Shown here: piece by piece, positions 1 through 64,000 of the stretch
How the letters are laid out: every line of letters starts with the position of its first letter
Numbering within the stretch: the first letter of the stretch is position 1
Assembly: GCF_007995215.1 (NCBI RefSeq)
Contig: NZ_VCDK01000005.1
Coordinates: 558,001 to 622,000 of the forward strand
Direction: 5' to 3'
Origin: Shimia ponticola
GTDB lineage: Bacteria; Pseudomonadota; Alphaproteobacteria; Rhodobacterales; Rhodobacteraceae
Length of the DNA stretch: 64,000 nucleotides
Translations under genes and position numbers: made by a program
Notes under the pieces: generated by a model
The model's database searches: none
Told to the model about the DNA's origin: nothing
Seen by the model: only the letters and a program-made list of their open reading frames with translations

Positions 1-536
1 GCCATGTCGGGCAAAAACGCCCAAGCGTGGCTGACGTCGGTCGGACCGGGATAGACAAAAATACCCTTGCTGAGCCTGGCTGTCATGACCTTGTCGAACC
101 AGTTGCCCGACGGTTCATCATCCAGAAAGTCACCCGCGCGCAGGATGATGGTGCGGACCCCGTCGCGCCTGTAGGCGGCTTCCATATCCTTGCGCACCTC
201 ACCGTAGCCGGTCGACGGAAGCTGCGGCGTATCTGCGCTCAACCGTTCCGGCATTGTGTCGCCGTAACCATAAATGTTGCCGGGTATGATGACGGTCGCA
301 CCCGATGCCAGCGCCACCTCACGGACCTGCGCGTGCAGTTTCGGAACCTGATCGGCCCAATCCTGGGGGGCCATGTGCCACGCGTTGACGATCACGTCTG
401 CGCCCCATGCTGCATCCCAAAGGTTGTCCGTTGCGCGATTGAATGTGCGGACGTCCCACCCGGCTTGGGCAAAGGCGTTGGAGGCATGACGGCCAAACCG
501 ACCGGTTGCGCCTAGAATAAGAACTGTCTGTTGCAT
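1..536 (-). CDS. NAD-dependent epimerase/dehydratase family protein (extended SDR), 3'-truncated by the window edge
   Basis: Reading leftward from ATG at 536, the frame stays open to the window edge (178 codons), so the C-terminus is missing. The first residues read TVLILGATGRFGRHA, a Rossmann GxxGxxG nucleotide-binding loop at the very N-terminus as in extended SDR epimerases. Further on, a YGYGDT stretch and a GYGEVRKDMEAAY stretch fall where the family carries its active-site Tyr and Lys region, although the usual YxxxK is not obvious. An NAD(P)-linked epimerase or reductase acting on a nucleotide sugar or similar substrate is expected; the substrate cannot be told. It is divergent from the LysR gene at 628, which probably controls it. 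The family call is firm, the function open. Confidence 0.8.
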   Translation of the reverse strand, partial: MQQTVLILGATGRFGRHASNAFAQAGWDVRTFNRATDNLWDAAWGADVIVNAWHMAPQDWADQVPKLHAQVREVALASGATVIIPGNIYGYGDTMPERLSADTPQLPSTGYGEVRKDMEAAYRRDGVRTIILRAGDFLDDEPSGNWFDKVMTARLSKGIFVYPGPTDVSHAWAFLPDM

Positions 537-627
537 GGTGATCTCCTTCGATCTGATGACGCAGACCTAGCGACCGTTTCTGCTAAACAAAATTGACCAA
601 AATCCTTCCTCTGATATTCATAAATGA

Positions 628-1527
628 ATGAACGACTCGATCAGATCCCTCGACTGGGCACTCGTGCAGGCTTTTCTCGCAGTGGCGGAAGAAGGCTCGT
701 TGAGCGCGGCGGCACGGCGCACGGGGGCGTCCCAACCCACTGTGGGCCGCCAGATCAAGGCGATTGAAGAGGCGCTGAAATCCAAGCTCTTCGCGCGCCA
801 TGCCCGCGGTTTTGAACTGACCGATATGGGCGAGGCGATCTTGCCAGCTGCACGGGCCATGGCTCAGGCGATGAATGATATCCGCGTCGCTGCGGCCACC
901 CGCGAAACGGAACTGGCGGGATCGGTGCGCATCACGGCTTCGGTCAACGTCTCTCACGCTTTGTTGCCGCCACTTCTGGCCCGCGTCCGCGAAAGCTATC
1001 CGGGGATTCAGATTGATCTGGTGTCGACCGATGACAGCGAAAACCTGTTGTTTGGCGCCAGCGATATCGCCATCCGCATGTATCGGCCCACGCAGCTTGA
1101 CCTTGTAACGCAGTATCTGGGTGACCTGCCGTTGGGGCTTTATGGGGCCAAATCATATCTTGAACGTGTCGGGCGACCCAATGGCGTTACCGATGTGCTC
1201 AAGATGGATTTGGTTGGGCACGATACACTGACGCGGATCGTCGATGGCATTCGCGGCTTTGGCTATCCGATCACCCGCGAGGATTTTGCCACGCGCACCG
1301 ATGATGTTCTGACGATGTGGGAACTGGTGGTGGCTGGCTGTGGGCTTGGGTTTTCGCCCTGTGTCGTCGCCGATGCAGACCCAAGGGTCGAGCGAGTCCA
1401 ACTGCCCGTGGCCATCCCGTCATTGCCGATGTGGTTGACAGCCAGCGAGGCTATGCGGGCAACACCCCGGATACGCGCAGTATGGGACCTGATCGCTGCC
1501 GAGTTCCCGCGACTGACCGCTTCTTGA
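628..1527 (+). CDS. LysR-family transcriptional regulator
   Basis: 299 aa, a usual LysR length. The N-terminal winged HTH is clear (FLAVAEEGSLSAAARRTGAS at about residues 15-34, then QPTVGRQIKAIEEAL), followed by a linker and a LysR substrate-binding domain from about residue 90. The ATG at 628 gives a start just upstream of the HTH. It is divergent from the epimerase gene at 536 with a 91-base gap, the usual arrangement in which a LysR protein controls both itself and its neighbour. The inducer is unknown. Confidence 0.9.
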   Translation: MNDSIRSLDWALVQAFLAVAEEGSLSAAARRTGASQPTVGRQIKAIEEALKSKLFARHARGFELTDMGEAILPAARAMAQAMNDIRVAAATRETELAGSVRITASVNVSHALLPPLLARVRESYPGIQIDLVSTDDSENLLFGASDIAIRMYRPTQLDLVTQYLGDLPLGLYGAKSYLERVGRPNGVTDVLKMDLVGHDTLTRIVDGIRGFGYPITREDFATRTDDVLTMWELVVAGCGLGFSPCVVADADPRVERVQLPVAIPSLPMWLTASEAMRATPRIRAVWDLIAAEFPRLTAS

Positions 1528-1580
1528 CGCTGGGGGCGCAGGCGGCTACCGCCTTGGCGACTGTTTAAAAGGAGCGCACC

Positions 1581-2687
1581 ATGTCGAACCCATCCCTTTT
1601 GATCCTGCCCGGCGACGGCATTGGCCCCGAAGTCATGGCCGAGGTGCGCAAGATCATTGATTGGTTTGGCACACGGGGATTGACCTTTGATGTGTCCGAG
1701 GACCTAGTGGGTGGCGCAGCCTATGACGCGCATGGCGTGCCGTTGCACGATGACACGATGGCCAAGGCTCAAGAGGTCGATGCGGTTCTGCTGGGTGCAG
1801 TCGGCGGCCCAAAATACGATGATCTGGATTTCAGCGTAAAGCCAGAGCGCGGCCTGCTGCGTCTGCGCAAGGAAATGGACCTGTTTGCCAACCTGCGCCC
1901 AGCCCAGTGTTTTGACGCGTTGGCCGATTTCTCGTCGCTCAAAACGGATATCGTCAGCGGTCTGGATATCATGATCGTGCGCGAGCTGACTTCGGGCGTT
2001 TATTTTGGTGAGCCACGCGGCATCCACATGGAAGACAACATGCGCGTCGGCGTAAACACTCAACGCTACACCGAGGCCGAGATCGAACGCGGCGCGCGCG
2101 CTGCGTTTGAACTGGCCATGAAGCGAGACAAGCGTCTGTGCTCGATGGAAAAGGCCAACGTGATGGAATCCGGCATTCTTTGGCGCGACGTGGTGACCGA
2201 GGTGTCCAAGGATTACCCAGAGGTCGAACTGAGCCACATGTACGCTGACAACGGTGCGATGCAGCTGGTCCGCGCGCCCAAGCAGTTCGACGTGATCTAC
2301 ACCGACAACCTGTTTGGCGACATTCTGTCCGACTGTGCGGCCATGCTGACCGGGTCGTTGGGCATGCTACCATCCGCGTCACTGGGCGCACCGATGGAGA
2401 ATGGTCGTCCCAAAGCATTGTATGAGCCGGTCCATGGTTCGGCTCCGGACATTACTGGACAAGGCAAGGCCAACCCATGTGCTTGCATCCTCAGCTTTGC
2501 GATGGCTCTGCGCTATTCGTTTGACCAGGGCACAGAGGCGACGCGCCTTGAGCAAGCCGTTGAGAAGGTGCTGGCCGACGGTGTTCGCACCGGGGATCTG
2601 ATGCAGGCCGATGGCGGCACCCCTGTCAGCACGTCCGAGATGGGCGACGCGGTGATTGCAGCGCTCGAAGCTTCGGTCGCCGGTTAG
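1581..2687 (+). CDS. leuB: 3-isopropylmalate dehydrogenase
   Basis: 368 aa, full length for LeuB. It catalyses NAD-dependent oxidative decarboxylation of 3-isopropylmalate in cytoplasmic leucine biosynthesis. Visible family features are the N-terminal [23 protein letters not shown], the Arg-rich substrate loop around [15 protein letters not shown], the metal-binding NLFGDILSD segment and [11 protein letters not shown] near the C-terminus. A good ribosome site (AAAAGGAG) lies 7 bases before ATG 1581. It stands alone here; leuCD are not adjacent in the window. The relatives tartrate dehydrogenase and isocitrate dehydrogenase are less likely, because the LeuB-type Arg loop and C-terminus are present. 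Confidence 0.96.
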
Positions 2688-2741
2688 GTCTTTGTTCAGC
2701 CTCTCTAGCTAGGGTCCAAGAAAGACCGGCTGGAGATGATT

Positions 2742-3344
2742 ATGGGACTGCCGCTGGATTGGCGACGCGATCCAATCGTGCAGATCGAAAATATCATGTT
2801 GCCGGTTCTGACCGGCACATGCGCCATCCTTATGGCGTCCGACGACCAACCTTCCGCGCGAGTCAGGTGGCATAGCAACGTGCAAAAGGTCATTGGCCTT
2901 TTGCGCAGCGGCGCGGATGAATGGCTTGAGCCTGTGGGTTTTCCGCTCGACACGGCTGGGCGCAAGATTTGCGATGACGCCGCTGATGCGCTGGCAAAAC
3001 TGAATGGGCAGGTCGAGCGGGATGCTGGCAGTAAAAGTCCAACCGCCGCCGTCACGACCTTTCAAACAGAATGCCTGCCATCCCTGATACGCGCGCTTGA
3101 TGCGATCCGCGCGGTTTTCATTGGTGGCGTGTTGGTGCGTCAATCGCAGCACGCGGCGAACACAGAGCGCGCGCTGCAGGAATTGAGTACGATCAGCAAG
3201 ACGATCCTCTTCATTTCAATCAACGCGTCGATAGAGGCAGGGCGCGCGGGCGATGCTGGGCGCAGTTTTTCGGTGATTGCCGGGGACATCCGCACACTGG
3301 CTCAAAATGCACAACAAACGATCGCCGCGATAAAAGCGGGGTAG
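2742..3344 (+). CDS. small soluble protein ending in a chemoreceptor (MCP) signalling tip
   Basis: 200 aa with no signal peptide or membrane segment. The C-terminal 45 residues (ISKTILFISINASIEAGRAG, then DAGRSFSVIAGDIRTLAQ) match the hairpin tip of methyl-accepting chemotaxis proteins, the part that binds CheA/CheW. The protein stops about 20 residues after the tip, so the returning helix of the usual coiled coil is very short. The N-terminal 140 residues are not recognised. ATG 2742 is preferred over ATG 2736 because GGAG lies 7 bases upstream of it. It follows leuB by 54 bases, without obvious functional linkage. It could be a cytoplasmic receptor remnant or a minimal signalling protein. 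Confidence 0.7.
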   Translation: MGLPLDWRRDPIVQIENIMLPVLTGTCAILMASDDQPSARVRWHSNVQKVIGLLRSGADEWLEPVGFPLDTAGRKICDDAADALAKLNGQVERDAGSKSPTAAVTTFQTECLPSLIRALDAIRAVFIGGVLVRQSQHAANTERALQELSTISKTILFISINASIEAGRAGDAGRSFSVIAGDIRTLAQNAQQTIAAIKAG

Positions 3345-3416
3345 GCGATGGGCTGATGGCTTTCGTTCACGTGCGAGGCCTGTTTATGGTGCCGCGAGGA
3401 AATCGACAGGTGATGC

Positions 3417-4463
3417 ATGTCAGCAAATGTCCGGGCAACTCTTCTGGCCCTTTTGGCCTTTGGCATATTTTCCACCCATGACGTGATCGTCAAAACGCTG
3501 GGCGCATCCTATAGCCCGTTTCAGGTGGTTTTCTTCTCGGTTCTCTTTGGGTTTCCGATCGCGACGGTTCTGCTGTTGCGGGACAACACCGTCGGGACGC
3601 TGATCCCCAAATACCCGATGTGGACCGTTATTCGGACGCTGGCGGCGGTGATCACGGGCGCTTCTGCTTTCTACGCGTTCTCGGTGCTTCCACTGGCTCA
3701 GACCTATGCGATTATCTTTGCCTCACCGCTTTTGATCACGATCATGGCGATCCCTATTCTGGGCGAAAAGGTTGGACTGCGTCGTGGGCTGGCTGTGCTG
3801 GTCGGATTGGCCGGCGTTCTTGTGGTCCTTCAGCCCGGCGCGACCGAGCTGACTTTTGGACATTTGGCAGCATTGTGCTGTGCAATTTTTGGCGCGCTGG
3901 CCTCTGTCATCGTGCGCAAGATTGGACGCGAAGAGCGGTCCATTGTCCTGATCCTGTACCCGATGGTCGCCAACTTTGTGATCATGGCCGTCTTGCTGCC
4001 GTTTGTTTACCAACCCATGCCGGTTGAGCATCTGGGCCTTTTGTTCCTGATCTCGCTATTTGCGACGGTGGCGGGTCTCTTGGTGATCCAGGCCTATCGT
4101 CTGGGTGAGGCGGTGATAGTCGCACCGATGCAGTATTCGCAAATCCTGTGGGCAACGCTTTATGGCGCGCTGTTCTTTGGTGAACAGCCAGAAATGAACA
4201 CCGCGATCGGGGCCGCGATCATCATCGCGTCTGGCGTCTATATCGTTCTGCGCGAAGGGTCGGGCAAATCTGCGTCGACCCAACCGGTTCTGCGCACGCG
4301 CTCGCGGGTCGGAACGCCGACAGCGCCGCGTATTTCGTCACTGTTCCGCCTTGGAGGCGAAGAGCCACCAAATGCACCAAAGCAGGAACAGACGCTGCCC
4401 GAACCGCCGCAGGAGAAACCCGCCATGCGGGGTTTGCCCGGGCGCACACCGCGCCGTCACTAG
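3417..4463 (+). CDS. EamA-type DMT-superfamily permease
   Basis: 348 aa. Ten hydrophobic segments in two EamA repeats are seen: the first opens at LLALLAFGIFSTHDVIVK, the second after about residue 150 near HLAALCCAIFGALASVIV. Members export amino acids or other metabolites from the cytoplasm; the substrate is unknown. The last 60 residues form a Pro/Arg-rich cytoplasmic tail (PPQEKPAMRGLPGR) longer than is usual for the family. A second EamA gene lies at 52106 with the same FSTHDV/FSVNDV-like N-terminal pattern, so the two may be paralogues. Confidence 0.88.
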   Translation: MSANVRATLLALLAFGIFSTHDVIVKTLGASYSPFQVVFFSVLFGFPIATVLLLRDNTVGTLIPKYPMWTVIRTLAAVITGASAFYAFSVLPLAQTYAIIFASPLLITIMAIPILGEKVGLRRGLAVLVGLAGVLVVLQPGATELTFGHLAALCCAIFGALASVIVRKIGREERSIVLILYPMVANFVIMAVLLPFVYQPMPVEHLGLLFLISLFATVAGLLVIQAYRLGEAVIVAPMQYSQILWATLYGALFFGEQPEMNTAIGAAIIIASGVYIVLREGSGKSASTQPVLRTRSRVGTPTAPRISSLFRLGGEEPPNAPKQEQTLPEPPQEKPAMRGLPGRTPRRH

Positions 4464-4587
4464 GGGGCGGCAGGCGAGGCCCTGCGCCACAGGTCCGTGT
4501 GTCCGTTGGAGTGGTGCAACCCCGGCCAAACTCTGGTTCCGCGAGGTCGGGGCGAAGGCTTGAACGCTCTCGCCCCAGTGGATCAGA

Positions 4588-5205
4588 TCATCCGTTCAGC
4601 AATTCCGCCAAGGCCGCGATTTCGCTTTGTTGCAGTTCGTGACCGCCGGGGTGAAGCGATTGTGTCACCGCTGCCCCTTGGGCTGTGTACCACGCGATCA
4701 GTGCTTCCGTCGCCGGCAGCGGGGCGATCGGGTCGCGATGGCCGCCGGTGATCAAGACGCGCTTGCCGTCCAAGTCCATGCTATCAGGGGTCCACGGAAT
4801 GAGAGGGTGCAACAGGCCAACACGATCAAACAGATCAGGGCGTGCCATAGTCACGGCAGCTAGGATATTGGCCCCATTCGAATAACCGAACCCATAGACA
4901 GGGATGTCCGGATGGGCGGCTTTGTGGGCCGCCACGTAATCCGCTATCTTGTCTGTCGCGCGGGCAAGGTCGGCCATATCGTAGACGCCTTCGCCCGTGC
5001 GTCTAAAGAACCGGGCTGCGCCCATTTCGGACACATCCCCACGTGGGGACACAACGCCCGCGCCGGGAACAATTGACTGTGCGAGGTCAAAGAACTGACG
5101 CTCATCGCCACCCGTGCCGTGCAAGGCGAATAGCAAAGGTTTGCCGGTTTCGGGTGTGGTCGTGAGGGCGTGGTAGTGATCGGGTGTTTGGACAGTGGGA
5201 GTCAC
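4588..5205 (-). CDS. alpha/beta-hydrolase, phospholipase/carboxylesterase family (MhqD-like)
   Basis: 205 aa, a normal length for the family, starting from GTG. The catalytic triad is visible: Ser in GFGYSNGAN (about residue 115), Asp in GGHRDPIAP, and His in HPGGHEL near the C-terminus; the oxyanion region is LFALHGTGGDE. The gene lies 71 bases downstream of a ring-cleaving-dioxygenase-like gene on the same strand. In Bacillus the Mhq (hydroquinone/quinone stress) operons pair exactly these two families (MhqE/MhqO with MhqD), so hydrolysis of a ring-cleavage product or detoxification of quinones is a fair inference. No signal peptide is seen, so it is cytoplasmic. Confidence 0.85.
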   Translation of the reverse strand: MTPTVQTPDHYHALTTTPETGKPLLFALHGTGGDERQFFDLAQSIVPGAGVVSPRGDVSEMGAARFFRRTGEGVYDMADLARATDKIADYVAAHKAAHPDIPVYGFGYSNGANILAAVTMARPDLFDRVGLLHPLIPWTPDSMDLDGKRVLITGGHRDPIAPLPATEALIAWYTAQGAAVTQSLHPGGHELQQSEIAALAELLNG

Positions 5206-5234
5206 TTTAGATTTCCCTTCGAATGCAGGGGAAA

Positions 5235-5254
5235 GCCCGGCGTTGCCGCCGGGC
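5235..5254 (-). terminator. GC-rich hairpin between the dioxygenase and carboxylesterase genes
   Basis: Perfect 8-bp stem GCCCGGCG/CGCCGGGC with loop TTGC. On the minus strand it is followed by CTTTCCCC, a weak T-tract. It could partly terminate transcription after the dioxygenase gene or adjust expression of the downstream hydrolase. Confidence 0.5.
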
Positions 5255-5276
5255 GTCAGCTTTGATCAGGCTTTGT

Positions 5277-6209
5277 CTAGGCCGCCAATTCCGGCAGGCG
5301 CGCCTCGATCTGCGCGCGATGCGGTTCATAGCGTGTCGGCAGCTTCAGTGCCTGACCCAGGTTCGCGGTATCCTCATCGCGGTCAAAGCCGGGCTCGTTC
5401 GTGGCAATCTCAAACAGCACACCACCCGGCGTGCGGAAATAGATCGCCCAGAAATAGTCGCGGTCGATAACCGGCGTCACTTGATACCCTGTGTCCATAA
5501 GCGCCTCGCGAACACGCAATTGAGCAGCGCGATCCTCAACGGCAAAGGCGATATGGTGAACTGACCCTGCGCCTTGGTTGGCGGTTGGGGCGGACGCCGA
5601 TTGTTCAAGGTCGATGGTGTCGGCAGCGTTTCCGCCTTCGATCACATAGCGGGTCACATCGCCTTCACTCTCGGCCTTTTGGTATCCCATGAAGGTTAGC
5701 AGTTCTCCGGTTGCGTCTGCGTCGCGCAATCGGAAGCGAGCCCCGTTAAAGCCCAGGATACCCGCGTCGGCGCTGATGCCGTTCCCGGTCCAGGGGGTGC
5801 GGTCACGGTCGTCGGTTTCGACCAAGGCAAAGCCGTCGCCATCTGGGCCGTCAAAGTTCAGGCGGGTTTCACCGAAAGCTGTGCCTTGGCTCAGGCCTGT
5901 GACACCTTGCTTGCTCAGATGATCGGACCAAAAACTGAGCGACCCTTTGGGCACGGCGAATTCCGTCACGCCCACCTCGCCCGTTCCGCGTTTACCGCGG
6001 GGCATCTGGCCAAAGGGAAAGTAAGTCATGACAGAGCCGGGGGTACCGACTTCGTCACCGTAATAGAGGTGATAGACCTCTGGCGCGTCGAAGTTCACGG
6101 TTTTCTTGACCCGGCGCAGGCCAAGTGTGTTCGTGAAGAAAGTATTGTTTTCGTTGGCATCTGCAGCCATCGACGTAACGTGGTGCAGGCCTTTGATATC
6201 GGTGATCAT
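5277..6209 (-). CDS. VOC-superfamily ring-cleaving dioxygenase (MhqO/MhqE-like)
   Basis: 310 aa from ATG 6209, preceded by AGGAG. Two vicinal-oxygen-chelate (glyoxalase/extradiol dioxygenase) modules are seen, starting at IKGLHHVTSMAADA and again at GSVHHIAFAVEDRAAQ; the metal ligands are expected to be the His residues in these segments and Glu in GGVLFEIATNEPGF. This arrangement is shared with Bacillus MhqO/MhqE, proposed hydroquinone-specific dioxygenases. The open frame continues upstream to 7238, but that part is antisense to the LysR gene and is not coding. It is transcribed away from the LysR gene at 6315, which probably regulates it, and lies in an apparent operon with the carboxylesterase gene. 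Confidence 0.88.
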   Translation of the reverse strand: MITDIKGLHHVTSMAADANENNTFFTNTLGLRRVKKTVNFDAPEVYHLYYGDEVGTPGSVMTYFPFGQMPRGKRGTGEVGVTEFAVPKGSLSFWSDHLSKQGVTGLSQGTAFGETRLNFDGPDGDGFALVETDDRDRTPWTGNGISADAGILGFNGARFRLRDADATGELLTFMGYQKAESEGDVTRYVIEGGNAADTIDLEQSASAPTANQGAGSVHHIAFAVEDRAAQLRVREALMDTGYQVTPVIDRDYFWAIYFRTPGGVLFEIATNEPGFDRDEDTANLGQALKLPTRYEPHRAQIEARLPELAA

Positions 6210-6314
6210 GGCGGTCTCCTGTTCTGTTGAGACAGAGGTAGGCCGTGTCAGTGTTTCGGTGAATGGCGATGATTGAGCATTTACTATTGCCATTGGTGCA
6301 ATAATCATCGGTTC

Positions 6315-7220
6315 ATGGACGAATTGAAACCCATCCGCGTGTTCCTTGAGGTCGCGCAACACCTGAGCTTTACCAAAGCCGCGCGCGCCCTGCGCATGAC
6401 GCCCGCATCGGTCACGCGCATCGTTGCGCGGCTTGAGGAAGAGATGGGTCAGCAATTGCTGGTGCGCACAACGCGACAGGTATCGCTGACCAGCGCAGGC
6501 GCGGTGGCGGTGGCGCGGTATGCACCTTTGGTGGCGGAGTTTGACCGTGTTGGACAGGACATTACGCGGGCCATGCGGCCTGACCTCGGGCGGCTTCGGA
6601 TCAACGCGCCGCTGTCGATGGGTTTGCGTATCCTGCCGCAGATGGTGGATAGCTTTCGTCTTGCCTACCCGCGGATTGATCTGGATGTACATCTGACGGA
6701 CGCGTTTGTGGATGTGATCGACGAAGACTGCGATCTGGCGATCCGCATCTCTGGTCCGCCGTCTGACAAATCCACCATTTGGCGCAAGCTGTGCGAGGTG
6801 CCTCGATCCGTCTTGGCCGCGCCGACTTTGACAGAGCGACACGCAGGTGTCGTCGATCCCGATGACCTCCGGGCCATGCCATTGATGAGCTACAGTGTAA
6901 CCGGTGATCCAGAAAACTGGAGCCTGACCCAAGGGCTCGAGCGCCGCGTCATCCGGGCGGGCACGCAGATCGTGTCGAACAACGGGGACTTCCTGCTTGA
7001 ACTGGCGCGCGGCGGGCATGGGGTTTGTGTGCTGCCGGATTTCATCGCGCGTGAGGCTTTGGACGCAGGAGAACTGACGCGGCTCGTCGCAGACTGGGAC
7101 CTCCCGCCGCTTTGGCTGACGCTGTATTATCCCCCTTATGAGCAACTGCCGCCGTTGGTCGCGACCTTCAGCGAATTCTTCGAGGCCTATGTGCGGGACT
7201 TGGAGGGGATGGAATTTTGA
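6315..7220 (+). CDS. LysR-family transcriptional regulator
   Basis: 301 aa from ATG 6315 (MDELKPIRVFLEVAQHLSFT). An upstream in-frame ATG at 6273 would add 14 residues outside the conserved HTH and is not preferred. The HTH region covers about residues 18-37 (TKAARALRMTPASVTRIVAR), then a type-2 periplasmic-binding-like effector domain. It diverges from the dioxygenase/carboxylesterase pair with a 105-base promoter gap. By analogy with LysR regulators of quinone-stress genes it may sense a quinone or aromatic electrophile; that is inference. Confidence 0.9.
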   Translation: MDELKPIRVFLEVAQHLSFTKAARALRMTPASVTRIVARLEEEMGQQLLVRTTRQVSLTSAGAVAVARYAPLVAEFDRVGQDITRAMRPDLGRLRINAPLSMGLRILPQMVDSFRLAYPRIDLDVHLTDAFVDVIDEDCDLAIRISGPPSDKSTIWRKLCEVPRSVLAAPTLTERHAGVVDPDDLRAMPLMSYSVTGDPENWSLTQGLERRVIRAGTQIVSNNGDFLLELARGGHGVCVLPDFIAREALDAGELTRLVADWDLPPLWLTLYYPPYEQLPPLVATFSEFFEAYVRDLEGMEF

Positions 7221-7367
7221 GGGCTGCGAACCCAGCAATGCGGATGCCGCTGACCTGAGGGGTGGTGCTAAGTACCGATACTCGTTGCGCGATTCGTTTG
7301 GTCAGATGCCTCAGCCTAAAGCGGGACGGTGCAAGACCTTGTGGACTTGCTCAACGCGAAAGGACGG
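7221..7367. other. intergenic stretch between convergent genes
   Basis: 147 bases between the LysR stop and the ApbE stop. No convincing ORF, strong hairpin or repeat was seen. Confidence 0.5.
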
Positions 7368-8222
7368 CTAGGAAATCGTCGTCACATCGCCCTCATCATC
7401 GACGAGGGTCACGCGGCTCCCGGTCTTTCGGGCGGTATCCCAAACGGCATCTTTGGACATCAGACACATGGCTGTCGACAGCGCATCGGCGCGCGTGGCG
7501 TCGGCGGCTTCGACGCTGACTGTGCTCCAGACCGGCGCAACAGCGGGGTGCATGATGTGGGATGCTGCGCCCAACCTGAGCGCGCCCGGAGACGATGTTG
7601 CGATGGCGCTATTCATCAGACTGCGCTGACCGACCAATCCCTGCGCCGGGTCGGATAGACCCAAGCGAAACGGACCACCGATGGCCAAATGTTCCCCGAT
7701 ATTGATCAAGGCATGGGTTAGTCCGTGATCTATCAGGACATCGCGCACGCGGTCGGTGATAAAGCCTTGCGCGATGCCGTTCAGGGTCAGTTTCTGACCG
7801 GGGGCCAGTGTCACCTGATCGTCCATCTCGACCTGATCCCATCCAAAGGTATCCGGGTCCGCAGCGTATCCATGGGCCGCTGCATCCCAGAGAGTTTGAA
7901 TAGTCGGATCGAACAGGCCTCCGGTCAGGCGGTGGGCAATGTCAGCCTCTTGCAGGATTGCACGCATATCGGGGCTGGGCGTTGCTTGGCCGTTGTCGTT
8001 CAGATGGGATAGCTCAGACGTGGGGTCGTACAAGGAAAACGCCCGCTCCAGCCTGAGTAGCGTTGTGACGGCGGCATCCAAAGCTGACTGATCGCCGCCA
8101 TGCAGCTCAATCGAAACCTCTGCACCCAAGGCACGACCGTTCCAGCGGTGTGTGGCAGCTGTCGCAGCCGAAGCGATGCAGGCTGCGCTGATGGCGATGA
8201 AGCGGCGGCGGTTCATGCTCAT
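7368..8222 (-). CDS. FAD:protein FMN transferase (ApbE/NosX family)
   Basis: 284 aa, starting at ATG 8222, which overlaps the stop of the NosR-like gene by ATGA and points to translational coupling. The N-terminus is MSMNRRRFIAISAACIASAA, a Tat-like signal (RRRF, then a hydrophobic run), so the mature protein is periplasmic. Family features include LERAFSLYDPTSELSHLN, LTGGLFDPTIQTLWD, TLNGIAQGFITDRV and INIGEHLAIGG. ApbE attaches FMN by a phosphoester to Thr/Ser of a D-x-x-[ST]-x-A-T motif. The next gene upstream encodes a protein carrying that motif, so it is the obvious substrate. In denitrifiers this partner is called NosX; here no nosZ is present. Confidence 0.92.
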   Translation of the reverse strand: MSMNRRRFIAISAACIASAATAATHRWNGRALGAEVSIELHGGDQSALDAAVTTLLRLERAFSLYDPTSELSHLNDNGQATPSPDMRAILQEADIAHRLTGGLFDPTIQTLWDAAAHGYAADPDTFGWDQVEMDDQVTLAPGQKLTLNGIAQGFITDRVRDVLIDHGLTHALINIGEHLAIGGPFRLGLSDPAQGLVGQRSLMNSAIATSSPGALRLGAASHIMHPAVAPVWSTVSVEAADATRADALSTAMCLMSKDAVWDTARKTGSRVTLVDDEGDVTTIS

Positions 8223-10342
8223 GCCGTGGCCCCCTTCAGCGTTCGGCCCTTCTTGGCGGCGATGATCAGCGGCACGCATTGCTTGGGGCTGTCATGGATG
8301 GTGACGCAGTCGAGGCATTCAAAGCACTCGGAGTAGTCGATTTTGCCATTTTGTTTGATTGCCGCGTATTTGCATTTCACCTTGCAAAGCTGGCAGGGTG
8401 ATCCGCATTCCTCGCGCCGCTCTATCCAATCGCGGCCGCGCAGCAGCCCGCCGATGGCCATCAGTGCGCCTAGGGGGCAGACGTAGCGGCAGAATCCTTT
8501 GAACAAAGTCATCGACAGGATCAGCCAGAAGGCGGCATAGGCGACATAATACCATTCGCGGACAAAGAACGTGGTGATAGCCGTTTTAAAAGGTTCAACC
8601 TCGGCGGCCTTATCCATGGCTGTTGGCGCGTAGACCGTGACCCCGACCAGAGCGGCAAGAACGACGTATTTCACCCATTTCAGACGAGCGTCCCACGCCG
8701 CAGAGGGTTCGATCTGCGGGATGCGCAGCAACCGGCCAAAATGGTTCGCGAACTCCTGCAACGCGCCAAAAGGGCAGAGCCAACCGCAGAAAAGACCCCG
8801 ACCCCACGCGACCAGACCGGCGATTGCGACGGCCCAGATGACAAGCGAAAACGGATCGTAGACAAGGAACGCATAGCTGCCGCTTGAAATTGCCGCCTGT
8901 AGTGTGGCCAGCGGCGTAACGATCGACAACTGCCCCTGTCCCCACCAGCCGATAAAGCCAGTCACAACGGCAAGCGTCACCAGTCGGATAGCGATAAAGT
9001 TCGGATGCGCGGCCAGCCGTCGCATTCCGAAGCCAAGGACAAGCACCAGCCCAGTCAAAAAGACGCCAAGGATGATCAGGTCGCTCAACCTGTTGCGGAT
9101 CGCATCGACCCATGGCGGCGCGGGTTCAATCACTTCGGCGCGCAAGTAGAACCGTTCATCCGTGCTGTGCTGCGCCTCTAGCGGGACGGACCCAACTTCG
9201 GGTTGGAACAGGCCGTGTTCGCGTGTCGCCTCAACCTTAAGCGTCCATTCCTGTGTGGGGTCGAACCCCAACCGCCTATCGGTGCGCAGGATCAAGGCCT
9301 GTCCGTAATCGACGGCATCGTGCAGTTCCCATGGAACGTCGTCATGCAATTCGATGATCAGGTCCGCGTCGCGCATGGACACCGGAAACCCACCCTGTTC
9401 GGCACTGATCCAGTCGGGTGCCGTGTTGCGGACGAATTCCTCTGACACCAATCCATGACGGCCTGTATCGACAACAAGGATCGGCTCGTCGCTGGGCGAG
9501 ATTTCGAGAAAATCCTGAAGCTCTTCATAACCATCGTCGGACAGGACCGCCTGCGCAACCGACGGCGCCCCAAGATCGACGACCCAAAGGTCCAGATAGG
9601 TGCCGTCTGGGTCTTCGGTCGCTTCTGGGTCGTCGTCTTCCCAGATGGTGTCGGTGAAGGCGGCATTTATCTGGGCGTTCGTCCAAGTCTTGCGTTTGAC
9701 AATTCCGTCCGCGACGAGCGCGTCCCAATCCAGGTCCTCGGCATAGTCACGGTTTGGGTAGGCGGGCGGTCCCACGGACACACCGCCCATCTTTTCACGG
9801 GCGACCTGAAGTGCAGCAGCAAGGATGCTCTCGTGGGCAATGCGGACAGATGCCGTCGCCTTGGTTACACCATCTAGATAGACCAGAGCCGATGAGTCCG
9901 ATCCGCCGCCATAGGGTGAGCCGACGACCAGGCTGTCGCCGATGCTGTGCCCCTGGTACTGTTCAAAAAAGGCGTGGAAGGGGGCCTGTCCCAGCCCGCT
10001 GACAAAGATCGGTTCGTTATGGTCGATCAACTGGACGTCCAGAAATCGGCCTTCGAGGTCGAGAACAACAAGCACGTTGATCGGCGCGCCGGAAAACCCG
10101 GGCAAGGGTGCCATGGGCAATGTCTCGAACACGTAACCAACATGGCCGCCGCCAGAGTTCAGAAGCTGATAAACGCCTTTGTCATTGACGGGCTCGCCCA
10201 GTTCCATCGGGGCAAATATCCGTTCAGCGATGGCCTCACGCGGGGAAGGTTCGGCCCACAGAACAGGGGCCGTCAGCAGGCTGATCACAAGAGCAGCAGC
10301 CCAAAGTCGGAACGAGGCAAGACAAGCCATTCCCGCGACCAT
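8219..10342 (-). CDS. NosR/NirI-family membrane flavo-iron-sulfur protein
   Basis: About 707 aa from ATG 10342; a TTG at 10366 and an ATG at 10330 are alternatives. Order: signal segment (LWAAALVISLLTAPVLWA); periplasmic FMN-binding domain with the attachment motif DGVTKATAS near residue 160; a long periplasmic linker; several membrane helices from about residue 430; two NapH-like motifs CGWLCPFGALQ and CRYVCPLGAL; and a C-terminal ferredoxin-like part with two cysteine clusters (CGSPCQLCKVKC and CFECLDC). The family transfers electrons from quinol or ferredoxin across the membrane and supports N2O reductase in denitrifiers. No nosZ, nosD or nosF is here; the neighbours are PQQ alcohol-oxidation genes, so a different electron partner is likely. 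It is coupled to ApbE downstream. Confidence 0.9.
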   Translation of the reverse strand: MVAGMACLASFRLWAAALVISLLTAPVLWAEPSPREAIAERIFAPMELGEPVNDKGVYQLLNSGGGHVGYVFETLPMAPLPGFSGAPINVLVVLDLEGRFLDVQLIDHNEPIFVSGLGQAPFHAFFEQYQGHSIGDSLVVGSPYGGGSDSSALVYLDGVTKATASVRIAHESILAAALQVAREKMGGVSVGPPAYPNRDYAEDLDWDALVADGIVKRKTWTNAQINAAFTDTIWEDDDPEATEDPDGTYLDLWVVDLGAPSVAQAVLSDDGYEELQDFLEISPSDEPILVVDTGRHGLVSEEFVRNTAPDWISAEQGGFPVSMRDADLIIELHDDVPWELHDAVDYGQALILRTDRRLGFDPTQEWTLKVEATREHGLFQPEVGSVPLEAQHSTDERFYLRAEVIEPAPPWVDAIRNRLSDLIILGVFLTGLVLVLGFGMRRLAAHPNFIAIRLVTLAVVTGFIGWWGQGQLSIVTPLATLQAAISSGSYAFLVYDPFSLVIWAVAIAGLVAWGRGLFCGWLCPFGALQEFANHFGRLLRIPQIEPSAAWDARLKWVKYVVLAALVGVTVYAPTAMDKAAEVEPFKTAITTFFVREWYYVAYAAFWLILSMTLFKGFCRYVCPLGALMAIGGLLRGRDWIERREECGSPCQLCKVKCKYAAIKQNGKIDYSECFECLDCVTIHDSPKQCVPLIIAAKKGRTLKGATA

Positions 10343-10368
10343 AATTGAGCGGCTGTTTGCGCCCAAAT

Positions 10369-10380
10369 GCGACTAAGGTC
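10369..10380. promoter_or_regulatory. candidate regulon operator in the NosR-like/ABC-permease divergent promoter
   Basis: GCGACTAAGGTC, identical to the 12-mer at 24761-24772. It overlaps a perfect 14-bp palindrome, AGGTCT-TG-AGACCT (10376-10389). A TAGG-containing -10-like hexamer (GATAGG) begins 24 bases after GGTCT toward the permease gene. Part of a motif recurring across the PQQ region. Confidence 0.5.
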
Positions 10381-10419
10381 TTGAGACCTATGCGCCCGGC
10401 GCTGGGATAGGTTTCCGAG

Positions 10420-11175
10420 ATGACAGATCGGTTTCCCGTCATCCTGACATCGCTGCTTGGATTGATCGCCGTGTGGTGGGCCGCAGCTGTGGCTACGGCT
10501 GACCCGAGCGTTTTGCCGACGCCAGCGGAAGTCGCTTCGATTTTTTGGGAAGAGGCCAGCCAAGGGCCGATGCTTGAACATATCGCGGCCACCATGATGC
10601 GCGTCGCGGCGGCGTTCACGCTGGCTATGGGGATTGGTGTCGTGCTGGGCTATGCGCTGGGGCGGATGCCCAAACTGGACTTGTGGCTGGGGCCGTGGGT
10701 TGCGGTGTTCTTGAATATTCCGGCCCTTGTGGTGATCGTGCTTTGTTACCTTTGGATCGGCTTGAATGAGGTCGCGGCGATCACGGCGGTTGCCGTTAAC
10801 AAAACCGCCATGGTCGCTGTGACGGTGCGCGAGGGCGTGCAGGCATTGGATAAACGGTTGCGCGATATGGGGCAGGTCTTTGGACTGTCACCCATGGCGC
10901 GGATGTATCACGTGACCTTGCCGCAGCTATGGCCCTATCTTGCGTCGTCGATGCGCAATGGATTGGCCATCATCTGGAAAATCGTTCTGGTGGTCGAATT
11001 CCTTGGCCGATCAAACGGCGTGGGGTTTCAGATCCACCTGTATTTTCAGCTGTTTGAGACCGGCTATGTGCTGGCCTACGCCTTGGCATTCGTCGCGTTG
11101 ATGCTGATGCTGGAATACGCGCTTTTGGCACCGTGGGAGCGGCGCGCGACCGCGTGGCGGCGGTTGGCCACCTAA
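10420..11175 (+). CDS. ABC transporter permease, NitT/TauT (nitrate/sulfonate) type
   Basis: 251 aa with about six membrane helices and the EAA-type cytoplasmic loop around DMGQVFGLSPMARMYHVTLP (residues 147-166), as in SsuC/TauC-like permeases. Its partners appear to be the periplasmic binding protein at 18121 and the ATPase at 19095, both of the same family and both on this strand, but separated from it by about 7 kb of regulator and dehydrogenase genes. The substrate is unknown; the setting suggests something needed for, or produced by, PQQ-dependent alcohol oxidation. It converges on and overlaps the hybrid kinase stop by 4 bases. Confidence 0.87.
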   Translation: MTDRFPVILTSLLGLIAVWWAAAVATADPSVLPTPAEVASIFWEEASQGPMLEHIAATMMRVAAAFTLAMGIGVVLGYALGRMPKLDLWLGPWVAVFLNIPALVVIVLCYLWIGLNEVAAITAVAVNKTAMVAVTVREGVQALDKRLRDMGQVFGLSPMARMYHVTLPQLWPYLASSMRNGLAIIWKIVLVVEFLGRSNGVGFQIHLYFQLFETGYVLAYALAFVALMLMLEYALLAPWERRATAWRRLAT

Positions 11176-13403
11176 ACGGGTTGCTGACCAGCGATCATCG
11201 CCTTGGCAGACGCATCCTCAAGGAACCGGCGCAGACGGGTCAGGTCCAAGGGCTTTGGCAGAAGTGGCACCCCGATCTCATTGCAGGACGCAACCATTTC
11301 GTCGCCACGGTCCGCCGATATGATGAGCGCGGGTAGGTTGTGAAACTGCGACCTAAGGTAAACGCACAGATCCAGACCGGTCATGCCATCGCCCAGATGG
11401 TTGTCGAGCAAAATGCAGTCTGGGACCAGTTCGACCTCTTCCAGGAGTGCGATCGCGCTTTCGCCGCTTTCGCTGTGGATGATGTGCGCGCCCCAACCTT
11501 CGACGTTAAGAGTGATCGCCTTTGCCACATCCGGATCGTTTTCAACAAGAAGGACGATCAACCCCTCAAGAGGAGAGGTGGTATTAGACATTGGGAAAAC
11601 GATGTCATCCGCTGGAATAAATGCGGGGGCTTTGGTCTCCATCGTGATTGAGAAACACGACCCCTGACCCGGCGCGGACTGAAGCGACAGATCATGTCCC
11701 AATTGCCGACAGGCCCGCTCCACGATGGCCAACCCAAGTCCAAGCCCGTCGGACCCGGCCCCAAGGCGCGAGACCTGCGCGAATTCTTGAAACACCTTTT
11801 CCTGATCATCGTTGGCAATGCCGACGCCAGTATCGTGCACCTCGATCCGAACCTGATCGCGCAAACGACGCACGCCAAACACAATCCGCCCTGAGGGCGT
11901 GTAACGGATCGCATTTGACAGAAGGTTCTGCAGGATACGCCGCAGAAAAACCGGGTCAGACACGACGTGAAGACCCGAAGGGACGACGCGCAACTCAAGG
12001 GATTTTTCCGCTGCCGCCGGCGCCATTTCGCTGGCCAGCGACCGCATCAACGGACCAAGAGCCACCGGTTGCACGTCCATCGTCGCCTGGCCAACATCAA
12101 GCCGCGAGATGTCCAGCAACGCTTCGATGATGCTTTCAACACTGGCCAAGGCGCTGACGGCCTTGTCCGCGATATCGCGCGAGGTCGGGTCCTGAATGCG
12201 ATCTTCCAGTGAGGCGACAAAAAGCTTGGCCGCCGAGAGAGGTTGCAGAAGGTCGTGGCTGGCGGCGGCCACAAAGCGGGTTTTGGACACGTTGGCGCGG
12301 CGCGCCTCGGAAAGAGCTTCGCCCAACTCTTCGGTTCGTGAGGCGACACGGCGTTCGAGTTGCGTGTTCAGGGTGTGGAGCGCCTGCGTCGCCAGACGTT
12401 CTGGCGTGATATCCGTGAATGAGATCACAAAGCCGCGGTCCGGCATTTCCTGTGCAAAGACGGTGTAAACCTGATGGGTGCCGCGCGTGACCTCAAAGTT
12501 CAAAGGGCGGCGTCCGGCGCGTCGGTCGGCCCATGATTGCAGCATGCTTCTGCTAAAGCTGCTGGCGAATTTCATTTCCTTCACAAGGATCCGGAGGATA
12601 TCGCCAAAGGGCATGCCAATCAGGCCTTCATCACTGGGCAGATCGATCAGATCTTCCATTCGGCGATTCCAGCCGACGAGCGCTCCGGCGCGGTCAAAGA
12701 TGCAGACGCCTTGCGGCAAGTGATCCAAGGTTGCCCGCACCATGCGGGCCTGACGATCCACCAGCTTTTCCCGCTCGCGCCGCTCTTCGCGCATGATCTC
12801 GGTAACATCCGTCTGCAGAATGACGGTTCCGCCGGTTTTGGTGCGGTGCTCAGACACCTGCAGCCAGCGGTCCCACATCAGTTCGACGTTAAAGACAACA
12901 TGGCTGCGGTTGTGGTGGCGCAGGCGCCTTGCGGCCCAGTCGGACGGCCCGGTTTCATCCGGCAAAGACAGAAATCGCGATTCACTGATCAGTTCGACAT
13001 ATTCAACAAAGCTCAGCCCTTCGGTCAGGTAATCTGAGATGTCGTGCAGGTCTTTGCAGAAGCGGCTGTTGTGGAGCACGAGTTTATCGTTCGTATCAAA
13101 CAGCGCGAAGCCCTCGTTGACCGTTTCGATGGCCTCGGACAGGTGAGATTGCGCGACCTCGGTTTCACGGTTAGCGTGCGCGAGCCGGGCGTTGCTGTCA
13201 TTCAGCAGATCAAGGGTGCGTTCCAGATCAATGGTCCGCTGTCGGACCTGACCTTCGAGCATGGCGGCCCGTTCGAAATGAGCATAAGCGGTGCCGTTGG
13301 CATCCGTGGTCTGCTCGACGCGCCGCATCAGCGCGTCGGTGATGCGCATCAGCTTGGCATTCTGGCGTTCAACGGTATCGCCTTCGCGCAAAAGGTCATG
13401 CAT
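11172..13403 (-). CDS. hybrid PAS sensor histidine kinase with C-terminal receiver
   Basis: 743 aa. Order: N-terminal coiled coil (about 1-100); PAS-like domain near EAIETVNEGFALFDTNDKLV; second PAS near LDHLPQGVCIFDRAGALVGW; a coiled linker; HisKA with phospho-acceptor His in FVAAASHDLLQPLSAAKL; HATPase with N-box NLLSNAIRYT and G-box DTGVGI/GLGLGLAI; then a receiver domain with its Asp in CILLDNHLGD. No membrane segment is seen, so it is a cytoplasmic sensor. This architecture resembles P. aeruginosa ErcS' (ethanol oxidation control), which also sits beside a FIST protein. It is the last gene of an apparent regulator-FIST-kinase operon. Confidence 0.92.
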   Translation of the reverse strand: MHDLLREGDTVERQNAKLMRITDALMRRVEQTTDANGTAYAHFERAAMLEGQVRQRTIDLERTLDLLNDSNARLAHANRETEVAQSHLSEAIETVNEGFALFDTNDKLVLHNSRFCKDLHDISDYLTEGLSFVEYVELISESRFLSLPDETGPSDWAARRLRHHNRSHVVFNVELMWDRWLQVSEHRTKTGGTVILQTDVTEIMREERREREKLVDRQARMVRATLDHLPQGVCIFDRAGALVGWNRRMEDLIDLPSDEGLIGMPFGDILRILVKEMKFASSFSRSMLQSWADRRAGRRPLNFEVTRGTHQVYTVFAQEMPDRGFVISFTDITPERLATQALHTLNTQLERRVASRTEELGEALSEARRANVSKTRFVAAASHDLLQPLSAAKLFVASLEDRIQDPTSRDIADKAVSALASVESIIEALLDISRLDVGQATMDVQPVALGPLMRSLASEMAPAAAEKSLELRVVPSGLHVVSDPVFLRRILQNLLSNAIRYTPSGRIVFGVRRLRDQVRIEVHDTGVGIANDDQEKVFQEFAQVSRLGAGSDGLGLGLAIVERACRQLGHDLSLQSAPGQGSCFSITMETKAPAFIPADDIVFPMSNTTSPLEGLIVLLVENDPDVAKAITLNVEGWGAHIIHSESGESAIALLEEVELVPDCILLDNHLGDGMTGLDLCVYLRSQFHNLPALIISADRGDEMVASCNEIGVPLLPKPLDLTRLRRFLEDASAKAMIAGQQPV

Positions 13404-13409
13404 AGCGCC

Positions 13410-14591
13410 TTACCCCGCGCTCTGTGTTGGCGGAAAGATCGCCACGCCCGTCATCGTGTGGTTCACGTGCATCGGGCCGATTTGTTCGCCATAGGTCGAA
13501 AACCCGAGGACCCGGTGTTTTTCCAGAATGCGGCTGACGGCACCGAAGGATTGTGTTTGCTCGGCTTCGATCCGGCGCAGGATACAGTCGCACCCAAGTA
13601 TATCGGGGGCGGCGCGGCCTTTGGCTAATTCTGCGAATTTCTGATCCAGATGGGTGGGCATGTTCATGGCGCTTGCCACGGTCAGGACCATGCCCTCGTC
13701 GATGGCCGAGAAAAACACCAACTCGCCCTTGCTGTTCACGCGCTGGATTGCGCGAACATGATGTTCGTCGCCAAGCCGCACCACAACGGGATGCGCGGCA
13801 AAGGTGAATTCATTCAATTGCGCCGGGTCTTTGCCCACCAGACGTGCAAATTCTGCCGCAGCGGGTTCTGCATTGATTTCTTTCACGATGCGCTGGTCCG
13901 GATCTGCGCCGGTAACGACCATGCGCCTTTGCGTCGGCTCCATATGATCAAGCGAGAAAACACGGACCTCGCAATGCGAGACAACCAAGGTCAGCACGGC
14001 AGCATTGCGCATAACCCGACCATTCGCCGCGACGAGGGTTTTGGTGAAACGGACACCGTCACCCGCCGAACCACCAAAGATTTTGAAATTGCCCAGCGTC
14101 GGCGCGAGGGCGCTGACCAAAAGGTCTTCCTTGAGCGACAGGCCATCGACCATGAGGAAAGCAAAGCCATTGGGTTTGTCGGGATTTGCCGACGATAGCG
14201 CCACACGGCCTTGGACAACGCGGTCGAGGTCCTGTGTCAGCCCGCTGCCGCCGAGGTTTTCGATCACCTGTATTCGGGTGGCGAAATGCGTGCGTGGTAA
14301 CCCGATAGCAAGGATATGATTGTCAATGTAACCGGTGTGGCCAATCTCCCCGGCTGTCGTGCAGGCCACGACAGGTGTAGGTGCCAGCGCAGCGGACACT
14401 TGTTCCACCACTGAAGAGAAATCTGCATCAGCGCTGACGAATAGGAACAGCTGCGCCAGTGCGCATCCATCGAATGCGCGCGCGATTTGCCCGACGGGGT
14501 CGTCAGCATGGATCGGCACCTGCGCCGACAGTAGTGTATTGCCATGCCGCAACACGTCCCCTTGCGGAATGGGACGGAAAGTGTGCGTCAA
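13410..14591 (-). CDS. FIST-domain signal transduction protein
   Basis: 393 aa. FIST-N features include the early VEQVSAALAPTPVVACTTAGEIG region and FLMVDGLSLKEDLLVSAL; a FIST-C part follows, with LGCDCILRRIEAEQTQ near residue 340 and GFSTYGEQIGPMHVNHTMTG at the end. FIST proteins are predicted small-ligand sensors that work with two-component systems. The gene sits 6 bases before the hybrid kinase start and 24 bases after the response regulator, so the three are probably one operon and one pathway. The ligand is unknown. Confidence 0.9.
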   Translation of the reverse strand: MTHTFRPIPQGDVLRHGNTLLSAQVPIHADDPVGQIARAFDGCALAQLFLFVSADADFSSVVEQVSAALAPTPVVACTTAGEIGHTGYIDNHILAIGLPRTHFATRIQVIENLGGSGLTQDLDRVVQGRVALSSANPDKPNGFAFLMVDGLSLKEDLLVSALAPTLGNFKIFGGSAGDGVRFTKTLVAANGRVMRNAAVLTLVVSHCEVRVFSLDHMEPTQRRMVVTGADPDQRIVKEINAEPAAAEFARLVGKDPAQLNEFTFAAHPVVVRLGDEHHVRAIQRVNSKGELVFFSAIDEGMVLTVASAMNMPTHLDQKFAELAKGRAAPDILGCDCILRRIEAEQTQSFGAVSRILEKHRVLGFSTYGEQIGPMHVNHTMTGVAIFPPTQSAG

Positions 14592-14615
14592 ATGGTGAAC
14601 TCCTCAACCTGCAGC

Positions 14616-15326
14616 TTAGCTGGAGGAATCGGATTCTGGCAAGATACTTGCGAACTTAGCGTCCTGAGCGACCAAAACGGCCTGTGTGCGGCTTTGGACG
14701 CCCAGCTTTCGCATGATGGATGTGACATGCGCCTTGACCGTCGTTTCCGCGATGGAGAGCTCGTAGGCGATTTGTTTGTTCAGCTTGCCGTCGCAAATCA
14801 ATTCGAGGATTCGCGACTGCTGTTGGGTCAGCGATGACAGCTTCCGGACCGCTTCTCCATGCGTTGTGGGGACGTCTGTAGCCACGAAGTTTTCGGGCAC
14901 AAAGATGCGACCGTCCTTGATCGAATCGATGGCTGTCTTGAACACGGCGCGCGGTGAATGCTTTGGCACATACCCCGCAGCACCGGCCTGCATCGCGGTT
15001 GCCACAACGCGATTGTCGGTCAGCGAGCTTACGACGATGACAGGCGCCGGGTCGACGCGATTCACCATGCGGATCAGACCATTCAATCCGGTGACATCCG
15101 GCAGGTTCAGATCCAGAACCACCAGCGCTGGCGCACCATGCTCTTCAATCACGGCCAGGCCGTCCGCAAGGCTGGCCCCGGTGCGCACATCCGAAAAGTT
15201 AGCGATCGAACGCAGGGTCAGCTCCAGCGCGTCGCAAAACAGCGGGTGGTCGTCGACAATCAGTACCCAGCCATCGGCCACGAGTTCGAAATGAGGAGCA
15301 GGTCTGGTGTCAGTCGTCGCATTCAT
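14616..15326 (-). CDS. NarL/FixJ-type (LuxR HTH) response regulator
   Basis: 236 aa from ATG 15326. The receiver domain spans about residues 19-135: WVLIVDDHPLFCDALEL with acidic residues, phospho-Asp in LVVLDLNLPD, and Lys in GYVPKHS. The LuxR-type HTH follows from about residue 168 (LTQQQSRILELICDGKLNKQ, then IAETTVKAHVTSIMRKLGV). In Pseudomonas, regulators of this class (AgmR/ErbR/ExaE) control PQQ ethanol dehydrogenase genes, and this one lies immediately beside the dehydrogenase gene. It is the natural candidate to bind the repeated GACCWTAGTCG motif of this region; that link is inference. Confidence 0.92.
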   Translation of the reverse strand: MNATTDTRPAPHFELVADGWVLIVDDHPLFCDALELTLRSIANFSDVRTGASLADGLAVIEEHGAPALVVLDLNLPDVTGLNGLIRMVNRVDPAPVIVVSSLTDNRVVATAMQAGAAGYVPKHSPRAVFKTAIDSIKDGRIFVPENFVATDVPTTHGEAVRKLSSLTQQQSRILELICDGKLNKQIAYELSIAETTVKAHVTSIMRKLGVQSRTQAVLVAQDAKFASILPESDSSS

Positions 15327-15451
15327 GGGATTACCATAGGCTGCAGAAGCGGGCGCGTCCCTAAGCCTTAAGTCGCATGATATTTGACACATTATAGTCA
15401 GGCAATCTGGGCAGGTCCGACATCAGGATCGGTTGCGTGCCGAAACGAAAA

Positions 15452-15479
15452 CGGCGCGCCCGGTTTCCCGGACGCGCCG
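15452..15479 (-). terminator. rho-independent terminator after the PQQ dehydrogenase gene
   Basis: An 11-bp stem GGCGCGCCCGG/CCGGACGCGCC with one mismatch and a 4-base loop. Read on the minus strand it is followed by GTTTTCGTTT. It begins about 20 bases downstream of the dehydrogenase stop codon and separates that gene from the response regulator gene. Confidence 0.8.
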
Positions 15480-15500
15480 CTTATAGCTTGCGCCTTTGGC

Positions 15501-17273
15501 TTAGTTGGCAGAGGCCAGCTGACGTGGCAGCTTGAACGTCCAGAGGGTACCACCCTGGTTCAGGTAGTTCACCTTCTTGGCCACTTCACCACCCCAGAGC
15601 GGAACCGCGCCGCCCCAGCCCGAGATGACCGAGACATACTGTTCGCCGTCCTGTTCCCATGTCACAGGCTGACCAACGATGCCTGAACCTGTCTGGAACG
15701 ACCACAATTCTTCACCGGTGGTGTCATCCAGTGCGATGAACTTGCCCTCTGGCGTGCCAAAGAACACGAGGCCGCCAGCGGTCGTCATCACACCCGACCA
15801 CAGTGGGGCGTCGTTCTTGTACTCCCACCGGATTTCGCCGGTGTCGGGGTCCATCGCCTTCAGGCTGCCGATGTGGTCTTCGTAGTTAGGCTTGATGGTA
15901 AAGCCCGACCCCAGATAGGCTGCGCCTTTCTTGTAGGTGATCGGCTCGTTCCAGATATCCATGCCCCATTCGTTGGATGGGATGTAGAAGTTGCCGGTTT
16001 TCTGGCTGAACGCCATTGGCATCCAGTTCTTGCCGCCGAGGAACGAAGGCGATGCAAAGACGATTTCGCCTTTCTTGCCGTCTGCGGAGTCCGCCGGGTT
16101 ACCCGGGCGGTTTTCTTCTACAAAGATCGGACGCCCGTTTTCGTCGAGACCTTCGGCCCAGCTGATGTCTTTGACAAATGGAACACCACGCACAAAGTCA
16201 CCGTCTTCGGCGTTCAGAACATAGAAGAAGCCGTTGCGGTCAGCGGTTGCGAGGCGCGCGTTGCCGTCACGGTCGTTATAGGCGACGACTTCGTTCACAC
16301 CGTCATAGTCCCAGCCTTCGCGAGGCGTCGTCTGGAAGTGCCACTTGATTTCACCCGTTGCGGTGTCGAGACCCAGACGCGAAGCGGCATAGAGGTTGTC
16401 GCCCGAGTTGTCGTCCAGTGGCTGACCCGCGTTGCGCAGGTGGCTGTTCCAAGGGGCAGGGTTACCCGCGCCAAAGATCAGCGTGTCGGTGCGCGCGTCA
16501 TAGGAGCCGCCCAACCATGTTGCGCCGCCGCCGGTTTTCCACATGTCGCCGGGCCAGGTGGCATTCAGCGTGCCGGTCATGGTCGATGGTTCGCCGTTCA
16601 GCTCACCCATGTGGCCTTCGATCACGGGGCGTTTCCAGACCAGTTCACCGGTTTCCGCGTCGCGCGCTTCAACGGCGCCCACGATGCCGAATTCGCCGCC
16701 GGAGTTACCGGTGACAACGAGACCGTTCACGATCAGCGGTGCAGCGGTGTAGCTGTAGCCTGCTTTGTAGTCGTCGATCTTCTTGCGCCAGACGACGTCA
16801 CCGGTTTTCGCGTCAAGCGCGACGATGCGGGCGTCGAGCGTGCCAAAGTAAACCTTGTCGCCATAAAGCGCCGCGCCGCGGTTAATCACGTCACAGCAAG
16901 GCAGGATGCCTTCAGGCAGACGCGCGTCGTATTGCCAAAGCTCTTCACCGGTTTTGACGTCGATCGCATAAAGACGCGAATACGACCCGGTGATGTACAT
17001 GATCCCGTCATGGACAAGCGGCTGCGTTTCCTGACCGCGCTGCTTCTCACCACCCAGCGAGAACGCCCAGACCGGGAACAGGTTGTCCACGTTTTCGGTG
17101 TTGAGTGTGTCCAGCGGCGAATACCGCTGCAGGTGACGGCCCATACCGTTCGTCAGAATGTCGGATGTGCTTGCTTGGTCATTGGCCAGCATCTCTTCGG
17201 TGACACCAGCGGCTTCGACCTGCGTCGACGTCACCAAGAGAGCCGCTATGGCAGCGGTCAAAAAGCGATTCAT
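15501..17273 (-). CDS. PQQ-dependent alcohol dehydrogenase, lanthanide-type (PedH/ExaF-like)
   Basis: 590 aa from ATG 17273; the first 21 residues ([20 protein letters not shown], ending at AA) form a signal peptide, so it is periplasmic. Eight-bladed quinoprotein propeller features: the adjacent cysteine pair C126-C127 (LPCCDV), metal ligand E194 (GGEFG), N271 (GAGNPAPWN), and catalytic D322 followed by D324 in WDYDGVNE. The extra Asp two residues after the catalytic Asp marks lanthanide-dependent enzymes (XoxF, ExaF, PedH); calcium enzymes have Ala or Ser there. The [10 protein letters not shown] segment resembles PedH/ExaF rather than XoxF, so ethanol and other primary alcohols are likely substrates; methanol cannot be excluded. 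Electrons probably go to the PedF cytochrome at 24881. Confidence 0.93.
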
Positions 17274-17434
17274 ATTATCCCTCCCATTCGGGTTTGTGTG
17301 GCGGGCACGCATCCTCCTGGCGCACCGCTGCCCATGCGACATTATCGGTGTGTTCGCGGGCTCTGGGGTATGCGCCTTTGGTCTTACGACCCTGGGGGCA
17401 GTCACGCTTTAGCCTGCTCACGGCGGTGTGAGAC

Positions 17435-17447
17435 GCGACCATAGTCG
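17435..17447. promoter_or_regulatory. candidate regulon operator in the dehydrogenase divergent promoter
   Basis: GCGACCATAGTCG, a near-palindrome (CGAC-CATA-GTCG). Toward the dehydrogenase (minus strand) it reads CTATGGTCG, and exactly 24 bases after GGTCG stands a TAAAGC hexamer (17411-17406) as a possible -10. The 18057 site has the same 24-base spacing. Confidence 0.55.
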
Positions 17448-17499
17448 ATAATCGGCCCTCGGAAGCGGTGTGCTACTCCGACCAAAGGAGGAGAGGTTT

Positions 17500-18027
17500 A
17501 TGCAGAAAATTGCGGTGTTCATCGCGGCATTGGCCGGATTTGCTGGTGCGGCACAGGCAGAAGACCGACGCGTCTTTCTGGAATCGGCTGACGGCGACCG
17601 TATCGAAATCGCTAGCCTGAGCATTGCGAGTGACGGCACCTATACCACCGACCTTGCGCCCGTCTTTACCGAGCACTTCCTGTCCATGCGCCCGTTCAAA
17701 TGCCTCGAAGGGCCGCAAAAGCATTGGTGCCACGTCCCATATCCCTACGAGATCGCGCGCAACGTGTCCGAGGATCTGACCGATCTGGAATACGATTTCC
17801 TGTTCCTTTGGAAAGGCGCGACGGAATACGGGATCAACATGTGGAACGGCGTTTACTATCGGATCGAGGAACAGCCGGACGGGACCATGATCGGCGTTCT
17901 TTACGATATGGATATGGACGATCTAAGCGTCCCTCCCCCTGCGGGTGAACTGCGCCCGATCCGCGAGGCGGATCTGTACGAAGGTGACGCGGAGAGCCAC
18001 TGGCTGCCTCGGCTGATCATTAAATAG
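17500..18027 (+). CDS. exported protein of unknown function, divergent from the PQQ dehydrogenase
   Basis: 175 aa from ATG 17500, preceded by the very strong ribosome site AAAGGAGGAG. The N-terminus MQKIAVFIAALAGFAGAAQA is a signal peptide with a good AQA cleavage site. The mature part has two Cys (FKCLEGP and HWCHVPYPYE), several aromatic stretches (YDFLFLWKG, INMWNGVYYRI) and acidic runs (YDMDMDDL). I recognise no family. It shares its promoter region with the dehydrogenase gene and lies inside the PQQ island, so a periplasmic accessory or maturation role is plausible; this is context only. Confidence 0.8.
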   Translation: MQKIAVFIAALAGFAGAAQAEDRRVFLESADGDRIEIASLSIASDGTYTTDLAPVFTEHFLSMRPFKCLEGPQKHWCHVPYPYEIARNVSEDLTDLEYDFLFLWKGATEYGINMWNGVYYRIEEQPDGTMIGVLYDMDMDDLSVPPPAGELRPIREADLYEGDAESHWLPRLIIK

Positions 18028-18056
18028 CAAACCTACACTGAACACTCACCCATAGC

Positions 18057-18066
18057 GCGAAGGTCG
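18057..18066 (+). promoter_or_regulatory. candidate regulon operator upstream of the NitT/TauT-type binding protein
   Basis: GCGAAGGTCG; 24 bases after GGTCG lies TAACCT (18091-18096), matching the spacing at the dehydrogenase promoter. An inverted repeat CCTGA-N6-TCAGG (18094-18109) lies between this and the gene start. Confidence 0.5.
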
Positions 18067-18120
18067 TATATCGCGGGCGATGCGGCCTGCTAACCTGACT
18101 GTAATCAGGGAGGAAATGAG

Positions 18121-19095
18121 ATGTCCGTATTCTCAAGAATTGCGGCAGGCGTTGCCGTCGCGACATGTTTTGCCGTCAGCGCCTTTGCCGAAACGCAGAC
18201 GCTGCGCGCCCAAGTGCTGAAATTCGGCACGGTGAATTGGGAACTCAACACCATTAAGCATCATGGGTTTGACGCTGCAGAGGGGTTTGAGTTGGACGTG
18301 ACCGGTGTTGCGTCTGGCTCGGCGGCGAAGGTTGCGTTTCAAGGCGGTGAGACGGATGTGATCGTCTCGGATTGGCTTTGGGTCGCGCGCCAACGCGCGG
18401 CAGGCAAAGACTACGTGTTCATTCCGTATTCCAAAGCAGTTGGCGGCGTGGTTGTCCCATCCGATAGCCCGGCACAAAGCCTTGCTGATCTACAGGGTGG
18501 CAAGATCGGAATTGCCGGTGGCCCGCTGGATAAATCATGGCTGATCCTTCAGGCCTACGCCGATCAGGAATACGGTGTTCAACTTCAAAGCGGGACTGAA
18601 CAGGTGTTTGGCGCGCCGCCGCTGATCTTTAAGACGGCCATGCAGGGCGAGTTGGATGGGGCCATTAACTTCTGGCATTTCATGGCCAAGATGGAAGCGG
18701 GCGGAATGCGTAAGCTGGTGGATGTCGCAACTGCGGCAGAAGCGCTTGGCCTTGATCCAAACACGCCGCTTCTGGGGTATGTTGTGACCGGCGACATGGT
18801 GCGCGAAAACCCGGAACTGGTTGATGGTCTGGCCAATGCATCCCGCGCGGCGAAGGACCTTCTGGCGGCAGATGATGCCGAGTGGGATCGTCTCCGTGAA
18901 AAGATGAACGCCAAATCCGATGCGCAGTTTGAGGCGCTGAAGGCGGGTTTCCGCGCGGGTATTCCAGAGGCCGGACCAATTGATGAGGGAGCCGCGGACC
19001 GAATGCTCAAGCTGATGGCCGGGCTGGGTGGAAGCGATCTGGTTGGTGACGCGACCGCGTTGCCCGACGGCACATTCCACGCACCAAGCACCTGA
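18121..19095 (+). CDS. ABC transporter substrate-binding protein, NitT/TauT type
   Basis: 324 aa. A signal peptide is seen (VAVATCFAVSAFAETQ, cleavage near residue 24), then a type-2 periplasmic-binding fold: KFGTVNWELNTIKHHGFD, VSDWLWVARQRAAG, SLADLQGGKIGIAGGPLDKS and FKTAMQGELDGAINFWHF. These are SsuA/TauA/NrtA-family patterns. It is followed by its ATPase with a TGATG stop/start overlap; the matching permease is probably the gene at 10420. The ligand is unknown and need not be a sulfonate, since the gene is embedded in the PQQ island. Confidence 0.88.
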   Translation: MSVFSRIAAGVAVATCFAVSAFAETQTLRAQVLKFGTVNWELNTIKHHGFDAAEGFELDVTGVASGSAAKVAFQGGETDVIVSDWLWVARQRAAGKDYVFIPYSKAVGGVVVPSDSPAQSLADLQGGKIGIAGGPLDKSWLILQAYADQEYGVQLQSGTEQVFGAPPLIFKTAMQGELDGAINFWHFMAKMEAGGMRKLVDVATAAEALGLDPNTPLLGYVVTGDMVRENPELVDGLANASRAAKDLLAADDAEWDRLREKMNAKSDAQFEALKAGFRAGIPEAGPIDEGAADRMLKLMAGLGGSDLVGDATALPDGTFHAPST

Positions 19096-19736
19096 TGCTG
19101 AAGCTGGTGCATACCGATGCACCATCGGCGGCGGGCCAACGTCCGCCGCTTGTTTCATTGCGATTAGGCGGCTTTGGACAAGGTGACACACAGATCCTCG
19201 GTCAGATTGATCTGGACGTCGCGGCGGGAGAAACCGTTGCGATCACCGGCCCTTCGGGCATTGGCAAGAGCACGCTCTTGCGTCTGATTGCGGGTTTAGA
19301 GCCACTGCGCAATGGGACATGTGACCGGCCAGACCGTCGCGCGGTTGTGTTTCAGGAGCCGACGTTGCTGCCGTGGCGGCCAGTTCGCAAGAACATCACA
19401 TTGATTGCAAAGTGTTCTGACGATGCAGCCGACGCGATGCTGCACCGCGTGGGGCTTTCTGAAAAAGCTGACTTGTTTCCTGGGCAGCTTTCGCTGGGTC
19501 AGCAGAGGCGCTTGGCCCTTGCGCGGGCCTTTGCGACGCAGCCGACATTGTTGCTGATGGATGAACCGTTCGTGTCGCTCGACGCGGAATTGGCTGATGA
19601 GATGATGCGCCTGTTTGAGGCGTTGCGCGATGAGTTCAAGGTGACGACCTTGCTCGTCACCCATGCATCCGACGAGGCGCGCAGGCTGGCGACGCGGGTC
19701 GTCACTCTGGGCGGAGCGCCTGCGCGGATTGTCTAA
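19095..19736 (+). CDS. ABC transporter ATP-binding protein, NitT/TauT type
   Basis: 213 aa, short but complete. Walker A is GPSGIGKSTLL (about residues 50-60), the signature LSLGQQRRLALARA, Walker B LLLMDEPFVSLD, and the switch His lies in LLVTHASDEA. The start overlaps the binding-protein stop by one base (TGATG). It likely drives the permease at 10420. Its end overlaps the Sel1 gene on the opposite strand by 4 bases. Confidence 0.92.
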   Translation: MLKLVHTDAPSAAGQRPPLVSLRLGGFGQGDTQILGQIDLDVAAGETVAITGPSGIGKSTLLRLIAGLEPLRNGTCDRPDRRAVVFQEPTLLPWRPVRKNITLIAKCSDDAADAMLHRVGLSEKADLFPGQLSLGQQRRLALARAFATQPTLLLMDEPFVSLDAELADEMMRLFEALRDEFKVTTLLVTHASDEARRLATRVVTLGGAPARIV

Positions 19737-20305
19737 AAGAGCGGCGCGTATTTCCAGTTGTCGGCGTCTGGCGTGACCTCATCCAGATCATAGTCCGCGG
19801 CCTGTAGGCGCTTCGCGATTTTCAGACCATCGTTGGCCGCTTCATCGACAAGCGCGCGACCGGCGACTTCGTCCTGAGCGACGCCGTGTCCGCGCATCAG
19901 ATCAATCCCATAGTTGAATTTGCCCACCGGATCGCCAGCTTCTGCTGCGCGGCGGTCCCAATTGGCGGCGGCGTCTGGGTTGTACTCTGCACCGAGGCCG
20001 TTGTTATCCAGCTGGCTCATCCACGTCATGGCGGCGGTGTAGCCCGCTTCGGCGCAGTTTTCGAAGAGTTCGCGTGCCGCGTGGTGCGCGCCGGACTTGG
20101 TGATGTAATAGCCTGTCGCGCAGGTCACCATGTCGGTCTGGCCGTTAGCGATGTTGTTCATGATGCGACCGAACCCTGTGTCTTGGGGATTCAGAGTTCC
20201 GAATTCGTCCTCAACGGTTTTCACGTCTGCATCGCCGATGCTGATGTCTGCAAATGCGAAAGACGTGGAAATTGAAGTGGCAATCAGGACAGGTAACAGG
20301 CGCAT
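19733..20305 (-). CDS. exported Sel1-like repeat protein
   Basis: 190 aa with a signal peptide (LLPVLIATSISTSFAFA). Sel1/TPR-like helical repeats follow: AARELFENCAEAGYTAAMTW, then AANWDRRAAEAGDPVGKFNYG, and GRALVDEAANDGLKIAKRL. Such proteins are periplasmic scaffolds for protein-protein contacts. The gene stands alone on the minus strand between the two ABC systems of the PQQ island. An assembly or chaperone role for the dehydrogenase or its partners is possible but not shown. Confidence 0.82.
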   Translation of the reverse strand: MRLLPVLIATSISTSFAFADISIGDADVKTVEDEFGTLNPQDTGFGRIMNNIANGQTDMVTCATGYYITKSGAHHAARELFENCAEAGYTAAMTWMSQLDNNGLGAEYNPDAAANWDRRAAEAGDPVGKFNYGIDLMRGHGVAQDEVAGRALVDEAANDGLKIAKRLQAADYDLDEVTPDADNWKYAPLF

Positions 20306-20392
20306 CGGAAATCCTCCATTTCCGGCTGTATATCCGAAAGTCGCCCGCGTTTCACGGTTGCTATGGTCGTAGGACTGGTCAGCGTGACTGAC

Positions 20393-21181
20393 CTAAGCGC
20401 GTTTGCGCGTCATGCCGCGCGCCGGATCATAGCCCCAGATCGCCAGCGCCATGAAGGCGGTGGTGGCAAGCAGCGTCCAACCGAGCGCCGGGCCGTTGAA
20501 TTCGGCATAGAGCGCGAAGCGGATGAGTTCGACGGCATGAGTGAACGGGTTCGCGGCACAGATGTCGTGCAAAAGGCGTGAGCTTTCAGCCATCTTCCAC
20601 AGCGGATAAAGCGCGGAGGACAGAAAGAACATCGGGAAGATCACGAAGTTCATGACGCCTGCGAAGTTTTCTAACTGTTTGATAAAGCTGGAGAGTGCGA
20701 GGCCGAGCGCGCCGAGCATCAATCCCGCAAGGATTAGCGCGGGCAGAGCAGTCACGTAGCCCATCAGCGGCATGTCGATGCCGAAGGCGGCGGCGATGGC
20801 GAGAAAGGTGTAGACCTGCAGGATTGAGATGGTGGTCGATCCCATGAGCTTGGCAAAGAGGAGCCACCAGCGCGGCAGCGGCGCGGTCAATAAGAGCTTC
20901 ATCGACCCCATTTCGCGGTCGTAGACGAGGCTGAGCGACGACTGCATCCCGTTGAAAAGCATGATCATCCCGCAAAGGCCCGGGACGATGTAGGTCTCAT
21001 ACGTGATGTAGGTCTGATAGGGTGGCGTGATCGACAGGCCAAGCGCTGCGCGGAAGCCTGCGGCGAAGACCAAGAGCCAGACGAGGGGCCGTACAAGAGC
21101 TGCGATAAAGCGCTCGCGCTGATGGACAAAGCGCAGGGCCTCGCGCCATATGATCGCGCGGAGGGCGGGGAGCCAGATCAT
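20393..21181 (-). CDS. ABC-2 type permease of the PQQ alcohol system (PedC/LutF-like)
   Basis: 262 aa from ATG 21181, which overlaps the ATPase stop (ATGA). About six membrane helices are seen with ABC-2 features (FNGMQSSLSLVYDREMGSMK, then LLLTAPLPRWWLLFAKLMGS), and FPMFFLSSALYPLWKMAE near the C-terminus. The sequence style matches the 'alcohol ABC transporter permease' family found with PQQ dehydrogenases. In Methylorubrum extorquens the cognate genes (lutE/lutF) belong to a lanthanide-utilisation locus. It forms one unit with genes 21178-24667. Whether it moves metal, cofactor or another solute is unknown; ABC-2 folds usually export. Confidence 0.9.
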   Translation of the reverse strand: MIWLPALRAIIWREALRFVHQRERFIAALVRPLVWLLVFAAGFRAALGLSITPPYQTYITYETYIVPGLCGMIMLFNGMQSSLSLVYDREMGSMKLLLTAPLPRWWLLFAKLMGSTTISILQVYTFLAIAAAFGIDMPLMGYVTALPALILAGLMLGALGLALSSFIKQLENFAGVMNFVIFPMFFLSSALYPLWKMAESSRLLHDICAANPFTHAVELIRFALYAEFNGPALGWTLLATTAFMALAIWGYDPARGMTRKRA

Positions 21182-21948
21182 TGTTTGGCTCCTGTAAGGG
21201 TCAGGAAGTGGTCCTTGAGTGGGGTGCCTTTGGTCAGGTTCTGCACAATCCCGTATTCGATAAGCTTGCCTTGATGCAGGATCAGGCATTGATCGGTGTC
21301 GTAGATTTCGTCCGTCAGGTGCGTGGCCCAGAGGACGGTCATGCCGTCGGCGGCTAAATCATGGACATGGGCCGTGATCGCTTCGCGTGCGGCGGCGTCT
21401 AGCCCAACGGAGGGTTCATCCAAGAGCAGGACAGTCGGGTCATGCAGCAATGCGCGGGCGATCTCTGTCCGCCGGCGGTGGCCACCGTTCAGGGCGCGGA
21501 CCTTTTCGCGGGCGCGGTCGGCCATGTTCAGGCGCTCCAGTGCCTCTGCGATGCGGATGCGGGCGGTGCGGCCTGCGATGCCATGGAGCGCCGCGAAATA
21601 GGTCAGGTTTTGTTGGACGGTGAGGTCGAGGTCGAGCGTGCTTTGCTGAAACACGATGCCCAGCTTGGCCAAGGCTTGCCGGGGCGTGCGTGACAGGTCG
21701 TGCCCGGCAATCTCAATGCGGCCAGTGGGGGTCGTGAAGAGATGGGTGAGAAGCGCGAAGAGTGTGCTTTTGCCTGCGCCGTTCGGGCCCAGAAGGGCCG
21801 TGAAACCTGAGGCGATTGAGAAGGAGACGTCATCCAGCGCGACCTTCTTGCTGTAAGCGTAGGAAACCCCCTCTACGGCCAAAGTAGAGGGGGTGACACG
21901 GCGTCCAATTTGGGAGGACGAAGCTGTCTCTGGCGCCGCGTCGTCCAC
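21178..21948 (-). CDS. ABC transporter ATP-binding protein of the PQQ alcohol system (LutE-like)
   Basis: 256 aa. A GTG start at 21948 sits directly after the preceding TAA stop. Walker A is LLGPNGAGKSTLF (near residue 55), Q-loop VFQQSTLDLDLTV, Walker B VLLLDEPSVGLD, and switch His in LWATHLTDE. The ABC signature is LNGGHRRRTEIARA, with Asn and His in place of the usual Ser and Gln of LSGGQ. Its partner is the ABC-2 permease downstream (ATGA overlap). The family is the ATP-binding subunit associated with PQQ alcohol dehydrogenases. The first 20 residues are not conserved-looking, and a TTG start near LAVEGVSYAY is possible. Confidence 0.9.
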   Translation of the reverse strand: MDDAAPETASSSQIGRRVTPSTLAVEGVSYAYSKKVALDDVSFSIASGFTALLGPNGAGKSTLFALLTHLFTTPTGRIEIAGHDLSRTPRQALAKLGIVFQQSTLDLDLTVQQNLTYFAALHGIAGRTARIRIAEALERLNMADRAREKVRALNGGHRRRTEIARALLHDPTVLLLDEPSVGLDAAAREAITAHVHDLAADGMTVLWATHLTDEIYDTDQCLILHQGKLIEYGIVQNLTKGTPLKDHFLTLTGAKQ

Positions 21949-22407
21949 TTATTCAATCGTGATCTCGACGCGCTGCGTTTCACCGGTCGAACCGGGGATC
22001 TTCAGGTAGTACGAGCCGGGTTTGATCGCGAGGAAGCCAATTTCCATTTCGCCAGCTTCGTCAAATTCGACCGAGTCGATGCCGAGCGGGCGGATTTCGA
22101 GGCCTTCAACGACGATTTCATCAATCCAGATCGCGCGGAAGAATTCTGGGCCGACAAGCGCCAGTTCCTGAGAGCCGTCGCCCTGAATTTCGAACTCATA
22201 ATAGGTGCCGGACTTCAGCACCCATGGCGCGGATGTCAGCGGGATGCCGGCACCCAACTGGATCGGCTCCAGGTCCTCTTTGTTTGAGGCCGAAAGGATG
22301 CCAGCCAGGCCAAAGCCGTCATCATCATCATCGTCGTCGTCATCCGCCATCAGGGGCGTCGCGGCGAGGGCCATCATGGTGGCAACAGCAGTCAGGGTAC
22401 GGAACAT
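21949..22407 (-). CDS. exported protein with an N-terminal nine-aspartate run
   Basis: 152 aa. The signal peptide MFRTLTAVATMMALAATPLM ends in Ala just before nine consecutive Asp and then GFGLAG, so the mature N-terminus would start with Asp9 if cleaved there. The rest (about residues 50-152) is a beta-rich domain with an Ig- or cupredoxin-like look (GTYYEFEIQGDGSQELALVG and FLAIKPGSYYLKIPGSTGE) but without obvious copper ligands. It lies between the beta-propeller and ATPase genes of a lut-like operon. A poly-Asp tail is an obvious candidate for binding hard cations such as Ca2+ or lanthanides. This is inference; I know of no function for it. Confidence 0.82.
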   Translation of the reverse strand: MFRTLTAVATMMALAATPLMADDDDDDDDDGFGLAGILSASNKEDLEPIQLGAGIPLTSAPWVLKSGTYYEFEIQGDGSQELALVGPEFFRAIWIDEIVVEGLEIRPLGIDSVEFDEAGEMEIGFLAIKPGSYYLKIPGSTGETQRVEITIE

Positions 22408-22495
22408 AGGTGCGGTCCTTTTACGTTTTGTTCTGAATAGATTTGCGGGCGCACATGCGAGGCTTAGCCTTCATGAACCCCAGATGTTTGTGCAG

Positions 22496-23485
22496 TTAGC
22501 TATCTGTCGGACGGTAGGCAGCTCCCCAAGGGAAGCGCCCAACTTTGATCGACTTGATCGCCTCGCGGGCGGCGACGTCGATCACCGTAACGTCGCCGGA
22601 GACACCGTTCGTCGTGAACAGCAGCGACTTGTCGGCATTGAAATCCATGTGCCAGACGCGGCGACCAACAAGGATGTAATCCTCGACCTCATAGGTTTCG
22701 GCATTCACGACCGCGACGTGGTTCGAGGGGCCAAGCGCGACAAAGGCGTGGGTGTCACCGGCGGCGAGTTCAAATCCTACCGGCTGAACGCGGTCGGGGT
22801 GAACGCCGTCGACCTCAAAGTCGATTTTGGCGATCTCGGCTTGGGTTTCGACGTCAAAGACGCTGATTGTGCCGCCGATTTCTGCCGATACCCAAAGCTC
22901 TTTGCCGTCCTTCAGGAATTCGGCATGGCGCGGGCGCGAATCGACAAGCGTGTTGGCAAAGAGTTTCTGGGTCGTGGTGTCGATCCAGTGCGCCATGTTC
23001 GTGGTTTCAGACGTGGTGATGGCGATCTTGCCATCGGGGCTAACGGCCATGCCCTCGGGCTCAATCCCCACGTCGATTTGGGCCACAACCTTGCGTGTTT
23101 CTGTGTCCACCACAGTCGTAATCGCGTCATCCTCATTGGCGATATAGAGGTGGCGGTTGTCGGGGTGCAGGACGAACTGTTCGGGGTCCTCGCCCGACGG
23201 CAGTTCATGCAGGACCTCGCCGGTGTCTGGGTCGATGACCTGCACCGTGTCGCTGTCTGAAGCGCAGACATATAGGACCGAGTAATCCTTGGCGAAGGTG
23301 ATGCCCCGGGGGCGTTCGCCTACATCGATGGTGCGCACGACTTCGAGTGTTTCAATGTCGATCACGCTGACGGTGTCGTCCTTTTCGTTGGATACCCAGA
23401 TTTCATCGGCAGCGACCGGTGAGCCGAGCACGGCACACGCGGCCAGCGCCGCGATATGAGTATTTTTGAAACATAGAAGGGACAT
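22496..23485 (-). CDS. exported YVTN beta-propeller protein of the PQQ alcohol system (LutB-like)
   Basis: 329 aa with a signal peptide (HIAALAACAVLGSPVAADE). At least six repeats of about 42 residues follow: VSNEKDDTVSVIDIETLEVV, LYVCASDSDTVQVIDPDTGE, LYIANEDDAITTVVDTETRK, LWVSAEIGGTISVFDVETQ and so on. This is the 'PQQ-dependent catabolism-associated beta-propeller' type. It probably binds a protein or ligand in the periplasm; no catalytic residues can be claimed. It is part of the minus-strand unit 24667-20393. Confidence 0.9.
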   Translation of the reverse strand: MSLLCFKNTHIAALAACAVLGSPVAADEIWVSNEKDDTVSVIDIETLEVVRTIDVGERPRGITFAKDYSVLYVCASDSDTVQVIDPDTGEVLHELPSGEDPEQFVLHPDNRHLYIANEDDAITTVVDTETRKVVAQIDVGIEPEGMAVSPDGKIAITTSETTNMAHWIDTTTQKLFANTLVDSRPRHAEFLKDGKELWVSAEIGGTISVFDVETQAEIAKIDFEVDGVHPDRVQPVGFELAAGDTHAFVALGPSNHVAVVNAETYEVEDYILVGRRVWHMDFNADKSLLFTTNGVSGDVTVIDVAAREAIKSIKVGRFPWGAAYRPTDS

Positions 23486-23509
23486 GGTCTGGCTCCTTTG
23501 AAGCAGGGG

Positions 23510-24667
23510 TCAGTTAAAGGCGGTGCAGTTGGATTCCGGGCGATCGATGCCCAGCGTGTCGAGTTCCGTGGTCTGGTGAAGGAACCCTTCGAGCGGGGCG
23601 TTGGCGACCAGCGCGCGGGGGTGCAACAGCGGGATCGGCTGGCGCAGCTGTCCGTTCCAATCGCGGAAGGTCAGCGGACGGCCTTTGAATCCGGCGAGTT
23701 CGAAGTCAGGACCGAGGATGTAATCGCGCAGGGTTGCGACGTCGTTGGACTGTGTGCGTGTGACGGCCTCGCCCAAGACGCGCACGGCGGCCCATGCGGC
23801 GTAGTCTTTGGGAGCCATCTCGCGCTCATGAGCGTCCTCAAATCGGGATTGCAGTTGCGCGGCGCCCCATTGCTCGACGGCGGGGCCCCATGTCTGGGCG
23901 CTGAGGCCTTCGGAACCGACGACGGGGCGGGCCTCCCACGTGTTATAGAGGATGTAGCGGCCGAAATCGTTGAACTCATCGGCGACGATCAGGGCGTCAT
24001 AGTCGCCGAAATCCTGGGTAAAGAGCGGGACCTCTTGGGCGGCGTTGCGGCGCATGTCGGCGTCAAAGCGCCATTCCTTGCGGTCAGACAGCTTCATCCC
24101 GAACTTGGTCAGCGAGCCTTCCATCGCGGCGGCATAAGCCTGATCTTCGGGATGACCACCCGCGATCATTACCAGATCATCCCAACGTTTGGTGGTAAAG
24201 AACTGGGCCAGTGCGTCTGTGCGCATGGACGTCGAGGGCAGCGTGTGCAGCATGTTGGCGCGGCAGTCTGCGTCACGCAGCACGGCGTCGCCGGCACCAG
24301 AGTTAAAGAGCAGCGCATTCGCTGCCTCTGGCATATCAGCGATTGTCAAAAGAACATCTGCAGGGGCGTCGATCACCAGATAGGGGCTTTCGGCCAGCGC
24401 TGCTCGCGCCGCCTCGGCCGCGTCATCGCCCAGCCAGACATTGTGCTCGGACAGCTCCCAGGTCTGACCCATGAAGCGGCCAGTGGTAGCATTGTCGTCG
24501 ATGGCAGTCATGACCCCGGCAAGCCCCAAATCCTCGGGGATCGGGTCGAGGTTCGATAGTGTCGGCGGCAGGTCGCGTTCGACCTTCAGCCACCCGATCG
24601 TCACATCCTGAGCGTCCGCTGCCACAGCCCAACCGGCTGTCAGCAGCGCCAACATTGCAGTGCGCAT
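23510..24667 (-). CDS. ABC transporter substrate-binding protein of the PQQ alcohol system (LutA-like)
   Basis: 385 aa from ATG 24667 (MRTAMLALLTAGWAVAADAQ signal peptide). The in-frame extension to 24790 covers the promoter region and is rejected. A type-1 periplasmic binding fold is seen: VTIGWLKVERDLPPTLSN, LVIDAPADVLLTIADMPEA, LVMIAGGHPEDQAYAAAMEG and YDALIVADEFNDFGRYILY. It resembles branched-chain-amino-acid-type receptors found with PQQ alcohol dehydrogenases. It is the first gene of the unit receptor, propeller, Asp9 protein, ATPase, permease. That gene set resembles the lutA-F locus of M. extorquens, which is required for lanthanide-dependent growth. The ligand is not predictable. 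Confidence 0.88.
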   Translation of the reverse strand: MRTAMLALLTAGWAVAADAQDVTIGWLKVERDLPPTLSNLDPIPEDLGLAGVMTAIDDNATTGRFMGQTWELSEHNVWLGDDAAEAARAALAESPYLVIDAPADVLLTIADMPEAANALLFNSGAGDAVLRDADCRANMLHTLPSTSMRTDALAQFFTTKRWDDLVMIAGGHPEDQAYAAAMEGSLTKFGMKLSDRKEWRFDADMRRNAAQEVPLFTQDFGDYDALIVADEFNDFGRYILYNTWEARPVVGSEGLSAQTWGPAVEQWGAAQLQSRFEDAHEREMAPKDYAAWAAVRVLGEAVTRTQSNDVATLRDYILGPDFELAGFKGRPLTFRDWNGQLRQPIPLLHPRALVANAPLEGFLHQTTELDTLGIDRPESNCTAFN

Positions 24668-24717
24668 TGGCACGTCCTCCCTTGGCCTCAGGGAAGAGGA
24701 GTCAAGCGTGTTAAGGA

Positions 24718-24731
24718 ACCAAGACCTTGGT
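24718..24731. promoter_or_regulatory. palindrome in the receptor/PedF divergent promoter
   Basis: ACCAAG-AC-CTTGGT, a perfect inverted repeat. With flanks it reads CAAGACCTTGGTCGG, which matches CAAGACCTTAGTCGC on the minus strand at 10385-10369 in 13 of 15 positions. Confidence 0.5.
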
Positions 24732-24760
24732 CGGAGGCGGCCTAGGGTGGTTGCCAAAGA

Positions 24761-24772
24761 GCGACTAAGGTC
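24761..24772. promoter_or_regulatory. candidate regulon operator in the receptor/PedF divergent promoter
   Basis: GCGACTAAGGTC, identical to the site at 10369-10380. A third related CCAAGGTCC lies near 24807. Three copies in 213 bases suggest cooperative binding between the two divergent units. Confidence 0.5.
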
Positions 24773-24880
24773 GGGTGCTTCTTGGTGCAAAAATCAAAGG
24801 GACCCCACCAAGGTCCAATACCTGAATGCAGGTGCGCCTGCGTAATCATTGGGGAACGATGACATTGGGAGGAGTCGGAG

Positions 24881-25579
24881 ATGACCCTGCGCACATGGGC
24901 GGCGGGAGCCGCAGTAATTGGCCTGACCACACTGGCGGCCACGCACGCAACCGGACACGGCGATGTTGCGCCGCAGCCGGTGGATACCGCTGCGCTGCCT
25001 GATGTCGAAGATGGCCTGATCGAAAATCCCTACCGTGCCGACGCCGTTGGCGAAGACGTCTGGTTGGCTGCGCTTGAGATTGGGGCGTCGGGCTACAACC
25101 AGAACTGCGCACGCTGTCACGGGTTGGAAGCGGTGTCTGGTGGTCTGGCCCCTGACCTGCGGTTCCTTGAGGCCGAGGAATATGGCGACGAATGGTATAT
25201 GGAGCGCTTTATCCACGGCTATACCCAGTCGGGCATCACGCGCATGCCGGGTTTTGGCGAGTTGCTGGGCGAAAAGGCTGGCTGGGCAATCCGCACCTAT
25301 ATCGAAACACGTCCCGACGATGTCGCTATGGAGGACGTGAATGACGATTTGGTCGCCATTCGCGATAAGCTTGCCATGTGGGCCGATGATGCGAGTGGCG
25401 CTGATGTGGACGGCGTGATTGCCGAATTGGGCACGATCTCGGCCAAGATTGAAACCCTGTCAGGGGCACCGGTTGCTGACTCGGTTGCCTTCCGGGCGGA
25501 GCGTATTCTGACGGTGGATCCGGCGGCCTTCAGAACCGCAGCTGAAACGCTGACGGTTGGGCTGTCGGCGGCGCAATAA
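24881..25579 (+). CDS. pedF: cytochrome c-550, PedF-like electron acceptor
   Basis: 232 aa. A signal sequence is seen (RTWAAGAAVIGLTTLAATHA). A single haem c site CARCH lies at residues 76-80, and a likely axial Met in GITRMPGFGELLG (near residue 123). The C-terminal 100 residues are an alpha-helical extension beyond a simple class I cytochrome domain. PedF-type cytochromes accept electrons from PQQ alcohol dehydrogenases in the periplasm, and the dehydrogenase at 15501 lies in the same island. A TAATG overlap couples it to the XoxJ-like gene downstream. Confidence 0.9.
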   Translation: MTLRTWAAGAAVIGLTTLAATHATGHGDVAPQPVDTAALPDVEDGLIENPYRADAVGEDVWLAALEIGASGYNQNCARCHGLEAVSGGLAPDLRFLEAEEYGDEWYMERFIHGYTQSGITRMPGFGELLGEKAGWAIRTYIETRPDDVAMEDVNDDLVAIRDKLAMWADDASGADVDGVIAELGTISAKIETLSGAPVADSVAFRAERILTVDPAAFRTAAETLTVGLSAAQ

Positions 25580-26475
25580 TGCTGAGAACGCTGGCGGCGG
25601 CATTGCTGGCATTTGGGATGGCTGGACCGGTTTGGTCCAGCTCGGACCCCTGCGCCGATTATGTCCCGCAGCCCAAACCCCAGAACGCGTCGCGTGACAT
25701 TGTCGGGCAAGAGCTGGACCAGATCATGGATCAGGGTCACATGCTTTTCGCCGTCTACGAAGACTACCCGCCCTATTCGTGGAAAGAAGGTGGCGAGCCG
25801 ATGGGCATCGACATCGAGGTCGCGCGGATCATCGCGGAAGACCTTGGCGTTGACGCGCGGTTCAACTTTGTGGCGGCGGGCGAGACGCTTGAGGCCGATC
25901 TGCGGTTCAACATCTGGAAAGGTGCGCTGATCGGGGGGCGGATTGCCAATGTGATGATGCGGGTGCCTTGGGACCCCAGCTTTGCGTGTCGGGTCGAGCA
26001 GGTCGTGTTCACTGGCCAGTATTCCGCCGAGGCGATCGCGATTGCTTATGACAAGGCGAGCTACCCGGAGGAGAAGCCCGTTCCGGCCTATTTCCGGTTT
26101 GATACCGTCGCGGTCGAGAATGACAGCATCGCCGATTTCTATCTGTCGTCCTTTGCAGGTGGGCAGATGGCCAGCAACATCAAACGCTACACCACCATGG
26201 AAGAAGCGATGGCGGCCTTGGCTGCCGGGGATGTCATGGCGGCCATGGGGCCACGTGGTCAGTTAGATCACGGGTTGACGGATAGCATCGGAGTGCACGA
26301 ACCTCCGCTGGCCGGGTTCGCCGTTTCGAACTGGACGCTCGGCGTTGGAGTGAATTTCCGCTACCGCCCGTTGTCCTACGCAGTGGACGATGCCGTGCGG
26401 TACGCATTGGAGGATGGGCGCATTGCGGCCATTCACGAGAAATACGGCGTCACGTTCCGTGCGCCTGAAAGGTAG
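25579..26475 (+). CDS. quinoprotein-associated periplasmic binding protein (XoxJ/MoxJ-like)
   Basis: 298 aa with a signal peptide (MLRTLAAALLAFGMAGPVWS). A type-2 binding fold is seen: LFAVYEDYPPYSWKEGGEPM, GIDIEVARIIAEDLGVDA, IANVMMRVPWDP and FRYRPLSYAVDDAVRYALED. The CADYVPQPKPQNAS N-terminus is typical of the MoxJ/XoxJ group. No matching permease or ATPase is adjacent. Family members are thought to help activate the dehydrogenase, for example by binding the apo-enzyme, rather than to transport. Translation is coupled to PedF. Confidence 0.9.
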   Translation: MLRTLAAALLAFGMAGPVWSSSDPCADYVPQPKPQNASRDIVGQELDQIMDQGHMLFAVYEDYPPYSWKEGGEPMGIDIEVARIIAEDLGVDARFNFVAAGETLEADLRFNIWKGALIGGRIANVMMRVPWDPSFACRVEQVVFTGQYSAEAIAIAYDKASYPEEKPVPAYFRFDTVAVENDSIADFYLSSFAGGQMASNIKRYTTMEEAMAALAAGDVMAAMGPRGQLDHGLTDSIGVHEPPLAGFAVSNWTLGVGVNFRYRPLSYAVDDAVRYALEDGRIAAIHEKYGVTFRAPER

Positions 26476-26481
26476 AAGACG

Positions 26482-27018
26482 ATGAAACTGACCGGATCAC
26501 GGGTAATCAACGCGCCGCAAGAGGTCGTTTGGGCAGGCATTCTGGATGCAGAAGTGCTGAAGGCCTGCGTGCCCGGCTGTACCGAGATGTCCGGCAACCC
26601 CGATGACGGGTTCGAGGCGACCGTTGTGCAAAAGGTCGGCCCGGTGAAAGCCACCTTCAAAGGTGCCGTCACGCTGGAAGACATGAACGCACCAAATAGC
26701 GTCAAGCTGGTTGGCGAAGGCAAAGGCGGCGCGGCAGGTTTTGCCAAGGGCGGTGCTGACGTGACCTTGACGGCGGTCGATGGCGGCACACAACTTGATT
26801 ACGAAGTGGATGCCCGGGTTGGCGGAAAGCTGGCGCAACTTGGTAGCCGCATCATTGACGGGTTCGCCAAGAAGATGGCGGACCAATTCTTTGAACGCTT
26901 TCAGGAGGCCGTCGAAGAGCCTTCGGAGGCGGACATGGAGCTTGCTGACGGAGACGCGGCGGGCGCTGACGAAACCAAGAAGAAATCATGGCTGGGCCGG
27001 ATCACCGGAAAAGCCTGA
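26482..27018 (+). CDS. coxG: CoxG-family protein (SRPBCC fold)
   Basis: 178 aa. CoxG-like features run from the start: [49 protein letters not shown], and [20 protein letters not shown]. The C-terminal 35 residues are acidic then basic ([15 protein letters not shown]). CoxG is associated with molybdenum hydroxylase (CO dehydrogenase type) gene sets; in Oligotropha it is reported to help anchor the enzyme at the membrane. It lies 6 bases after the XoxJ-like gene and 40 bases before coxS, bridging the PQQ and Cox modules. Confidence 0.9.
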
Positions 27019-27058
27019 CATACCAACAAGGCACATAGAAAGATTCAGGGAGGATCTG

Positions 27059-27544
27059 ATGGCAAAAATTTCAATGACGGTGAACGGTAAGGCCGTTTCC
27101 GGCGAGGTTGAGGGACGCACGTTGTTGTCCGCGTTCCTGCGCGATGATCAAGGCCTTACAGGGACGCATATCGGCTGTGACACCAGCCAATGCGGTGCCT
27201 GCAACGTCCACGTCAACGGTGTGAACGTGAAAAGCTGCACTATGCTTGCTGCCGAAGCGGATGGTGCCGAGGTCACGACGATCGAAGGCATGTCCAACGC
27301 GGACGGGTCGCTATCTGTGGTTCAGCAAGCGTTCCAGGATTATCACGGCCTGCAGTGCGGTTTCTGCACACCCGGTATGGTGATGACGGCGGCAGCGCTC
27401 TTGAAGGAGAACCCGAAGCCGACCGAGGCCGAGGTTCGCGCCTACCTGGAAGGCAATATCTGCCGCTGCACGGGTTACCATAACATCGTCAAAGCGATCA
27501 TGGCCGCGTCCGGGCAGGACGTGATGCCGGTTGCCGCTGAATAA
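27059..27544 (+). CDS. coxS: molybdenum hydroxylase small subunit, [2Fe-2S] (CoxS type)
   Basis: 161 aa from ATG 27059, preceded by AGGGAGG. The N-terminal plant-type [2Fe-2S] domain has cysteines in [16 protein letters not shown] and KSCTML; the C-terminal [2Fe-2S] domain has CGFCTPGM and CRCTGY. It carries electrons from the Mo site to the FAD subunit. It belongs with the large subunit at 27634 and the medium subunit at 30098. Confidence 0.95.
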
Positions 27545-27558
27545 AGAACGACAAGACG

Positions 27559-27615
27559 GTGCGTGAGACCACGCACTCGACCCACCAATCGTAGGGTGTG
27601 TGCTTTGCACGCACC
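27559..27615 (+). other. two hairpins between coxS and coxL
   Basis: GTGCGTG-AGAC-CACGCAC (27559-27576) and GGTGTGTGC-TTT-GCACGCACC (27595-27615). The second ends 19 bases before coxL. They could mark an mRNA processing or stability element, or a small intergenic repeat; no T-tract follows, so they are not typical terminators. Confidence 0.5.
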
Positions 27616-27633
27616 ACGCCTAGGGAGGAATAA

Positions 27634-29997
27634 ATGCCAAAGGATAGTGGTATTGGCGCGAGCAATAAGCGCCGCGAAGACATCCGGTTTCTGACAGGGA
27701 CCGGCAATTACACAGACGACATCAACCTGAACGGTCAGGCCTATGCGCATATCGTGCGCTCGGACATGGCGCATGGCACGATCAACAGCATCGACGTCAG
27801 CGCCGCCGAGGCGATTGATGGCGTGGTTAAGGTGTTCACAGCCGCCGATTTCGAAGGCGTCGGTGGCATTCCGTGCGGTTGGCAGGTGACCGACCGTCAC
27901 GGCCAGCCCATGCAGGAACCCAAGCACCCGATCTTGGCGGAAGGCAAAGTCCGTCACGTCGGTGACCCGATCTGTGTGATCGTGGCCGAAACCGCTGAGC
28001 TCGCGCGTGATGCAGCGGATGCATTGAACATCGACATCACCGAACTGCCAGCGGTGATCGACATGAAAGACGCCCTGGCCGATGGCGCGACCAAGGTTCA
28101 CGACGATCTGACCAACAACCTCTGCTACGATTGGGGCTTTGGGTCAGAAGATCTGGATGCCGTGCAAAATGCGTTCGACACGGCGCATCATGTCACCACG
28201 CTTGAACTGAAGAACAACCGTCTGGTGGCCAACCCGATGGAGCCACGTGTGGCCGTCGGCGACTATGCCCGGCACAGTGACGAGTCGACGCTCTACACCA
28301 CGTCGCAAAACCCGCATGTGATCCGCCTGTTGATGGGTGCCTTCGTTCTGGGCATCCCAGAGCACAAGCTGCGCGTTGTGGCCCCGGATGTGGGCGGCGG
28401 CTTTGGCGCCAAGATTTACCACTACGCCGAAGAAGCCATCGTGACCTTTGCCGCCAAGGCGCTGGGCCGTCCGGTGAAATGGACATCCAGCCGCTCGGAA
28501 GCGTTCGTGTCTGATGCGCATGGCCGTGACCACGTGACCAAGATCGAACTGGCGATGGATAAGGAAGGTAAATTCCTTGCTGTCCGGACCGACACCCACG
28601 CAAACATGGGTGCGTACCTGTCGACCTTTGCACCGTCGATCCCGACATGGCTGCACGGCACGCTGATGGCGGGCAACTACACCACGCCGCTGATCCATGT
28701 GAACGTGAAGGCTGTCTTTACGAACACGACGCCGGTTGACGCGTATCGTGGTGCAGGTCGCCCAGAGGCGACGTTCCAGCTTGAGCGAGTGATCGACAAG
28801 GCCGCGCGTGAAATGGGGATGGATCCGGTTGAAATCCGCCGCAAGAACTTCATCACCGAGTTCCCCTATGCGACGCCTGTGGCGGTGGAATATGACACCG
28901 GCGACTACCACGCGACGATGGATGCTTTGCTGGCCAAGTCGGACCACGCAGGATTCGAGGCGCGTGCGGCTCAGTCCAAGGCCAACGGCAAGCTGCGCGG
29001 CTTTGGCATCGCACATTACATCGAGGCTTGCGGCATCGCGCCGTCTGCTCTTGTGGGCCAATTGGGTGCGCGTGCGGGTCTGTATGAATCAGCCACGGTG
29101 CGTGTGAACGCGACCGGTGGTCTGGTCGTCATGACCGGTTCGCACAGCCACGGTCAGGGTCACGAAACCTCGTTTGCGCAAGTCGTGGCCGAGATGATCG
29201 GCATCGACGAAAGCATGGTCGAGATCGTGCATGGCGACACCGCCAACACGCCGATGGGCATGGGTACCTATGGCTCCCGCTCGCTGGCTGTGGGTGGATC
29301 GGCCTTGGTCCGCGCGACCGAGAAGATCATCAACAAAGCCAAAAAAGTGGCTGCACACCTGATGGAAGCCGCAGAGGGCGACATCGAGTTGAAAGATGGT
29401 CAGTTCACGGTTGCAGGCACTGACAAATCGGTCGCCTGGGGTGACGTGACGCTGGCCGCCTATGTGCCGCACAACTATCCGCTGGAAGAAATCGAACCCG
29501 GTCTTGAAGAAACGGCGTTCTATGATCCGGCGAACTTTACTTATCCATCGGGTGCCTATGGCTGTGAGGTCGAGGTTGATCCTGAGACCGGCAAAGTCAC
29601 CGTCCTTGGCTTCACCGCTGCTGATGACTTTGGCAACGTGGTCAACCCGATGATCGTGGAAGGTCAGGTTCATGGTGGTCTGGCCCAGGGTATCGGTCAG
29701 GCTCTGTTGGAAAACTGTGCCTATGACGAAAACGGCCAGCTGATCAGTGCATCCTACATGGATTACGCGATGCCGCGTGCGGATGACCTGCCGAACTTTA
29801 CGGTCGATCATTCGTCGGTCACACCCTGCACGCACAACCCGCTGGGTGTGAAAGGCTGTGGTGAGGCTGGTGCGATCGGATCGCCACCTGCGCTGGTCAA
29901 TGCCGTGATCGACGCGCTTCAGCGCGGCGGCCATGACGTGGCTCATATCGACATGCCTTTGACGCCAGGTCGCGTCTGGGCGGCGATGAACGGCTAA
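27634..29997 (+). CDS. molybdenum hydroxylase large subunit, form II CoxL-like
   Basis: 787 aa with the xanthine-oxidase/CoxL fold: [20 protein letters not shown] at the start, [17 protein letters not shown], and [19 protein letters not shown] near the C-terminus. The active-site loop is AYRGAGR at residues 370-376. True form I CO dehydrogenase has AYxCSFR there, so this is a form II enzyme, whose substrate is generally unknown and often an aldehyde or heterocycle. Set in an alcohol-oxidation island, an aldehyde oxidoreductase that follows the alcohol dehydrogenase is a reasonable guess. It binds Mo-molybdopterin cytosine dinucleotide by family knowledge. No maturation genes (coxD/E/F) are in the window. 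Confidence 0.93.
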
Positions 29998-30013
29998 TCG
30001 ACTGTGATCAGGA

Positions 30014-30032
30014 CCGGGGGCTTTGCCCCCGG
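30014..30032 (+). terminator. strong hairpin between coxL and coxM
   Basis: CCGGGGGC-TTT-GCCCCCGG, a perfect 8-bp stem, followed 13 bases later by GTTTTTTC. It resembles a recurring intergenic element of Rhodobacteraceae. It may attenuate transcription into coxM or simply be a repeat; coxM has its own ribosome site. Confidence 0.5.
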
Positions 30033-30097
30033 ACCCCCAAAGTTTTTTCGGCAAGAAGATGGGTGGAGGCCCGTATGAGCCGAGGGAGGAAGACAAC

Positions 30098-30889
30098 ATG
30101 TATAACTTCGAATTCTCGAAACCTTCGACGGTCGCAGATGCAGTTGCCGCATTGGCATCGGAAGATGCGCAGGCACTGGGTGGCGGACAGACGTTGTTGC
30201 CGACAATGAAGCAACGTCTGGCGCAGCCTGAGACTCTGGTCAGTTTGACCGGGATTGATGAGCTGAAAGGCGTTTGTCAGGGCGACAACGGCGCGGTTGT
30301 GGTAGGCGGGGCAACGACCCATGCGACCGTCGCAGCCGATGCGGCGGCGCTTTATCCGGCTCTGGCGGCTTTGGCATCGCATATCGGGGACCCGCAGGTG
30401 CGCAACCGCGGCACGATTGGCGGTTCGCTGGCAAACAATGACCCCGCGGCCTGCTATCCGGCGGCAGCGTTGGGATCGGGCGCGACGATCACCACGAACA
30501 AGCGTGACATCGCAGCGGATGACTATTTCCAAGGCATGTTCACAACGGCACTGGAAGAAGGTGAAATCATCACCAGTGTGTCATTCCCGGTGCCAGAAGC
30601 GGCGAACTATCAGAAGTTCGTGCAGCCTGCGTCGCGCTTTGCGATGGTTGGAATCTTTGTCGCAAAATACAGCGACGGGGTCCGTGTTGCCGTGACCGGC
30701 GCGTCCGAGGACGGGGTTTATCGCTGGTCCGAAGCTGAGGCGGCACTTTCGTCCAACTTCTCAGCGTCGGCGCTTTCTGATCTATCGGTATCGTCGGACG
30801 GTATGATCACCGACCTGCACGCCACTGCCGCCTATCGCGCGCATCTGGTAAAGGTCATGACAGGCCGCGCTGTCGCTGCCGCTTCCTAA
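30098..30889 (+). CDS. coxM: molybdenum hydroxylase FAD-binding subunit (CoxM type)
   Basis: 263 aa from ATG 30098 behind GAGGGAGGA; an upstream ATG at 30023 would run through the hairpin and is rejected. FAD-binding motifs of the CoxM family are seen: ALGGGQTLLPTMKQRL (near residue 32), VGGATTHATV, and RNRGTIGGSLANNDPAACYP (around 105-125). It transfers electrons from the Fe-S subunit to an acceptor, possibly quinone or cytochrome. The gene order S-L-M differs from the M-S-L order of classical CO dehydrogenase operons. Confidence 0.93.
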   Translation: MYNFEFSKPSTVADAVAALASEDAQALGGGQTLLPTMKQRLAQPETLVSLTGIDELKGVCQGDNGAVVVGGATTHATVAADAAALYPALAALASHIGDPQVRNRGTIGGSLANNDPAACYPAAALGSGATITTNKRDIAADDYFQGMFTTALEEGEIITSVSFPVPEAANYQKFVQPASRFAMVGIFVAKYSDGVRVAVTGASEDGVYRWSEAEAALSSNFSASALSDLSVSSDGMITDLHATAAYRAHLVKVMTGRAVAAAS

Positions 30890-30945
30890 CAGCGACACCC
30901 GACACACCGCACGCGGGCATTCTCCCCCCTTGACGTGCGCGAATG

Positions 30946-30980
30946 CTCCGCTGGTCCCAAAAGCCAGCGGAGTTTTTTTA
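30946..30980 (+). terminator. rho-independent terminator after coxM
   Basis: 9-bp perfect stem CTCCGCTGG/CCAGCGGAG with a 9-base loop, followed by seven T. It ends the coxM transcript and its T-tract touches the stop codon of the convergent malonyl-CoA synthetase gene. Confidence 0.9.
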
Positions 30981-32468
30981 TGCGTGCTGGTCGCGGAGAA
31001 CGTTTTTCTGGACTTTGCCCATGGTGTTGCGCGGCAGGGCGTCCATGCGGATGTAGCGGCGGGGATGTTTGAAGCGGGCGAGTTTGGACGCGACCTGAGT
31101 AGCAAGGGTGTCGTCGGTCAGGTTAGATGCTGCGTCAGGCACGATGGCGGCGAGGATCGTCTCTCCGAAGTCGGGGTCGGGGATGCCGAAAACCGCGCTT
31201 TCAAGCACGCCGGGAATGTCGTTCAGGATGTCTTCTATTTCCTTTGGATAGACGTTGTACCCGCCGGTGATGATCAGATCCTTGGCGCGTCCGACGATCG
31301 TCAGATAGCCGTCCTCTGACATCTGCCCCAGATCGCCGGTCATGAAGAACCCGTTGGCGCGTTTCTCGGCGGCGGTCTTCTCGGGCATTTGCCAGTAGCC
31401 CTGAAAGACGTTGGGACCACGCACTTCGACCATGCCGATCTCGCCCTGCGGGACGAGTGTGCCGGTGTCGTCGCAGACCAGCACCTCGACCCCCGGCAGG
31501 GGCAGGCCCACGGTGCCCGCGCGGCGGTCGCCGGTGTACGGGTTTGACGTGATCATGTTGGTTTCCGTCATTCCGTAGCGTTCGAGGATGCGGTGGCCTG
31601 TGCGCGCCGTGAAGGCCTCGTGCGTTTCAGCAAGAAGCGGCGCGCTGCCGGAGATGAACAGGCGCATGTTCGCGCAGAGATCGGCTGTGAGACGCTCGTC
31701 TGAAAGAAGGCGGGTGTAGAAGGTTGGCACGCCCATCATGAGGGTCGAGCGCGGCAGTTCGGACAGCATAGCGTCGAGGTCAAAGCCCGGCATGAAGTAA
31801 ACCTGCGCGCCCACCATGAGCGTTGTGTTCAGCGCAACAAAGAGGCCGTGCGTGTGAAAGATCGGCAGGGCATGGATCAAGCGGTCGTCTGCTGTGATCT
31901 GCCAGAGATCGACCAGCGAGCGGGCATTCGAGAGCAGGTTGTCATGGCTCATCATCGCGCCCTTGGAGCGCCCTGTGGTACCGGAGGTGTAGAGCAAGCC
32001 TGCGAGATTGCCCGGGCCACGGTCCACCGTGTCAAAGCGGGTTGGTTGCGCGGCGAGGTCTGCCGTCAGCGAGCCAGAGCCGTCTGCGGCCAGCGTCAGC
32101 AGTGTGGCATCACCTGCAATGGTTGTGAGTTCTTCCGCCCGATTTGGATCGCAGACCAAAAGGCGGGGCGCGGCGTCGCCGACAAAATAGGCAACCTCAT
32201 CGCGGGTATAGGCTGTGTTCAAAGGCAGGAATACGGCCCCGGTCTGGACTGTCGCGATATAGAGCGCGACCATCTCGACTGTTTTGGGGGCTTGCACCAC
32301 CACGCGGTCACCTGCCTGAACGCCGTGTGAGACCAGCACATGCGCCAGTTGCGCGGCCATTCTTAGCGCGTCGTCATAGCTCAGGTCCGGCTGACCCGCG
32401 CGTGTGAAAAGTGTTTTGCTACTGCCCGCATGTGGGGCGAAGAGATGGTCGTACAGGTGGTTTGGCAC
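30978..32468 (-). CDS. matB: malonyl-CoA synthetase (MatB-like AMP-forming acyl-CoA ligase)
   Basis: 496 aa from GTG 32468, overlapping the preceding stop by one base (TAGTG). Adenylating-enzyme motifs: YTSGTTGRSKGAMMSHDNL (near 155-175), GYNVYPKEIEDIL, the YGMTETNM core motif and the catalytic Lys in RNTMGKVQKNVL near the end. MatB makes malonyl-CoA from malonate, CoA and ATP in the cytoplasm. Pairing with the malonyl-CoA decarboxylase gene directly upstream supports malonate use, giving acetyl-CoA. No malonate transporter or MatR regulator is next to it. Confidence 0.92.
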   Translation of the reverse strand: MPNHLYDHLFAPHAGSSKTLFTRAGQPDLSYDDALRMAAQLAHVLVSHGVQAGDRVVVQAPKTVEMVALYIATVQTGAVFLPLNTAYTRDEVAYFVGDAAPRLLVCDPNRAEELTTIAGDATLLTLAADGSGSLTADLAAQPTRFDTVDRGPGNLAGLLYTSGTTGRSKGAMMSHDNLLSNARSLVDLWQITADDRLIHALPIFHTHGLFVALNTTLMVGAQVYFMPGFDLDAMLSELPRSTLMMGVPTFYTRLLSDERLTADLCANMRLFISGSAPLLAETHEAFTARTGHRILERYGMTETNMITSNPYTGDRRAGTVGLPLPGVEVLVCDDTGTLVPQGEIGMVEVRGPNVFQGYWQMPEKTAAEKRANGFFMTGDLGQMSEDGYLTIVGRAKDLIITGGYNVYPKEIEDILNDIPGVLESAVFGIPDPDFGETILAAIVPDAASNLTDDTLATQVASKLARFKHPRRYIRMDALPRNTMGKVQKNVLRDQHA

Positions 32469-33778
32469 TAGCTCGCGATCCTCTGCCGTCCCGGAATGAT
32501 CCGGGTCTTGGCAGGGGATTGCGACTGTTGAAACGCGTCGTCAAGCGCGACTTCACCGGATTGCTGGAACCGTTCGTGGTTCGCCTCGATCTTGGTCAAG
32601 TCATAGTGGTAATTGACCATCGCGCCGCTCGATTGCTGGATGCCATTGGGTGACGTGTCCCCGTTGCCATGAACCGCATAGATTTGGGCTCCGTTGCCAA
32701 GATGAAAGCGGGCGACCGGGTCAAACGGCAAGCCCTTTGATGTTTTGGCATGCCTCAAATAGGCGGCGGCAGTATCGCGCACCTCGTCCTCGGTTGCGAC
32801 ATTGGCCAGAACGCGCGCTGTGGTGTCATCCTCGGGCTGGGTGCGCAGCCATGCGTTCAGTCGAGGAATGGGGGAGAGCGTGACGAAGGTTGTCAGGCCC
32901 GGCAGCTCGGCCTTCAACTCTTCGACCACCTGTTTGATCAGGAAGTTGCCAAAGCTGATTCCGGTCAGGCCCTGCTGACAATTTGAGATCGAGTAGAAGA
33001 CAGCGGTCGTTGTTTCACGCGCCTCCACGGGGGCGCGATCTTCGGCCAGCACGCCTTGGATCGAATCCGGCACCGCTTGCGTCAGCGCGACCTCGACAAA
33101 TATCAGCGGCTCTTCTGGCATGGCCGGGTGGAAATACGCGAAACAGCGGCGGTCCTGCGGGTACAGGCGGCGGCGCAGGTCATCCCAGCTTTCGATGGCG
33201 TGGACAGCTTCGTATTCGACGATCTTTTCAAGAATGCTGGCGGGGGTCTCCCAGCTGATCTGGCGCAGGACAAGAAAGCCACGGTTGAACCAACTCCGTA
33301 GCAGGTGACGGAAGTCGATATCCGTGCGTTTGAGGTCCGGCTGGTCCTTGAGTGCCACCAACAGATGACGCCGCATTTCTACCAGCGCGCGGGTCGCGCC
33401 CATGGGCATGTTCAGGCGGCGGAACAGTTCCCAACGGCGGGTTTCGGTCTGCGCGACCATGGCCTGATAATCCTTCAGGTCATTGGTTTCGGCGTAACGC
33501 GCTGCGGCTGCACCAAGGGCGTTCACGTTGATTTCGAGATCGTCGTTCAGAAAGGTAAAGAAATCCCGGCGGCCTGCGTCATCCAATGTGCCGTAGCGAT
33601 CAAGGATCGTCTGAGCGAGTCGAATGCCCGAAACCTCGCCCTCGGCGTCCAGAAGCGCGCGGCACAGGTCCGGCAGTGACCGTTCATCACTTGCGGCCTG
33701 ATCGGCCTGACGACGCTCGAACAAGGTGGTGAGCATGTCACCAAGGAAGCTGCGCTCTGCCATTTGGGCCTCCGACAT
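32468..33778 (-). CDS. malonyl-CoA decarboxylase
   Basis: 436 aa, normal for bacterial MCD (MatA). Conserved segments: the N-terminal helical domain (LCRALLDAEGEVSGIRLAQT), RRCFAYFHPAMPEEPLIFVE, ISNCQQGLTGISFGNFLIKQ (about residue 290), FVTLSPIPRLNAWL, and the C-terminal SPNGIQQSSGAMVNYHYDL with the catalytic Tyr/His region. It converts malonyl-CoA to acetyl-CoA and CO2. Coupled to matB by a one-base overlap. Confidence 0.94.
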   Translation of the reverse strand: MSEAQMAERSFLGDMLTTLFERRQADQAASDERSLPDLCRALLDAEGEVSGIRLAQTILDRYGTLDDAGRRDFFTFLNDDLEINVNALGAAAARYAETNDLKDYQAMVAQTETRRWELFRRLNMPMGATRALVEMRRHLLVALKDQPDLKRTDIDFRHLLRSWFNRGFLVLRQISWETPASILEKIVEYEAVHAIESWDDLRRRLYPQDRRCFAYFHPAMPEEPLIFVEVALTQAVPDSIQGVLAEDRAPVEARETTTAVFYSISNCQQGLTGISFGNFLIKQVVEELKAELPGLTTFVTLSPIPRLNAWLRTQPEDDTTARVLANVATEDEVRDTAAAYLRHAKTSKGLPFDPVARFHLGNGAQIYAVHGNGDTSPNGIQQSSGAMVNYHYDLTKIEANHERFQQSGEVALDDAFQQSQSPAKTRIIPGRQRIAS

Positions 33779-33956
33779 CTGGTGCGGGCGATTCCGCTAA
33801 GGTCAGCGTGGGGTCGGAAGGAGGTTTTGGGCAAGAGTGTTTGGACACGAGTGAGAGGCGGCGTGACGCAGCGTTAGCCTGTGGGCGTTGCATCCGGTCG
33901 TTCCGAAACACGGCGCTATGGAACGGATGATCTCTGCTGCGGGGCCGATCTTACGC
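33779..33956. other. intergenic stretch
   Basis: 178 bases between the decarboxylase start and the flavoprotein stop, with a CTAAGGTCAG similar to the PQQ-region motif near 33798 but in no clear relation to a -10. No ORF or strong hairpin stands out. Confidence 0.4.
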
Positions 33957-35288
33957 CTAAAACTCGCGCCCGGCCCGCCATTCGCCCCAACGCAGCCGGA
34001 TATCAGCGCCCAGTTTCGCGATCGGTGCAGGAGGCAAGCGACGTGGAGCCGGAGCAGAGAGCGCACGGGCCAGAGCATCCGATGTCGCGCCGGTGGCGAG
34101 TTCGGCAGCCAGCATCCCGGCGAGTGTTCCTTTGACCGTGCCAAGGCCGTTCTGGCAGCAGGCACTAAAGAGCCCGTCGTCGAGTTCGCGGATTACCTGC
34201 ACGTTGTTGCGGCTGAGGCAAAGCCTGCCGCCCCAGCGGAATTCCATGTTGACGCCTTTCAGCATCGGGAAGCGTGCTGCGAAAGCTGCATCGTGGTCGG
34301 CGGCAATGCGGGCATCGCGTTTGGGATCTGCCTCGAGAGACGGGTCAAAGGTAAAACGGTTGCGGATGATGATCCGGTCGCCGCCTGTGCCGGATATGCG
34401 GCGAACTGTGGTGCCCAGCGGGTCTGCGGGGGTGAGGCCCCAGATCGGGTCGCCGCCCAACCGCGCGCATTCGTCTTCCGTCAGCGCACGGGTCATGGAG
34501 GCATAGGTGTGGACGTGCATCAGGCGGCCAGTGTCGTGGCCAAAGCTATTGAGGTGGCCGTTGACGGCAAGGATCACCTTGGGAGCGGAGATGCGGCCCT
34601 TTGGAGTGGTTGCGGTCCAGTCACCATCGCGGCTGAGGCTTGTGACGGGTGAGTTTTCGTGAATCGTGATCCGGTTCGAGCGCAGCCCGTTGGCGCATCC
34701 CATGATGTACATCGCAGGTTGGATCATCGCCGTGCCAGGCGTGAAGAGCCCGCCTTGGTAATAATCCGTACCGGTGATCGCCCGCATCTGAGCGGCATCG
34801 AGCATCTCATGCGGCTCGTTCATCTGGCTCAGGTGTTTGGCATAGCTGACGTTGTGTGCATGGCCCTTGGTGCTGGCTGCGCCGTTGATCTTGCCGGAGC
34901 GGATGAAGGCTTCTTCAGGCAAGCCAAACGCCTGTGCCATGTCGGCGGCAAAGTCGATGGCGCGGCGATTGTCGGCGGTTTGGGCGATGTCGGCGTCGAG
35001 CGCACCGCCGTAATCCTCTGAGGCGAGGTCGTGGGGCAGGTCGATCATGAAACCCGAGTTGCGCCCTGCTGGTCCATGCCCGACGCGCGTGGCGTCAAGG
35101 ATCGTGATCTGGTCGGTTGGACAGATCTGTGACAGGCGGCGCGCGGCGGAGAGGCCGGCAAAGCCTGCGCCGATGATGAGCCAATCCGTGGTGGTCGTGG
35201 CTTCCAACGGCTGCGCGGGAGGCGCATCGTGTAATAGTTGTGCCCATGCCGGTGGGCCGGGGTCCTTGGGAAGTTGTTTGACCCTCAT
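33957..35288 (-). CDS. FAD-dependent oxidoreductase, DAO family
   Basis: 443 aa from ATG 35288, overlapping the upstream SDR stop (ATGA). The N-terminal FAD fold is DWLIIGAGFAGLSAARRL (near residue 35), followed by a second signature HGPAGRNSGFMIDLPHDL typical of gamma-glutamylputrescine or N-methyl amino-acid oxidases. C-terminal parts include FRWGGRLCLSRNNVQVI and SACCQNGLGTVKGTLAGMLA. It probably oxidises a secondary or primary amine such as an N-methylated or cyclic amino acid. It is the last gene of the GntR-led operon and fits a route from a methylated amine. The substrate is not established. Confidence 0.88.
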   Translation of the reverse strand: MRVKQLPKDPGPPAWAQLLHDAPPAQPLEATTTTDWLIIGAGFAGLSAARRLSQICPTDQITILDATRVGHGPAGRNSGFMIDLPHDLASEDYGGALDADIAQTADNRRAIDFAADMAQAFGLPEEAFIRSGKINGAASTKGHAHNVSYAKHLSQMNEPHEMLDAAQMRAITGTDYYQGGLFTPGTAMIQPAMYIMGCANGLRSNRITIHENSPVTSLSRDGDWTATTPKGRISAPKVILAVNGHLNSFGHDTGRLMHVHTYASMTRALTEDECARLGGDPIWGLTPADPLGTTVRRISGTGGDRIIIRNRFTFDPSLEADPKRDARIAADHDAAFAARFPMLKGVNMEFRWGGRLCLSRNNVQVIRELDDGLFSACCQNGLGTVKGTLAGMLAAELATGATSDALARALSAPAPRRLPPAPIAKLGADIRLRWGEWRAGREF

Positions 35289-36013
35289 GGCAGGCTCAAC
35301 TGTGTCATGCGGCCACCGTCGATGGTCCAGACTTGGCCGGTGATCCAAGCGGCCTCTTCTGAGGCGAGCCAGACGATCAGGTTGGCGACATCCTCCGGCG
35401 TGCCTGTGCGGCGCATGGGATGGATGTTTCCGATTTCGGCCCGGAAGGAGACCGGGTCCGGCATGCCTTCGATGAAATCCTCGTTTAGCGGAGTGTCTAT
35501 CCAACCGGGTGCCACTGCATTGCAGCGGACCCCGTCGGGGCCGTGGTCGACAGCAACGGCGCGCGTCAGCCCGTGTAGACCCGCCTTGGATGCGCCGTAT
35601 GCGGGGTGGCGGGGATTGTTGCCCAAACCTTCGACGGATCCGATGTTCACGATTGCGCCCCGCGCGGCGATCAGGTGGGGCATGGCATATTTTGTCAGCA
35701 GGAATGGCGCGGTCAGGTTCACCGTAATCTGCGCATGCCAATCCTCGACGCTGCTTTCGATCACTGTGCCTTCGCGCATGATCCCGGCATTGTTGATCAA
35801 AATGTCCAACTGTCCAGCAGCATGGACAACCGCATTGATCACGCGTTTTGGAGCGGTTTCGTCGCTGAAATCCGCAGTGATGTCCTCATATCCCGCCGAA
35901 CCGCGTTGAGCGGTAAAAACCCGTGCGCCACGTTCCGCCAAAAGGCGTGCTGTCGCTGCCCCCATGCCGGAGGACGCGCCCGTGACCAAGGCTGTTTTTC
36001 CGGTAAAATTCAT
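35285..36013 (-). CDS. SDR-family oxidoreductase
   Basis: 242 aa classical SDR: nucleotide loop TGASSGMGAATARL (about residue 11), NNAG in ILINNAGIMREGT, catalytic Tyr/Lys in YGASKAGLHGLTRA (near 150) and C-terminal TGQVWTIDGG. It uses NAD(P)(H) on an alcohol or ketone; the substrate is unknown. It overlaps both neighbours by ATGA, so it is translated with them. Confidence 0.92.
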   Translation of the reverse strand: MNFTGKTALVTGASSGMGAATARLLAERGARVFTAQRGSAGYEDITADFSDETAPKRVINAVVHAAGQLDILINNAGIMREGTVIESSVEDWHAQITVNLTAPFLLTKYAMPHLIAARGAIVNIGSVEGLGNNPRHPAYGASKAGLHGLTRAVAVDHGPDGVRCNAVAPGWIDTPLNEDFIEGMPDPVSFRAEIGNIHPMRRTGTPEDVANLIVWLASEEAAWITGQVWTIDGGRMTQLSLP

Positions 36014-36735
36014 ATCACCGGTTTCCCACCGTTCACCTCGACCAAGGCGCCTGTCATGTAACGGGCGGCGTCCGAGGCGAGGAACAGGATCACATCCGCG
36101 ATGTCCTCTGGTTCGGCGATACGGCCAATTGGAACCGAGGCATTGAGTTCTTCGACAGCTTTGTCCGCATCAAGGCCACGGATTTCGAAACCGGTTCGGA
36201 TCATAGGTGTGTTGACTTCGTTTGGACAGACGGCGTTGACGCGGATGCCTTGGTGAGCGTGGTCTCGACCTAGGCATTGGGTCAACGATGCGATGGCTGC
36301 TTTGGACATCACATAGAGCGGGTGGTCCGGTCCCGGACGCAGACCCCAGCAGGATGACGTATTAACGATGGCGCTGCCTTGGCCCATCAGTGGGATCGCC
36401 GCACGACACAGGCGAAATGGTGCCTCGACATTCACGCCCATGGTCAAGGCGTAGTCAGCGTCAGTGGTATCTGTGATGGGGCCACGCGTAATCACGCCCG
36501 CATTGTTGCAGAGGATGTCCAAGCCACCGAGGGCATCGGCGGCACGGGCAGGCAGAGCATCGCAGAACGTCGGATCCAGCAGGTCACCGGGCAGGTGGGT
36601 GACACCCGTCAGTGCCGACGTATCCCTGTCCGTGACGGCGACATGGGCGCCTTCGGCCAAGAGGCCCGCGACGATAGCTCTACCAATGCCACCAGCAGCA
36701 CCGGTGACAAGCGCGCGTTTGCCCTCAAAACGCAC
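36010..36735 (-). CDS. SDR-family oxidoreductase
   Basis: 241 aa classical SDR: VTGAAGGIGRAIVAG, ILCNNAGVITRG, YVMSKAAIASLTQCLG and TGALVEVNGGK. It is related to, but clearly distinct from, the SDR immediately downstream, so the pathway has two separate hydroxy/keto steps or one gene diverged after duplication. A 41-base gap separates it from the MttB-family gene upstream. Confidence 0.92.
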   Translation of the reverse strand: MRFEGKRALVTGAAGGIGRAIVAGLLAEGAHVAVTDRDTSALTGVTHLPGDLLDPTFCDALPARAADALGGLDILCNNAGVITRGPITDTTDADYALTMGVNVEAPFRLCRAAIPLMGQGSAIVNTSSCWGLRPGPDHPLYVMSKAAIASLTQCLGRDHAHQGIRVNAVCPNEVNTPMIRTGFEIRGLDADKAVEELNASVPIGRIAEPEDIADVILFLASDAARYMTGALVEVNGGKPVI

Positions 36736-36776
36736 GATGCTGTGCCACTATTGCGGGCCTGTCGATGCGACCCATC

Positions 36777-38327
36777 TTAGTAATCCTGATTGAGCGCTTC
36801 TGCGGCTGGGATCTCGCGCTCGCGCCGGGCGATGTAGTCCAGAAGTTCCTCATTCTTTGCCGGATCGAGCATCGGCTCCTGATACTCGTTCAGCAGGTCT
36901 CGAGCACGGGTCAGCGCCCGTTCGTTGATCTCGACCGACCCCTCAGCCTGCCACTGTTCGATGCTGTTGTTGTCGAACATCTCTGGCATGAAGAATGCTT
37001 TCTGGAATTTCTCCAGCGTGTGGGGATGGCCGAGGTAATGCCCCCCGGGGCCGACATCGCTCACGGCAGCGATAGCTTCGTCAAAGTCAGACCAGTCGAT
37101 CCCTTCGGCCATACGGTAGCCCATGGCGCACATCTCGGCATCGACGACGAATTTGGCCATGGAACAGTGCATTCCGGCCTCATTCCAGCCTGCGGAATGC
37201 CAGATGTAATTCGCGCCGGCCATCAACACGGCGTTCAGCGTCATGGCGCTTTCATAGCCCGCTTGCGCGTCAAACGTCTTGGCCCCGCCCAAAGTGTTCG
37301 AGGTGCGCCACGGGATGTCGTAGTGGCGCGCCATCTGGCCGATCATGAAGTTCATCAGGCTGATCTCTGGCGTACCCGCCATCGGCGCGCCGGATTTCAT
37401 GGATACAGTCGACAGGTAATGCCCGTAGATCGCAGGCGCGCCTTTGCGGACGACTTGTGTGTAGGCCAGTGCACTGAGAGCCTCGGCGTTCAACTGGGCC
37501 ACGGTCGCGGCGGTGGAGGCAGGCGTATTTGCCCCGCCAAGGACGAAGGGACTGCACAGCACGGGTTGGTTGCGCTTTGCAAAGGCGCGCATCGCACCAA
37601 GCATAGTTTCGTCCCAGACGAGCGGGCTATTGCCGTTGCAGTTTCCGGTCACGACCGGGTGCGTATCGATGAAGTCGTCGCCAAACAGGATGGCGCACAT
37701 CTCCATGACGTCTTCGGCGTTCTTTGGGCTGGTCGTCATCCCCATGAACGTCTTGTCCGAATGCTTCATCGACGAATAGGTGATCCGCAGGTGGCGGTGG
37801 CTGATCGGGTGATCGTAGGGTTCGACGATGTGATGCGCGCTTGAATGGATCGCGGGCAGCATGTGCGACAGCTTGTGGAAATTCGCGAGGTCATCCAGCG
37901 TCGGGTTGCGGCGCTTGTCTTCTAGGTCGCGCAGGTATGGCGCGCCGGTCATCGGCACAAAGATCGAGTGGTCGTGGCCGAAGGGCAGGTTATTGGCCGG
38001 GTTTCGTGCGTGGTAGGTGAAGGATGACGGGATCGTTGAGATCAGCTCTTTCACCAGATGCCGGTCGAGATAGACCATTTCGTCCACGACCTTCGCGCCT
38101 GCGCGTTTCCAGTCCTCAAGCGCGATAGGGTCGCGGAACTGGACGCCGACGTTTTCGAGGATATGCATGGATGCGGCGTCGATGCGTTCGATCTGTTCCT
38201 GATCCATCGGTTCGGTCAGGGGGAGACGGCGTTTGAGGGCGGGCAGCATCGTGATGTCGCGGGTCTGGCGGGCCGCTTTACGCGCGCCGCGTCCGCGACG
38301 GGTTGTGCCGGTGGCTTCTACATTCAT
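36777..38327 (-). CDS. trimethylamine methyltransferase (MttB) family protein, non-pyrrolysine
   Basis: 516 aa in one open frame with no internal TAG, so it is not a pyrrolysine enzyme. Family features: MHILENVGVQFRDPIALEDW, SSAHHIVEPYDHPISHRH, HPVVTGNCNGNSPLVWDE, CSPFVLGGANTPASTAATVA and SDVGPGGHYLGHPHTLEKF. Non-Pyl members (MtgB, MtpB, MtcB and related) demethylate quaternary amines such as glycine betaine, proline betaine or carnitine onto a corrinoid protein. No corrinoid protein or MtaA-like methyltransferase lies nearby. ATG 38327 overlaps the stop of a 44-codon ORF (ATGA). Confidence 0.92.
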   Translation of the reverse strand: MNVEATGTTRRGRGARKAARQTRDITMLPALKRRLPLTEPMDQEQIERIDAASMHILENVGVQFRDPIALEDWKRAGAKVVDEMVYLDRHLVKELISTIPSSFTYHARNPANNLPFGHDHSIFVPMTGAPYLRDLEDKRRNPTLDDLANFHKLSHMLPAIHSSAHHIVEPYDHPISHRHLRITYSSMKHSDKTFMGMTTSPKNAEDVMEMCAILFGDDFIDTHPVVTGNCNGNSPLVWDETMLGAMRAFAKRNQPVLCSPFVLGGANTPASTAATVAQLNAEALSALAYTQVVRKGAPAIYGHYLSTVSMKSGAPMAGTPEISLMNFMIGQMARHYDIPWRTSNTLGGAKTFDAQAGYESAMTLNAVLMAGANYIWHSAGWNEAGMHCSMAKFVVDAEMCAMGYRMAEGIDWSDFDEAIAAVSDVGPGGHYLGHPHTLEKFQKAFFMPEMFDNNSIEQWQAEGSVEINERALTRARDLLNEYQEPMLDPAKNEELLDYIARREREIPAAEALNQDY

Positions 38328-38458
38328 ATCGCGCCTCGCTTGGCGAAGATGTGTGTTACGCCCCGGACTTGATCCGGGGCCTCGATGTCAAAGGTCGCGT
38401 CCTGCGGGTCGAGGTCCCAAGTCAAGCCCGGGAGGTGAGTTTCCCAATCACCCCACAT
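38324..38458 (-). CDS. possible 44-aa protein between the aldehyde dehydrogenase and MttB-family genes
   Basis: ATG 38458 lies 11 bases inside the end of the aldehyde dehydrogenase gene, and the TGA overlaps the MttB-family start (ATGA), so the ORF is linked on both sides as real operon genes are. It begins MWGDWETHLPGLTWDLDPQD and ends AKRGAI. Its second half contains a palindromic repeat (38360-38380) also found at 41610-41630, so it may be an ORF created by a repeat. No known family is recognised. Confidence 0.4.
   Translation of the reverse strand: MWGDWETHLPGLTWDLDPQDATFDIEAPDQVRGVTHIFAKRGAI
38360..38380. repeat. GC-rich palindromic intergenic repeat, copy 1
   Basis: Arms GCCCCGGA and TCCGGGGC around a short loop, followed by CTCGATG. 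The same core and flank (CGCCCC...GGGGCCTCGATG) recur at 41610. A half-copy (GAGGTCCC...AGCCCGGGA) follows at about 38410. Confidence 0.7.
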
Positions 38459-39938
38459 TGTCGCCATCCTTTGGATCGGTCAGGTCAATCCAGATCGTCT
38501 TGATCTCGGTGAATTGGTCGTGCGCGTGGATACCGTTGTCGCGTCCGCCAAAGCCCGATTGTTTGTAGCCACCAAACGGCGTGGCGCTGTCGCCTTCGCC
38601 GTAGCAGTTGACGGTGACCGTGCCTGCCTTGATCTCGCGCGCGGCGCGGATGGCTTTGCGTGTGTTGGCGGTGAAGACTGATGCAGCAAGGCCATACGCG
38701 GTGTCGTTCGCAACGGCGATTGCTTCGTCATCTGTGGCGACGGTCAGGACGCTCAGGATCGGGCCGAAGATTTCTTCGCGCGCGCGTTTGTCGTCTGGGT
38801 TCACTTCGTAGATCGTGGGCAAGACGTAGGGGCCGTCCTGTGTGCCGCCGATAAGGGCATCGTCGCCGAGGTAACTGGCGACTTTCTCGCAATGACGCCC
38901 ATTTACGAGCGCACCGAGATGGTTGGCGGGGTCTAGAGGGTCGCCGGTTTTCCAGTCTCTGACCCGTGCCAGAATCCGCTCCATCAAGGGCTCTTTGACA
39001 TCCTTGTGCACGATCAGACGCGAGGTGGCAGAGCAGTTTTCGCCCATGTTCCAGAAGGCGGCGTTGACGACGTGTTCGGCCACATGGTCGAGGTTTTCGG
39101 CGTCGGACATGACCACGGCGGGGTTCTTGCCGCCGCATTCGAGGACCACACGCTTCATGTTGCTGTCGGCAGAATAGCGCAGGAAGCGTTTGCCGGTCTC
39201 GGTCGAGCCGGTGAAGCTGACCATATCCACGTCGGGATGCATGCCAAGGGGTTCGCCGACGCTTGGCCCGTCGCCGGGCAGGACTTGCAGTACGCCGGAA
39301 GGGATACCCGCTTCATAAGCAAGCTCCGCCACACGCAGCGCGGTGAGGCTGGTATCTTCGGCGGGTTTCACGATGACGGAGTTCCCGGCGGCCAGAGCTG
39401 GCCCGATTTTCCACGCGAGCATCAAGAGCGGGAAGTTCCATGGGAGGACGGCTGCGACCACTCCTATGGGTTCGCGGATGATCATGCTGATCGCGTCGTC
39501 GCCGGAGGGGCCCACCTGATCATAGACTTTGTCGATCAGTTCGGCGTGCCATTTGATGCAATGGATGGTCTCGGGAACGTCGATCGTTTCGCAGTCGCGG
39601 ATTGTCTTGCCGCTGTCGAGGCTCTCCATGACGGCAAGCTCGCGACGATTGCGGGTCAACAGTTTGCAAAGGCGGATCAGGGTGTCTTTCCGCTCGGACG
39701 GGTGCAGGCGGGACCAGTGGCCCTGATCAAAGGCTTCGCGCGCTTTTTGAACGGCAAAATCGACATCAGACGCATCGCAGGTCGCGATGGTGGTGATCAC
39801 GTCGCCTGTCGCCGGGTTCGTGGTTGGCAATGGCGCGCCCGAACCTTTGCGGAACTTGCCGTCGATGAAGGCGGCTGCGGGCGGATTGAGATCGGCAGCG
39901 ATGGCCTTGTACTCAGCGTGGGTCAGAAGGTCGGACAT
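38448..39938 (-). CDS. aldehyde dehydrogenase (NAD(P)-dependent)
   Basis: 496 aa, full length. Catalytic Glu lies in VVLECGGKNPAVVM (about residue 268), nucleophile Cys in MGENCSATSRLIV (about 302), the NAD-binding Asn in LPWNFPLLMLAWKIGPAL, and the C-terminal ATPFGGYKQSGFGGRDNG. It would oxidise an aldehyde such as a semialdehyde made by the DapA-family lyase or the amine oxidase of this operon. Close relatives act on betaine aldehyde, gamma-aminobutyraldehyde and similar compounds. Confidence 0.93.
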   Translation of the reverse strand: MSDLLTHAEYKAIAADLNPPAAAFIDGKFRKGSGAPLPTTNPATGDVITTIATCDASDVDFAVQKAREAFDQGHWSRLHPSERKDTLIRLCKLLTRNRRELAVMESLDSGKTIRDCETIDVPETIHCIKWHAELIDKVYDQVGPSGDDAISMIIREPIGVVAAVLPWNFPLLMLAWKIGPALAAGNSVIVKPAEDTSLTALRVAELAYEAGIPSGVLQVLPGDGPSVGEPLGMHPDVDMVSFTGSTETGKRFLRYSADSNMKRVVLECGGKNPAVVMSDAENLDHVAEHVVNAAFWNMGENCSATSRLIVHKDVKEPLMERILARVRDWKTGDPLDPANHLGALVNGRHCEKVASYLGDDALIGGTQDGPYVLPTIYEVNPDDKRAREEIFGPILSVLTVATDDEAIAVANDTAYGLAASVFTANTRKAIRAAREIKAGTVTVNCYGEGDSATPFGGYKQSGFGGRDNGIHAHDQFTEIKTIWIDLTDPKDGDNVG

Positions 39939-39941
39939 AAC

Positions 39942-40844
39942 TCAGGCTCCCTCAATCGCAGCAATCGCGCGATCCATTGTGCGGATGACTTCGGCCAATT
40001 CGCGTTTGTCGTCTTTGTTCAGTGGCTGAAGTGGTTTGCGCGGTGGCCCAGCATCAATGCCACGCAGCGTTAGGCCGTATTTGATGCATTGGATGAACTT
40101 GCCGCCCTGTTCGAGTACGCGCATCAGCGGCAGCATCGCCGACATGATCGCGCGGCCCTTGGTGAAATCACCTTCAACGGCGCATGCGCGATAGAGAGCG
40201 ATATGCGCTTCGGGCGCAAAGTTGGAGCCTGCGCAGACCCAGCTGCGGGCGCCCCATGCAAAGAACTCCAAAGCCTGATCATCCATCCCGCAGGACAAAG
40301 CGATATGTGGGTAATCACGGGCCAGCATGTGTAGGCGGTTTACGTCGCCCGAGCTTTCCTTGATGGCGCAGAAATTTGGCGAGCGGCCCAGCCGGTCTAG
40401 GGTTTCCTCGTCCATGTTAACGCTCATGCGGCCCGGATAGTTGTAGAGCATCGCAGGCAGGTTGGCAGCGCGGTCGATGGCAAGCGCGTGCAGCGCGATT
40501 TCGCGGCCCGTTGGGTATGCGTAGGGTGGCGTTGCCACAAGGATCGCATCTGCTCCGATGTCTTTCGCGGCCTCGGCATAGGCGATGGCGTCTTCGGTTC
40601 GGATCGCGCCTGTTCCGACGATCATCGGCACGCGACCAGCGATCAGGTCTTTGACCCGGTGCATCATGTCGAGGCGCTCGTCATGGGTCTGCGCGTAGTA
40701 TTCGCCCGTGGTCCCGGCGACGATGATCCCATGGACACCCGCCGTGATCAGATGATCCACGGTTTGCTCCAGAGCTTCTTCATTGAGCGAAAAGTCGTCG
40801 TTATAGGGGGTCACGAGCGGCGTGTAGATGCCTTCAAACTGCAT
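39942..40844 (-). CDS. DapA-family (dihydrodipicolinate synthase-like) aldolase/lyase
   Basis: 300 aa from ATG 40844, overlapping the end of the GntR gene by 11 bases. Conserved TIM-barrel features: GTTGEYYAQT, the catalytic Tyr in MLYNYPGRMSV, and Schiff-base Lys in FCAIKESSGD (about residue 165). The family includes sugar-acid aldolases and the pyrroline-4-hydroxy-2-carboxylate deaminase of hydroxyproline breakdown, and with an aldehyde dehydrogenase following it either would fit. True lysine biosynthesis DapA is unlikely in this catabolic setting. Confidence 0.9.
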   Translation of the reverse strand: MQFEGIYTPLVTPYNDDFSLNEEALEQTVDHLITAGVHGIIVAGTTGEYYAQTHDERLDMMHRVKDLIAGRVPMIVGTGAIRTEDAIAYAEAAKDIGADAILVATPPYAYPTGREIALHALAIDRAANLPAMLYNYPGRMSVNMDEETLDRLGRSPNFCAIKESSGDVNRLHMLARDYPHIALSCGMDDQALEFFAWGARSWVCAGSNFAPEAHIALYRACAVEGDFTKGRAIMSAMLPLMRVLEQGGKFIQCIKYGLTLRGIDAGPPRKPLQPLNKDDKRELAEVIRTMDRAIAAIEGA

Positions 40845-41538
40845 TGCGGCGGTCCTTGAAAGGGATGACGTCGACGGGCAGCGGGTCGGGGCGGACAAAC
40901 CGCTCGACCCGGTCGCGGGACAAATCCCAGTGTTGCAGGGTGAGATCGACAATCAGGGCGGTTTCCTGTGCTTCGATCGCGGTGATCATCGCTTCATGCT
41001 GATCGGCAGCCTTTGTGATCAGCAGGCTCTCTTCTGCGCTGGCGGCACGATAGAAGGTCTGGGACAGGCGCGTGTGATCGATCAAGAGACGGTCCAGCGC
41101 GGCCATAAGATAGGCGTTCTGTGCCATTTCGCCGATGATCTGGTGAAACCGGTGATTGGCAAGGCTGGCGGCGTCCACGTCGCGGCCTTGGGTGGCACGG
41201 ACGAAGTCGCGCTGGGTGTCTTTCAGTGTGTCGAGTTGCGCTTCGGTGCGGTTTTCGGCCGCCATGCGCCCGATATTGGCGTACATCATCGGTGCCGTCT
41301 GAAAGAACGTGCGCATCGTAGTGACGTCCATCGAGGCCACCTTTGCGCCCCGGTTGTCTTCGAGCGTGATGAAGCCTGCCCCTGCGAGACGCTGCAGCAC
41401 CTCACGCATGGGGGTGCGTGACATGCCATAGGTCTGGGTCAGTCCGGCCTCATCCAGCGCCGCCCCCGGCGCGAGGTCGAGCGCGAGGATGCGGCGTTTC
41501 AGATCATCGAGGCACGTGTCTTTGGTGTGGGTCGGCAT
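40834..41538 (-). CDS. GntR-family regulator with FCD domain
   Basis: 234 aa from ATG 41538. Upstream in-frame starts would place coding sequence over the operator at 41554 and are rejected. The N-terminal winged HTH includes LAPGAALDEAGLTQTYGMS and RTPMREVLQRLAGAGFI; the C-terminal FCD domain has the metal-ligand pattern (LANHRFHQIIGEMAQN, and QHEAMITAIEAQ). It is the first gene of the operon 41538-33957 and probably represses it until a pathway metabolite binds. Confidence 0.93.
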   Translation of the reverse strand: MPTHTKDTCLDDLKRRILALDLAPGAALDEAGLTQTYGMSRTPMREVLQRLAGAGFITLEDNRGAKVASMDVTTMRTFFQTAPMMYANIGRMAAENRTEAQLDTLKDTQRDFVRATQGRDVDAASLANHRFHQIIGEMAQNAYLMAALDRLLIDHTRLSQTFYRAASAEESLLITKAADQHEAMITAIEAQETALIVDLTLQHWDLSRDRVERFVRPDPLPVDVIPFKDRRNAV

Positions 41539-41553
41539 GGCGGCTCGGTCGTT

Positions 41554-41572
41554 TGTATACATTTTGTATACA
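41554..41572. promoter_or_regulatory. GntR/FCD-type operator
   Basis: TGTATAC-ATTTT-GTATACA, a perfect inverted repeat with 7-bp arms, 16 bases upstream of the GntR start. FCD-subfamily GntR proteins typically bind sites containing GTATAC, so autoregulation of the whole operon is likely. Confidence 0.75.
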
Positions 41573-41609
41573 CCGAGTCGTGCGTACGGCAATCAAAATT
41601 CCACAACAC

Positions 41610-41722
41610 GCCCCAGGCATCACCCGGGGCCTCGATGAGCCGGGTGAGCGCGTGGTGCTTTGAGGTCCCGGGTCGAACCCGGGACGTAAACTGAGGTAGA
41701 GGTCCCGGATCAAGCCCGGGAC
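41610..41722. repeat. cluster of GC-rich palindromic repeats
   Basis: Three palindromes: 41610-41630 (shared with 38360), 41665-41685 with arms GTCCCGGGT/ACCCGGGAC, and 41702-41722 with arms GTCCCGGG/CCCGGGAC (one mismatch). They fill the gap between the hydroxylase and the GntR operon. This is typical short dispersed repeat material of alphaproteobacteria, with no coding role seen. Confidence 0.7.
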
Positions 41723-41733
41723 TGAGTCGTGGT

Positions 41734-42963
41734 TCAGATCAGCGGGACGCCTTGCATAAGCTTGGGCAGGTCGCCGCTTTGGCCTGACGCCTCGCGCATG
41801 AAGGTCTTGCGCAGCCCCGGCATCGCGTTGACCGCACCCATGCCAAGATCGCGGACCGTGCGAAGGGCGGTGTTGTCGTTGGAAAAGAGCCTGTTGAACG
41901 TGTCGGTTGCCAAGGCGAGCGTGGCGGTGTCGAACCGTCTCCATTGCTGGTAGCGGCGCAGCACCGGGGCGGTCCCGATATCTTCGCCGCGTCCGCGTGC
42001 CTCAACCAAAACTTCGGCCAAAGCACCGACATCGCGGATGCCAGCATTCAGACCCTGGCCCGCAATAGGATGGATGCCGTGCGCCGCATCCCCCACGAGC
42101 GCGACACGATCGTCGATGAAGCGTTCCGCGATGGTCAGATTGAGTGGATAGGTGAACCGATCGCCAGCCAGTGAAATCTCTCCGAGAAAATCACCAAAGC
42201 GGGGGCGCAGGACGTCCAGATAGCCCGCATCATCCATCGCCTGAACTTCGGCTGCGCGGTTGGAGTCCTCGGTCCAGACGACGCCAACGCGGTTTTGGGT
42301 CAGTGGCAGGATGGCCAATGGTCCGGCGGGCAGAAACAGTTGGTGCGCGATGCCGTGATGCGGTTCCTCATGCGCAATGGCGCAAACAAGGGATGTCTGG
42401 CCATAGTCCCAGCCGATCCGTTTGATGCCGGCGCGTTCCGCCACGCCGCTGCGCCGTCCATCGCACCCGATCAGCAGGGGTGCAGACAGGGTTTTGCCGG
42501 ACGCGAGTGTCACCTCGACACCGCCGGGCACGACGGTTTGGGACACAACGGTCTCTTTTGGCAGATGCGTCAGTGTCTTTGCATCGGATTCGGCTTCGAG
42601 CAGCGCGACACGGGCATGGCGGTCTTCGACCATAAACCCCATCGGGTCAGGCCCGATTTCGGCATGGTCGAAATGTAGAAAGAACGGAGAGGGTGGCTGG
42701 CCGGGACGACCATCGCTGACTTTGATTTCGTTGATCGGTTGCGCGTCTGGCGCAAGCGCGTCCCACAGACCGATGGCGCGATAGAGGCGAGACGTCGCCA
42801 GTGCCATTGCGTAGCTGCGCCCGTCAAAACCCTTTTTCCGGCGCGTGGCCTTGGGAAGAGCGTCGATCATTGTTACCTCAAACCCGGACCGGGCGAGTGT
42901 CAGGCCAAGCGTTGAGCCAACGAGCCCGCCGCCTACAATCAGGATATCTGCATCAAATCGCAT
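41734..42963 (-). CDS. UbiH/UbiF-family FAD monooxygenase
   Basis: 409 aa. N-terminal FAD site ILIVGGGLVGSTLGLTLA, middle motif LIGCDGRRSGVAERAGI, and the FAD ribityl-binding GDAAHGIHPIAGQGLNAGIRD (near residue 290), all characteristic of ubiquinone-ring hydroxylases. It probably adds a hydroxyl in ubiquinone biosynthesis; which ring carbon cannot be told from sequence alone. It is divergent from the amidase gene with an 83-base gap. Confidence 0.9.
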   Translation of the reverse strand: MRFDADILIVGGGLVGSTLGLTLARSGFEVTMIDALPKATRRKKGFDGRSYAMALATSRLYRAIGLWDALAPDAQPINEIKVSDGRPGQPPSPFFLHFDHAEIGPDPMGFMVEDRHARVALLEAESDAKTLTHLPKETVVSQTVVPGGVEVTLASGKTLSAPLLIGCDGRRSGVAERAGIKRIGWDYGQTSLVCAIAHEEPHHGIAHQLFLPAGPLAILPLTQNRVGVVWTEDSNRAAEVQAMDDAGYLDVLRPRFGDFLGEISLAGDRFTYPLNLTIAERFIDDRVALVGDAAHGIHPIAGQGLNAGIRDVGALAEVLVEARGRGEDIGTAPVLRRYQQWRRFDTATLALATDTFNRLFSNDNTALRTVRDLGMGAVNAMPGLRKTFMREASGQSGDLPKLMQGVPLI

Positions 42964-43046
42964 GGTGCTGACATATGGGCGCTGGCTATGGCTTGTCCAC
43001 GCAAGGCGGTCGCGCGTATCGTCACGGGGCTATTCGGGAACATGTT

Positions 43047-44375
43047 ATGAAAGACTGGCTGACAAAATCCGCAGCAGAACAGGGGCGTGCCATCGGGAAG
43101 CGTGACCTTGACCCCGTGGCCTTGGCCGAGGCCTATCTTGATGCCATCGAAGCCCATGAGTTTGGCCCGAGGATCTATGCACGGACCACGCGCGAGCGCG
43201 CCTTGTCAGAGGCGGCTGCGGCGCATGATCGGGCGAAATCGGGCATGCGCGTGGGGCCGCTGGATGGTGTGCCGATCAGTTGGAAGGATTTGTTTGATAC
43301 GGCGGGTGTGGCGACCGAGGCCGGATCTGCCCTGCTTGAAGGACGTGTACCGGATCGCGATGCGCGGGTGCTGCGTGCCGCGACCCGCGCTGGAACCGTC
43401 TGTCTCGGCAAAACACATATGTCCGAACTGGCGTTCTCGGGCTTGGGCCTGAACCCAATCACAGCCTCTTCACCCTGTGTAAATGATCATGAAGCCATTT
43501 CTGGCGGCTCGTCTTCGGGTGCGGCGGCGTCGGTCGCATTTGGGTTGGCGGCTGCGGCAGTTGGGTCGGATACTGGCGGGTCGGTGCGCATTCCGGCGGC
43601 ATGGAACGATCTGGTTGGGCTCAAGACGACATCCGGGCGTTTGTCGCTTGAGGGCGTGGTGCCGCTTTGCAAACGGTTTGATACTGTGGGTCCCCTGACG
43701 CGGACGGTCGAGGACGCTGCGCTGATGCTCGCCGCGCTTGAGGGCGGATCAGCGCCTGATTTGAGCGGGGCGTCACTCTCTGGGATGCGGTTTCTGGTGA
43801 TCGAGACGATCGCGCTTGACGCTGTTGAGCCGGTTCCGGGGCAGGCGTTTGACGATTCCGTTGCAAGGTTTGAGGCCGCAGGCGCAGTGATTGATCGACG
43901 CACCATGCCGATGCTGAACGACGTCTTTGCCTTGATGCCTGCGCTGTTCCCTGCCGAGGCCTATGGTCAGTGGAAGGACGTGATCGAAGCTAACCCTGAG
44001 AAGATGTTTCATGAAATCTTGGCCCGGTTCCGGGGTGGTGCCAACGTCAGTGGACCCGACTTCGTTGCTGCGTGGAACACGCTTGAGGCGTGTCGTGCGA
44101 CGTTCTGGGAGGAAGTGGCCGGATATGATGCGGTCCTGATCCCGTCGTCGCCAATCCTGCCGCCAAACATCGAAAAGCTGATGCGCGGGGACAGCTATTA
44201 CGTGTCAGCGAACCTGCTGGCCCTGCGGAATACACGGCTGGGGAACCTGATGGGCGCTGCTTCGCTGACCGTGCCGACGGGCGTCCCGAGTTGCGGGGCG
44301 ATGTTTGTCACCGCGCCGGGCTGTGAAGAGCGGCTGTTGCGGATCGGGGCGGCGGCGGAAATGGCGTTGCAGTAA
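43047..44375 (+). CDS. amidase signature-family hydrolase
   Basis: 442 aa from ATG 43047; an in-frame start at 42975 would lie in the promoter gap. The Ser-cisSer-Lys triad is visible: Lys in PISWKDLFDTAG (about residue 78), cis-Ser in the Gly/Ser loop ISGGSSSGAAASVAFG and nucleophile Ser in GSDTGGSVRIP. It could be a GatA-like amidase, but no gatB/C partner is present. The substrate is unknown; members act on amides, biurets and aryl-acyl amides. Confidence 0.9.
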   Translation: MKDWLTKSAAEQGRAIGKRDLDPVALAEAYLDAIEAHEFGPRIYARTTRERALSEAAAAHDRAKSGMRVGPLDGVPISWKDLFDTAGVATEAGSALLEGRVPDRDARVLRAATRAGTVCLGKTHMSELAFSGLGLNPITASSPCVNDHEAISGGSSSGAAASVAFGLAAAAVGSDTGGSVRIPAAWNDLVGLKTTSGRLSLEGVVPLCKRFDTVGPLTRTVEDAALMLAALEGGSAPDLSGASLSGMRFLVIETIALDAVEPVPGQAFDDSVARFEAAGAVIDRRTMPMLNDVFALMPALFPAEAYGQWKDVIEANPEKMFHEILARFRGGANVSGPDFVAAWNTLEACRATFWEEVAGYDAVLIPSSPILPPNIEKLMRGDSYYVSANLLALRNTRLGNLMGAASLTVPTGVPSCGAMFVTAPGCEERLLRIGAAAEMALQ

Positions 44376-44404
44376 GGGTTTCAGCGGCCACATTAATCGT
44401 TGAT

Positions 44405-44430
44405 CCCGCCCGGCGGCACCGCCGGGCGGG
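44405..44430. terminator. bidirectional hairpin between amidase and imuB
   Basis: Perfect 12-bp stem CCCGCCCGGCGG/CCGCCGGGCGGG with a 2-base loop, placed between convergent stop codons. There is no strong T-tract on either side, so its role as a terminator is likely but not certain. Confidence 0.65.
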
Positions 44431-44458
44431 ACGGGTCTTTGGTGTTACCCCCTCATAT

Positions 44459-46126
44459 TCACCCAAACTGCCCCTGACAAAACCATCCACCTGTCATCGC
44501 CCCGCCATGGGCGAAGTAAAGCCACAGCCGCGCTCCGGACGTTGTCATCACGCGCCAGTAATCGCGGGTGCCTGTGCGCCATGCCCGTTCGTCCAGCCAC
44601 CATTCGGGCGCAATGCGCTCTGGTCCCTCTGCAGCGGCGACCTCGAACCGACGTCCACGCCAGCGGAAGCTGTCTGGCACCCTTGGCACCTGTTCCAGTC
44701 CTTCGGGTGGGGTCACCAGTTCCGGGTCAAACATGATCAGGGGCCGTGGCTGTTCGATCACCTGCCAGTCGAAATTCGGAGGCGCAAAGGCGGCCATCAC
44801 CACCTGAGAGGTCTTTTCCGGAATATGGGACGAGGCCGGATGCAGGCGGGTGATCGCCTCCAGCCCAACACGTGCGCCGATGCGACCGATCAGGTCATCC
44901 ATCTCAGAGCGTTCCTCTGGCACACGATCAGAGGGCAGGCGGCGGTGCTGTTCCGGTTTCACATGCTCATGTACCGTCACGACAAGGCGCAGCATGTCGA
45001 TGCCGAATCCAGCATCAAGCGCGTCCATCTTCATCGCCAAAAGCGGGCGCATCCGGTCGGGGGAGGCGGCGGGGCGCGCCAATCCGACGTCGATCACCTG
45101 CATGGTGCTGTCCGTGCGATAGGCCTCAAGCCTGAGCGCGCGCGCCCCGCGCGAGGCCTCGGACAACCGGCGCGACAGGGTGGGCAGCATCCGGTCGATG
45201 GCGGCCATCACATCATCCTCAAGCCCGATGGGGTCGGGCAGCGTCATCCGACATGAGAAATTCAGCGGTGGGCGCGCTGGGCTGATCGGTTCTCCGACGG
45301 TGCCGACAATCTGATCAAGCCGCAAACCAAGCTGGGTGCCGAACCGTCGCTGTACGGGCGCGCGGGGCTGGTTCAGAACATCCTCGATCCGGCGCAGGCC
45401 AACGCGGTTCAACTCGGTCACTGTCTTGTCGTCGATGCGCAGCGCCGACAGCGGCAGCATCCCGATGGCCTGCCGAGTCTGGCCGGGGGGCGCGATGCGG
45501 GTTTGGCGGCGGGTCATGGTCGACACCTTGGGCGCAGCACCACCCCGCTCCCAGTTGCGCCGCTTCACGGCGCGCGCACGGGTGGCATAAGCCTCTTGGT
45601 CAATTGCGTCGCCAGACCGGGTTGCTGTGGGGTTTTCGCCGCAATAATGCGACAGCGCCCATGCTGCGCCCAGCGTATCGGCCAGCCCCAACCGCACCGT
45701 CAGGCCAAACCGTGCGCAGTCATTTTCGATAGCTTCCAGCATTCCTTCCTCACCGCCAAAGAGATGGGCGCAGCCGGTGATATCAAGCGCAAGCGCATCG
45801 GGGTCTGTCTCGGACGCCCATGGAGAATATTTGCCCGCCCAGCGGCGCAGGTGGCCCAGAAACACCGCTTCTGCCGGGGCGACCTGTGTGTGGGTTTCAA
45901 GATGCGGGCACATGGCCAAAGCATCGCGCAAAGGTTGGCCTAGGCGCACACCTGCGGCCTCGGCCTCGGCACTGAGGGAACAGAGCACCTGCATGTTGGC
46001 GTGATCGGCCACAACGGCCAACGGGCCGCTCACGGTTCCGCGCGCCTTGCGGAGCAGGCGTTCAGCCCCCATGCGAGGGAACCAGACCGACAGAATGCGG
46101 CGGTTGTTTTGAAATAGGTCAGCCAT
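44459..46126 (-). CDS. imuB: Y-family polymerase-like mutasome protein ImuB
   Basis: 555 aa from ATG 46126, chosen because AGGA lies 6 bases before it and because longer starts would cover the SOS box. N-terminal Y-family palm/finger regions are seen (RILSVWFPRMGAERLL, ALALDITGCAHLFGGEE) followed by a long C-terminal extension (WWLDERAWRTGTRDYWRV). The IALDITGxxxLFGGE pattern lacks the second catalytic acidic pair of active DinB, as is usual for ImuB. ImuB acts with ImuA and DnaE2 in damage-induced mutagenesis. Neither imuA nor dnaE2 is adjacent, which is unusual. Confidence 0.88.
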   Translation of the reverse strand: MADLFQNNRRILSVWFPRMGAERLLRKARGTVSGPLAVVADHANMQVLCSLSAEAEAAGVRLGQPLRDALAMCPHLETHTQVAPAEAVFLGHLRRWAGKYSPWASETDPDALALDITGCAHLFGGEEGMLEAIENDCARFGLTVRLGLADTLGAAWALSHYCGENPTATRSGDAIDQEAYATRARAVKRRNWERGGAAPKVSTMTRRQTRIAPPGQTRQAIGMLPLSALRIDDKTVTELNRVGLRRIEDVLNQPRAPVQRRFGTQLGLRLDQIVGTVGEPISPARPPLNFSCRMTLPDPIGLEDDVMAAIDRMLPTLSRRLSEASRGARALRLEAYRTDSTMQVIDVGLARPAASPDRMRPLLAMKMDALDAGFGIDMLRLVVTVHEHVKPEQHRRLPSDRVPEERSEMDDLIGRIGARVGLEAITRLHPASSHIPEKTSQVVMAAFAPPNFDWQVIEQPRPLIMFDPELVTPPEGLEQVPRVPDSFRWRGRRFEVAAAEGPERIAPEWWLDERAWRTGTRDYWRVMTTSGARLWLYFAHGGAMTGGWFCQGQFG

Positions 46127-46150
46127 CGTCATTCCTGTGGCAGCAGAAAT

Positions 46151-46165
46151 GTTCACACTATGTTC
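46151..46165. promoter_or_regulatory. LexA (SOS) box
   Basis: GTTC-ACACTAT-GTTC fits the alphaproteobacterial LexA consensus GTTC-N7-GTTC exactly. It lies 25 bases upstream of the imuB start and 51 bases upstream of the divergent cytochrome gene, and most likely controls imuB. Confidence 0.85.
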
Positions 46166-46215
46166 TTATTTCGATTCTGCTTGCGCTGTCGATCCTGATT
46201 GGTCAGTTTCACGCG

Positions 46216-46656
46216 ATGAAACGTCTTCTGACCCCGGTCTGCATAGCTTTGGCCGCCACCACAGCGGTCGCTCACCAAGGGGTGAAAAACCCCGACGTGA
46301 TGGCGCGCATGAACAGCATGACAAGCGCCAAGGATGCCTTTCGCGAGGTATTGTTAATGGCCTCAGAAAAAGCGCCGTTTGATGCGGTGAAAGCCGCCGC
46401 CGCGCGCGATATCCTGATCCGTTCAGGTCAGGACACGCCGTCGCTTTTTGCCAACGGTGCCACCGACCCCAAAAGCGAAGCGCTGCCCGTGATCTGGACG
46501 CAATTCGATGATTTCACAGCCAAAGCGCAAAGCTTTACTGCCGCCGCTATTGCGCTTGATCCCACCTCTTTGGCCGGGCTGAAGGCTGGCATGCCTGCGG
46601 TGGGCGAAGGCTGTCGCGCCTGCCACTTTACCTACCGCAAGGAAGAGGACGGTTAA
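46216..46656 (+). CDS. cytochrome c' / c-556 family protein
   Basis: 146 aa with a signal peptide (LLTPVCIALAATTAVA). The four-helix-bundle cytochrome c' pattern ends in the haem site CRACH at about residue 134 (EGCRACHFTYRKEEDG). The N-terminal helix carries HQGVKNPDVMARMNSM, with a Met typical of c-556 ligation. Cytochromes c' bind NO or carry electrons in the periplasm. It converges on the I78 inhibitor gene with a 4-base overlap. Confidence 0.9.
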   Translation: MKRLLTPVCIALAATTAVAHQGVKNPDVMARMNSMTSAKDAFREVLLMASEKAPFDAVKAAAARDILIRSGQDTPSLFANGATDPKSEALPVIWTQFDDFTAKAQSFTAAAIALDPTSLAGLKAGMPAVGEGCRACHFTYRKEEDG

Positions 46657-46946
46657 CCACAGGTGATCCGCCGGATGACGCCATCTGCATCTGTTGCGAT
46701 ATTCAGGCGTCCGGGCAGGAAATCCATCGTCACCGCCGTGCCGGGCGGGATCACGCGAATGCGTCCGTCATAGTCCACCAGACCATCTGCATAGGTTTTG
46801 CGTATGAGCCCCTGTAATTCACCGGCAGGACAATCGCCTGTCAGGTTCGGAACCGTGTCGGCCTTGGTTGCTGGGCTTGCGCCAGCGTCCTCGTCAGGGG
46901 TGCAGGCCAAGAGCAGCAAGGCAGACAAAAAAGACAGAACGCGCAT
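46653..46946 (-). CDS. I78-family peptidase inhibitor lipoprotein (copy 1)
   Basis: 97 aa from ATG 46946. A lipobox is seen in the signal (FLSALLLLACTPD), so it is a lipoprotein of the inner or outer membrane. The mature part GDCPAGELQGLIRK, then IRVIPPGTAVTMDFLPGRLN and RITCG matches the I78 (potato-inhibitor-I-like) family, with a conserved Cys pair. It probably inhibits serine proteases in the periplasm. A second copy lies directly upstream on the same strand. Confidence 0.85.
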   Translation of the reverse strand: MRVLSFLSALLLLACTPDEDAGASPATKADTVPNLTGDCPAGELQGLIRKTYADGLVDYDGRIRVIPPGTAVTMDFLPGRLNIATDADGVIRRITCG

Positions 46947-46950
46947 AGGA

Positions 46951-47238
46951 TTATCCACAAGTCAGTGCAGCAACGCTGTCGGTTGCTGTGAGATAAATAT
47001 TCAGGCGCTGGGCAAAGAACTCCTCTGTCACGCTGTCGCCGGGGCGAATGACGCGCACGGGTCCGAGGATTTCGACCGTCATCAGCTCTTCAAGCTCCAA
47101 CCCGATCAGACCTCCCCGTTTATCCGCTCCGCAAGGGACAAGCTTTGCCGGGTCCTGCTTTGGCGGCTCCATAGGCTCGCCGTCGGGCAGGCCGCAGGCC
47201 GTGAGACAAACCAAAACACTCGGTACAATCCAACGCAT
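46951..47238 (-). CDS. I78-family peptidase inhibitor lipoprotein (copy 2)
   Basis: 95 aa from ATG 47238. Signal with lipobox [12 protein letters not shown]. The C-terminal half [20 protein letters not shown], then ALTCG aligns with copy 1 (RVIxPGxxVTxxFxxxRLNI...TCG), but the reactive-loop side and the central region differ, so the copies may have different targets. It stops 4 bases before copy 1 starts. An upstream extension of the open frame is not coding-like. Confidence 0.82.
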
Positions 47239-47335
47239 ACCCCATAATCGGGATTTGCCAGCCAAGTCGCAAGTTTCTTGCAATGTGGCTGCCGCTGGGT
47301 CACGGTTTCTCAAAACGAATTCGGGAGGATCTGAA

Positions 47336-48448
47336 ATGCGTACGCGCGCCGCCGTTGCCCTTGAGGCCGGCAAACCGCTTGAGGTGATGGAAGTAAACCT
47401 AGAAGGCCCAAAGGCCGGAGAGGTACTTGTCGAGATAAAGGCCACAGGCATTTGTCACACGGATGAATTCACCCTGTCCGGTGCAGATCCAGAAGGGATG
47501 TTTCCCGCCATTCTGGGGCACGAGGGCGCAGGTGTCGTTGTCGAGGTAGGCGAGGGTGTGACCAGCCTTGAGGTCGGTGACCATGTGATCCCGCTCTACA
47601 CGCCGGAATGCCGCGAATGCGACTATTGCCTCAATCCGAAAACGAATCTGTGCCAAGCGATCCGCACGACGCAGGGTGCAGGCGTGATGCCGGATGGCAC
47701 GTCGCGGTTCTCGATGCTCGATGGCACGCCGATCCTGCATTACATGGGCTGCTCCACATTCGCGAACCACACTGTTTTGCCGGAAATCGCGCTGGCCAAG
47801 GTCCGCAAGGACGCGCCGTTCGACAAGATTTGCTACATCGGCTGCGGTGTCACGACAGGCATCGGTGCTGTGATCAACACGGCCAAGGTCGAAATCGGCT
47901 CGCGCTGCGTGGTGTTTGGTCTAGGTGGCATCGGCCTGAACGTCATTCAGGGCCTGCGGCTTGCAGGGGCCGATCAGATTGTCGGCGTGGACCTGAATCC
48001 GGGTAAAGTCGACATGGCGACCAAGTTCGGCATGACCGACTTCGTGAATCCCAAGGACGTCGATGGCAGCCTTGTAAACCACCTCGTGGAATTGACCGGT
48101 GGCGGCGCGGATTACTCATTCGATGCCACGGGCAATGTGCAGGTCATGCGTGATGCCTTGGAGTGCGCGCATAAGGGCTGGGGCGAGTCGATCATCATTG
48201 GTGTGGCACCAGCGGGTGCCGAAATCAGCACCCGACCATTCCAGCTTGTCACCGGCCGGGTCTGGCGCGGCACAGCCTTTGGCGGCGCGCGCGGGCGGAC
48301 CGACGTGCCCAAAATTGTCGACTGGTACATGGACGGCAAAATCGAGATCGACCCGATGATCACCCACACAATGGGTCTGGAAGACATCAACAAGGGCTTT
48401 GACCTGATGCACGAAGGCAAAAGCATCCGGGCAGTCGTGACGTTCTAA
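47336..48448 (+). CDS. frmA: S-(hydroxymethyl)glutathione dehydrogenase / class III alcohol dehydrogenase
   Basis: 370 aa from ATG 47336 behind GGGAGGA. Class III ADH features: catalytic zinc Cys in [29 protein letters not shown], the structural zinc cysteines [17 protein letters not shown], the catalytic cysteine in [13 protein letters not shown] and the NAD fold [15 protein letters not shown]. It oxidises the glutathione adduct of formaldehyde to S-formylglutathione in the cytoplasm. S-formylglutathione hydrolase follows 2 kb downstream at 50613. Together they detoxify or dissimilate formaldehyde, useful beside methylotrophy-type genes. Confidence 0.95.
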
Positions 48449-48457
48449 TCCAGATTG

Positions 48458-48482
48458 GCGCTGGGCCCCGAAAGCTCAGCGC
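48458..48482. terminator. hairpin after the formaldehyde dehydrogenase gene
   Basis: 9-bp stem GCGCTGGGC/GCTCAGCGC with one mismatch and a 7-base loop, 10 bases after the stop codon. The T-tract is weak, and it lies between convergent genes. Confidence 0.55.
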
Positions 48483-48576
48483 ATCCAATCTTCTTGCTGA
48501 AATAACTTCCGCCGGAGGCATCTACCGGTGCCCCTGGGGCAGGCGGTTGAGAAGAAAGTGACTTTGGGGCGGTGCT

Positions 48577-49194
48577 TCAGACCGCGTAACGCGCTAGGAA
48601 CATCGCCACGGCCCCATCCACAACGCGGGCCTTTTGCGCGTCGCTCACGTTCTCTTCGACATGCAAAATCTTGCGCGGGAACACCATCGCCTTGCACAAC
48701 TCGCAGAGTTGGTGGGCTGCCAGTTCCTTATCCTCAATCTCAAGCTCACCCTTGGCCTCGGCCTTTACGAAATAGTCGATAAGGATCGAAGCCACGAGTT
48801 CGGGGCCGCATTCATAATACCGTGGCCCCAACCCATCGAAGTTGCGGCTTTCGGCGATCGACATGCGAAAGGTCTGTTGGCCAAATTCACTGAGGAACAC
48901 ATCCACAAGGGTGCGCGCGACCTGTGTCAGAACGACTTGGGGGGGATGGCCAAAGTCGATGTCTTGCATCGCATTGTCGGCAAGCCGTTCGCACTCGGCC
49001 TTCATGACCTCAACGAATAGGAGCTTTTTGTCAGGGAAATAGGAATAGAGCGTGGCCTTGGACACGCCTGCCTCGCGCGCGATGTCATCGACGCTGGCGC
49101 GTTCAAACCCGTCCGACAGAAACACCTGCCGCGCCCCTTCGACGACTTGGTCGAATTTGCGTCCACGGCGAACTGTCTGGGTTCCGTCTGGCAT
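48577..49194 (-). CDS. TetR-family transcriptional regulator
   Basis: 205 aa. The N-terminal HTH is clear: ARQVFLSDGFERASVDDIAR and EAGVSKATLYSYFPDKKLLF (about residues 20-60), followed by an all-helical ligand domain. It is downstream of the 60-codon secreted protein gene on the same strand; palindromic GAACTG/CAGTTC repeats upstream of that gene (49509-49578) are candidate operators. Targets may include the AEC transporter at 49670. Confidence 0.92.
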   Translation of the reverse strand: MPDGTQTVRRGRKFDQVVEGARQVFLSDGFERASVDDIAREAGVSKATLYSYFPDKKLLFVEVMKAECERLADNAMQDIDFGHPPQVVLTQVARTLVDVFLSEFGQQTFRMSIAESRNFDGLGPRYYECGPELVASILIDYFVKAEAKGELEIEDKELAAHQLCELCKAMVFPRKILHVEENVSDAQKARVVDGAVAMFLARYAV

Positions 49195-49300
49195 GAATGC
49201 TCCCTTGTCGATGACCTTAAACCCTAGAGTTTGGTTTCGACAAGGGAAGCGGGAGAGCGGTTTCCCCGGCGTTCCACCGGCGAAACCGGAGAAATTGGTG

Positions 49301-49483
49301 TCAGGCGCGGTTATCCGAGCAAACCGGTGCGCTCAGATCAGCGCAGGTTTGCACGATGGTCGGAGTCGTGTCCGGCTTGGGAAAGGTGAGCCCCTCCGGA
49401 AAGGGATCAAAGGTGATCGCAAAGGCCGGTCCTGCAAGAATGGCAAAGGCAACAGTGGCGGCAGAGAGCGTTTTGGCGAACAT
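49301..49483 (-). CDS. small exported protein of unknown function
   Basis: 60 aa. MFAKTLSAATVAFAILAGPA is a clear signal peptide (cleavage after AFA), leaving a mature peptide of about 37 residues rich in Pro and Thr with two Cys (QTCADLSAPVC). I recognise no family. It is on the same strand as and 106 bases upstream of the TetR gene, and behind a palindrome-rich promoter. Confidence 0.6.
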   Translation of the reverse strand: MFAKTLSAATVAFAILAGPAFAITFDPFPEGLTFPKPDTTPTIVQTCADLSAPVCSDNRA

Positions 49484-49508
49484 GGGCGGGTCCTCGTTTG
49501 GTCAAAAG

Positions 49509-49578
49509 TGAACTGGTTGGTACAGCTTAAGTAAACTGTACAGTTCAGTTTGCAAGTGAAAAATGAACTGTTGAGTTC
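49509..49578. promoter_or_regulatory. palindrome cluster, candidate TetR operator
   Basis: AACTGTACAGTT (perfect 12-bp palindrome, 49534-49545) and GAACT-GTTG-AGTTC (49565-49578), with further GTGAACTG and GTTCAC copies at the edges. It sits between the 60-codon gene (minus) and the AEC transporter (plus), so one regulator could control both directions. Confidence 0.6.
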
Positions 49579-49669
49579 ACTTTTTCAAAATTGCGCTGCG
49601 ACAGGGTTTTTTGTTCCGAAACCGCTCCCGGATATTGCCGCCTCGGGGCGCTCAGGCTAGCCCTTGGGG

Positions 49670-50602
49670 ATGCTGGCGATTTTTCTAAAAACCTTGCCCT
49701 TCTTCGCGTTGATCGGTCTTGGCTATGTCGCCGGACGGACCCGGTTCTTTACCGAAGAGGCCACGGCTTACCTGACGCGCTTCGTGTTCTATTTCGCCCT
49801 GTCGGCGATGCTGTTCAAATTCTCTGCCAACCTGTCGATTGCCGATGTGCTCGATTGGCCGTTCATCTGGGCGTATATGTGGGGAACCATGTTGGTGTAC
49901 CTGGTTGCCACAGCCATTGCGCTTCTGCGTTGGCTTCCGATCGAAGAGGCCGCCGTCGAAGGCCAATGCGCCGTGATCGGCAATGTCGGGTTTCTTGGCA
50001 TCCCGATGCTTGTCCTGCTGCTGGGCCAAGAGGCGATTGGCTCGGTCATGATGGTGCTCGCCGTGGACCTCATCGTATTCGGGTCGCTCATCGTGATCCT
50101 GATCACCGGCTCGCGCGATGGGCGAATGTCGTTGGGTATTTTCAAAACGGTCGGCAAGGGGCTGATCACCAACCCCATGATCGTATCGATTTCGCTTGGA
50201 CTGATGTGGTCCGCCAGCGGCGCCCCGATCCCGGCGCCTGCCAATGAATTCCTCGATATCCTTGGCTCTGCGGCGACGCCCGGTGCCCTGTTTGCCATCG
50301 GAGCCTCACTTGCCAGCAAAAGCGCGGAGCGGGTCTCGATTGCAGGCTGGCTGAGCTTTTGCAAACTCGTTCTGCATCCAGCCGCCGTCGCGCTGGCTGC
50401 TTTGGTGATCTTTCCTGTCGAACCCTATGCCGCCGGCGTCATGATCGCCGCTGCGGCCTTGCCGGTGGCTGGGAATGTCTACATCCTCGCCCAACACTAC
50501 GGGGTTGCGCCGACGCGCGTGTCCGCCTCGATCCTGATTTCAACGGCCATCAGCGTCGTCACCGTGTCAGCCATCATAGGCTGGGTCAGCACTCTGTCAT
50601 AA
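49670..50602 (+). CDS. auxin efflux carrier (AEC)-family transporter
   Basis: 310 aa from ATG 49670; an in-frame TTG at 49664 is possible. About ten membrane helices with the AEC pattern (FALIGLGYVAGRTRFFTEEA at the start, GNVGFLGIPMLVLLLGQEA near residue 110, and LPVAGNVYILAQHYG near the C-terminus). Members export auxins, malate/malonate or other organic anions. It precedes the S-formylglutathione hydrolase gene by 10 bases, so it may be part of the same transcript. Confidence 0.9.
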   Translation: MLAIFLKTLPFFALIGLGYVAGRTRFFTEEATAYLTRFVFYFALSAMLFKFSANLSIADVLDWPFIWAYMWGTMLVYLVATAIALLRWLPIEEAAVEGQCAVIGNVGFLGIPMLVLLLGQEAIGSVMMVLAVDLIVFGSLIVILITGSRDGRMSLGIFKTVGKGLITNPMIVSISLGLMWSASGAPIPAPANEFLDILGSAATPGALFAIGASLASKSAERVSIAGWLSFCKLVLHPAAVALAALVIFPVEPYAAGVMIAAAALPVAGNVYILAQHYGVAPTRVSASILISTAISVVTVSAIIGWVSTLS

Positions 50603-50612
50603 AGGACCAACC

Positions 50613-51437
50613 ATGAAGACAGTTTCCGAAAATGCCTGCTTTGGTGGGACGCAGGGCGTCTACACACACGCGTCCGAGGTCTGCGATTGTGACATGACCT
50701 TTGGGCTGTTCCTGCCGGAAGAAGCCCGCGCTGGCCCTGTCCCGGTCCTTTGGTACCTGTCTGGCCTGACCTGCACCCACGAAAACGCCATGGTCAAAGC
50801 GGGCGCGCAGGCCTGGGCCGCCGAGGCTGGCATCGCGCTTGTTTTCCCGGATACCTCGCCGCGCGGCGACAGCGTGGCCAATGACGAGGCCTATGATCTG
50901 GGCCAAGGGGCGGGTTTCTACGTCAACGCCACCGAGAATCCATGGGCGCCACATTTTCAGATGTGGGATTACGTAACCACGGAATTGCCAGCAATCATCG
51001 GTGAGATGGGCTGCGATCTCGACCGTCAGGCGATCACAGGTCACTCCATGGGCGGGCACGGTGCGTTGACCATCGCCATGGCCCATCCCGGGCGCTTCAA
51101 ATCCGTGTCTGCCTTTGCTCCGATCTGCAACCCGACGCAAAGCGACTGGGGCCGCAAGCAACTCACCGCTTATCTGGGCGATGACGAGTCCACCTGGGCA
51201 CGCCACGACGCGACCACTCAGATGGCGCAGGTTGGCCTCGATGCTCCGCTGCTGGTCGACACGGGCACCAACGATCAGTTCATCGACCTGCTCAAACCCG
51301 AAACCTTCGCCGCAGCCGTGGCCTTGCGTCGCCAACAAGCTGTTCTGCGCCTGCAGCCGGGCTATGACCACAGTTATTTCTTCGTGTCGACATTCATGCC
51401 CGATCACATCGCGTTCCATGCCGAGGCGCTGGGCTAG
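50613..51437 (+). CDS. fghA: S-formylglutathione hydrolase
   Basis: 274 aa esterase-D-like. Features: FGLFLPEEARAG and PVPVLWYLSGLTCTHENAM, nucleophile Ser in GHSMGGHGALTIA (about residue 147), Asp in LLVDTGTNDQFI and His in GYDHSYFFV. It hydrolyses S-formylglutathione to formate and glutathione in the cytoplasm, completing the route started by the class III ADH at 47336. It is followed after 3 bases by a YaiI-type gene. Confidence 0.95.
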   Translation: MKTVSENACFGGTQGVYTHASEVCDCDMTFGLFLPEEARAGPVPVLWYLSGLTCTHENAMVKAGAQAWAAEAGIALVFPDTSPRGDSVANDEAYDLGQGAGFYVNATENPWAPHFQMWDYVTTELPAIIGEMGCDLDRQAITGHSMGGHGALTIAMAHPGRFKSVSAFAPICNPTQSDWGRKQLTAYLGDDESTWARHDATTQMAQVGLDAPLLVDTGTNDQFIDLLKPETFAAAVALRRQQAVLRLQPGYDHSYFFVSTFMPDHIAFHAEALG

Positions 51438-51440
51438 CCC

Positions 51441-51890
51441 GTGATCTATGTGGATGCCGATGCCTGCCCGGTCAAAGCCGAGGTCGAACGCGTGGCCACG
51501 CGGCACAAGATCAAGGTGGCCATGGTCTCGAATGGCGGCATCCGCCCATCACCCAATCCGCTCATTGAAAGCGTGATCGTCGCCGAAGGCCCTGATGAGG
51601 CAGATAAATGGATCGCAGAGTCCTGCGGTGCCGGGGATGTCGTGGTGACCTCAGACATCCCGCTGGCCGCCCGCGCCGTCGAGGCAGGCGCGCTGGTGCT
51701 CAAACACAACGGCGAACCCCTGACGCAGTCAAATGTCACTCAGGCCCTCGCGACGCGAGACCTGATGCAGGACATTCGCGCAGCGGACCCTTTCCATCAG
51801 GGTCGGGGCAAATCCTTTTCCAAGGCTGACCGCAGCCGCTTTCTTGATACGCTCGAACGTCTGGTCCGTCAGGCCGCCGCCCGTGCCTGA
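51441..51890 (+). CDS. YaiI/YqxD family protein (DUF188)
   Basis: 149 aa from GTG 51441. The conserved start [18 protein letters not shown] and the [15 protein letters not shown] region, with acidic residues DxDxC at the front, define the family, which has a PIN-like nuclease fold. The function is not settled. It sits 3 bases after fghA, probably by read-through. Confidence 0.9.
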
Positions 51891-52105
51891 CGCTACCCTT
51901 TCTATGTTTTACAAATACTCCGGGGTCCAAGGGGCAGCGCCCCTTGCGCCGCCGTAGGCGGCGCCCCCTCCGGTCACAGGTCCGCAGGACCGAAGAGGGA
52001 GGTGGGCGGGATCGCTTCCAAGAACCCAGCCAAGGTCCGATAGCGACCGCGCCCAGTGTCGCGTTTGCGATGGCGTGAGATCTTGGGCGGGGATACCCAA
52101 GTCAC
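51891..52105. repeat. intergenic region with dispersed hairpin repeats
   Basis: 215 bases holding AAGGGGC-AGC-GCCCCTT (51929-51945) and GCGCCGCC-GTA-GGCGGCGC (51946-51964) after a TACAAATACTCCGG motif. This composite is typical of dispersed non-coding repeats in Rhodobacteraceae. No gene is seen. Confidence 0.65.
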
Positions 52106-53074
52106 ATGCTGTCTTCCCTCATGGCCAATCCTGCCCGTTTCGGGGCGCTCTGCGCGTCCATTGCCGTGTTCACCTTTTCTGTGAACGACGTCATCATCAA
52201 GTTTCTGAGCGGTGACTACGCGCTACACGAAATTGTCCTTTTCCGGGCCTTGTTCGGCATTGCACTGACGGCGGTGCTGATCGCGCCCTTTGCCGGCGGT
52301 TGGCGCATCATTCGCACCCGCCGGGTCGGCATGCACATCCTGCGCGGGATGATGGTCGTTGTTGCCAATATGACTTTCTTTCTTGGCCTTGCCGTTCTGC
52401 CCTTGGCCGAAACCGTGGCCATCTTCTTTGTGTCGCCACTCCTGATCACGGTCTTTTCCGTCATCTTTCTTGGTGACCGTGTTGGCCCGTTCAGGTGGGC
52501 GGCGGTTCTGGTTGGATTGCTCGGGGTCGGCGTTGTGCTGCGTCCCGGGTCAGATGGCTTTCAGATCGCAGCGCTCCTGCCCATAGTCGCAGCGACAGCC
52601 TATGCCGGGTTGCACATGATGACGCGCTACATCGGCAAAACCGAGAGCGCCGCGACGATGACAATCTACATTCAGTTAACCTTCGTCATGGTCTGTGTGG
52701 TGTTTGGCGTTCTGTTCGGCGACGGAAAACTTGCTGATCAGGACAATGCATCCTTGGCCTTCCTCTTTCGTGCGTGGAGTGTGCCTAGCCTGCCTGATCT
52801 TGCTCTGATGGCCGTCATTGGGATTGGTACAGGTCTGGGAGGTTTCTTTATATCGCAGGCCTATCGCGTGGCTGAGCCGTCTGTTGTCGCGCCATTCGAG
52901 TACCTCGCGTTGCCGCTCTCGATCCTCTGGGGGTATCTGGTGTTCGACGAGATCCCTGATGCAACAGCCCTTGCCGGGATCGTGCTGATCCTTGCCTCGG
53001 GGCTGTTCATCATCTGGCGCGAAAACCGCAGCAATGACGAGGTTATGGTTGACGCCCCGCGCGCCCGGCGATGA
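52106..53074 (+). CDS. EamA-type DMT-superfamily permease
   Basis: 322 aa with ten hydrophobic segments in two repeats (FGALCASIAVFTFSVNDVII at the start; FQIAALLPIVAATAYAGLHM near residue 155). ATG 52121 is an alternative start. The likely paralogue at 3417 shares the xFSxxDVIxK motif, and the two are of similar length without the 3417 tail. Substrate unknown. Confidence 0.88.
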   Translation: MLSSLMANPARFGALCASIAVFTFSVNDVIIKFLSGDYALHEIVLFRALFGIALTAVLIAPFAGGWRIIRTRRVGMHILRGMMVVVANMTFFLGLAVLPLAETVAIFFVSPLLITVFSVIFLGDRVGPFRWAAVLVGLLGVGVVLRPGSDGFQIAALLPIVAATAYAGLHMMTRYIGKTESAATMTIYIQLTFVMVCVVFGVLFGDGKLADQDNASLAFLFRAWSVPSLPDLALMAVIGIGTGLGGFFISQAYRVAEPSVVAPFEYLALPLSILWGYLVFDEIPDATALAGIVLILASGLFIIWRENRSNDEVMVDAPRARR

Positions 53075-53126
53075 TCTGGGCACGGAGTATCAGAACCGTG
53101 TCAGACCCTAGAAACAGGACTTCAGC

Positions 53127-53747
53127 ATGACCATTCAAGCCGTCATATTTGACATCGGAAACGTGCTGATCGAGTGGCAGCCCGAACGGTATTACGACCG
53201 CACCATAGGCGAGGACCGCCGCAAGGAAATGTTCGCGCAAGTCGATCTGCACGGGATGAACGAGCTCGTCGATCTGGGGCACAATTTCACCGAGACCATC
53301 TATGCCACGGCTGAAAAATACCCGGAGTGGCGGGCTGAAATCCGTGATTGGCACGACAATTGGATCGAGCTGGGCAGTCCGGCCATTGACCAGTCCGTGC
53401 GTTTGCTTCGTGCGCTTCGGGCAAAAGGCGTGCCGGTCTTCAATCTCACCAACTTTGGTGTGGAGTCCTACGCCTATGCCCAGACCCAGTATGACTTCCT
53501 GAACGAGTTTGACCGCGAATATGTGTCCGGTCGGATGCGGGTCACGAAACCCTCAGAAAGGATATACCAGATGGTCGAAGAGGATTGCGGAATTGCACCC
53601 TCTGCTCTGCTCTTTGCCGATGACAGAACCGACAACATCGACATGGCGCAGGCGCGGGGGTGGAAAACGCATTTGTTCGACGGCCCACAGGGCTGGGCGG
53701 ATCGGTTGGTATCCGAAGGCCTGCTGACGCGCGACGAGGCTGTGTGA
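53127..53747 (+). CDS. HAD-superfamily hydrolase (IA, variant 3 type)
   Basis: 206 aa. Motif I VIFDIGNVLIEWQPERYYD keeps the nucleophile Asp and has Gly in place of the second Asp, a known variant in this subfamily. Motif II VFNLTNFG (Thr), motif III Lys in VTKPSERIY, and motif IV LLFADDRTDNIDMA. It probably is a phosphatase or dehalogenase-like hydrolase; substrate unknown. It overlaps the next gene by TGATG and is likely co-translated with it. Confidence 0.9.
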   Translation: MTIQAVIFDIGNVLIEWQPERYYDRTIGEDRRKEMFAQVDLHGMNELVDLGHNFTETIYATAEKYPEWRAEIRDWHDNWIELGSPAIDQSVRLLRALRAKGVPVFNLTNFGVESYAYAQTQYDFLNEFDREYVSGRMRVTKPSERIYQMVEEDCGIAPSALLFADDRTDNIDMAQARGWKTHLFDGPQGWADRLVSEGLLTRDEAV

Positions 53748-54646
53748 TGCAAACCATCGGATTTGAGGACGGCGAAGCGGGTCTCGACTGGCTGGCCTTG
53801 TGCGACGCGCTTGAGGCGGGCCATCAATTTCCCAAAGGCAGCATCGAGGACAGTTTTCTTTACCGGGGCGACGATACGATCCTGAGCCGCGCGGCATGGA
53901 TTGACGGTCTGGGCGCGCTTGTCAAAACCGCGACCGTCTTTCCTGGCAACCCGGCCCGGGGGCGGCCGATGATCGGCGGGGCCGTGACGCTGTTTGATGA
54001 CCAAACGGGTGTTTTGGCGGCAGTCATCGACTTCACTCTTGTCACGAAATGGAAGACGGCGGGTGACAGCCTGCTTGCCGCTCGGAAGCTGAAGCCTGAG
54101 GCCGATCGTATTCTGATCGTCGGCGCGGGAACGGTCGGGCGCTCTGTCCGCGAAGCCTTCGGCGCGGGCTATCCCGGCGCTGAATTCGCGGTGTGGAACC
54201 GAACGCAAGCGGGCGCGGAGGCGATTGCAGACCGTTATCCCGACACCAAGGCCATCACCGACCTAGCGGACGCGGTCTCAGAGGCCGACATCATCGTGAC
54301 CGGCACGATGAGCACCGAACCGGTGATCAAAGGCGCATGGCTGAGGCCCGGACAGCACCTGAACATGATCGGCGCCTATCGTCCGGATATGCGGGAAGCA
54401 GACGATGAGGCTTTGTTGCGGTCTAAGGTTTTCGTGGACAGCCGCGATACGACGCTGGGCCATATCGGCGAATTGAAGATCCCGTTGGAGCAGGGCGTTA
54501 TCGCGTCCGACGACATCGTTGCCGACTACTATGACATTGCCCGGTTCCAGTCCGATCCTGAGGACATCACTCTCTTCAAGAATGGCGGCGGGGCGCATTT
54601 GGACCTGATGACCGCGCATTTCATCCTGTCCAGATATCGGTCCTGA
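53747..54646 (+). CDS. ornithine cyclodeaminase / mu-crystallin family protein
   Basis: 299 aa from ATG 53747, overlapping the HAD stop (TGATG). NAD(P)-binding Rossmann loop ILIVGAGTVGRSVREAFGAG (about residue 123), substrate-side TLVTKWKTAGDSLLAARKL with the conserved Lys, and DIIVTGTMSTEPVI. Members catalyse ornithine cyclodeamination, N-alkyl amino acid reduction or ketimine reduction; which applies here is unknown. Confidence 0.88.
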   Translation: MQTIGFEDGEAGLDWLALCDALEAGHQFPKGSIEDSFLYRGDDTILSRAAWIDGLGALVKTATVFPGNPARGRPMIGGAVTLFDDQTGVLAAVIDFTLVTKWKTAGDSLLAARKLKPEADRILIVGAGTVGRSVREAFGAGYPGAEFAVWNRTQAGAEAIADRYPDTKAITDLADAVSEADIIVTGTMSTEPVIKGAWLRPGQHLNMIGAYRPDMREADDEALLRSKVFVDSRDTTLGHIGELKIPLEQGVIASDDIVADYYDIARFQSDPEDITLFKNGGGAHLDLMTAHFILSRYRS

Positions 54647-54689
54647 TCGCTGCTTCTGGCGGTCGCTAACAACGCGTTCACGCGACCTG

Positions 54690-55940
54690 TTACGCGGCGA
54701 CTGCTGCAGGCTCCCGCCGCTCTTTGATCGGTAAATGCACAATCGCGCTGAACGCGCCCACGGCGACACCGACCCACCAGACGGCGGTGTAGTCGCCATA
54801 GATGTCGTACATGCGACCGCCCAGCCAGACACCAAGGAACGACCCAAGCTGGTGTGAGAAGAAGACAATGCCGTAGAGCGTTCCCATGTAGCGCAAGCCC
54901 CAGATATGGGCGACAAGGCCAGAGGTCAGCGGCACGGTGGCGAGCCAGAGGCTCCCCATGGCAACCGAGAACAGGATCACCGAGGTTGGTGTGATCGGGA
55001 ACATGATGAACAGAGCGGCGACTACGGTGCGGCCTGTATAGATGCCCGCCAGCAAGTACTTCTTGGAATAACGTTTCCCGGCCCAGCCCGCGAGCAGAGT
55101 GCCAGCAATATTGGCTACGCCGATGAGCGAAATGGCCACCGCGCCGAGGGCCGAGGTCGTCGTGATCCCAATCGAATATAGCGCACCGCCGGGCATGATC
55201 GGGCCACAGAGCTCTGTCACGAACGCGGGGAAGTGGGCCGTGACAAAGGCCAGCTGATAGCCGCAGGAGAAAAAACCGAGGAAGATCAGCGTATAGCTTG
55301 GGTCCCTGAAAGCCTTGCGCAGGACATCACCCATGCTTTCTTCAAGCTCGGATTTGCTGACTGGAGGGGCCTTCATCGCAGGCAGGACCATCAGAGAAGC
55401 GACGATCGCGATGGCGAAGGTCACGAAAACGGTTTGCCACGGCATGATCGACAAAAGCGCCTCGGCAACCGGCGCGCCGACGACCTGACCGGCGCTGCCA
55501 GCCGCAGTCGCGATGGCCAGTGCCATGGAACGGTTTTCATCCGATGCCGCGCGCCCCACAACAGCCAAGATCACGCCAAAACCTGTCCCTGCGATGCCTA
55601 ACCCAATCATCCAGTTGAACCATTGGTGCGCTTCAGGGGTCGTCGAAAAGCTGCTGAGCACCAAACCCAGCGCGTAAACCAGCGCGCCTATGATGATGGC
55701 TTTGCGATCCGTCATCTTTTCGGCGAGCGCGCCAAAGAGCGGTTGCCCGATCCCCCAAGCAAGGTTCTGGATGGCTATGGCGAGCGAGAATTCGGCGCGA
55801 AGCCAGCCGTATTCCTCGGCAATCGGAATCTGAAAGACGCCGAACGAAGCGCGCACGGCAAAGCTGATCAGCATGATGATGCAGCCTGCAACCAGAACAG
55901 GGGTAACCAGCGGGGCGTGACGTGCGGCAGAAGAAGTCAT
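54690..55940 (-). CDS. MFS transporter
   Basis: About 416 aa from ATG 55940 (a TTG at 55976 would add 12 residues). Twelve membrane helices are seen, beginning with TPVLVAGCIIMLISFAVRAS and including the FGALAEKMTDRKAIIIGA loop (DRK motif). It resembles the oxalate/formate antiporter (OFA) and monocarboxylate-type subfamily. The substrate is unknown. Confidence 0.88.
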   Translation of the reverse strand: MTSSAARHAPLVTPVLVAGCIIMLISFAVRASFGVFQIPIAEEYGWLRAEFSLAIAIQNLAWGIGQPLFGALAEKMTDRKAIIIGALVYALGLVLSSFSTTPEAHQWFNWMIGLGIAGTGFGVILAVVGRAASDENRSMALAIATAAGSAGQVVGAPVAEALLSIMPWQTVFVTFAIAIVASLMVLPAMKAPPVSKSELEESMGDVLRKAFRDPSYTLIFLGFFSCGYQLAFVTAHFPAFVTELCGPIMPGGALYSIGITTTSALGAVAISLIGVANIAGTLLAGWAGKRYSKKYLLAGIYTGRTVVAALFIMFPITPTSVILFSVAMGSLWLATVPLTSGLVAHIWGLRYMGTLYGIVFFSHQLGSFLGVWLGGRMYDIYGDYTAVWWVGVAVGAFSAIVHLPIKERREPAAVAA

Positions 55941-56069
55941 GCGCGGGACCGTGGCGGCGAATTCCCGGCGCGTCAATTCAGCAGTTTTGACGGTTCACAT
56001 CAGAAATTGTGACCTCATGCGACATAGGCAGGGTTTGTGTGGCTGGCGCGGGCAGAGTAAGGGGCGGGC

Positions 56070-57134
56070 ATGGCGGTTTTGGAAACCTACGAAGCCCGGG
56101 TGGCCGACGGCACCCTGACGCGCGATCCGGCACAAGAGGCGGTATTGCCTGAACTGGCCCGCATTGCCGAGGCCGTGGCCCAGCCTGTCAAAAAGAGCGG
56201 CTGGTTCAGCAAGAAGAAGCCGGAGCCGATCAAGGGGCTCTACCTTTGGGGCGGGGTTGGGCGCGGCAAGTCCATGCTCATGGACCTTTTTGTCGACAGC
56301 CTGAGCGTTCCGGTTCGCCGGGTGCATTTCCATGCTTTCATGCAGGAAATCCAAGGTGCGCTGCACGAAGTGCGCAAGACAGGCGTGGATGATGCCATCC
56401 TGCCCGTTGCGGACGATGTGGCCGCCAACCTACGGGTCCTTGCATTTGACGAAATGCAGATCACAGACATCGCCGACGCCATGATCGTCGGGCGATTGTT
56501 CGAACGCCTGTTCCACCATGGGGTTGTTGTGGTGACGACATCGAACCGGGTGCCCGATGATCTTTATAAAGACGGGCTGAACCGCAGCCTGTTTCTGCCG
56601 TTCATCGACTTGTTGAAAGAACAGATGGTTGTCCATGAACTGGTGTCACCAACGGATTATCGTCAGGACCGCCTTTCAGGCGAACAGGTCTATTTCACTC
56701 CGAACTCCGCCGAGGCCCGCGCAGCCATTGCTGCGATCTGGGAGGACATGGCCGGTGGATCAACGCCGCTCAGCCTTTTGGTCAAGGGGCGTGAGGTGGT
56801 GTTGCCTGCATTCCGAAACGGGGTGGCGCGGGCGCGATTTCACGACCTGTGTGGGCGACCGCTTGGACCGGCAGACTACCTTGCGCTCGCCGACGCGGTC
56901 CGGGTGCTGATCCTTGAAGATATCCCAGAGCTCGGGCGGTCGAATTTCAATGAAGCGAAGCGGTTTGTGACACTGATCGACGCGCTCTACGAAGCCAAAG
57001 TTCGCTTGATTGCCTCGGCGGCGGCCAAGCCTGAAATGCTTTATATCGAAGGTGAAGGCACCTTTGAATTCGAACGGACCGCGTCGCGGTTGCGCGAGAT
57101 GCAGGCAGCGGATTGGGGCCGGTCCAAGGATTAA
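56070..57134 (+). CDS. zapE: cell division protein ZapE (AFG1-like ATPase)
   Basis: 354 aa, full length. Walker A is GLYLWGGVGRGKSMLM (about residue 57), Walker B LAFDEMQITDIADAMIVGRL, sensor VVTTSNRVPDDLYKDGLNR, and the C-terminal KRFVTLIDALYEAKVRLI. ZapE destabilises FtsZ filaments under stress in E. coli. It is a housekeeping gene at this position. Confidence 0.93.
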   Translation: MAVLETYEARVADGTLTRDPAQEAVLPELARIAEAVAQPVKKSGWFSKKKPEPIKGLYLWGGVGRGKSMLMDLFVDSLSVPVRRVHFHAFMQEIQGALHEVRKTGVDDAILPVADDVAANLRVLAFDEMQITDIADAMIVGRLFERLFHHGVVVVTTSNRVPDDLYKDGLNRSLFLPFIDLLKEQMVVHELVSPTDYRQDRLSGEQVYFTPNSAEARAAIAAIWEDMAGGSTPLSLLVKGREVVLPAFRNGVARARFHDLCGRPLGPADYLALADAVRVLILEDIPELGRSNFNEAKRFVTLIDALYEAKVRLIASAAAKPEMLYIEGEGTFEFERTASRLREMQAADWGRSKD

Positions 57135-57174
57135 GGCTCGACCCGTCTGGTAGTTCGGCCCTGCCAAAATGGAA

Positions 57175-57205
57175 ACGGCGCCGGTTACTGGGGTACCGAC
57201 GCCGT
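57175..57205. terminator. hairpin between zapE and the LysM gene
   Basis: ACGGCG(C)CGGT paired with ACCG(A)CGCCGT around an 8-9-base loop. Read leftward it is followed by TTTCCATTTT, and read rightward by CTCTCTTTTG after a short gap. A bidirectional terminator between convergent genes is likely. Confidence 0.65.
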
Positions 57206-57233
57206 CCACTGCTCTCTTTTGACGGCTGCCTGC

Positions 57234-58109
57234 CTAGAGATTTTGAATTTCGGGAATGCGCAAAAGTTGGCCCACGACAAGTGTGCGGGATTTCAAGATG
57301 CGGCGGTTGGCCTCAAAGATTAGGTCGGCCTTCGATGGGTCATCGTAATAGCGCAGCGCAAGCGTCGTCAGGCTATCGCCTAGCCGCACGGTATGGACTG
57401 CCTGTGTTGGGGCGGCGGCGAGGGCGGCGCGTAACTCTGACGTGTCCAGCGTTTGAGCAAAGGTTTCGAGGGTCTGCGCCGGTTCTTCGGGCGCTTGCGA
57501 AACAACCTCTGTTCGGGTTGGGGCGATTGGCGTGACGGCAGCCGGAGCCGGGGCGGCGCGGCCGGTCGCGGCCGGTGTAACGGTTTCGGTCCCGATTTGC
57601 AGAAGCGAGGGGCGCAGCGTGCCATCAGGTGCGCGTCGCGTCGCGGTCAGCAAGTTCGGGCGTTCTTCTGCAAGACGACCAAAGAGCATCTCGTCACGTT
57701 CGACCTCTTGGCGACCGATGCTGGCTGCCGGACGATCAGACAAGGTGATCGGTGCGGCGCGCGTGACCTCGATCACTGGTGCTGGCGTCACTGGGGTAAT
57801 CTCTGCCACCACCCCAGGCTCTGGAGTTCTGGGCGCAGCGACAGGTGCCATGGCGATGTCAGCCGTCTTGTCTTGCGTGGGCTGAGTGACCTCGGGCAGG
57901 GCCGATGCCTGATCTTGGGGCGCAGGTGCATTCTTAGGCTGAAAAAAGATCAACGCGCCGGTCACGAGGACGAACGCGCCAATGATCAAGAGCGGCCTAA
58001 AAGGGAGGGACTTAACTTCATCGCCTTGGGAGCGAGGCATAATTGGCGTGCCAGCGGGCGATGAGGCGCGCCTTTTTGGCGACATTGCCTTGCCGACCTT
58101 CCGCAGCAT
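57234..58109 (-). CDS. LysM-domain protein with a single membrane anchor
   Basis: 291 aa from ATG 58109 behind AGGGGG. One membrane segment (FRPLLIIGAFVLVTGALIFF, about residues 37-56), then a long Pro/Ala-rich periplasmic linker (EITPVTPAPVIEV and similar) and a C-terminal LysM domain (HTVRLGDSLTTLALRYYDDP, about residues 238-290). LysM binds peptidoglycan, so the protein should link the inner membrane to the cell wall. No catalytic domain is seen. Confidence 0.88.
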   Translation of the reverse strand: MLRKVGKAMSPKRRASSPAGTPIMPRSQGDEVKSLPFRPLLIIGAFVLVTGALIFFQPKNAPAPQDQASALPEVTQPTQDKTADIAMAPVAAPRTPEPGVVAEITPVTPAPVIEVTRAAPITLSDRPAASIGRQEVERDEMLFGRLAEERPNLLTATRRAPDGTLRPSLLQIGTETVTPAATGRAAPAPAAVTPIAPTRTEVVSQAPEEPAQTLETFAQTLDTSELRAALAAAPTQAVHTVRLGDSLTTLALRYYDDPSKADLIFEANRRILKSRTLVVGQLLRIPEIQNL

Positions 58110-58272
58110 CGTTGAACCCCCTGAAACTTGCGCAATATCTGGCGAAGAGCCGCAAATTTAGCGCGAAATAATGCAGATGGCCTACATCTAGAGGGTGGCC
58201 GCGAATCATGTCAACAGCCTGCGAATCGCCCCCATTGAATCGATTCGATTTTTTTCGGGAGTTGCGTCGGGC

Positions 58273-59544
58273 TTAACCGTTCTCGCGCAGCACGTGACCG
58301 GCAAAGTACAGCGATCCGCAAATCAGGATGCGGGCGTCTGGCGATGCTTCGGAAATGCTTTGCAGAGCCGTTCGAATATCAGGTGCCGTGCGTGATGGAA
58401 TGCCGACGCCTTCGGCGGCCTTGGCCGTAGTCTCGGCGGGCAGAGTGGCGGTTTCCCCGGGAATACTGAGCGCCGTCAGACTTGCCGCATGATCAGCGAT
58501 GGGTCGCAGAAAGCCAGAGATATCCTTGGTGTTCAGCATCCCGCAGATCACGTAGGTGTCACGCGGGGGCAGCCCAGCCAAGGTTGCCGCGATGGCGTCG
58601 CCCGCTGCGGGATTGTGGCCGCCGTCAATCCAAAGCTCTGCGTTGGGTGCAAGGTCGGCCAGCTTTCCGCTGCGCATGCGTTGCATACGTGCGGGCCATT
58701 CAGCATTGGTCATCGCTGCTTCGCAGGCGGCTTCACCAAATCGGAGGCTGCGCAAAGCGGACAGAACCGCGCCGGCATTCTGGATTTGGTGCGGCCCCGG
58801 CAGAGCAGGCAGCGGTAGATCCAGCAGCCCGGTTTCATCTTGGAACACGAGACGCCCAGCCTCAGTCGTGACATGCCAATGCTGACCATGGGCCATAAGC
58901 GGCGCACCCACGCGCGCAGCGCGGGCTTCGATCACATCCATGGCAGCGTCTTTCTGGGGGCCGATGATGCCAGCCACACCGCGCTTGAGAATGCCTGCCT
59001 TTTCACCGGCAATATCGCCCAGCGTGTCGCCAAGGAATTGCTGGTGATCCAGATCGACGGGCGTGATGATCGTAAGGTCTGGCGTGTCAATGACGTTGGT
59101 CGCATCCAGCCGTCCGCCAAGCCCGACCTCTAGCAAGGTGTAATCGGCAGGGGTGCGGGCGAATGCCAGAAGCGCCGCGACGGTCGTGATCTCGAAATAG
59201 GTGATCGGCGCGCCGTCATTGGCGGCGTAGCATTCGTCCAAGACCTCGGTCAGGTAGGCTTCGCTGATCAATTCACCCGACAGGCGAATGCGTTCGTGAA
59301 ACCGCACAAGATGGGGCGAGGTATAGGCATGCACGCGCTTTCCCGCGCCTTCCAGTCCGGCGCGGATCATGGCCTGCGTTGATCCTTTACCGTTGGTTCC
59401 CGCGATATGGATCACCGGGGGCAGGTCGTTTTGCGGATTGCCCAGCCGGTCCAATAGTCGCCAGACTCGGTCAAGCGTCAGATCAATGATCTTGGGATGC
59501 AGCGCCATCATGCGCGCAAGAATGGCGTCGGATGTCTGTGTCAT
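58273..59544 (-). CDS. folC: bifunctional folylpolyglutamate synthase / dihydrofolate synthase
   Basis: 423 aa. The P-loop HIAGTNGKGSTQAMIRAGL (about residue 45), the ligase motif GLGGRLDATNVIDTPDLTII (around 140), and ELWIDGGHNPAAGDAIAATL near residue 300. It adds glutamate to dihydropteroate and folates. It follows accD by 14 bases in the usual accD-folC order, so the two are co-transcribed. Confidence 0.95.
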   Translation of the reverse strand: MTQTSDAILARMMALHPKIIDLTLDRVWRLLDRLGNPQNDLPPVIHIAGTNGKGSTQAMIRAGLEGAGKRVHAYTSPHLVRFHERIRLSGELISEAYLTEVLDECYAANDGAPITYFEITTVAALLAFARTPADYTLLEVGLGGRLDATNVIDTPDLTIITPVDLDHQQFLGDTLGDIAGEKAGILKRGVAGIIGPQKDAAMDVIEARAARVGAPLMAHGQHWHVTTEAGRLVFQDETGLLDLPLPALPGPHQIQNAGAVLSALRSLRFGEAACEAAMTNAEWPARMQRMRSGKLADLAPNAELWIDGGHNPAAGDAIAATLAGLPPRDTYVICGMLNTKDISGFLRPIADHAASLTALSIPGETATLPAETTAKAAEGVGIPSRTAPDIRTALQSISEASPDARILICGSLYFAGHVLRENG

Positions 59545-59558
59545 CTGGCGTGTCAGGC

Positions 59559-60503
59559 TTAGGCTTTTTCAGGCTCTGACGGAGGATCGAGGTCAGCCAC
59601 CTCTGCGCCGCTTTCAATCTCGGCAGGCGCAGGCAGGTCCGCGATGACCGGCGGAGGTTGCTGCATCAGCATCCGGGTGATCGTGATCAATTCATCACGC
59701 ATCTCGGTGCGGCTGGTCACACGATCCAGCATACCGTGATCCAGCAGGTACTCAGCCCGCTGGAACCCTTCTGGCAGGGTCTCGCGAATTGTCTGTTCAA
59801 TGACACGCGGACCAGCAAAGCAGATCAGTGCATTCGGCTCTGCGATGTGGACATCACCCAGCATGGCGTAGGACGCGGTGACGCCGCCTGTCGTGGGGTG
59901 GGTCAGGACGACGATGTAAGGCAGGCCTGCTTCCTTGAGCATTTGCACGGCCACCGTTGTGCGCGGCATTTGCATCAGGCTCAGGATGCCTTCTTGCATC
60001 CGCGCACCGCCTGCGGCGGAAAACAGGATTAGAGGGCGTTTCAGTTCCACGGCGCGTTCGGCGGCTGCGATGATCGCGTTGCCGACATACATGCCCATGG
60101 ATCCGGCCATGAAGCTGAAGTCCTGCGCAGCGGCGACGATTGGCGTGCGGCCCATTTCACCTTCGGCGACCAGCATCGCCTCTTGCTCGCCCGTTTGTTT
60201 CTGGGCGGCCTTGAGGCGGTCAGGGTATTTCTTTTGGTCCCGGAATTTCAACGGATCGTCGATGGGCCGAGGCACGGCGACCTCGGTGAAAATGCCACCG
60301 TCGAACAGGGCCGTGAAGCGGTCACGCGGCGTGATCGGCATGTGGTGATTGCAGTTCGTGCAGACGTTCAGATTGTTGCTGAGTTCGCGGTGAAACAACA
60401 TCTGTCCGCAGTTGTCACACTTGGTCCACAGGTTCTCAGGCACTTCTCGGCGCGAGAAGAGCGAGTTGATCTTGGGGCGAACGTAGTTCGAAATCCAGTT
60501 CAT
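59559..60503 (-). CDS. accD: acetyl-CoA carboxylase carboxyltransferase subunit beta
   Basis: 314 aa. An N-terminal four-cysteine zinc finger is seen ([11 protein letters not shown] then VCTNCNHH, about residues 27-52), then the carboxyltransferase core ([51 protein letters not shown]). The C-terminus has an acidic tail. It works with AccA in fatty-acid synthesis. Confidence 0.96.
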
Positions 60504-60558
60504 GGTGTGACCTTATGCTGACCCGCGATCAGATAAGCGCGAGTTGGGCGAAACGCAA

Positions 60559-61434
60559 TCAGTCCCTACGTAACCTGCGCCATGCAAACCAGATCAAGAC
60601 CAGTGCGGCGGCATCGACAATCAGCAGGGGCAAAAGGGCGGCGCTGTCCTGCGCCACGGGCACCGACCGTAGCGCGAGGCCGTCGAGGGGACCGGGCAAC
60701 GAAAACAGCAGGATGGCCTGCACGTTGTTTACAAAGTGCAGGCCCCAAGCCGCCCCGATGGAGCCACTGCGCGCGGTGATATCAGCAGCGATGACGCCAA
60801 ACAGCCCGGTGATGGCGGCTATGGCCCACCAGTTATTGCCCTGTGTGGTCGGGTCGATGTGGCCTGCTGCAAAGATGGCCGATGGCAGGACAAGCCAAAC
60901 AGCGGGGCGCGCAAAACGCGCGGCGAGCTGTTGTTGGAGGTATCCCCGGAATGCCAGTTCTTCGGCCCCGGTTTGCAATAGAATGAGCGGTAGGGCGAGC
61001 GGCAGAAAGGCGGCCCATGTCCCCAAGGGCATATTCTGTGCGGTAGGGACAAAGACCAAAATGACAGGTGAGGCGATCAGGAAGACAACGATGGCCAGAC
61101 CGCCGGCCTGCAAGAAATCACTCACTACAATGGGCATTGGCCCAAAGAGCGTGCCGGGGCCGCGTCTGTGAACGAGTGCAGCGGCAAAGGCCGCCAGTAC
61201 CATGCCAACAAAAGTCGCTAGAAAGAACAGCACCGCCCACGGGCTGCCTTCACCCATCGCGGACATGATGCGAAAAGCGGCTTCATCCCCGATGCCTTGT
61301 TGCAGCAGCCATCCGAAAGCGAGGAAAGACCCAAGGTAGACGGCAAAGAGTACCACAAGCCCAACGGCAAAGCGCCAGAGTTCGGGATGCTTTTGGGCGG
61401 GCGCGATGAAGGCGTCGTGGCGAGAGTACGGCAT
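60559..61434 (-). CDS. CPBP-family (CAAX-protease-like) intramembrane protease
   Basis: 291 aa from ATG 61434. About eight membrane helices; the conserved active-site motif GAEELAFRGYLQQ gives EExxxR, and AIFAAGHIDPTTQGNN with HxxxN-like residues supplies the second metal-binding region. The function may be protein processing or bacteriocin immunity; it is not settled. It sits 55 bases upstream of accD on the same strand. Confidence 0.88.
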   Translation of the reverse strand: MPYSRHDAFIAPAQKHPELWRFAVGLVVLFAVYLGSFLAFGWLLQQGIGDEAAFRIMSAMGEGSPWAVLFFLATFVGMVLAAFAAALVHRRGPGTLFGPMPIVVSDFLQAGGLAIVVFLIASPVILVFVPTAQNMPLGTWAAFLPLALPLILLQTGAEELAFRGYLQQQLAARFARPAVWLVLPSAIFAAGHIDPTTQGNNWWAIAAITGLFGVIAADITARSGSIGAAWGLHFVNNVQAILLFSLPGPLDGLALRSVPVAQDSAALLPLLIVDAAALVLIWFAWRRLRRD

Positions 61435-61508
61435 AGCCGATAGGTAGAGGGATTTTTTGTGCGGCCACAAGGGGATTGAAGACGGTGCGCGATGCGCACC
61501 GTTTCCTG

Positions 61509-62489
61509 CTAACCGCCGTAAAGCCCCGCCGACTTCCCACGCAGCGCGATCAAAGCCATGACCGTGTCAATCGTTGGCGTCGGCGTGTTGGTCACCCGAC
61601 CCAGCTCCTGAACCGACCCAACCAGCGCGTCGATCTCCATCGGGCGGCCTTGGTCGAGGTCCTGCAGCATCGACGTGCGGTGCGCACCGACGGCGGCCCC
61701 GCCATCAATGCGGCGATCGACGTCGATTGGGAACTTCACGCCGAGTTTCTCAGCGATTTCTTGCGCTTCGACCATCATGCCACGCGCGACGGCGCGGGTG
61801 CCGGCGTCGGTGCAAAGCACGTCCAATGTTGCGTGCGTCAGGGCCGAAATCGGGTTGAACGACAGGTTGCCCCAGAGTTTGACCCAAATCTCGTCCCGCA
61901 GGCGCGGTCGGACAGGGGCCTTGAGACCCGCCGCCGCCAGAGCCTTGGAAAGTGCCATGGCGCGGTCGGATTTCGATCCGTCAGGCTCACCTAGGCTGAA
62001 CCGATTGCCTTCGATGTGTTTGATCACGCCGGGTTCGGGGACCTCGGCGGCTGGATAAACCACACAGCCCAGCACGCGGTCGGGCCCAAAGCCGTCCCAT
62101 TGCGCATTGCCGGGATCGACGGTGGCAAGGCGCGTTCCCTCCAGATCGCCACCGATCTTGTGAAAATACCACCATGGGACACCATTCACGCCACTTACGA
62201 TGGTGGTGTTGTCGCCAATCAGTGGGGCCATTTTCGGCACCACAGGCGGCACGGAGTGCGCTTTGAGCGTGACGATCACGTAGTCCTGCGGCCCCAGATC
62301 CTCTGGGTTGTCGGACGCGGTGACTTTGACCGTCGTCTCACCGGTTTCCTCGATCAGACGCAGACCGTTTTCCTGCATCGCCGCCAGATGCGGTCCGCGC
62401 GCAACAAGGCTGACATCTGCGCCAGCCTCTGCCAGCTTCACGCCCATATAGCCGCCGATTGCCCCGGCGCCGAATACACAGATCTTCAT
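61509..62489 (-). CDS. ketopantoate reductase family protein (2-dehydropantoate 2-reductase-like)
   Basis: 326 aa. NADPH loop ICVFGAGAIGGYMGVKLAEA at the N-terminus, VSGVNGVPWWYF, catalytic Lys region EIWVKLWGNLSFNPISALTH (about residue 205) and PTPTIDTVMALIALRGK near the end. PanE makes pantoate for coenzyme A, but paralogues in Rhodobacteraceae are common and may reduce other 2-keto acids. It directly follows the acyl-CoA synthetase gene, suggesting a catabolic role. Confidence 0.88.
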   Translation of the reverse strand: MKICVFGAGAIGGYMGVKLAEAGADVSLVARGPHLAAMQENGLRLIEETGETTVKVTASDNPEDLGPQDYVIVTLKAHSVPPVVPKMAPLIGDNTTIVSGVNGVPWWYFHKIGGDLEGTRLATVDPGNAQWDGFGPDRVLGCVVYPAAEVPEPGVIKHIEGNRFSLGEPDGSKSDRAMALSKALAAAGLKAPVRPRLRDEIWVKLWGNLSFNPISALTHATLDVLCTDAGTRAVARGMMVEAQEIAEKLGVKFPIDVDRRIDGGAAVGAHRTSMLQDLDQGRPMEIDALVGSVQELGRVTNTPTPTIDTVMALIALRGKSAGLYGG

Positions 62490-62500
62490 GGGTCGTTTCC

Positions 62501-64000
62501 TTACGCGGTCTCAACAAGGCCGAGTTTTTCAGCCATGCCGATGCGTTGCATCTTGCCTGTCGCGCCTTTGGGGATTTCGTCCATGATCACCACTTTGCGT
62601 GGGACCTTGAAGTCGGCCATGCGTTCAGCCGCAAAGTCGCGGATCGCGCGTTCGTCTGCCTCTTGTCCGTCGCGCAGGACAACGGCGGCGGCGACTTCCT
62701 CGCCCAGTTTCGGGTGTGGCAGGGCAAAGGTCACGACCTGCGCAATGGCAGGGTGATCCATCAGGACACCGTCCACCTCAAGCGGAGACACCTTTTCACC
62801 GCCGCGGTTGATGATCTCTTTCAGGCGGCCTGTCAGGTGCAGGAAGCCGTCTTCGTCGAATGCACCCTGATCGCCAGTGCGGAACCAGCGTTTGCCGTCC
62901 GCCTCAAAGAAGTTCTTGGCGTTGGCCTCCGGGTTGCTTTCGTAGCCGGGCGTCACGTTCGGACCGGAGATGCAGACCTCGCCCGTGCCGTCGATCAGCT
63001 TGTTTTCTGTCTCATGCCCGATGGCGACCTCTGGTCCGGCGGCAACACCGACAGAACCGGGTTTTTGCAGGTCCAGACGGTTGCAGCACATCTGGTGCGC
63101 GGCTTCCGTCATGCCGTAGGCCTCGACCACCGGCGCGTTGAATGTCTCGTTCAGCGCCTCCATTACCTGCGCGGGCAAGGACGCGGAGGAGGAGCGGAGG
63201 AAGCGCAGCGGCACGTCCTTGATCACCTCGGCATTGCGACCCGCGCGGGACAGGATGGCTTGGTGCATGGTCGGAACGGCGGTATACCATGTCGGCCGTG
63301 CCTCGGACATCATCGCGAAGAAGTTCATCGCGTTGAAACCAGCCGTGCAGAAGATCGACCCGCCAGCGGCGAAAGTGGCCGAAACAGCAGCGACAAGCCC
63401 GTGAATGTGGAATAGCGGCATGACGTTCAGGCAGCGGTCATCGGCTGTCAGAGCCAGCGACTCTGCGATGTTCTGCGCGCTGGCTGCCACGTTTGATTGC
63501 AGCAGGGGAACGATCTTGGGCCGCGATGTGGTGCCAGAAGTGTGCAGGATCAGCGCGACGTCACCCTCATCCGGAGTTCCTGCCTCTGCGGCAGCGGTGT
63601 CGCCATCGGCAGAGAGGGTGAAGTCGCCTGCGGCTTCATTCGCGTGAAGGCGCAGGATTGTAAGGCCAAGCTTTTGACCTGCTGCCAGCGCAGGACCGTC
63701 ATAACCATCCGCCACAACCAGCGCCTTCGCGCTCAGGTCGTCGAGGTAAAAGGCGAACTCATCCTCGCGGTAGTTCGGGTTCAGCGGTGCGGTCGTGGCC
63801 GCCTGTGCAATGGTGAAAAAGCTCGACGCCATGTCGGGGCCGTTCGGCAGAACGATGGCGACACGGTCTTTTGCGCCGATGCCAAAGCCACGCAGGGCCG
63901 TTTCTGTCCGCGTAGCCAGATCACGTAGGCCATCATAGGTCATCCACCCGCGATCCGGAGCACCAAGGGCCAGCGCATCACCGGGATGTTGCGCCACGAG
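62501..64000 (-). CDS. AMP-forming acyl-CoA synthetase, N-terminus at or beyond the window edge
   Basis: At least 498 aa; the frame is open at 64000 and a GTG at 63997 is the only visible start, so the true start may lie outside. Adenylation motifs: LILHTSGTTSRPKIVPLLQ (about residue 147), YGMTEAAHQM, and the C-terminal KGATGKMQRIGMAEKLG Lys motif. The sequence style fits the oxalate-CoA ligase (AAE3-like) subgroup, but short or medium fatty-acid CoA ligases remain possible. It is 11 bases upstream of the ketopantoate-reductase homologue and probably co-transcribed with it. Confidence 0.9.
   Translation of the reverse strand, partial: LVAQHPGDALALGAPDRGWMTYDGLRDLATRTETALRGFGIGAKDRVAIVLPNGPDMASSFFTIAQAATTAPLNPNYREDEFAFYLDDLSAKALVVADGYDGPALAAGQKLGLTILRLHANEAAGDFTLSADGDTAAAEAGTPDEGDVALILHTSGTTSRPKIVPLLQSNVAASAQNIAESLALTADDRCLNVMPLFHIHGLVAAVSATFAAGGSIFCTAGFNAMNFFAMMSEARPTWYTAVPTMHQAILSRAGRNAEVIKDVPLRFLRSSSASLPAQVMEALNETFNAPVVEAYGMTEAAHQMCCNRLDLQKPGSVGVAAGPEVAIGHETENKLIDGTGEVCISGPNVTPGYESNPEANAKNFFEADGKRWFRTGDQGAFDEDGFLHLTGRLKEIINRGGEKVSPLEVDGVLMDHPAIAQVVTFALPHPKLGEEVAAAVVLRDGQEADERAIRDFAAERMADFKVPRKVVIMDEIPKGATGKMQRIGMAEKLGLVETA

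Follow-up and report, generated by a model that had tools for sequence, protein, structure and literature searches.

A LutC-family secreted protein with a variable poly-aspartate leader in a predicted lanthanide import operon of Shimia ponticola

In the 64,000-nucleotide stretch of Shimia ponticola DNA analysed here (the window), one gene encodes a small secreted protein with nine consecutive aspartates (22407..21949, minus strand; 152 aa, supported by its ORF, its homologues, an AF2 model of the core and a fold search). This Asp9 protein probably (at roughly 70%) belongs to the LutC family and serves as a periplasmic accessory to lanthanide import; its core would act, and the Asp tail would be an optional leader. 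LutC represents an unexplained part of bacterial lanthanide import: the family is known by name, not by function, and the tail is lineage-specific. A predicted copper-free cupredoxin that occurs widely in the lut clusters of Alphaproteobacteria, rhizobia among them, offers a concrete structural hypothesis with four residues to mutate, and the conspicuous Asp run should not be taken for the metal site.

The operon and its neighbourhood

The genes of an ABC system were found on the minus strand in the order substrate-binding protein, propeller, Asp9 gene, ATPase and permease, and the four ABC/propeller genes all scored above curated cut-offs: the ABC substrate-binding protein of PedA1/LutA type (23510..24790; TIGR03863, 476.6 bits, cut-off 413.6), the PQQ-associated beta-propeller of PedA2/LutB type (22496..23485; TIGR03866, 522.4 bits, cut-off 287.3), the ABC ATPase of PedB/LutE type (21178..21948; TIGR03864, 335.9 bits, cut-off 302.25), whose GTG start directly follows the Asp9 stop codon, and the ABC permease of PedC/LutF type (20393..21289; TIGR03861, 448.3 bits, cut-off 241.35). 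The only PQQ-dependent alcohol dehydrogenase of the genome above the TIGR03075 cut-off is encoded on the same strand at 15501..17405 and carries a WDYD motif. WDxD was common to all 58 related dehydrogenases examined in homologous loci, and D-x-D serves as the diagnostic motif for lanthanide-using enzymes (PMC11996626). On the plus strand lie the gene for cytochrome c-550 PedF (24881..25579; TIGR04494, 168.5 bits, cut-off 122) and, in an XoxJ/PedG-like position, that for a family 3 solute-binding protein (25579..26475; PF00497), a conserved neighbour. The initial annotation, made from the sequence alone, had placed the Asp9 gene between the propeller and ATPase genes of an ABC system accompanied by a lanthanide-type dehydrogenase, and both statements are borne out by the TIGR03866 and TIGR03864 matches and by the WDYD motif of the TIGR03075 enzyme.

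PedA1A2BC of Pseudomonas putida is required for lanthanide-dependent growth at low lanthanide (PMC6839425), and LutA, LutB, LutE and LutF of Methylorubrum extorquens are the counterparts of these four components (PMC7391723). Lanthanide-dependent growth likewise requires the lut genes, and loss of lutC in M. extorquens causes a small defect (PMC7391723). Judged by its family assignments, the operon described here is a lanthanide ABC system of the PedA1A2BC/Lut type. In P. putida, too, these four ABC/propeller components are found near a PQQ dehydrogenase of lanthanide type, but there is no LutC-type gene between pedA2 and pedB.

Two further features of the neighbourhood were recorded. At 18121-19736, an NMT1-type substrate-binding protein gene adjoins an ABC ATPase gene with no permease beside them; the same pair has a permease in between in S. 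meliloti and is likewise without one in Phaeobacter. The lut/ped cluster is flanked at 26482-30889 by genes for a molybdenum hydroxylase (xanthine/CO dehydrogenase type), a linkage also seen on a Phaeobacter plasmid, and this enzyme possibly oxidises the aldehyde product.

Identity and distribution of the LutC homologues

The Asp9 protein found no family in Pfam, NCBIfam or PDB sequence searches, and its identity was approached through a ten-gene lut locus (L209) from a genome whose LanM shares 99% identity with the M. extorquens protein. The genes of this locus are arranged as substrate-binding protein, propeller, Asp9-protein homologue, small protein, ATPase, permease, solute-binding protein, TonB receptor, LanM and small protein, the TonB and solute-binding labels having been read from the sequence by eye. 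Its third gene product is 48% identical to the Asp9 protein over 71 aa (E 2e-19, direct comparison) and was also matched by profile (E 5e-23 in a small set). The third position, between propeller and ATPase, is that of LutC in the published lut order (PMC7391723), and it was from this order that the names LutC and LutD were assigned in L209. On the combined grounds of synteny and sequence, the Asp9 protein is taken to be a LutC homologue. An identity as LutD, the lanthanide-binding protein, was considered and rejected: a small gene of its own, next after that of the LutC homologue, encodes LutD in the M. extorquens-type locus.

M. extorquens LutC shares with the Asp9 protein its place between the propeller and ATPase genes, a homologous core and the same predicted cupredoxin fold without copper ligands, but the M. 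extorquens-type protein of L209 has no Asp run. That type of locus also has a LutD gene ahead of the ATPase gene, with LutH and LanM genes close by; neither LutH nor LanM had a match in the S. ponticola genome. Like the Asp9 protein, the lanthanide-binding periplasmic proteins LutD, lanmodulin and lanpepsy are small exported proteins of lanthanide metabolism. Unlike lanmodulin and lanpepsy, the Asp9 protein has no EF-hand or PepSY match, and Pfam and NCBIfam searches found no EF-hand motifs in it. Lanpepsy, a PepSY protein of Methylobacillus, binds lanthanides. In a lut-type cluster of Sagittula stellata, a gene for a small PepSY-domain protein (L218, 1863-2126) directly follows the LutC homologue.

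Of the 80 nearest homologues, 77 had the propeller gene next upstream; the remaining three cases were two contig ends and one misordered ORF list. A family profile retrieved relatives across the Alphaproteobacteria, most of them in lut-type clusters, where they lie between propeller and ATPase or elsewhere, for example after the permease. Class-wide, a PedC/LutF permease was present in 23 of the 26 genomes with a LutC-type match, versus 57 of 385 genomes overall (P 1.8e-18). Conversely, the profile search of these 385 genomes did not detect LutC in 34 of the 57 that bear LutF, which argues that LutC is accessory. One LutC-family homologue (L164, 4816-5259) stood alone in a 12.5 kb stretch free of lut genes, and a LutF-type permease is located on another contig of that genome.

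Predicted fold and putative working surface

In the AF2 model (built from 14 sequences), most of the core has a pLDDT above 90 and the Asp run falls below 50. Foldseek searches against the PDB returned copper nitrite reductases, multicopper oxidases, SufI and the cupredoxin AcoP, with E-values of about 1e-6 to 1e-5; the model of the L209 LutC retrieved the same families, both models giving a cupredoxin fold at E ~1e-6. Two distant relatives outside lut clusters, L010 and L148, keep the His...Cys...His...Met set, and L148 matches Pfam Cupredoxin_1. When the lut-associated family was aligned with these two, the His, Cys and second His ligands were found to be absent throughout, the Asp9 protein included. 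The core (about residues 35-152; 21952..22305, minus strand, delimited on a deep alignment) is accordingly modelled as a predicted copper-free cupredoxin-like domain, preceded by a predicted disordered acidic leader. It would share the common fold of AcoP, the nitrite reductase domains and Cupredoxin_1, but it lacks their copper ligands and has conserved carboxylates instead: in the deep alignment, positions E81, E104, E114 and D116 are 83-93% acidic across distant lut-associated homologues.

The Asp9 protein is then probably a periplasmic accessory to a lanthanide importer of the LutA-B-E-F / PedA1A2BC type, with the copper-free cupredoxin-like domain as its putative working part. This core would probably bind or present the metal, free or as a chelate, or else a partner, for example the propeller or the binding protein, and contact could be made through a candidate carboxylate patch formed by E81, E104, E114 and D116. 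The role in import is suggested by the operon together with the mild phenotype of M. extorquens lutC; that mildness also speaks against more than an accessory function at best. We infer the contact partners and the binding of metal by the core, and hypothesise the metal step. The Asp leader, with a length that drifts quickly between 0 and 9, would be dispensable for the conserved role and might at most tune export, solubility or local cation concentration.

Variation of the Asp run

The ORF translation reads MFRTLTAVATMMALAATPLMA (signal peptide), DDDDDDDDD, and then GFGLAGILS and the rest of the protein, so that the signal peptide followed by Asp9 described in the initial annotation is indeed present in the 152-aa ORF. 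The nine codons (residues 22-30; 22344..22318, minus strand) were located in the sequence and by a pattern scan and coincide with pLDDT values below 50 at residues 22-31. They read GAT GAC GAC GAC GAT GAT GAT GAT GAC. Cleavage is predicted after A21, in which case Asp9 would begin the mature protein; an AxA-type cleavage site is found in most homologues. A scan of the whole 3.78 Mb genome located at least seven consecutive Asp codons at two places, this gene and C6:969.5-970.3 kb, which argues that Asp9 is not a chance product of composition.

In total, 88 homologues were read, of which 80 were genome-contig loci with a core after the run that is ~81-97% identical, and the run could be parsed in 87 sequences, one of them from the window. 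Ahead of the core, the longest stretch of Asp measured 0 in 6 sequences, 1 in 13, 2 in 8, 3 in 14, 4 in 12, 5 in 13, 6 in 11, 7 in 7, 8 in 2 and 9 in 1; at least four consecutive Asp were present in 45 of the 80 genome-contig homologues. Homologues without a run, which read AEGGFG (L029), AEGFG (L054, L084 and L056) or ADGFG (L063 and L076) instead, have a core identity of 85-91% (91% for L029). All six have the operon complete from binding protein to permease, and run-less members keep the WDxD dehydrogenase where the sequence covers it. Mapped on a core tree, presence and absence of the run require at least 14 changes under two-state coding and 21 under three-state coding, counts that are rough, since the tree (118 columns, 3 of 81 inner branches starred) is weakly resolved. 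Conservation of the acidic run along with the operon and the enzyme, as a chaperone role of the tail would demand, was not observed: runs measure 0-9, and several homologues in the same operon lack one. It is the cupredoxin-like core that is strongly conserved, and the tract is best described as a lineage-specific, fast-evolving decoration, absent from some close relatives with the same operon.

Elsewhere, short acidic tracts at the mature N-terminus were also observed in another clade, in Phyllobacterium (D6, D5) and Rhizobium homologues, and acidic mature N-termini recur in homologues from Rhizobiaceae/Phyllobacteriaceae; none was found in the S. meliloti, Gemmobacter and Sagittula homologues examined. 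In the same loci as the Asp9 gene and its relatives, no other cluster gene among those compared (binding proteins, propeller, cytochrome, dehydrogenase, ATPases) has an Asp run longer than 4, and for nearly all of them the maximum is 2 or 3. Since, within these loci, such a tract is peculiar to this gene, and since it recurs in another clade, the run is not noise. In the run-less homologues of Sinorhizobium (L186, 5911-6354) and Sagittula (L218, 1411-1851), a cysteine pair (APLC...C) occurs near the mature N-terminus, at the place where other homologues have Asp.

Alternative explanations

The initial annotation found the idea of a periplasmic lanthanide or calcium chaperone attractive; in such a model the Asp9 tail itself would collect hard cations and pass them to the importer or the dehydrogenase. 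The operon context agrees with this, as do the restriction of the tract to this gene and its recurrence in Rhizobiaceae and Phyllobacteriaceae. Nevertheless, we consider it improbable: the length of the run is not conserved, and close homologues with the same operon and a WDxD dehydrogenase have none. The annotation had itself named run-less homologues in the same context as evidence against the idea, and with relatives of 85-91% core identity and the same gene order lacking the run, the poly-Asp stretch can hardly be upheld as a functional metal-chaperone element. In addition, seawater contains a competing calcium-type cofactor at ~10^-2 M versus lanthanides at ~10^-11 M (PMC11996626), concentrations at which a plain Asp run would be expected to carry Ca/Mg. 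An electron-transferring copper cupredoxin serving the dehydrogenase would fit the fold and an operon that adjoins both a PQQ dehydrogenase and the cytochrome PedF; this reading was given hardly any weight and is rejected on the missing His, Cys and second His ligands, a dedicated cytochrome being present as well.

Within the LutC reading, a codon repeat in the disordered leader could have expanded almost neutrally to give the tract, and the result would be tolerated since Sec export is well served by acidic residues just past the signal peptidase site; we hold this view tentatively and rate it as rather less than an even chance. The free drift in length between near relatives and the low pLDDT of the tract speak for it, as does a slight excess of identical neighbouring codons (103 of 209 adjacent Asp pairs versus 93.5 +/- 6.1 in shuffles; P = 0.066). 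The mixture of GAT and GAC had been read as an argument against slippage, but with identical neighbours slightly, not significantly, in excess and run length changing freely between near relatives, that argument loses its force. Other exported proteins of the same operons have no such runs, however, and pure neutrality poorly explains the recurrence in another clade. This recurrent acidity points to some selection in its favour; the acidic leader possibly confers a mild selective advantage, and the Asp tract may have an auxiliary cation-related role. More speculative, and in our estimate doubtful, is the combination of an ex-copper cupredoxin turned handler of lanthanides or their chelates, with its site at E81/E104/E114/D116, and an acidic antenna of adjustable length, added independently in several lineages, that would collect hard cations. 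Among the papers searched, none linked LutC with cupredoxins and none dealt with poly-Asp periplasmic lanthanide binders.

At C6:969.5-970.3 kb, the other place in this genome with a long Asp run, the genes for two small exported proteins stand in tandem, and each protein has a very long C-terminal tail rich in Asp. The first of these appears PepSY-like at its N-terminus when read by eye, and the second gave a weak PepSY_2 hint in Pfam.
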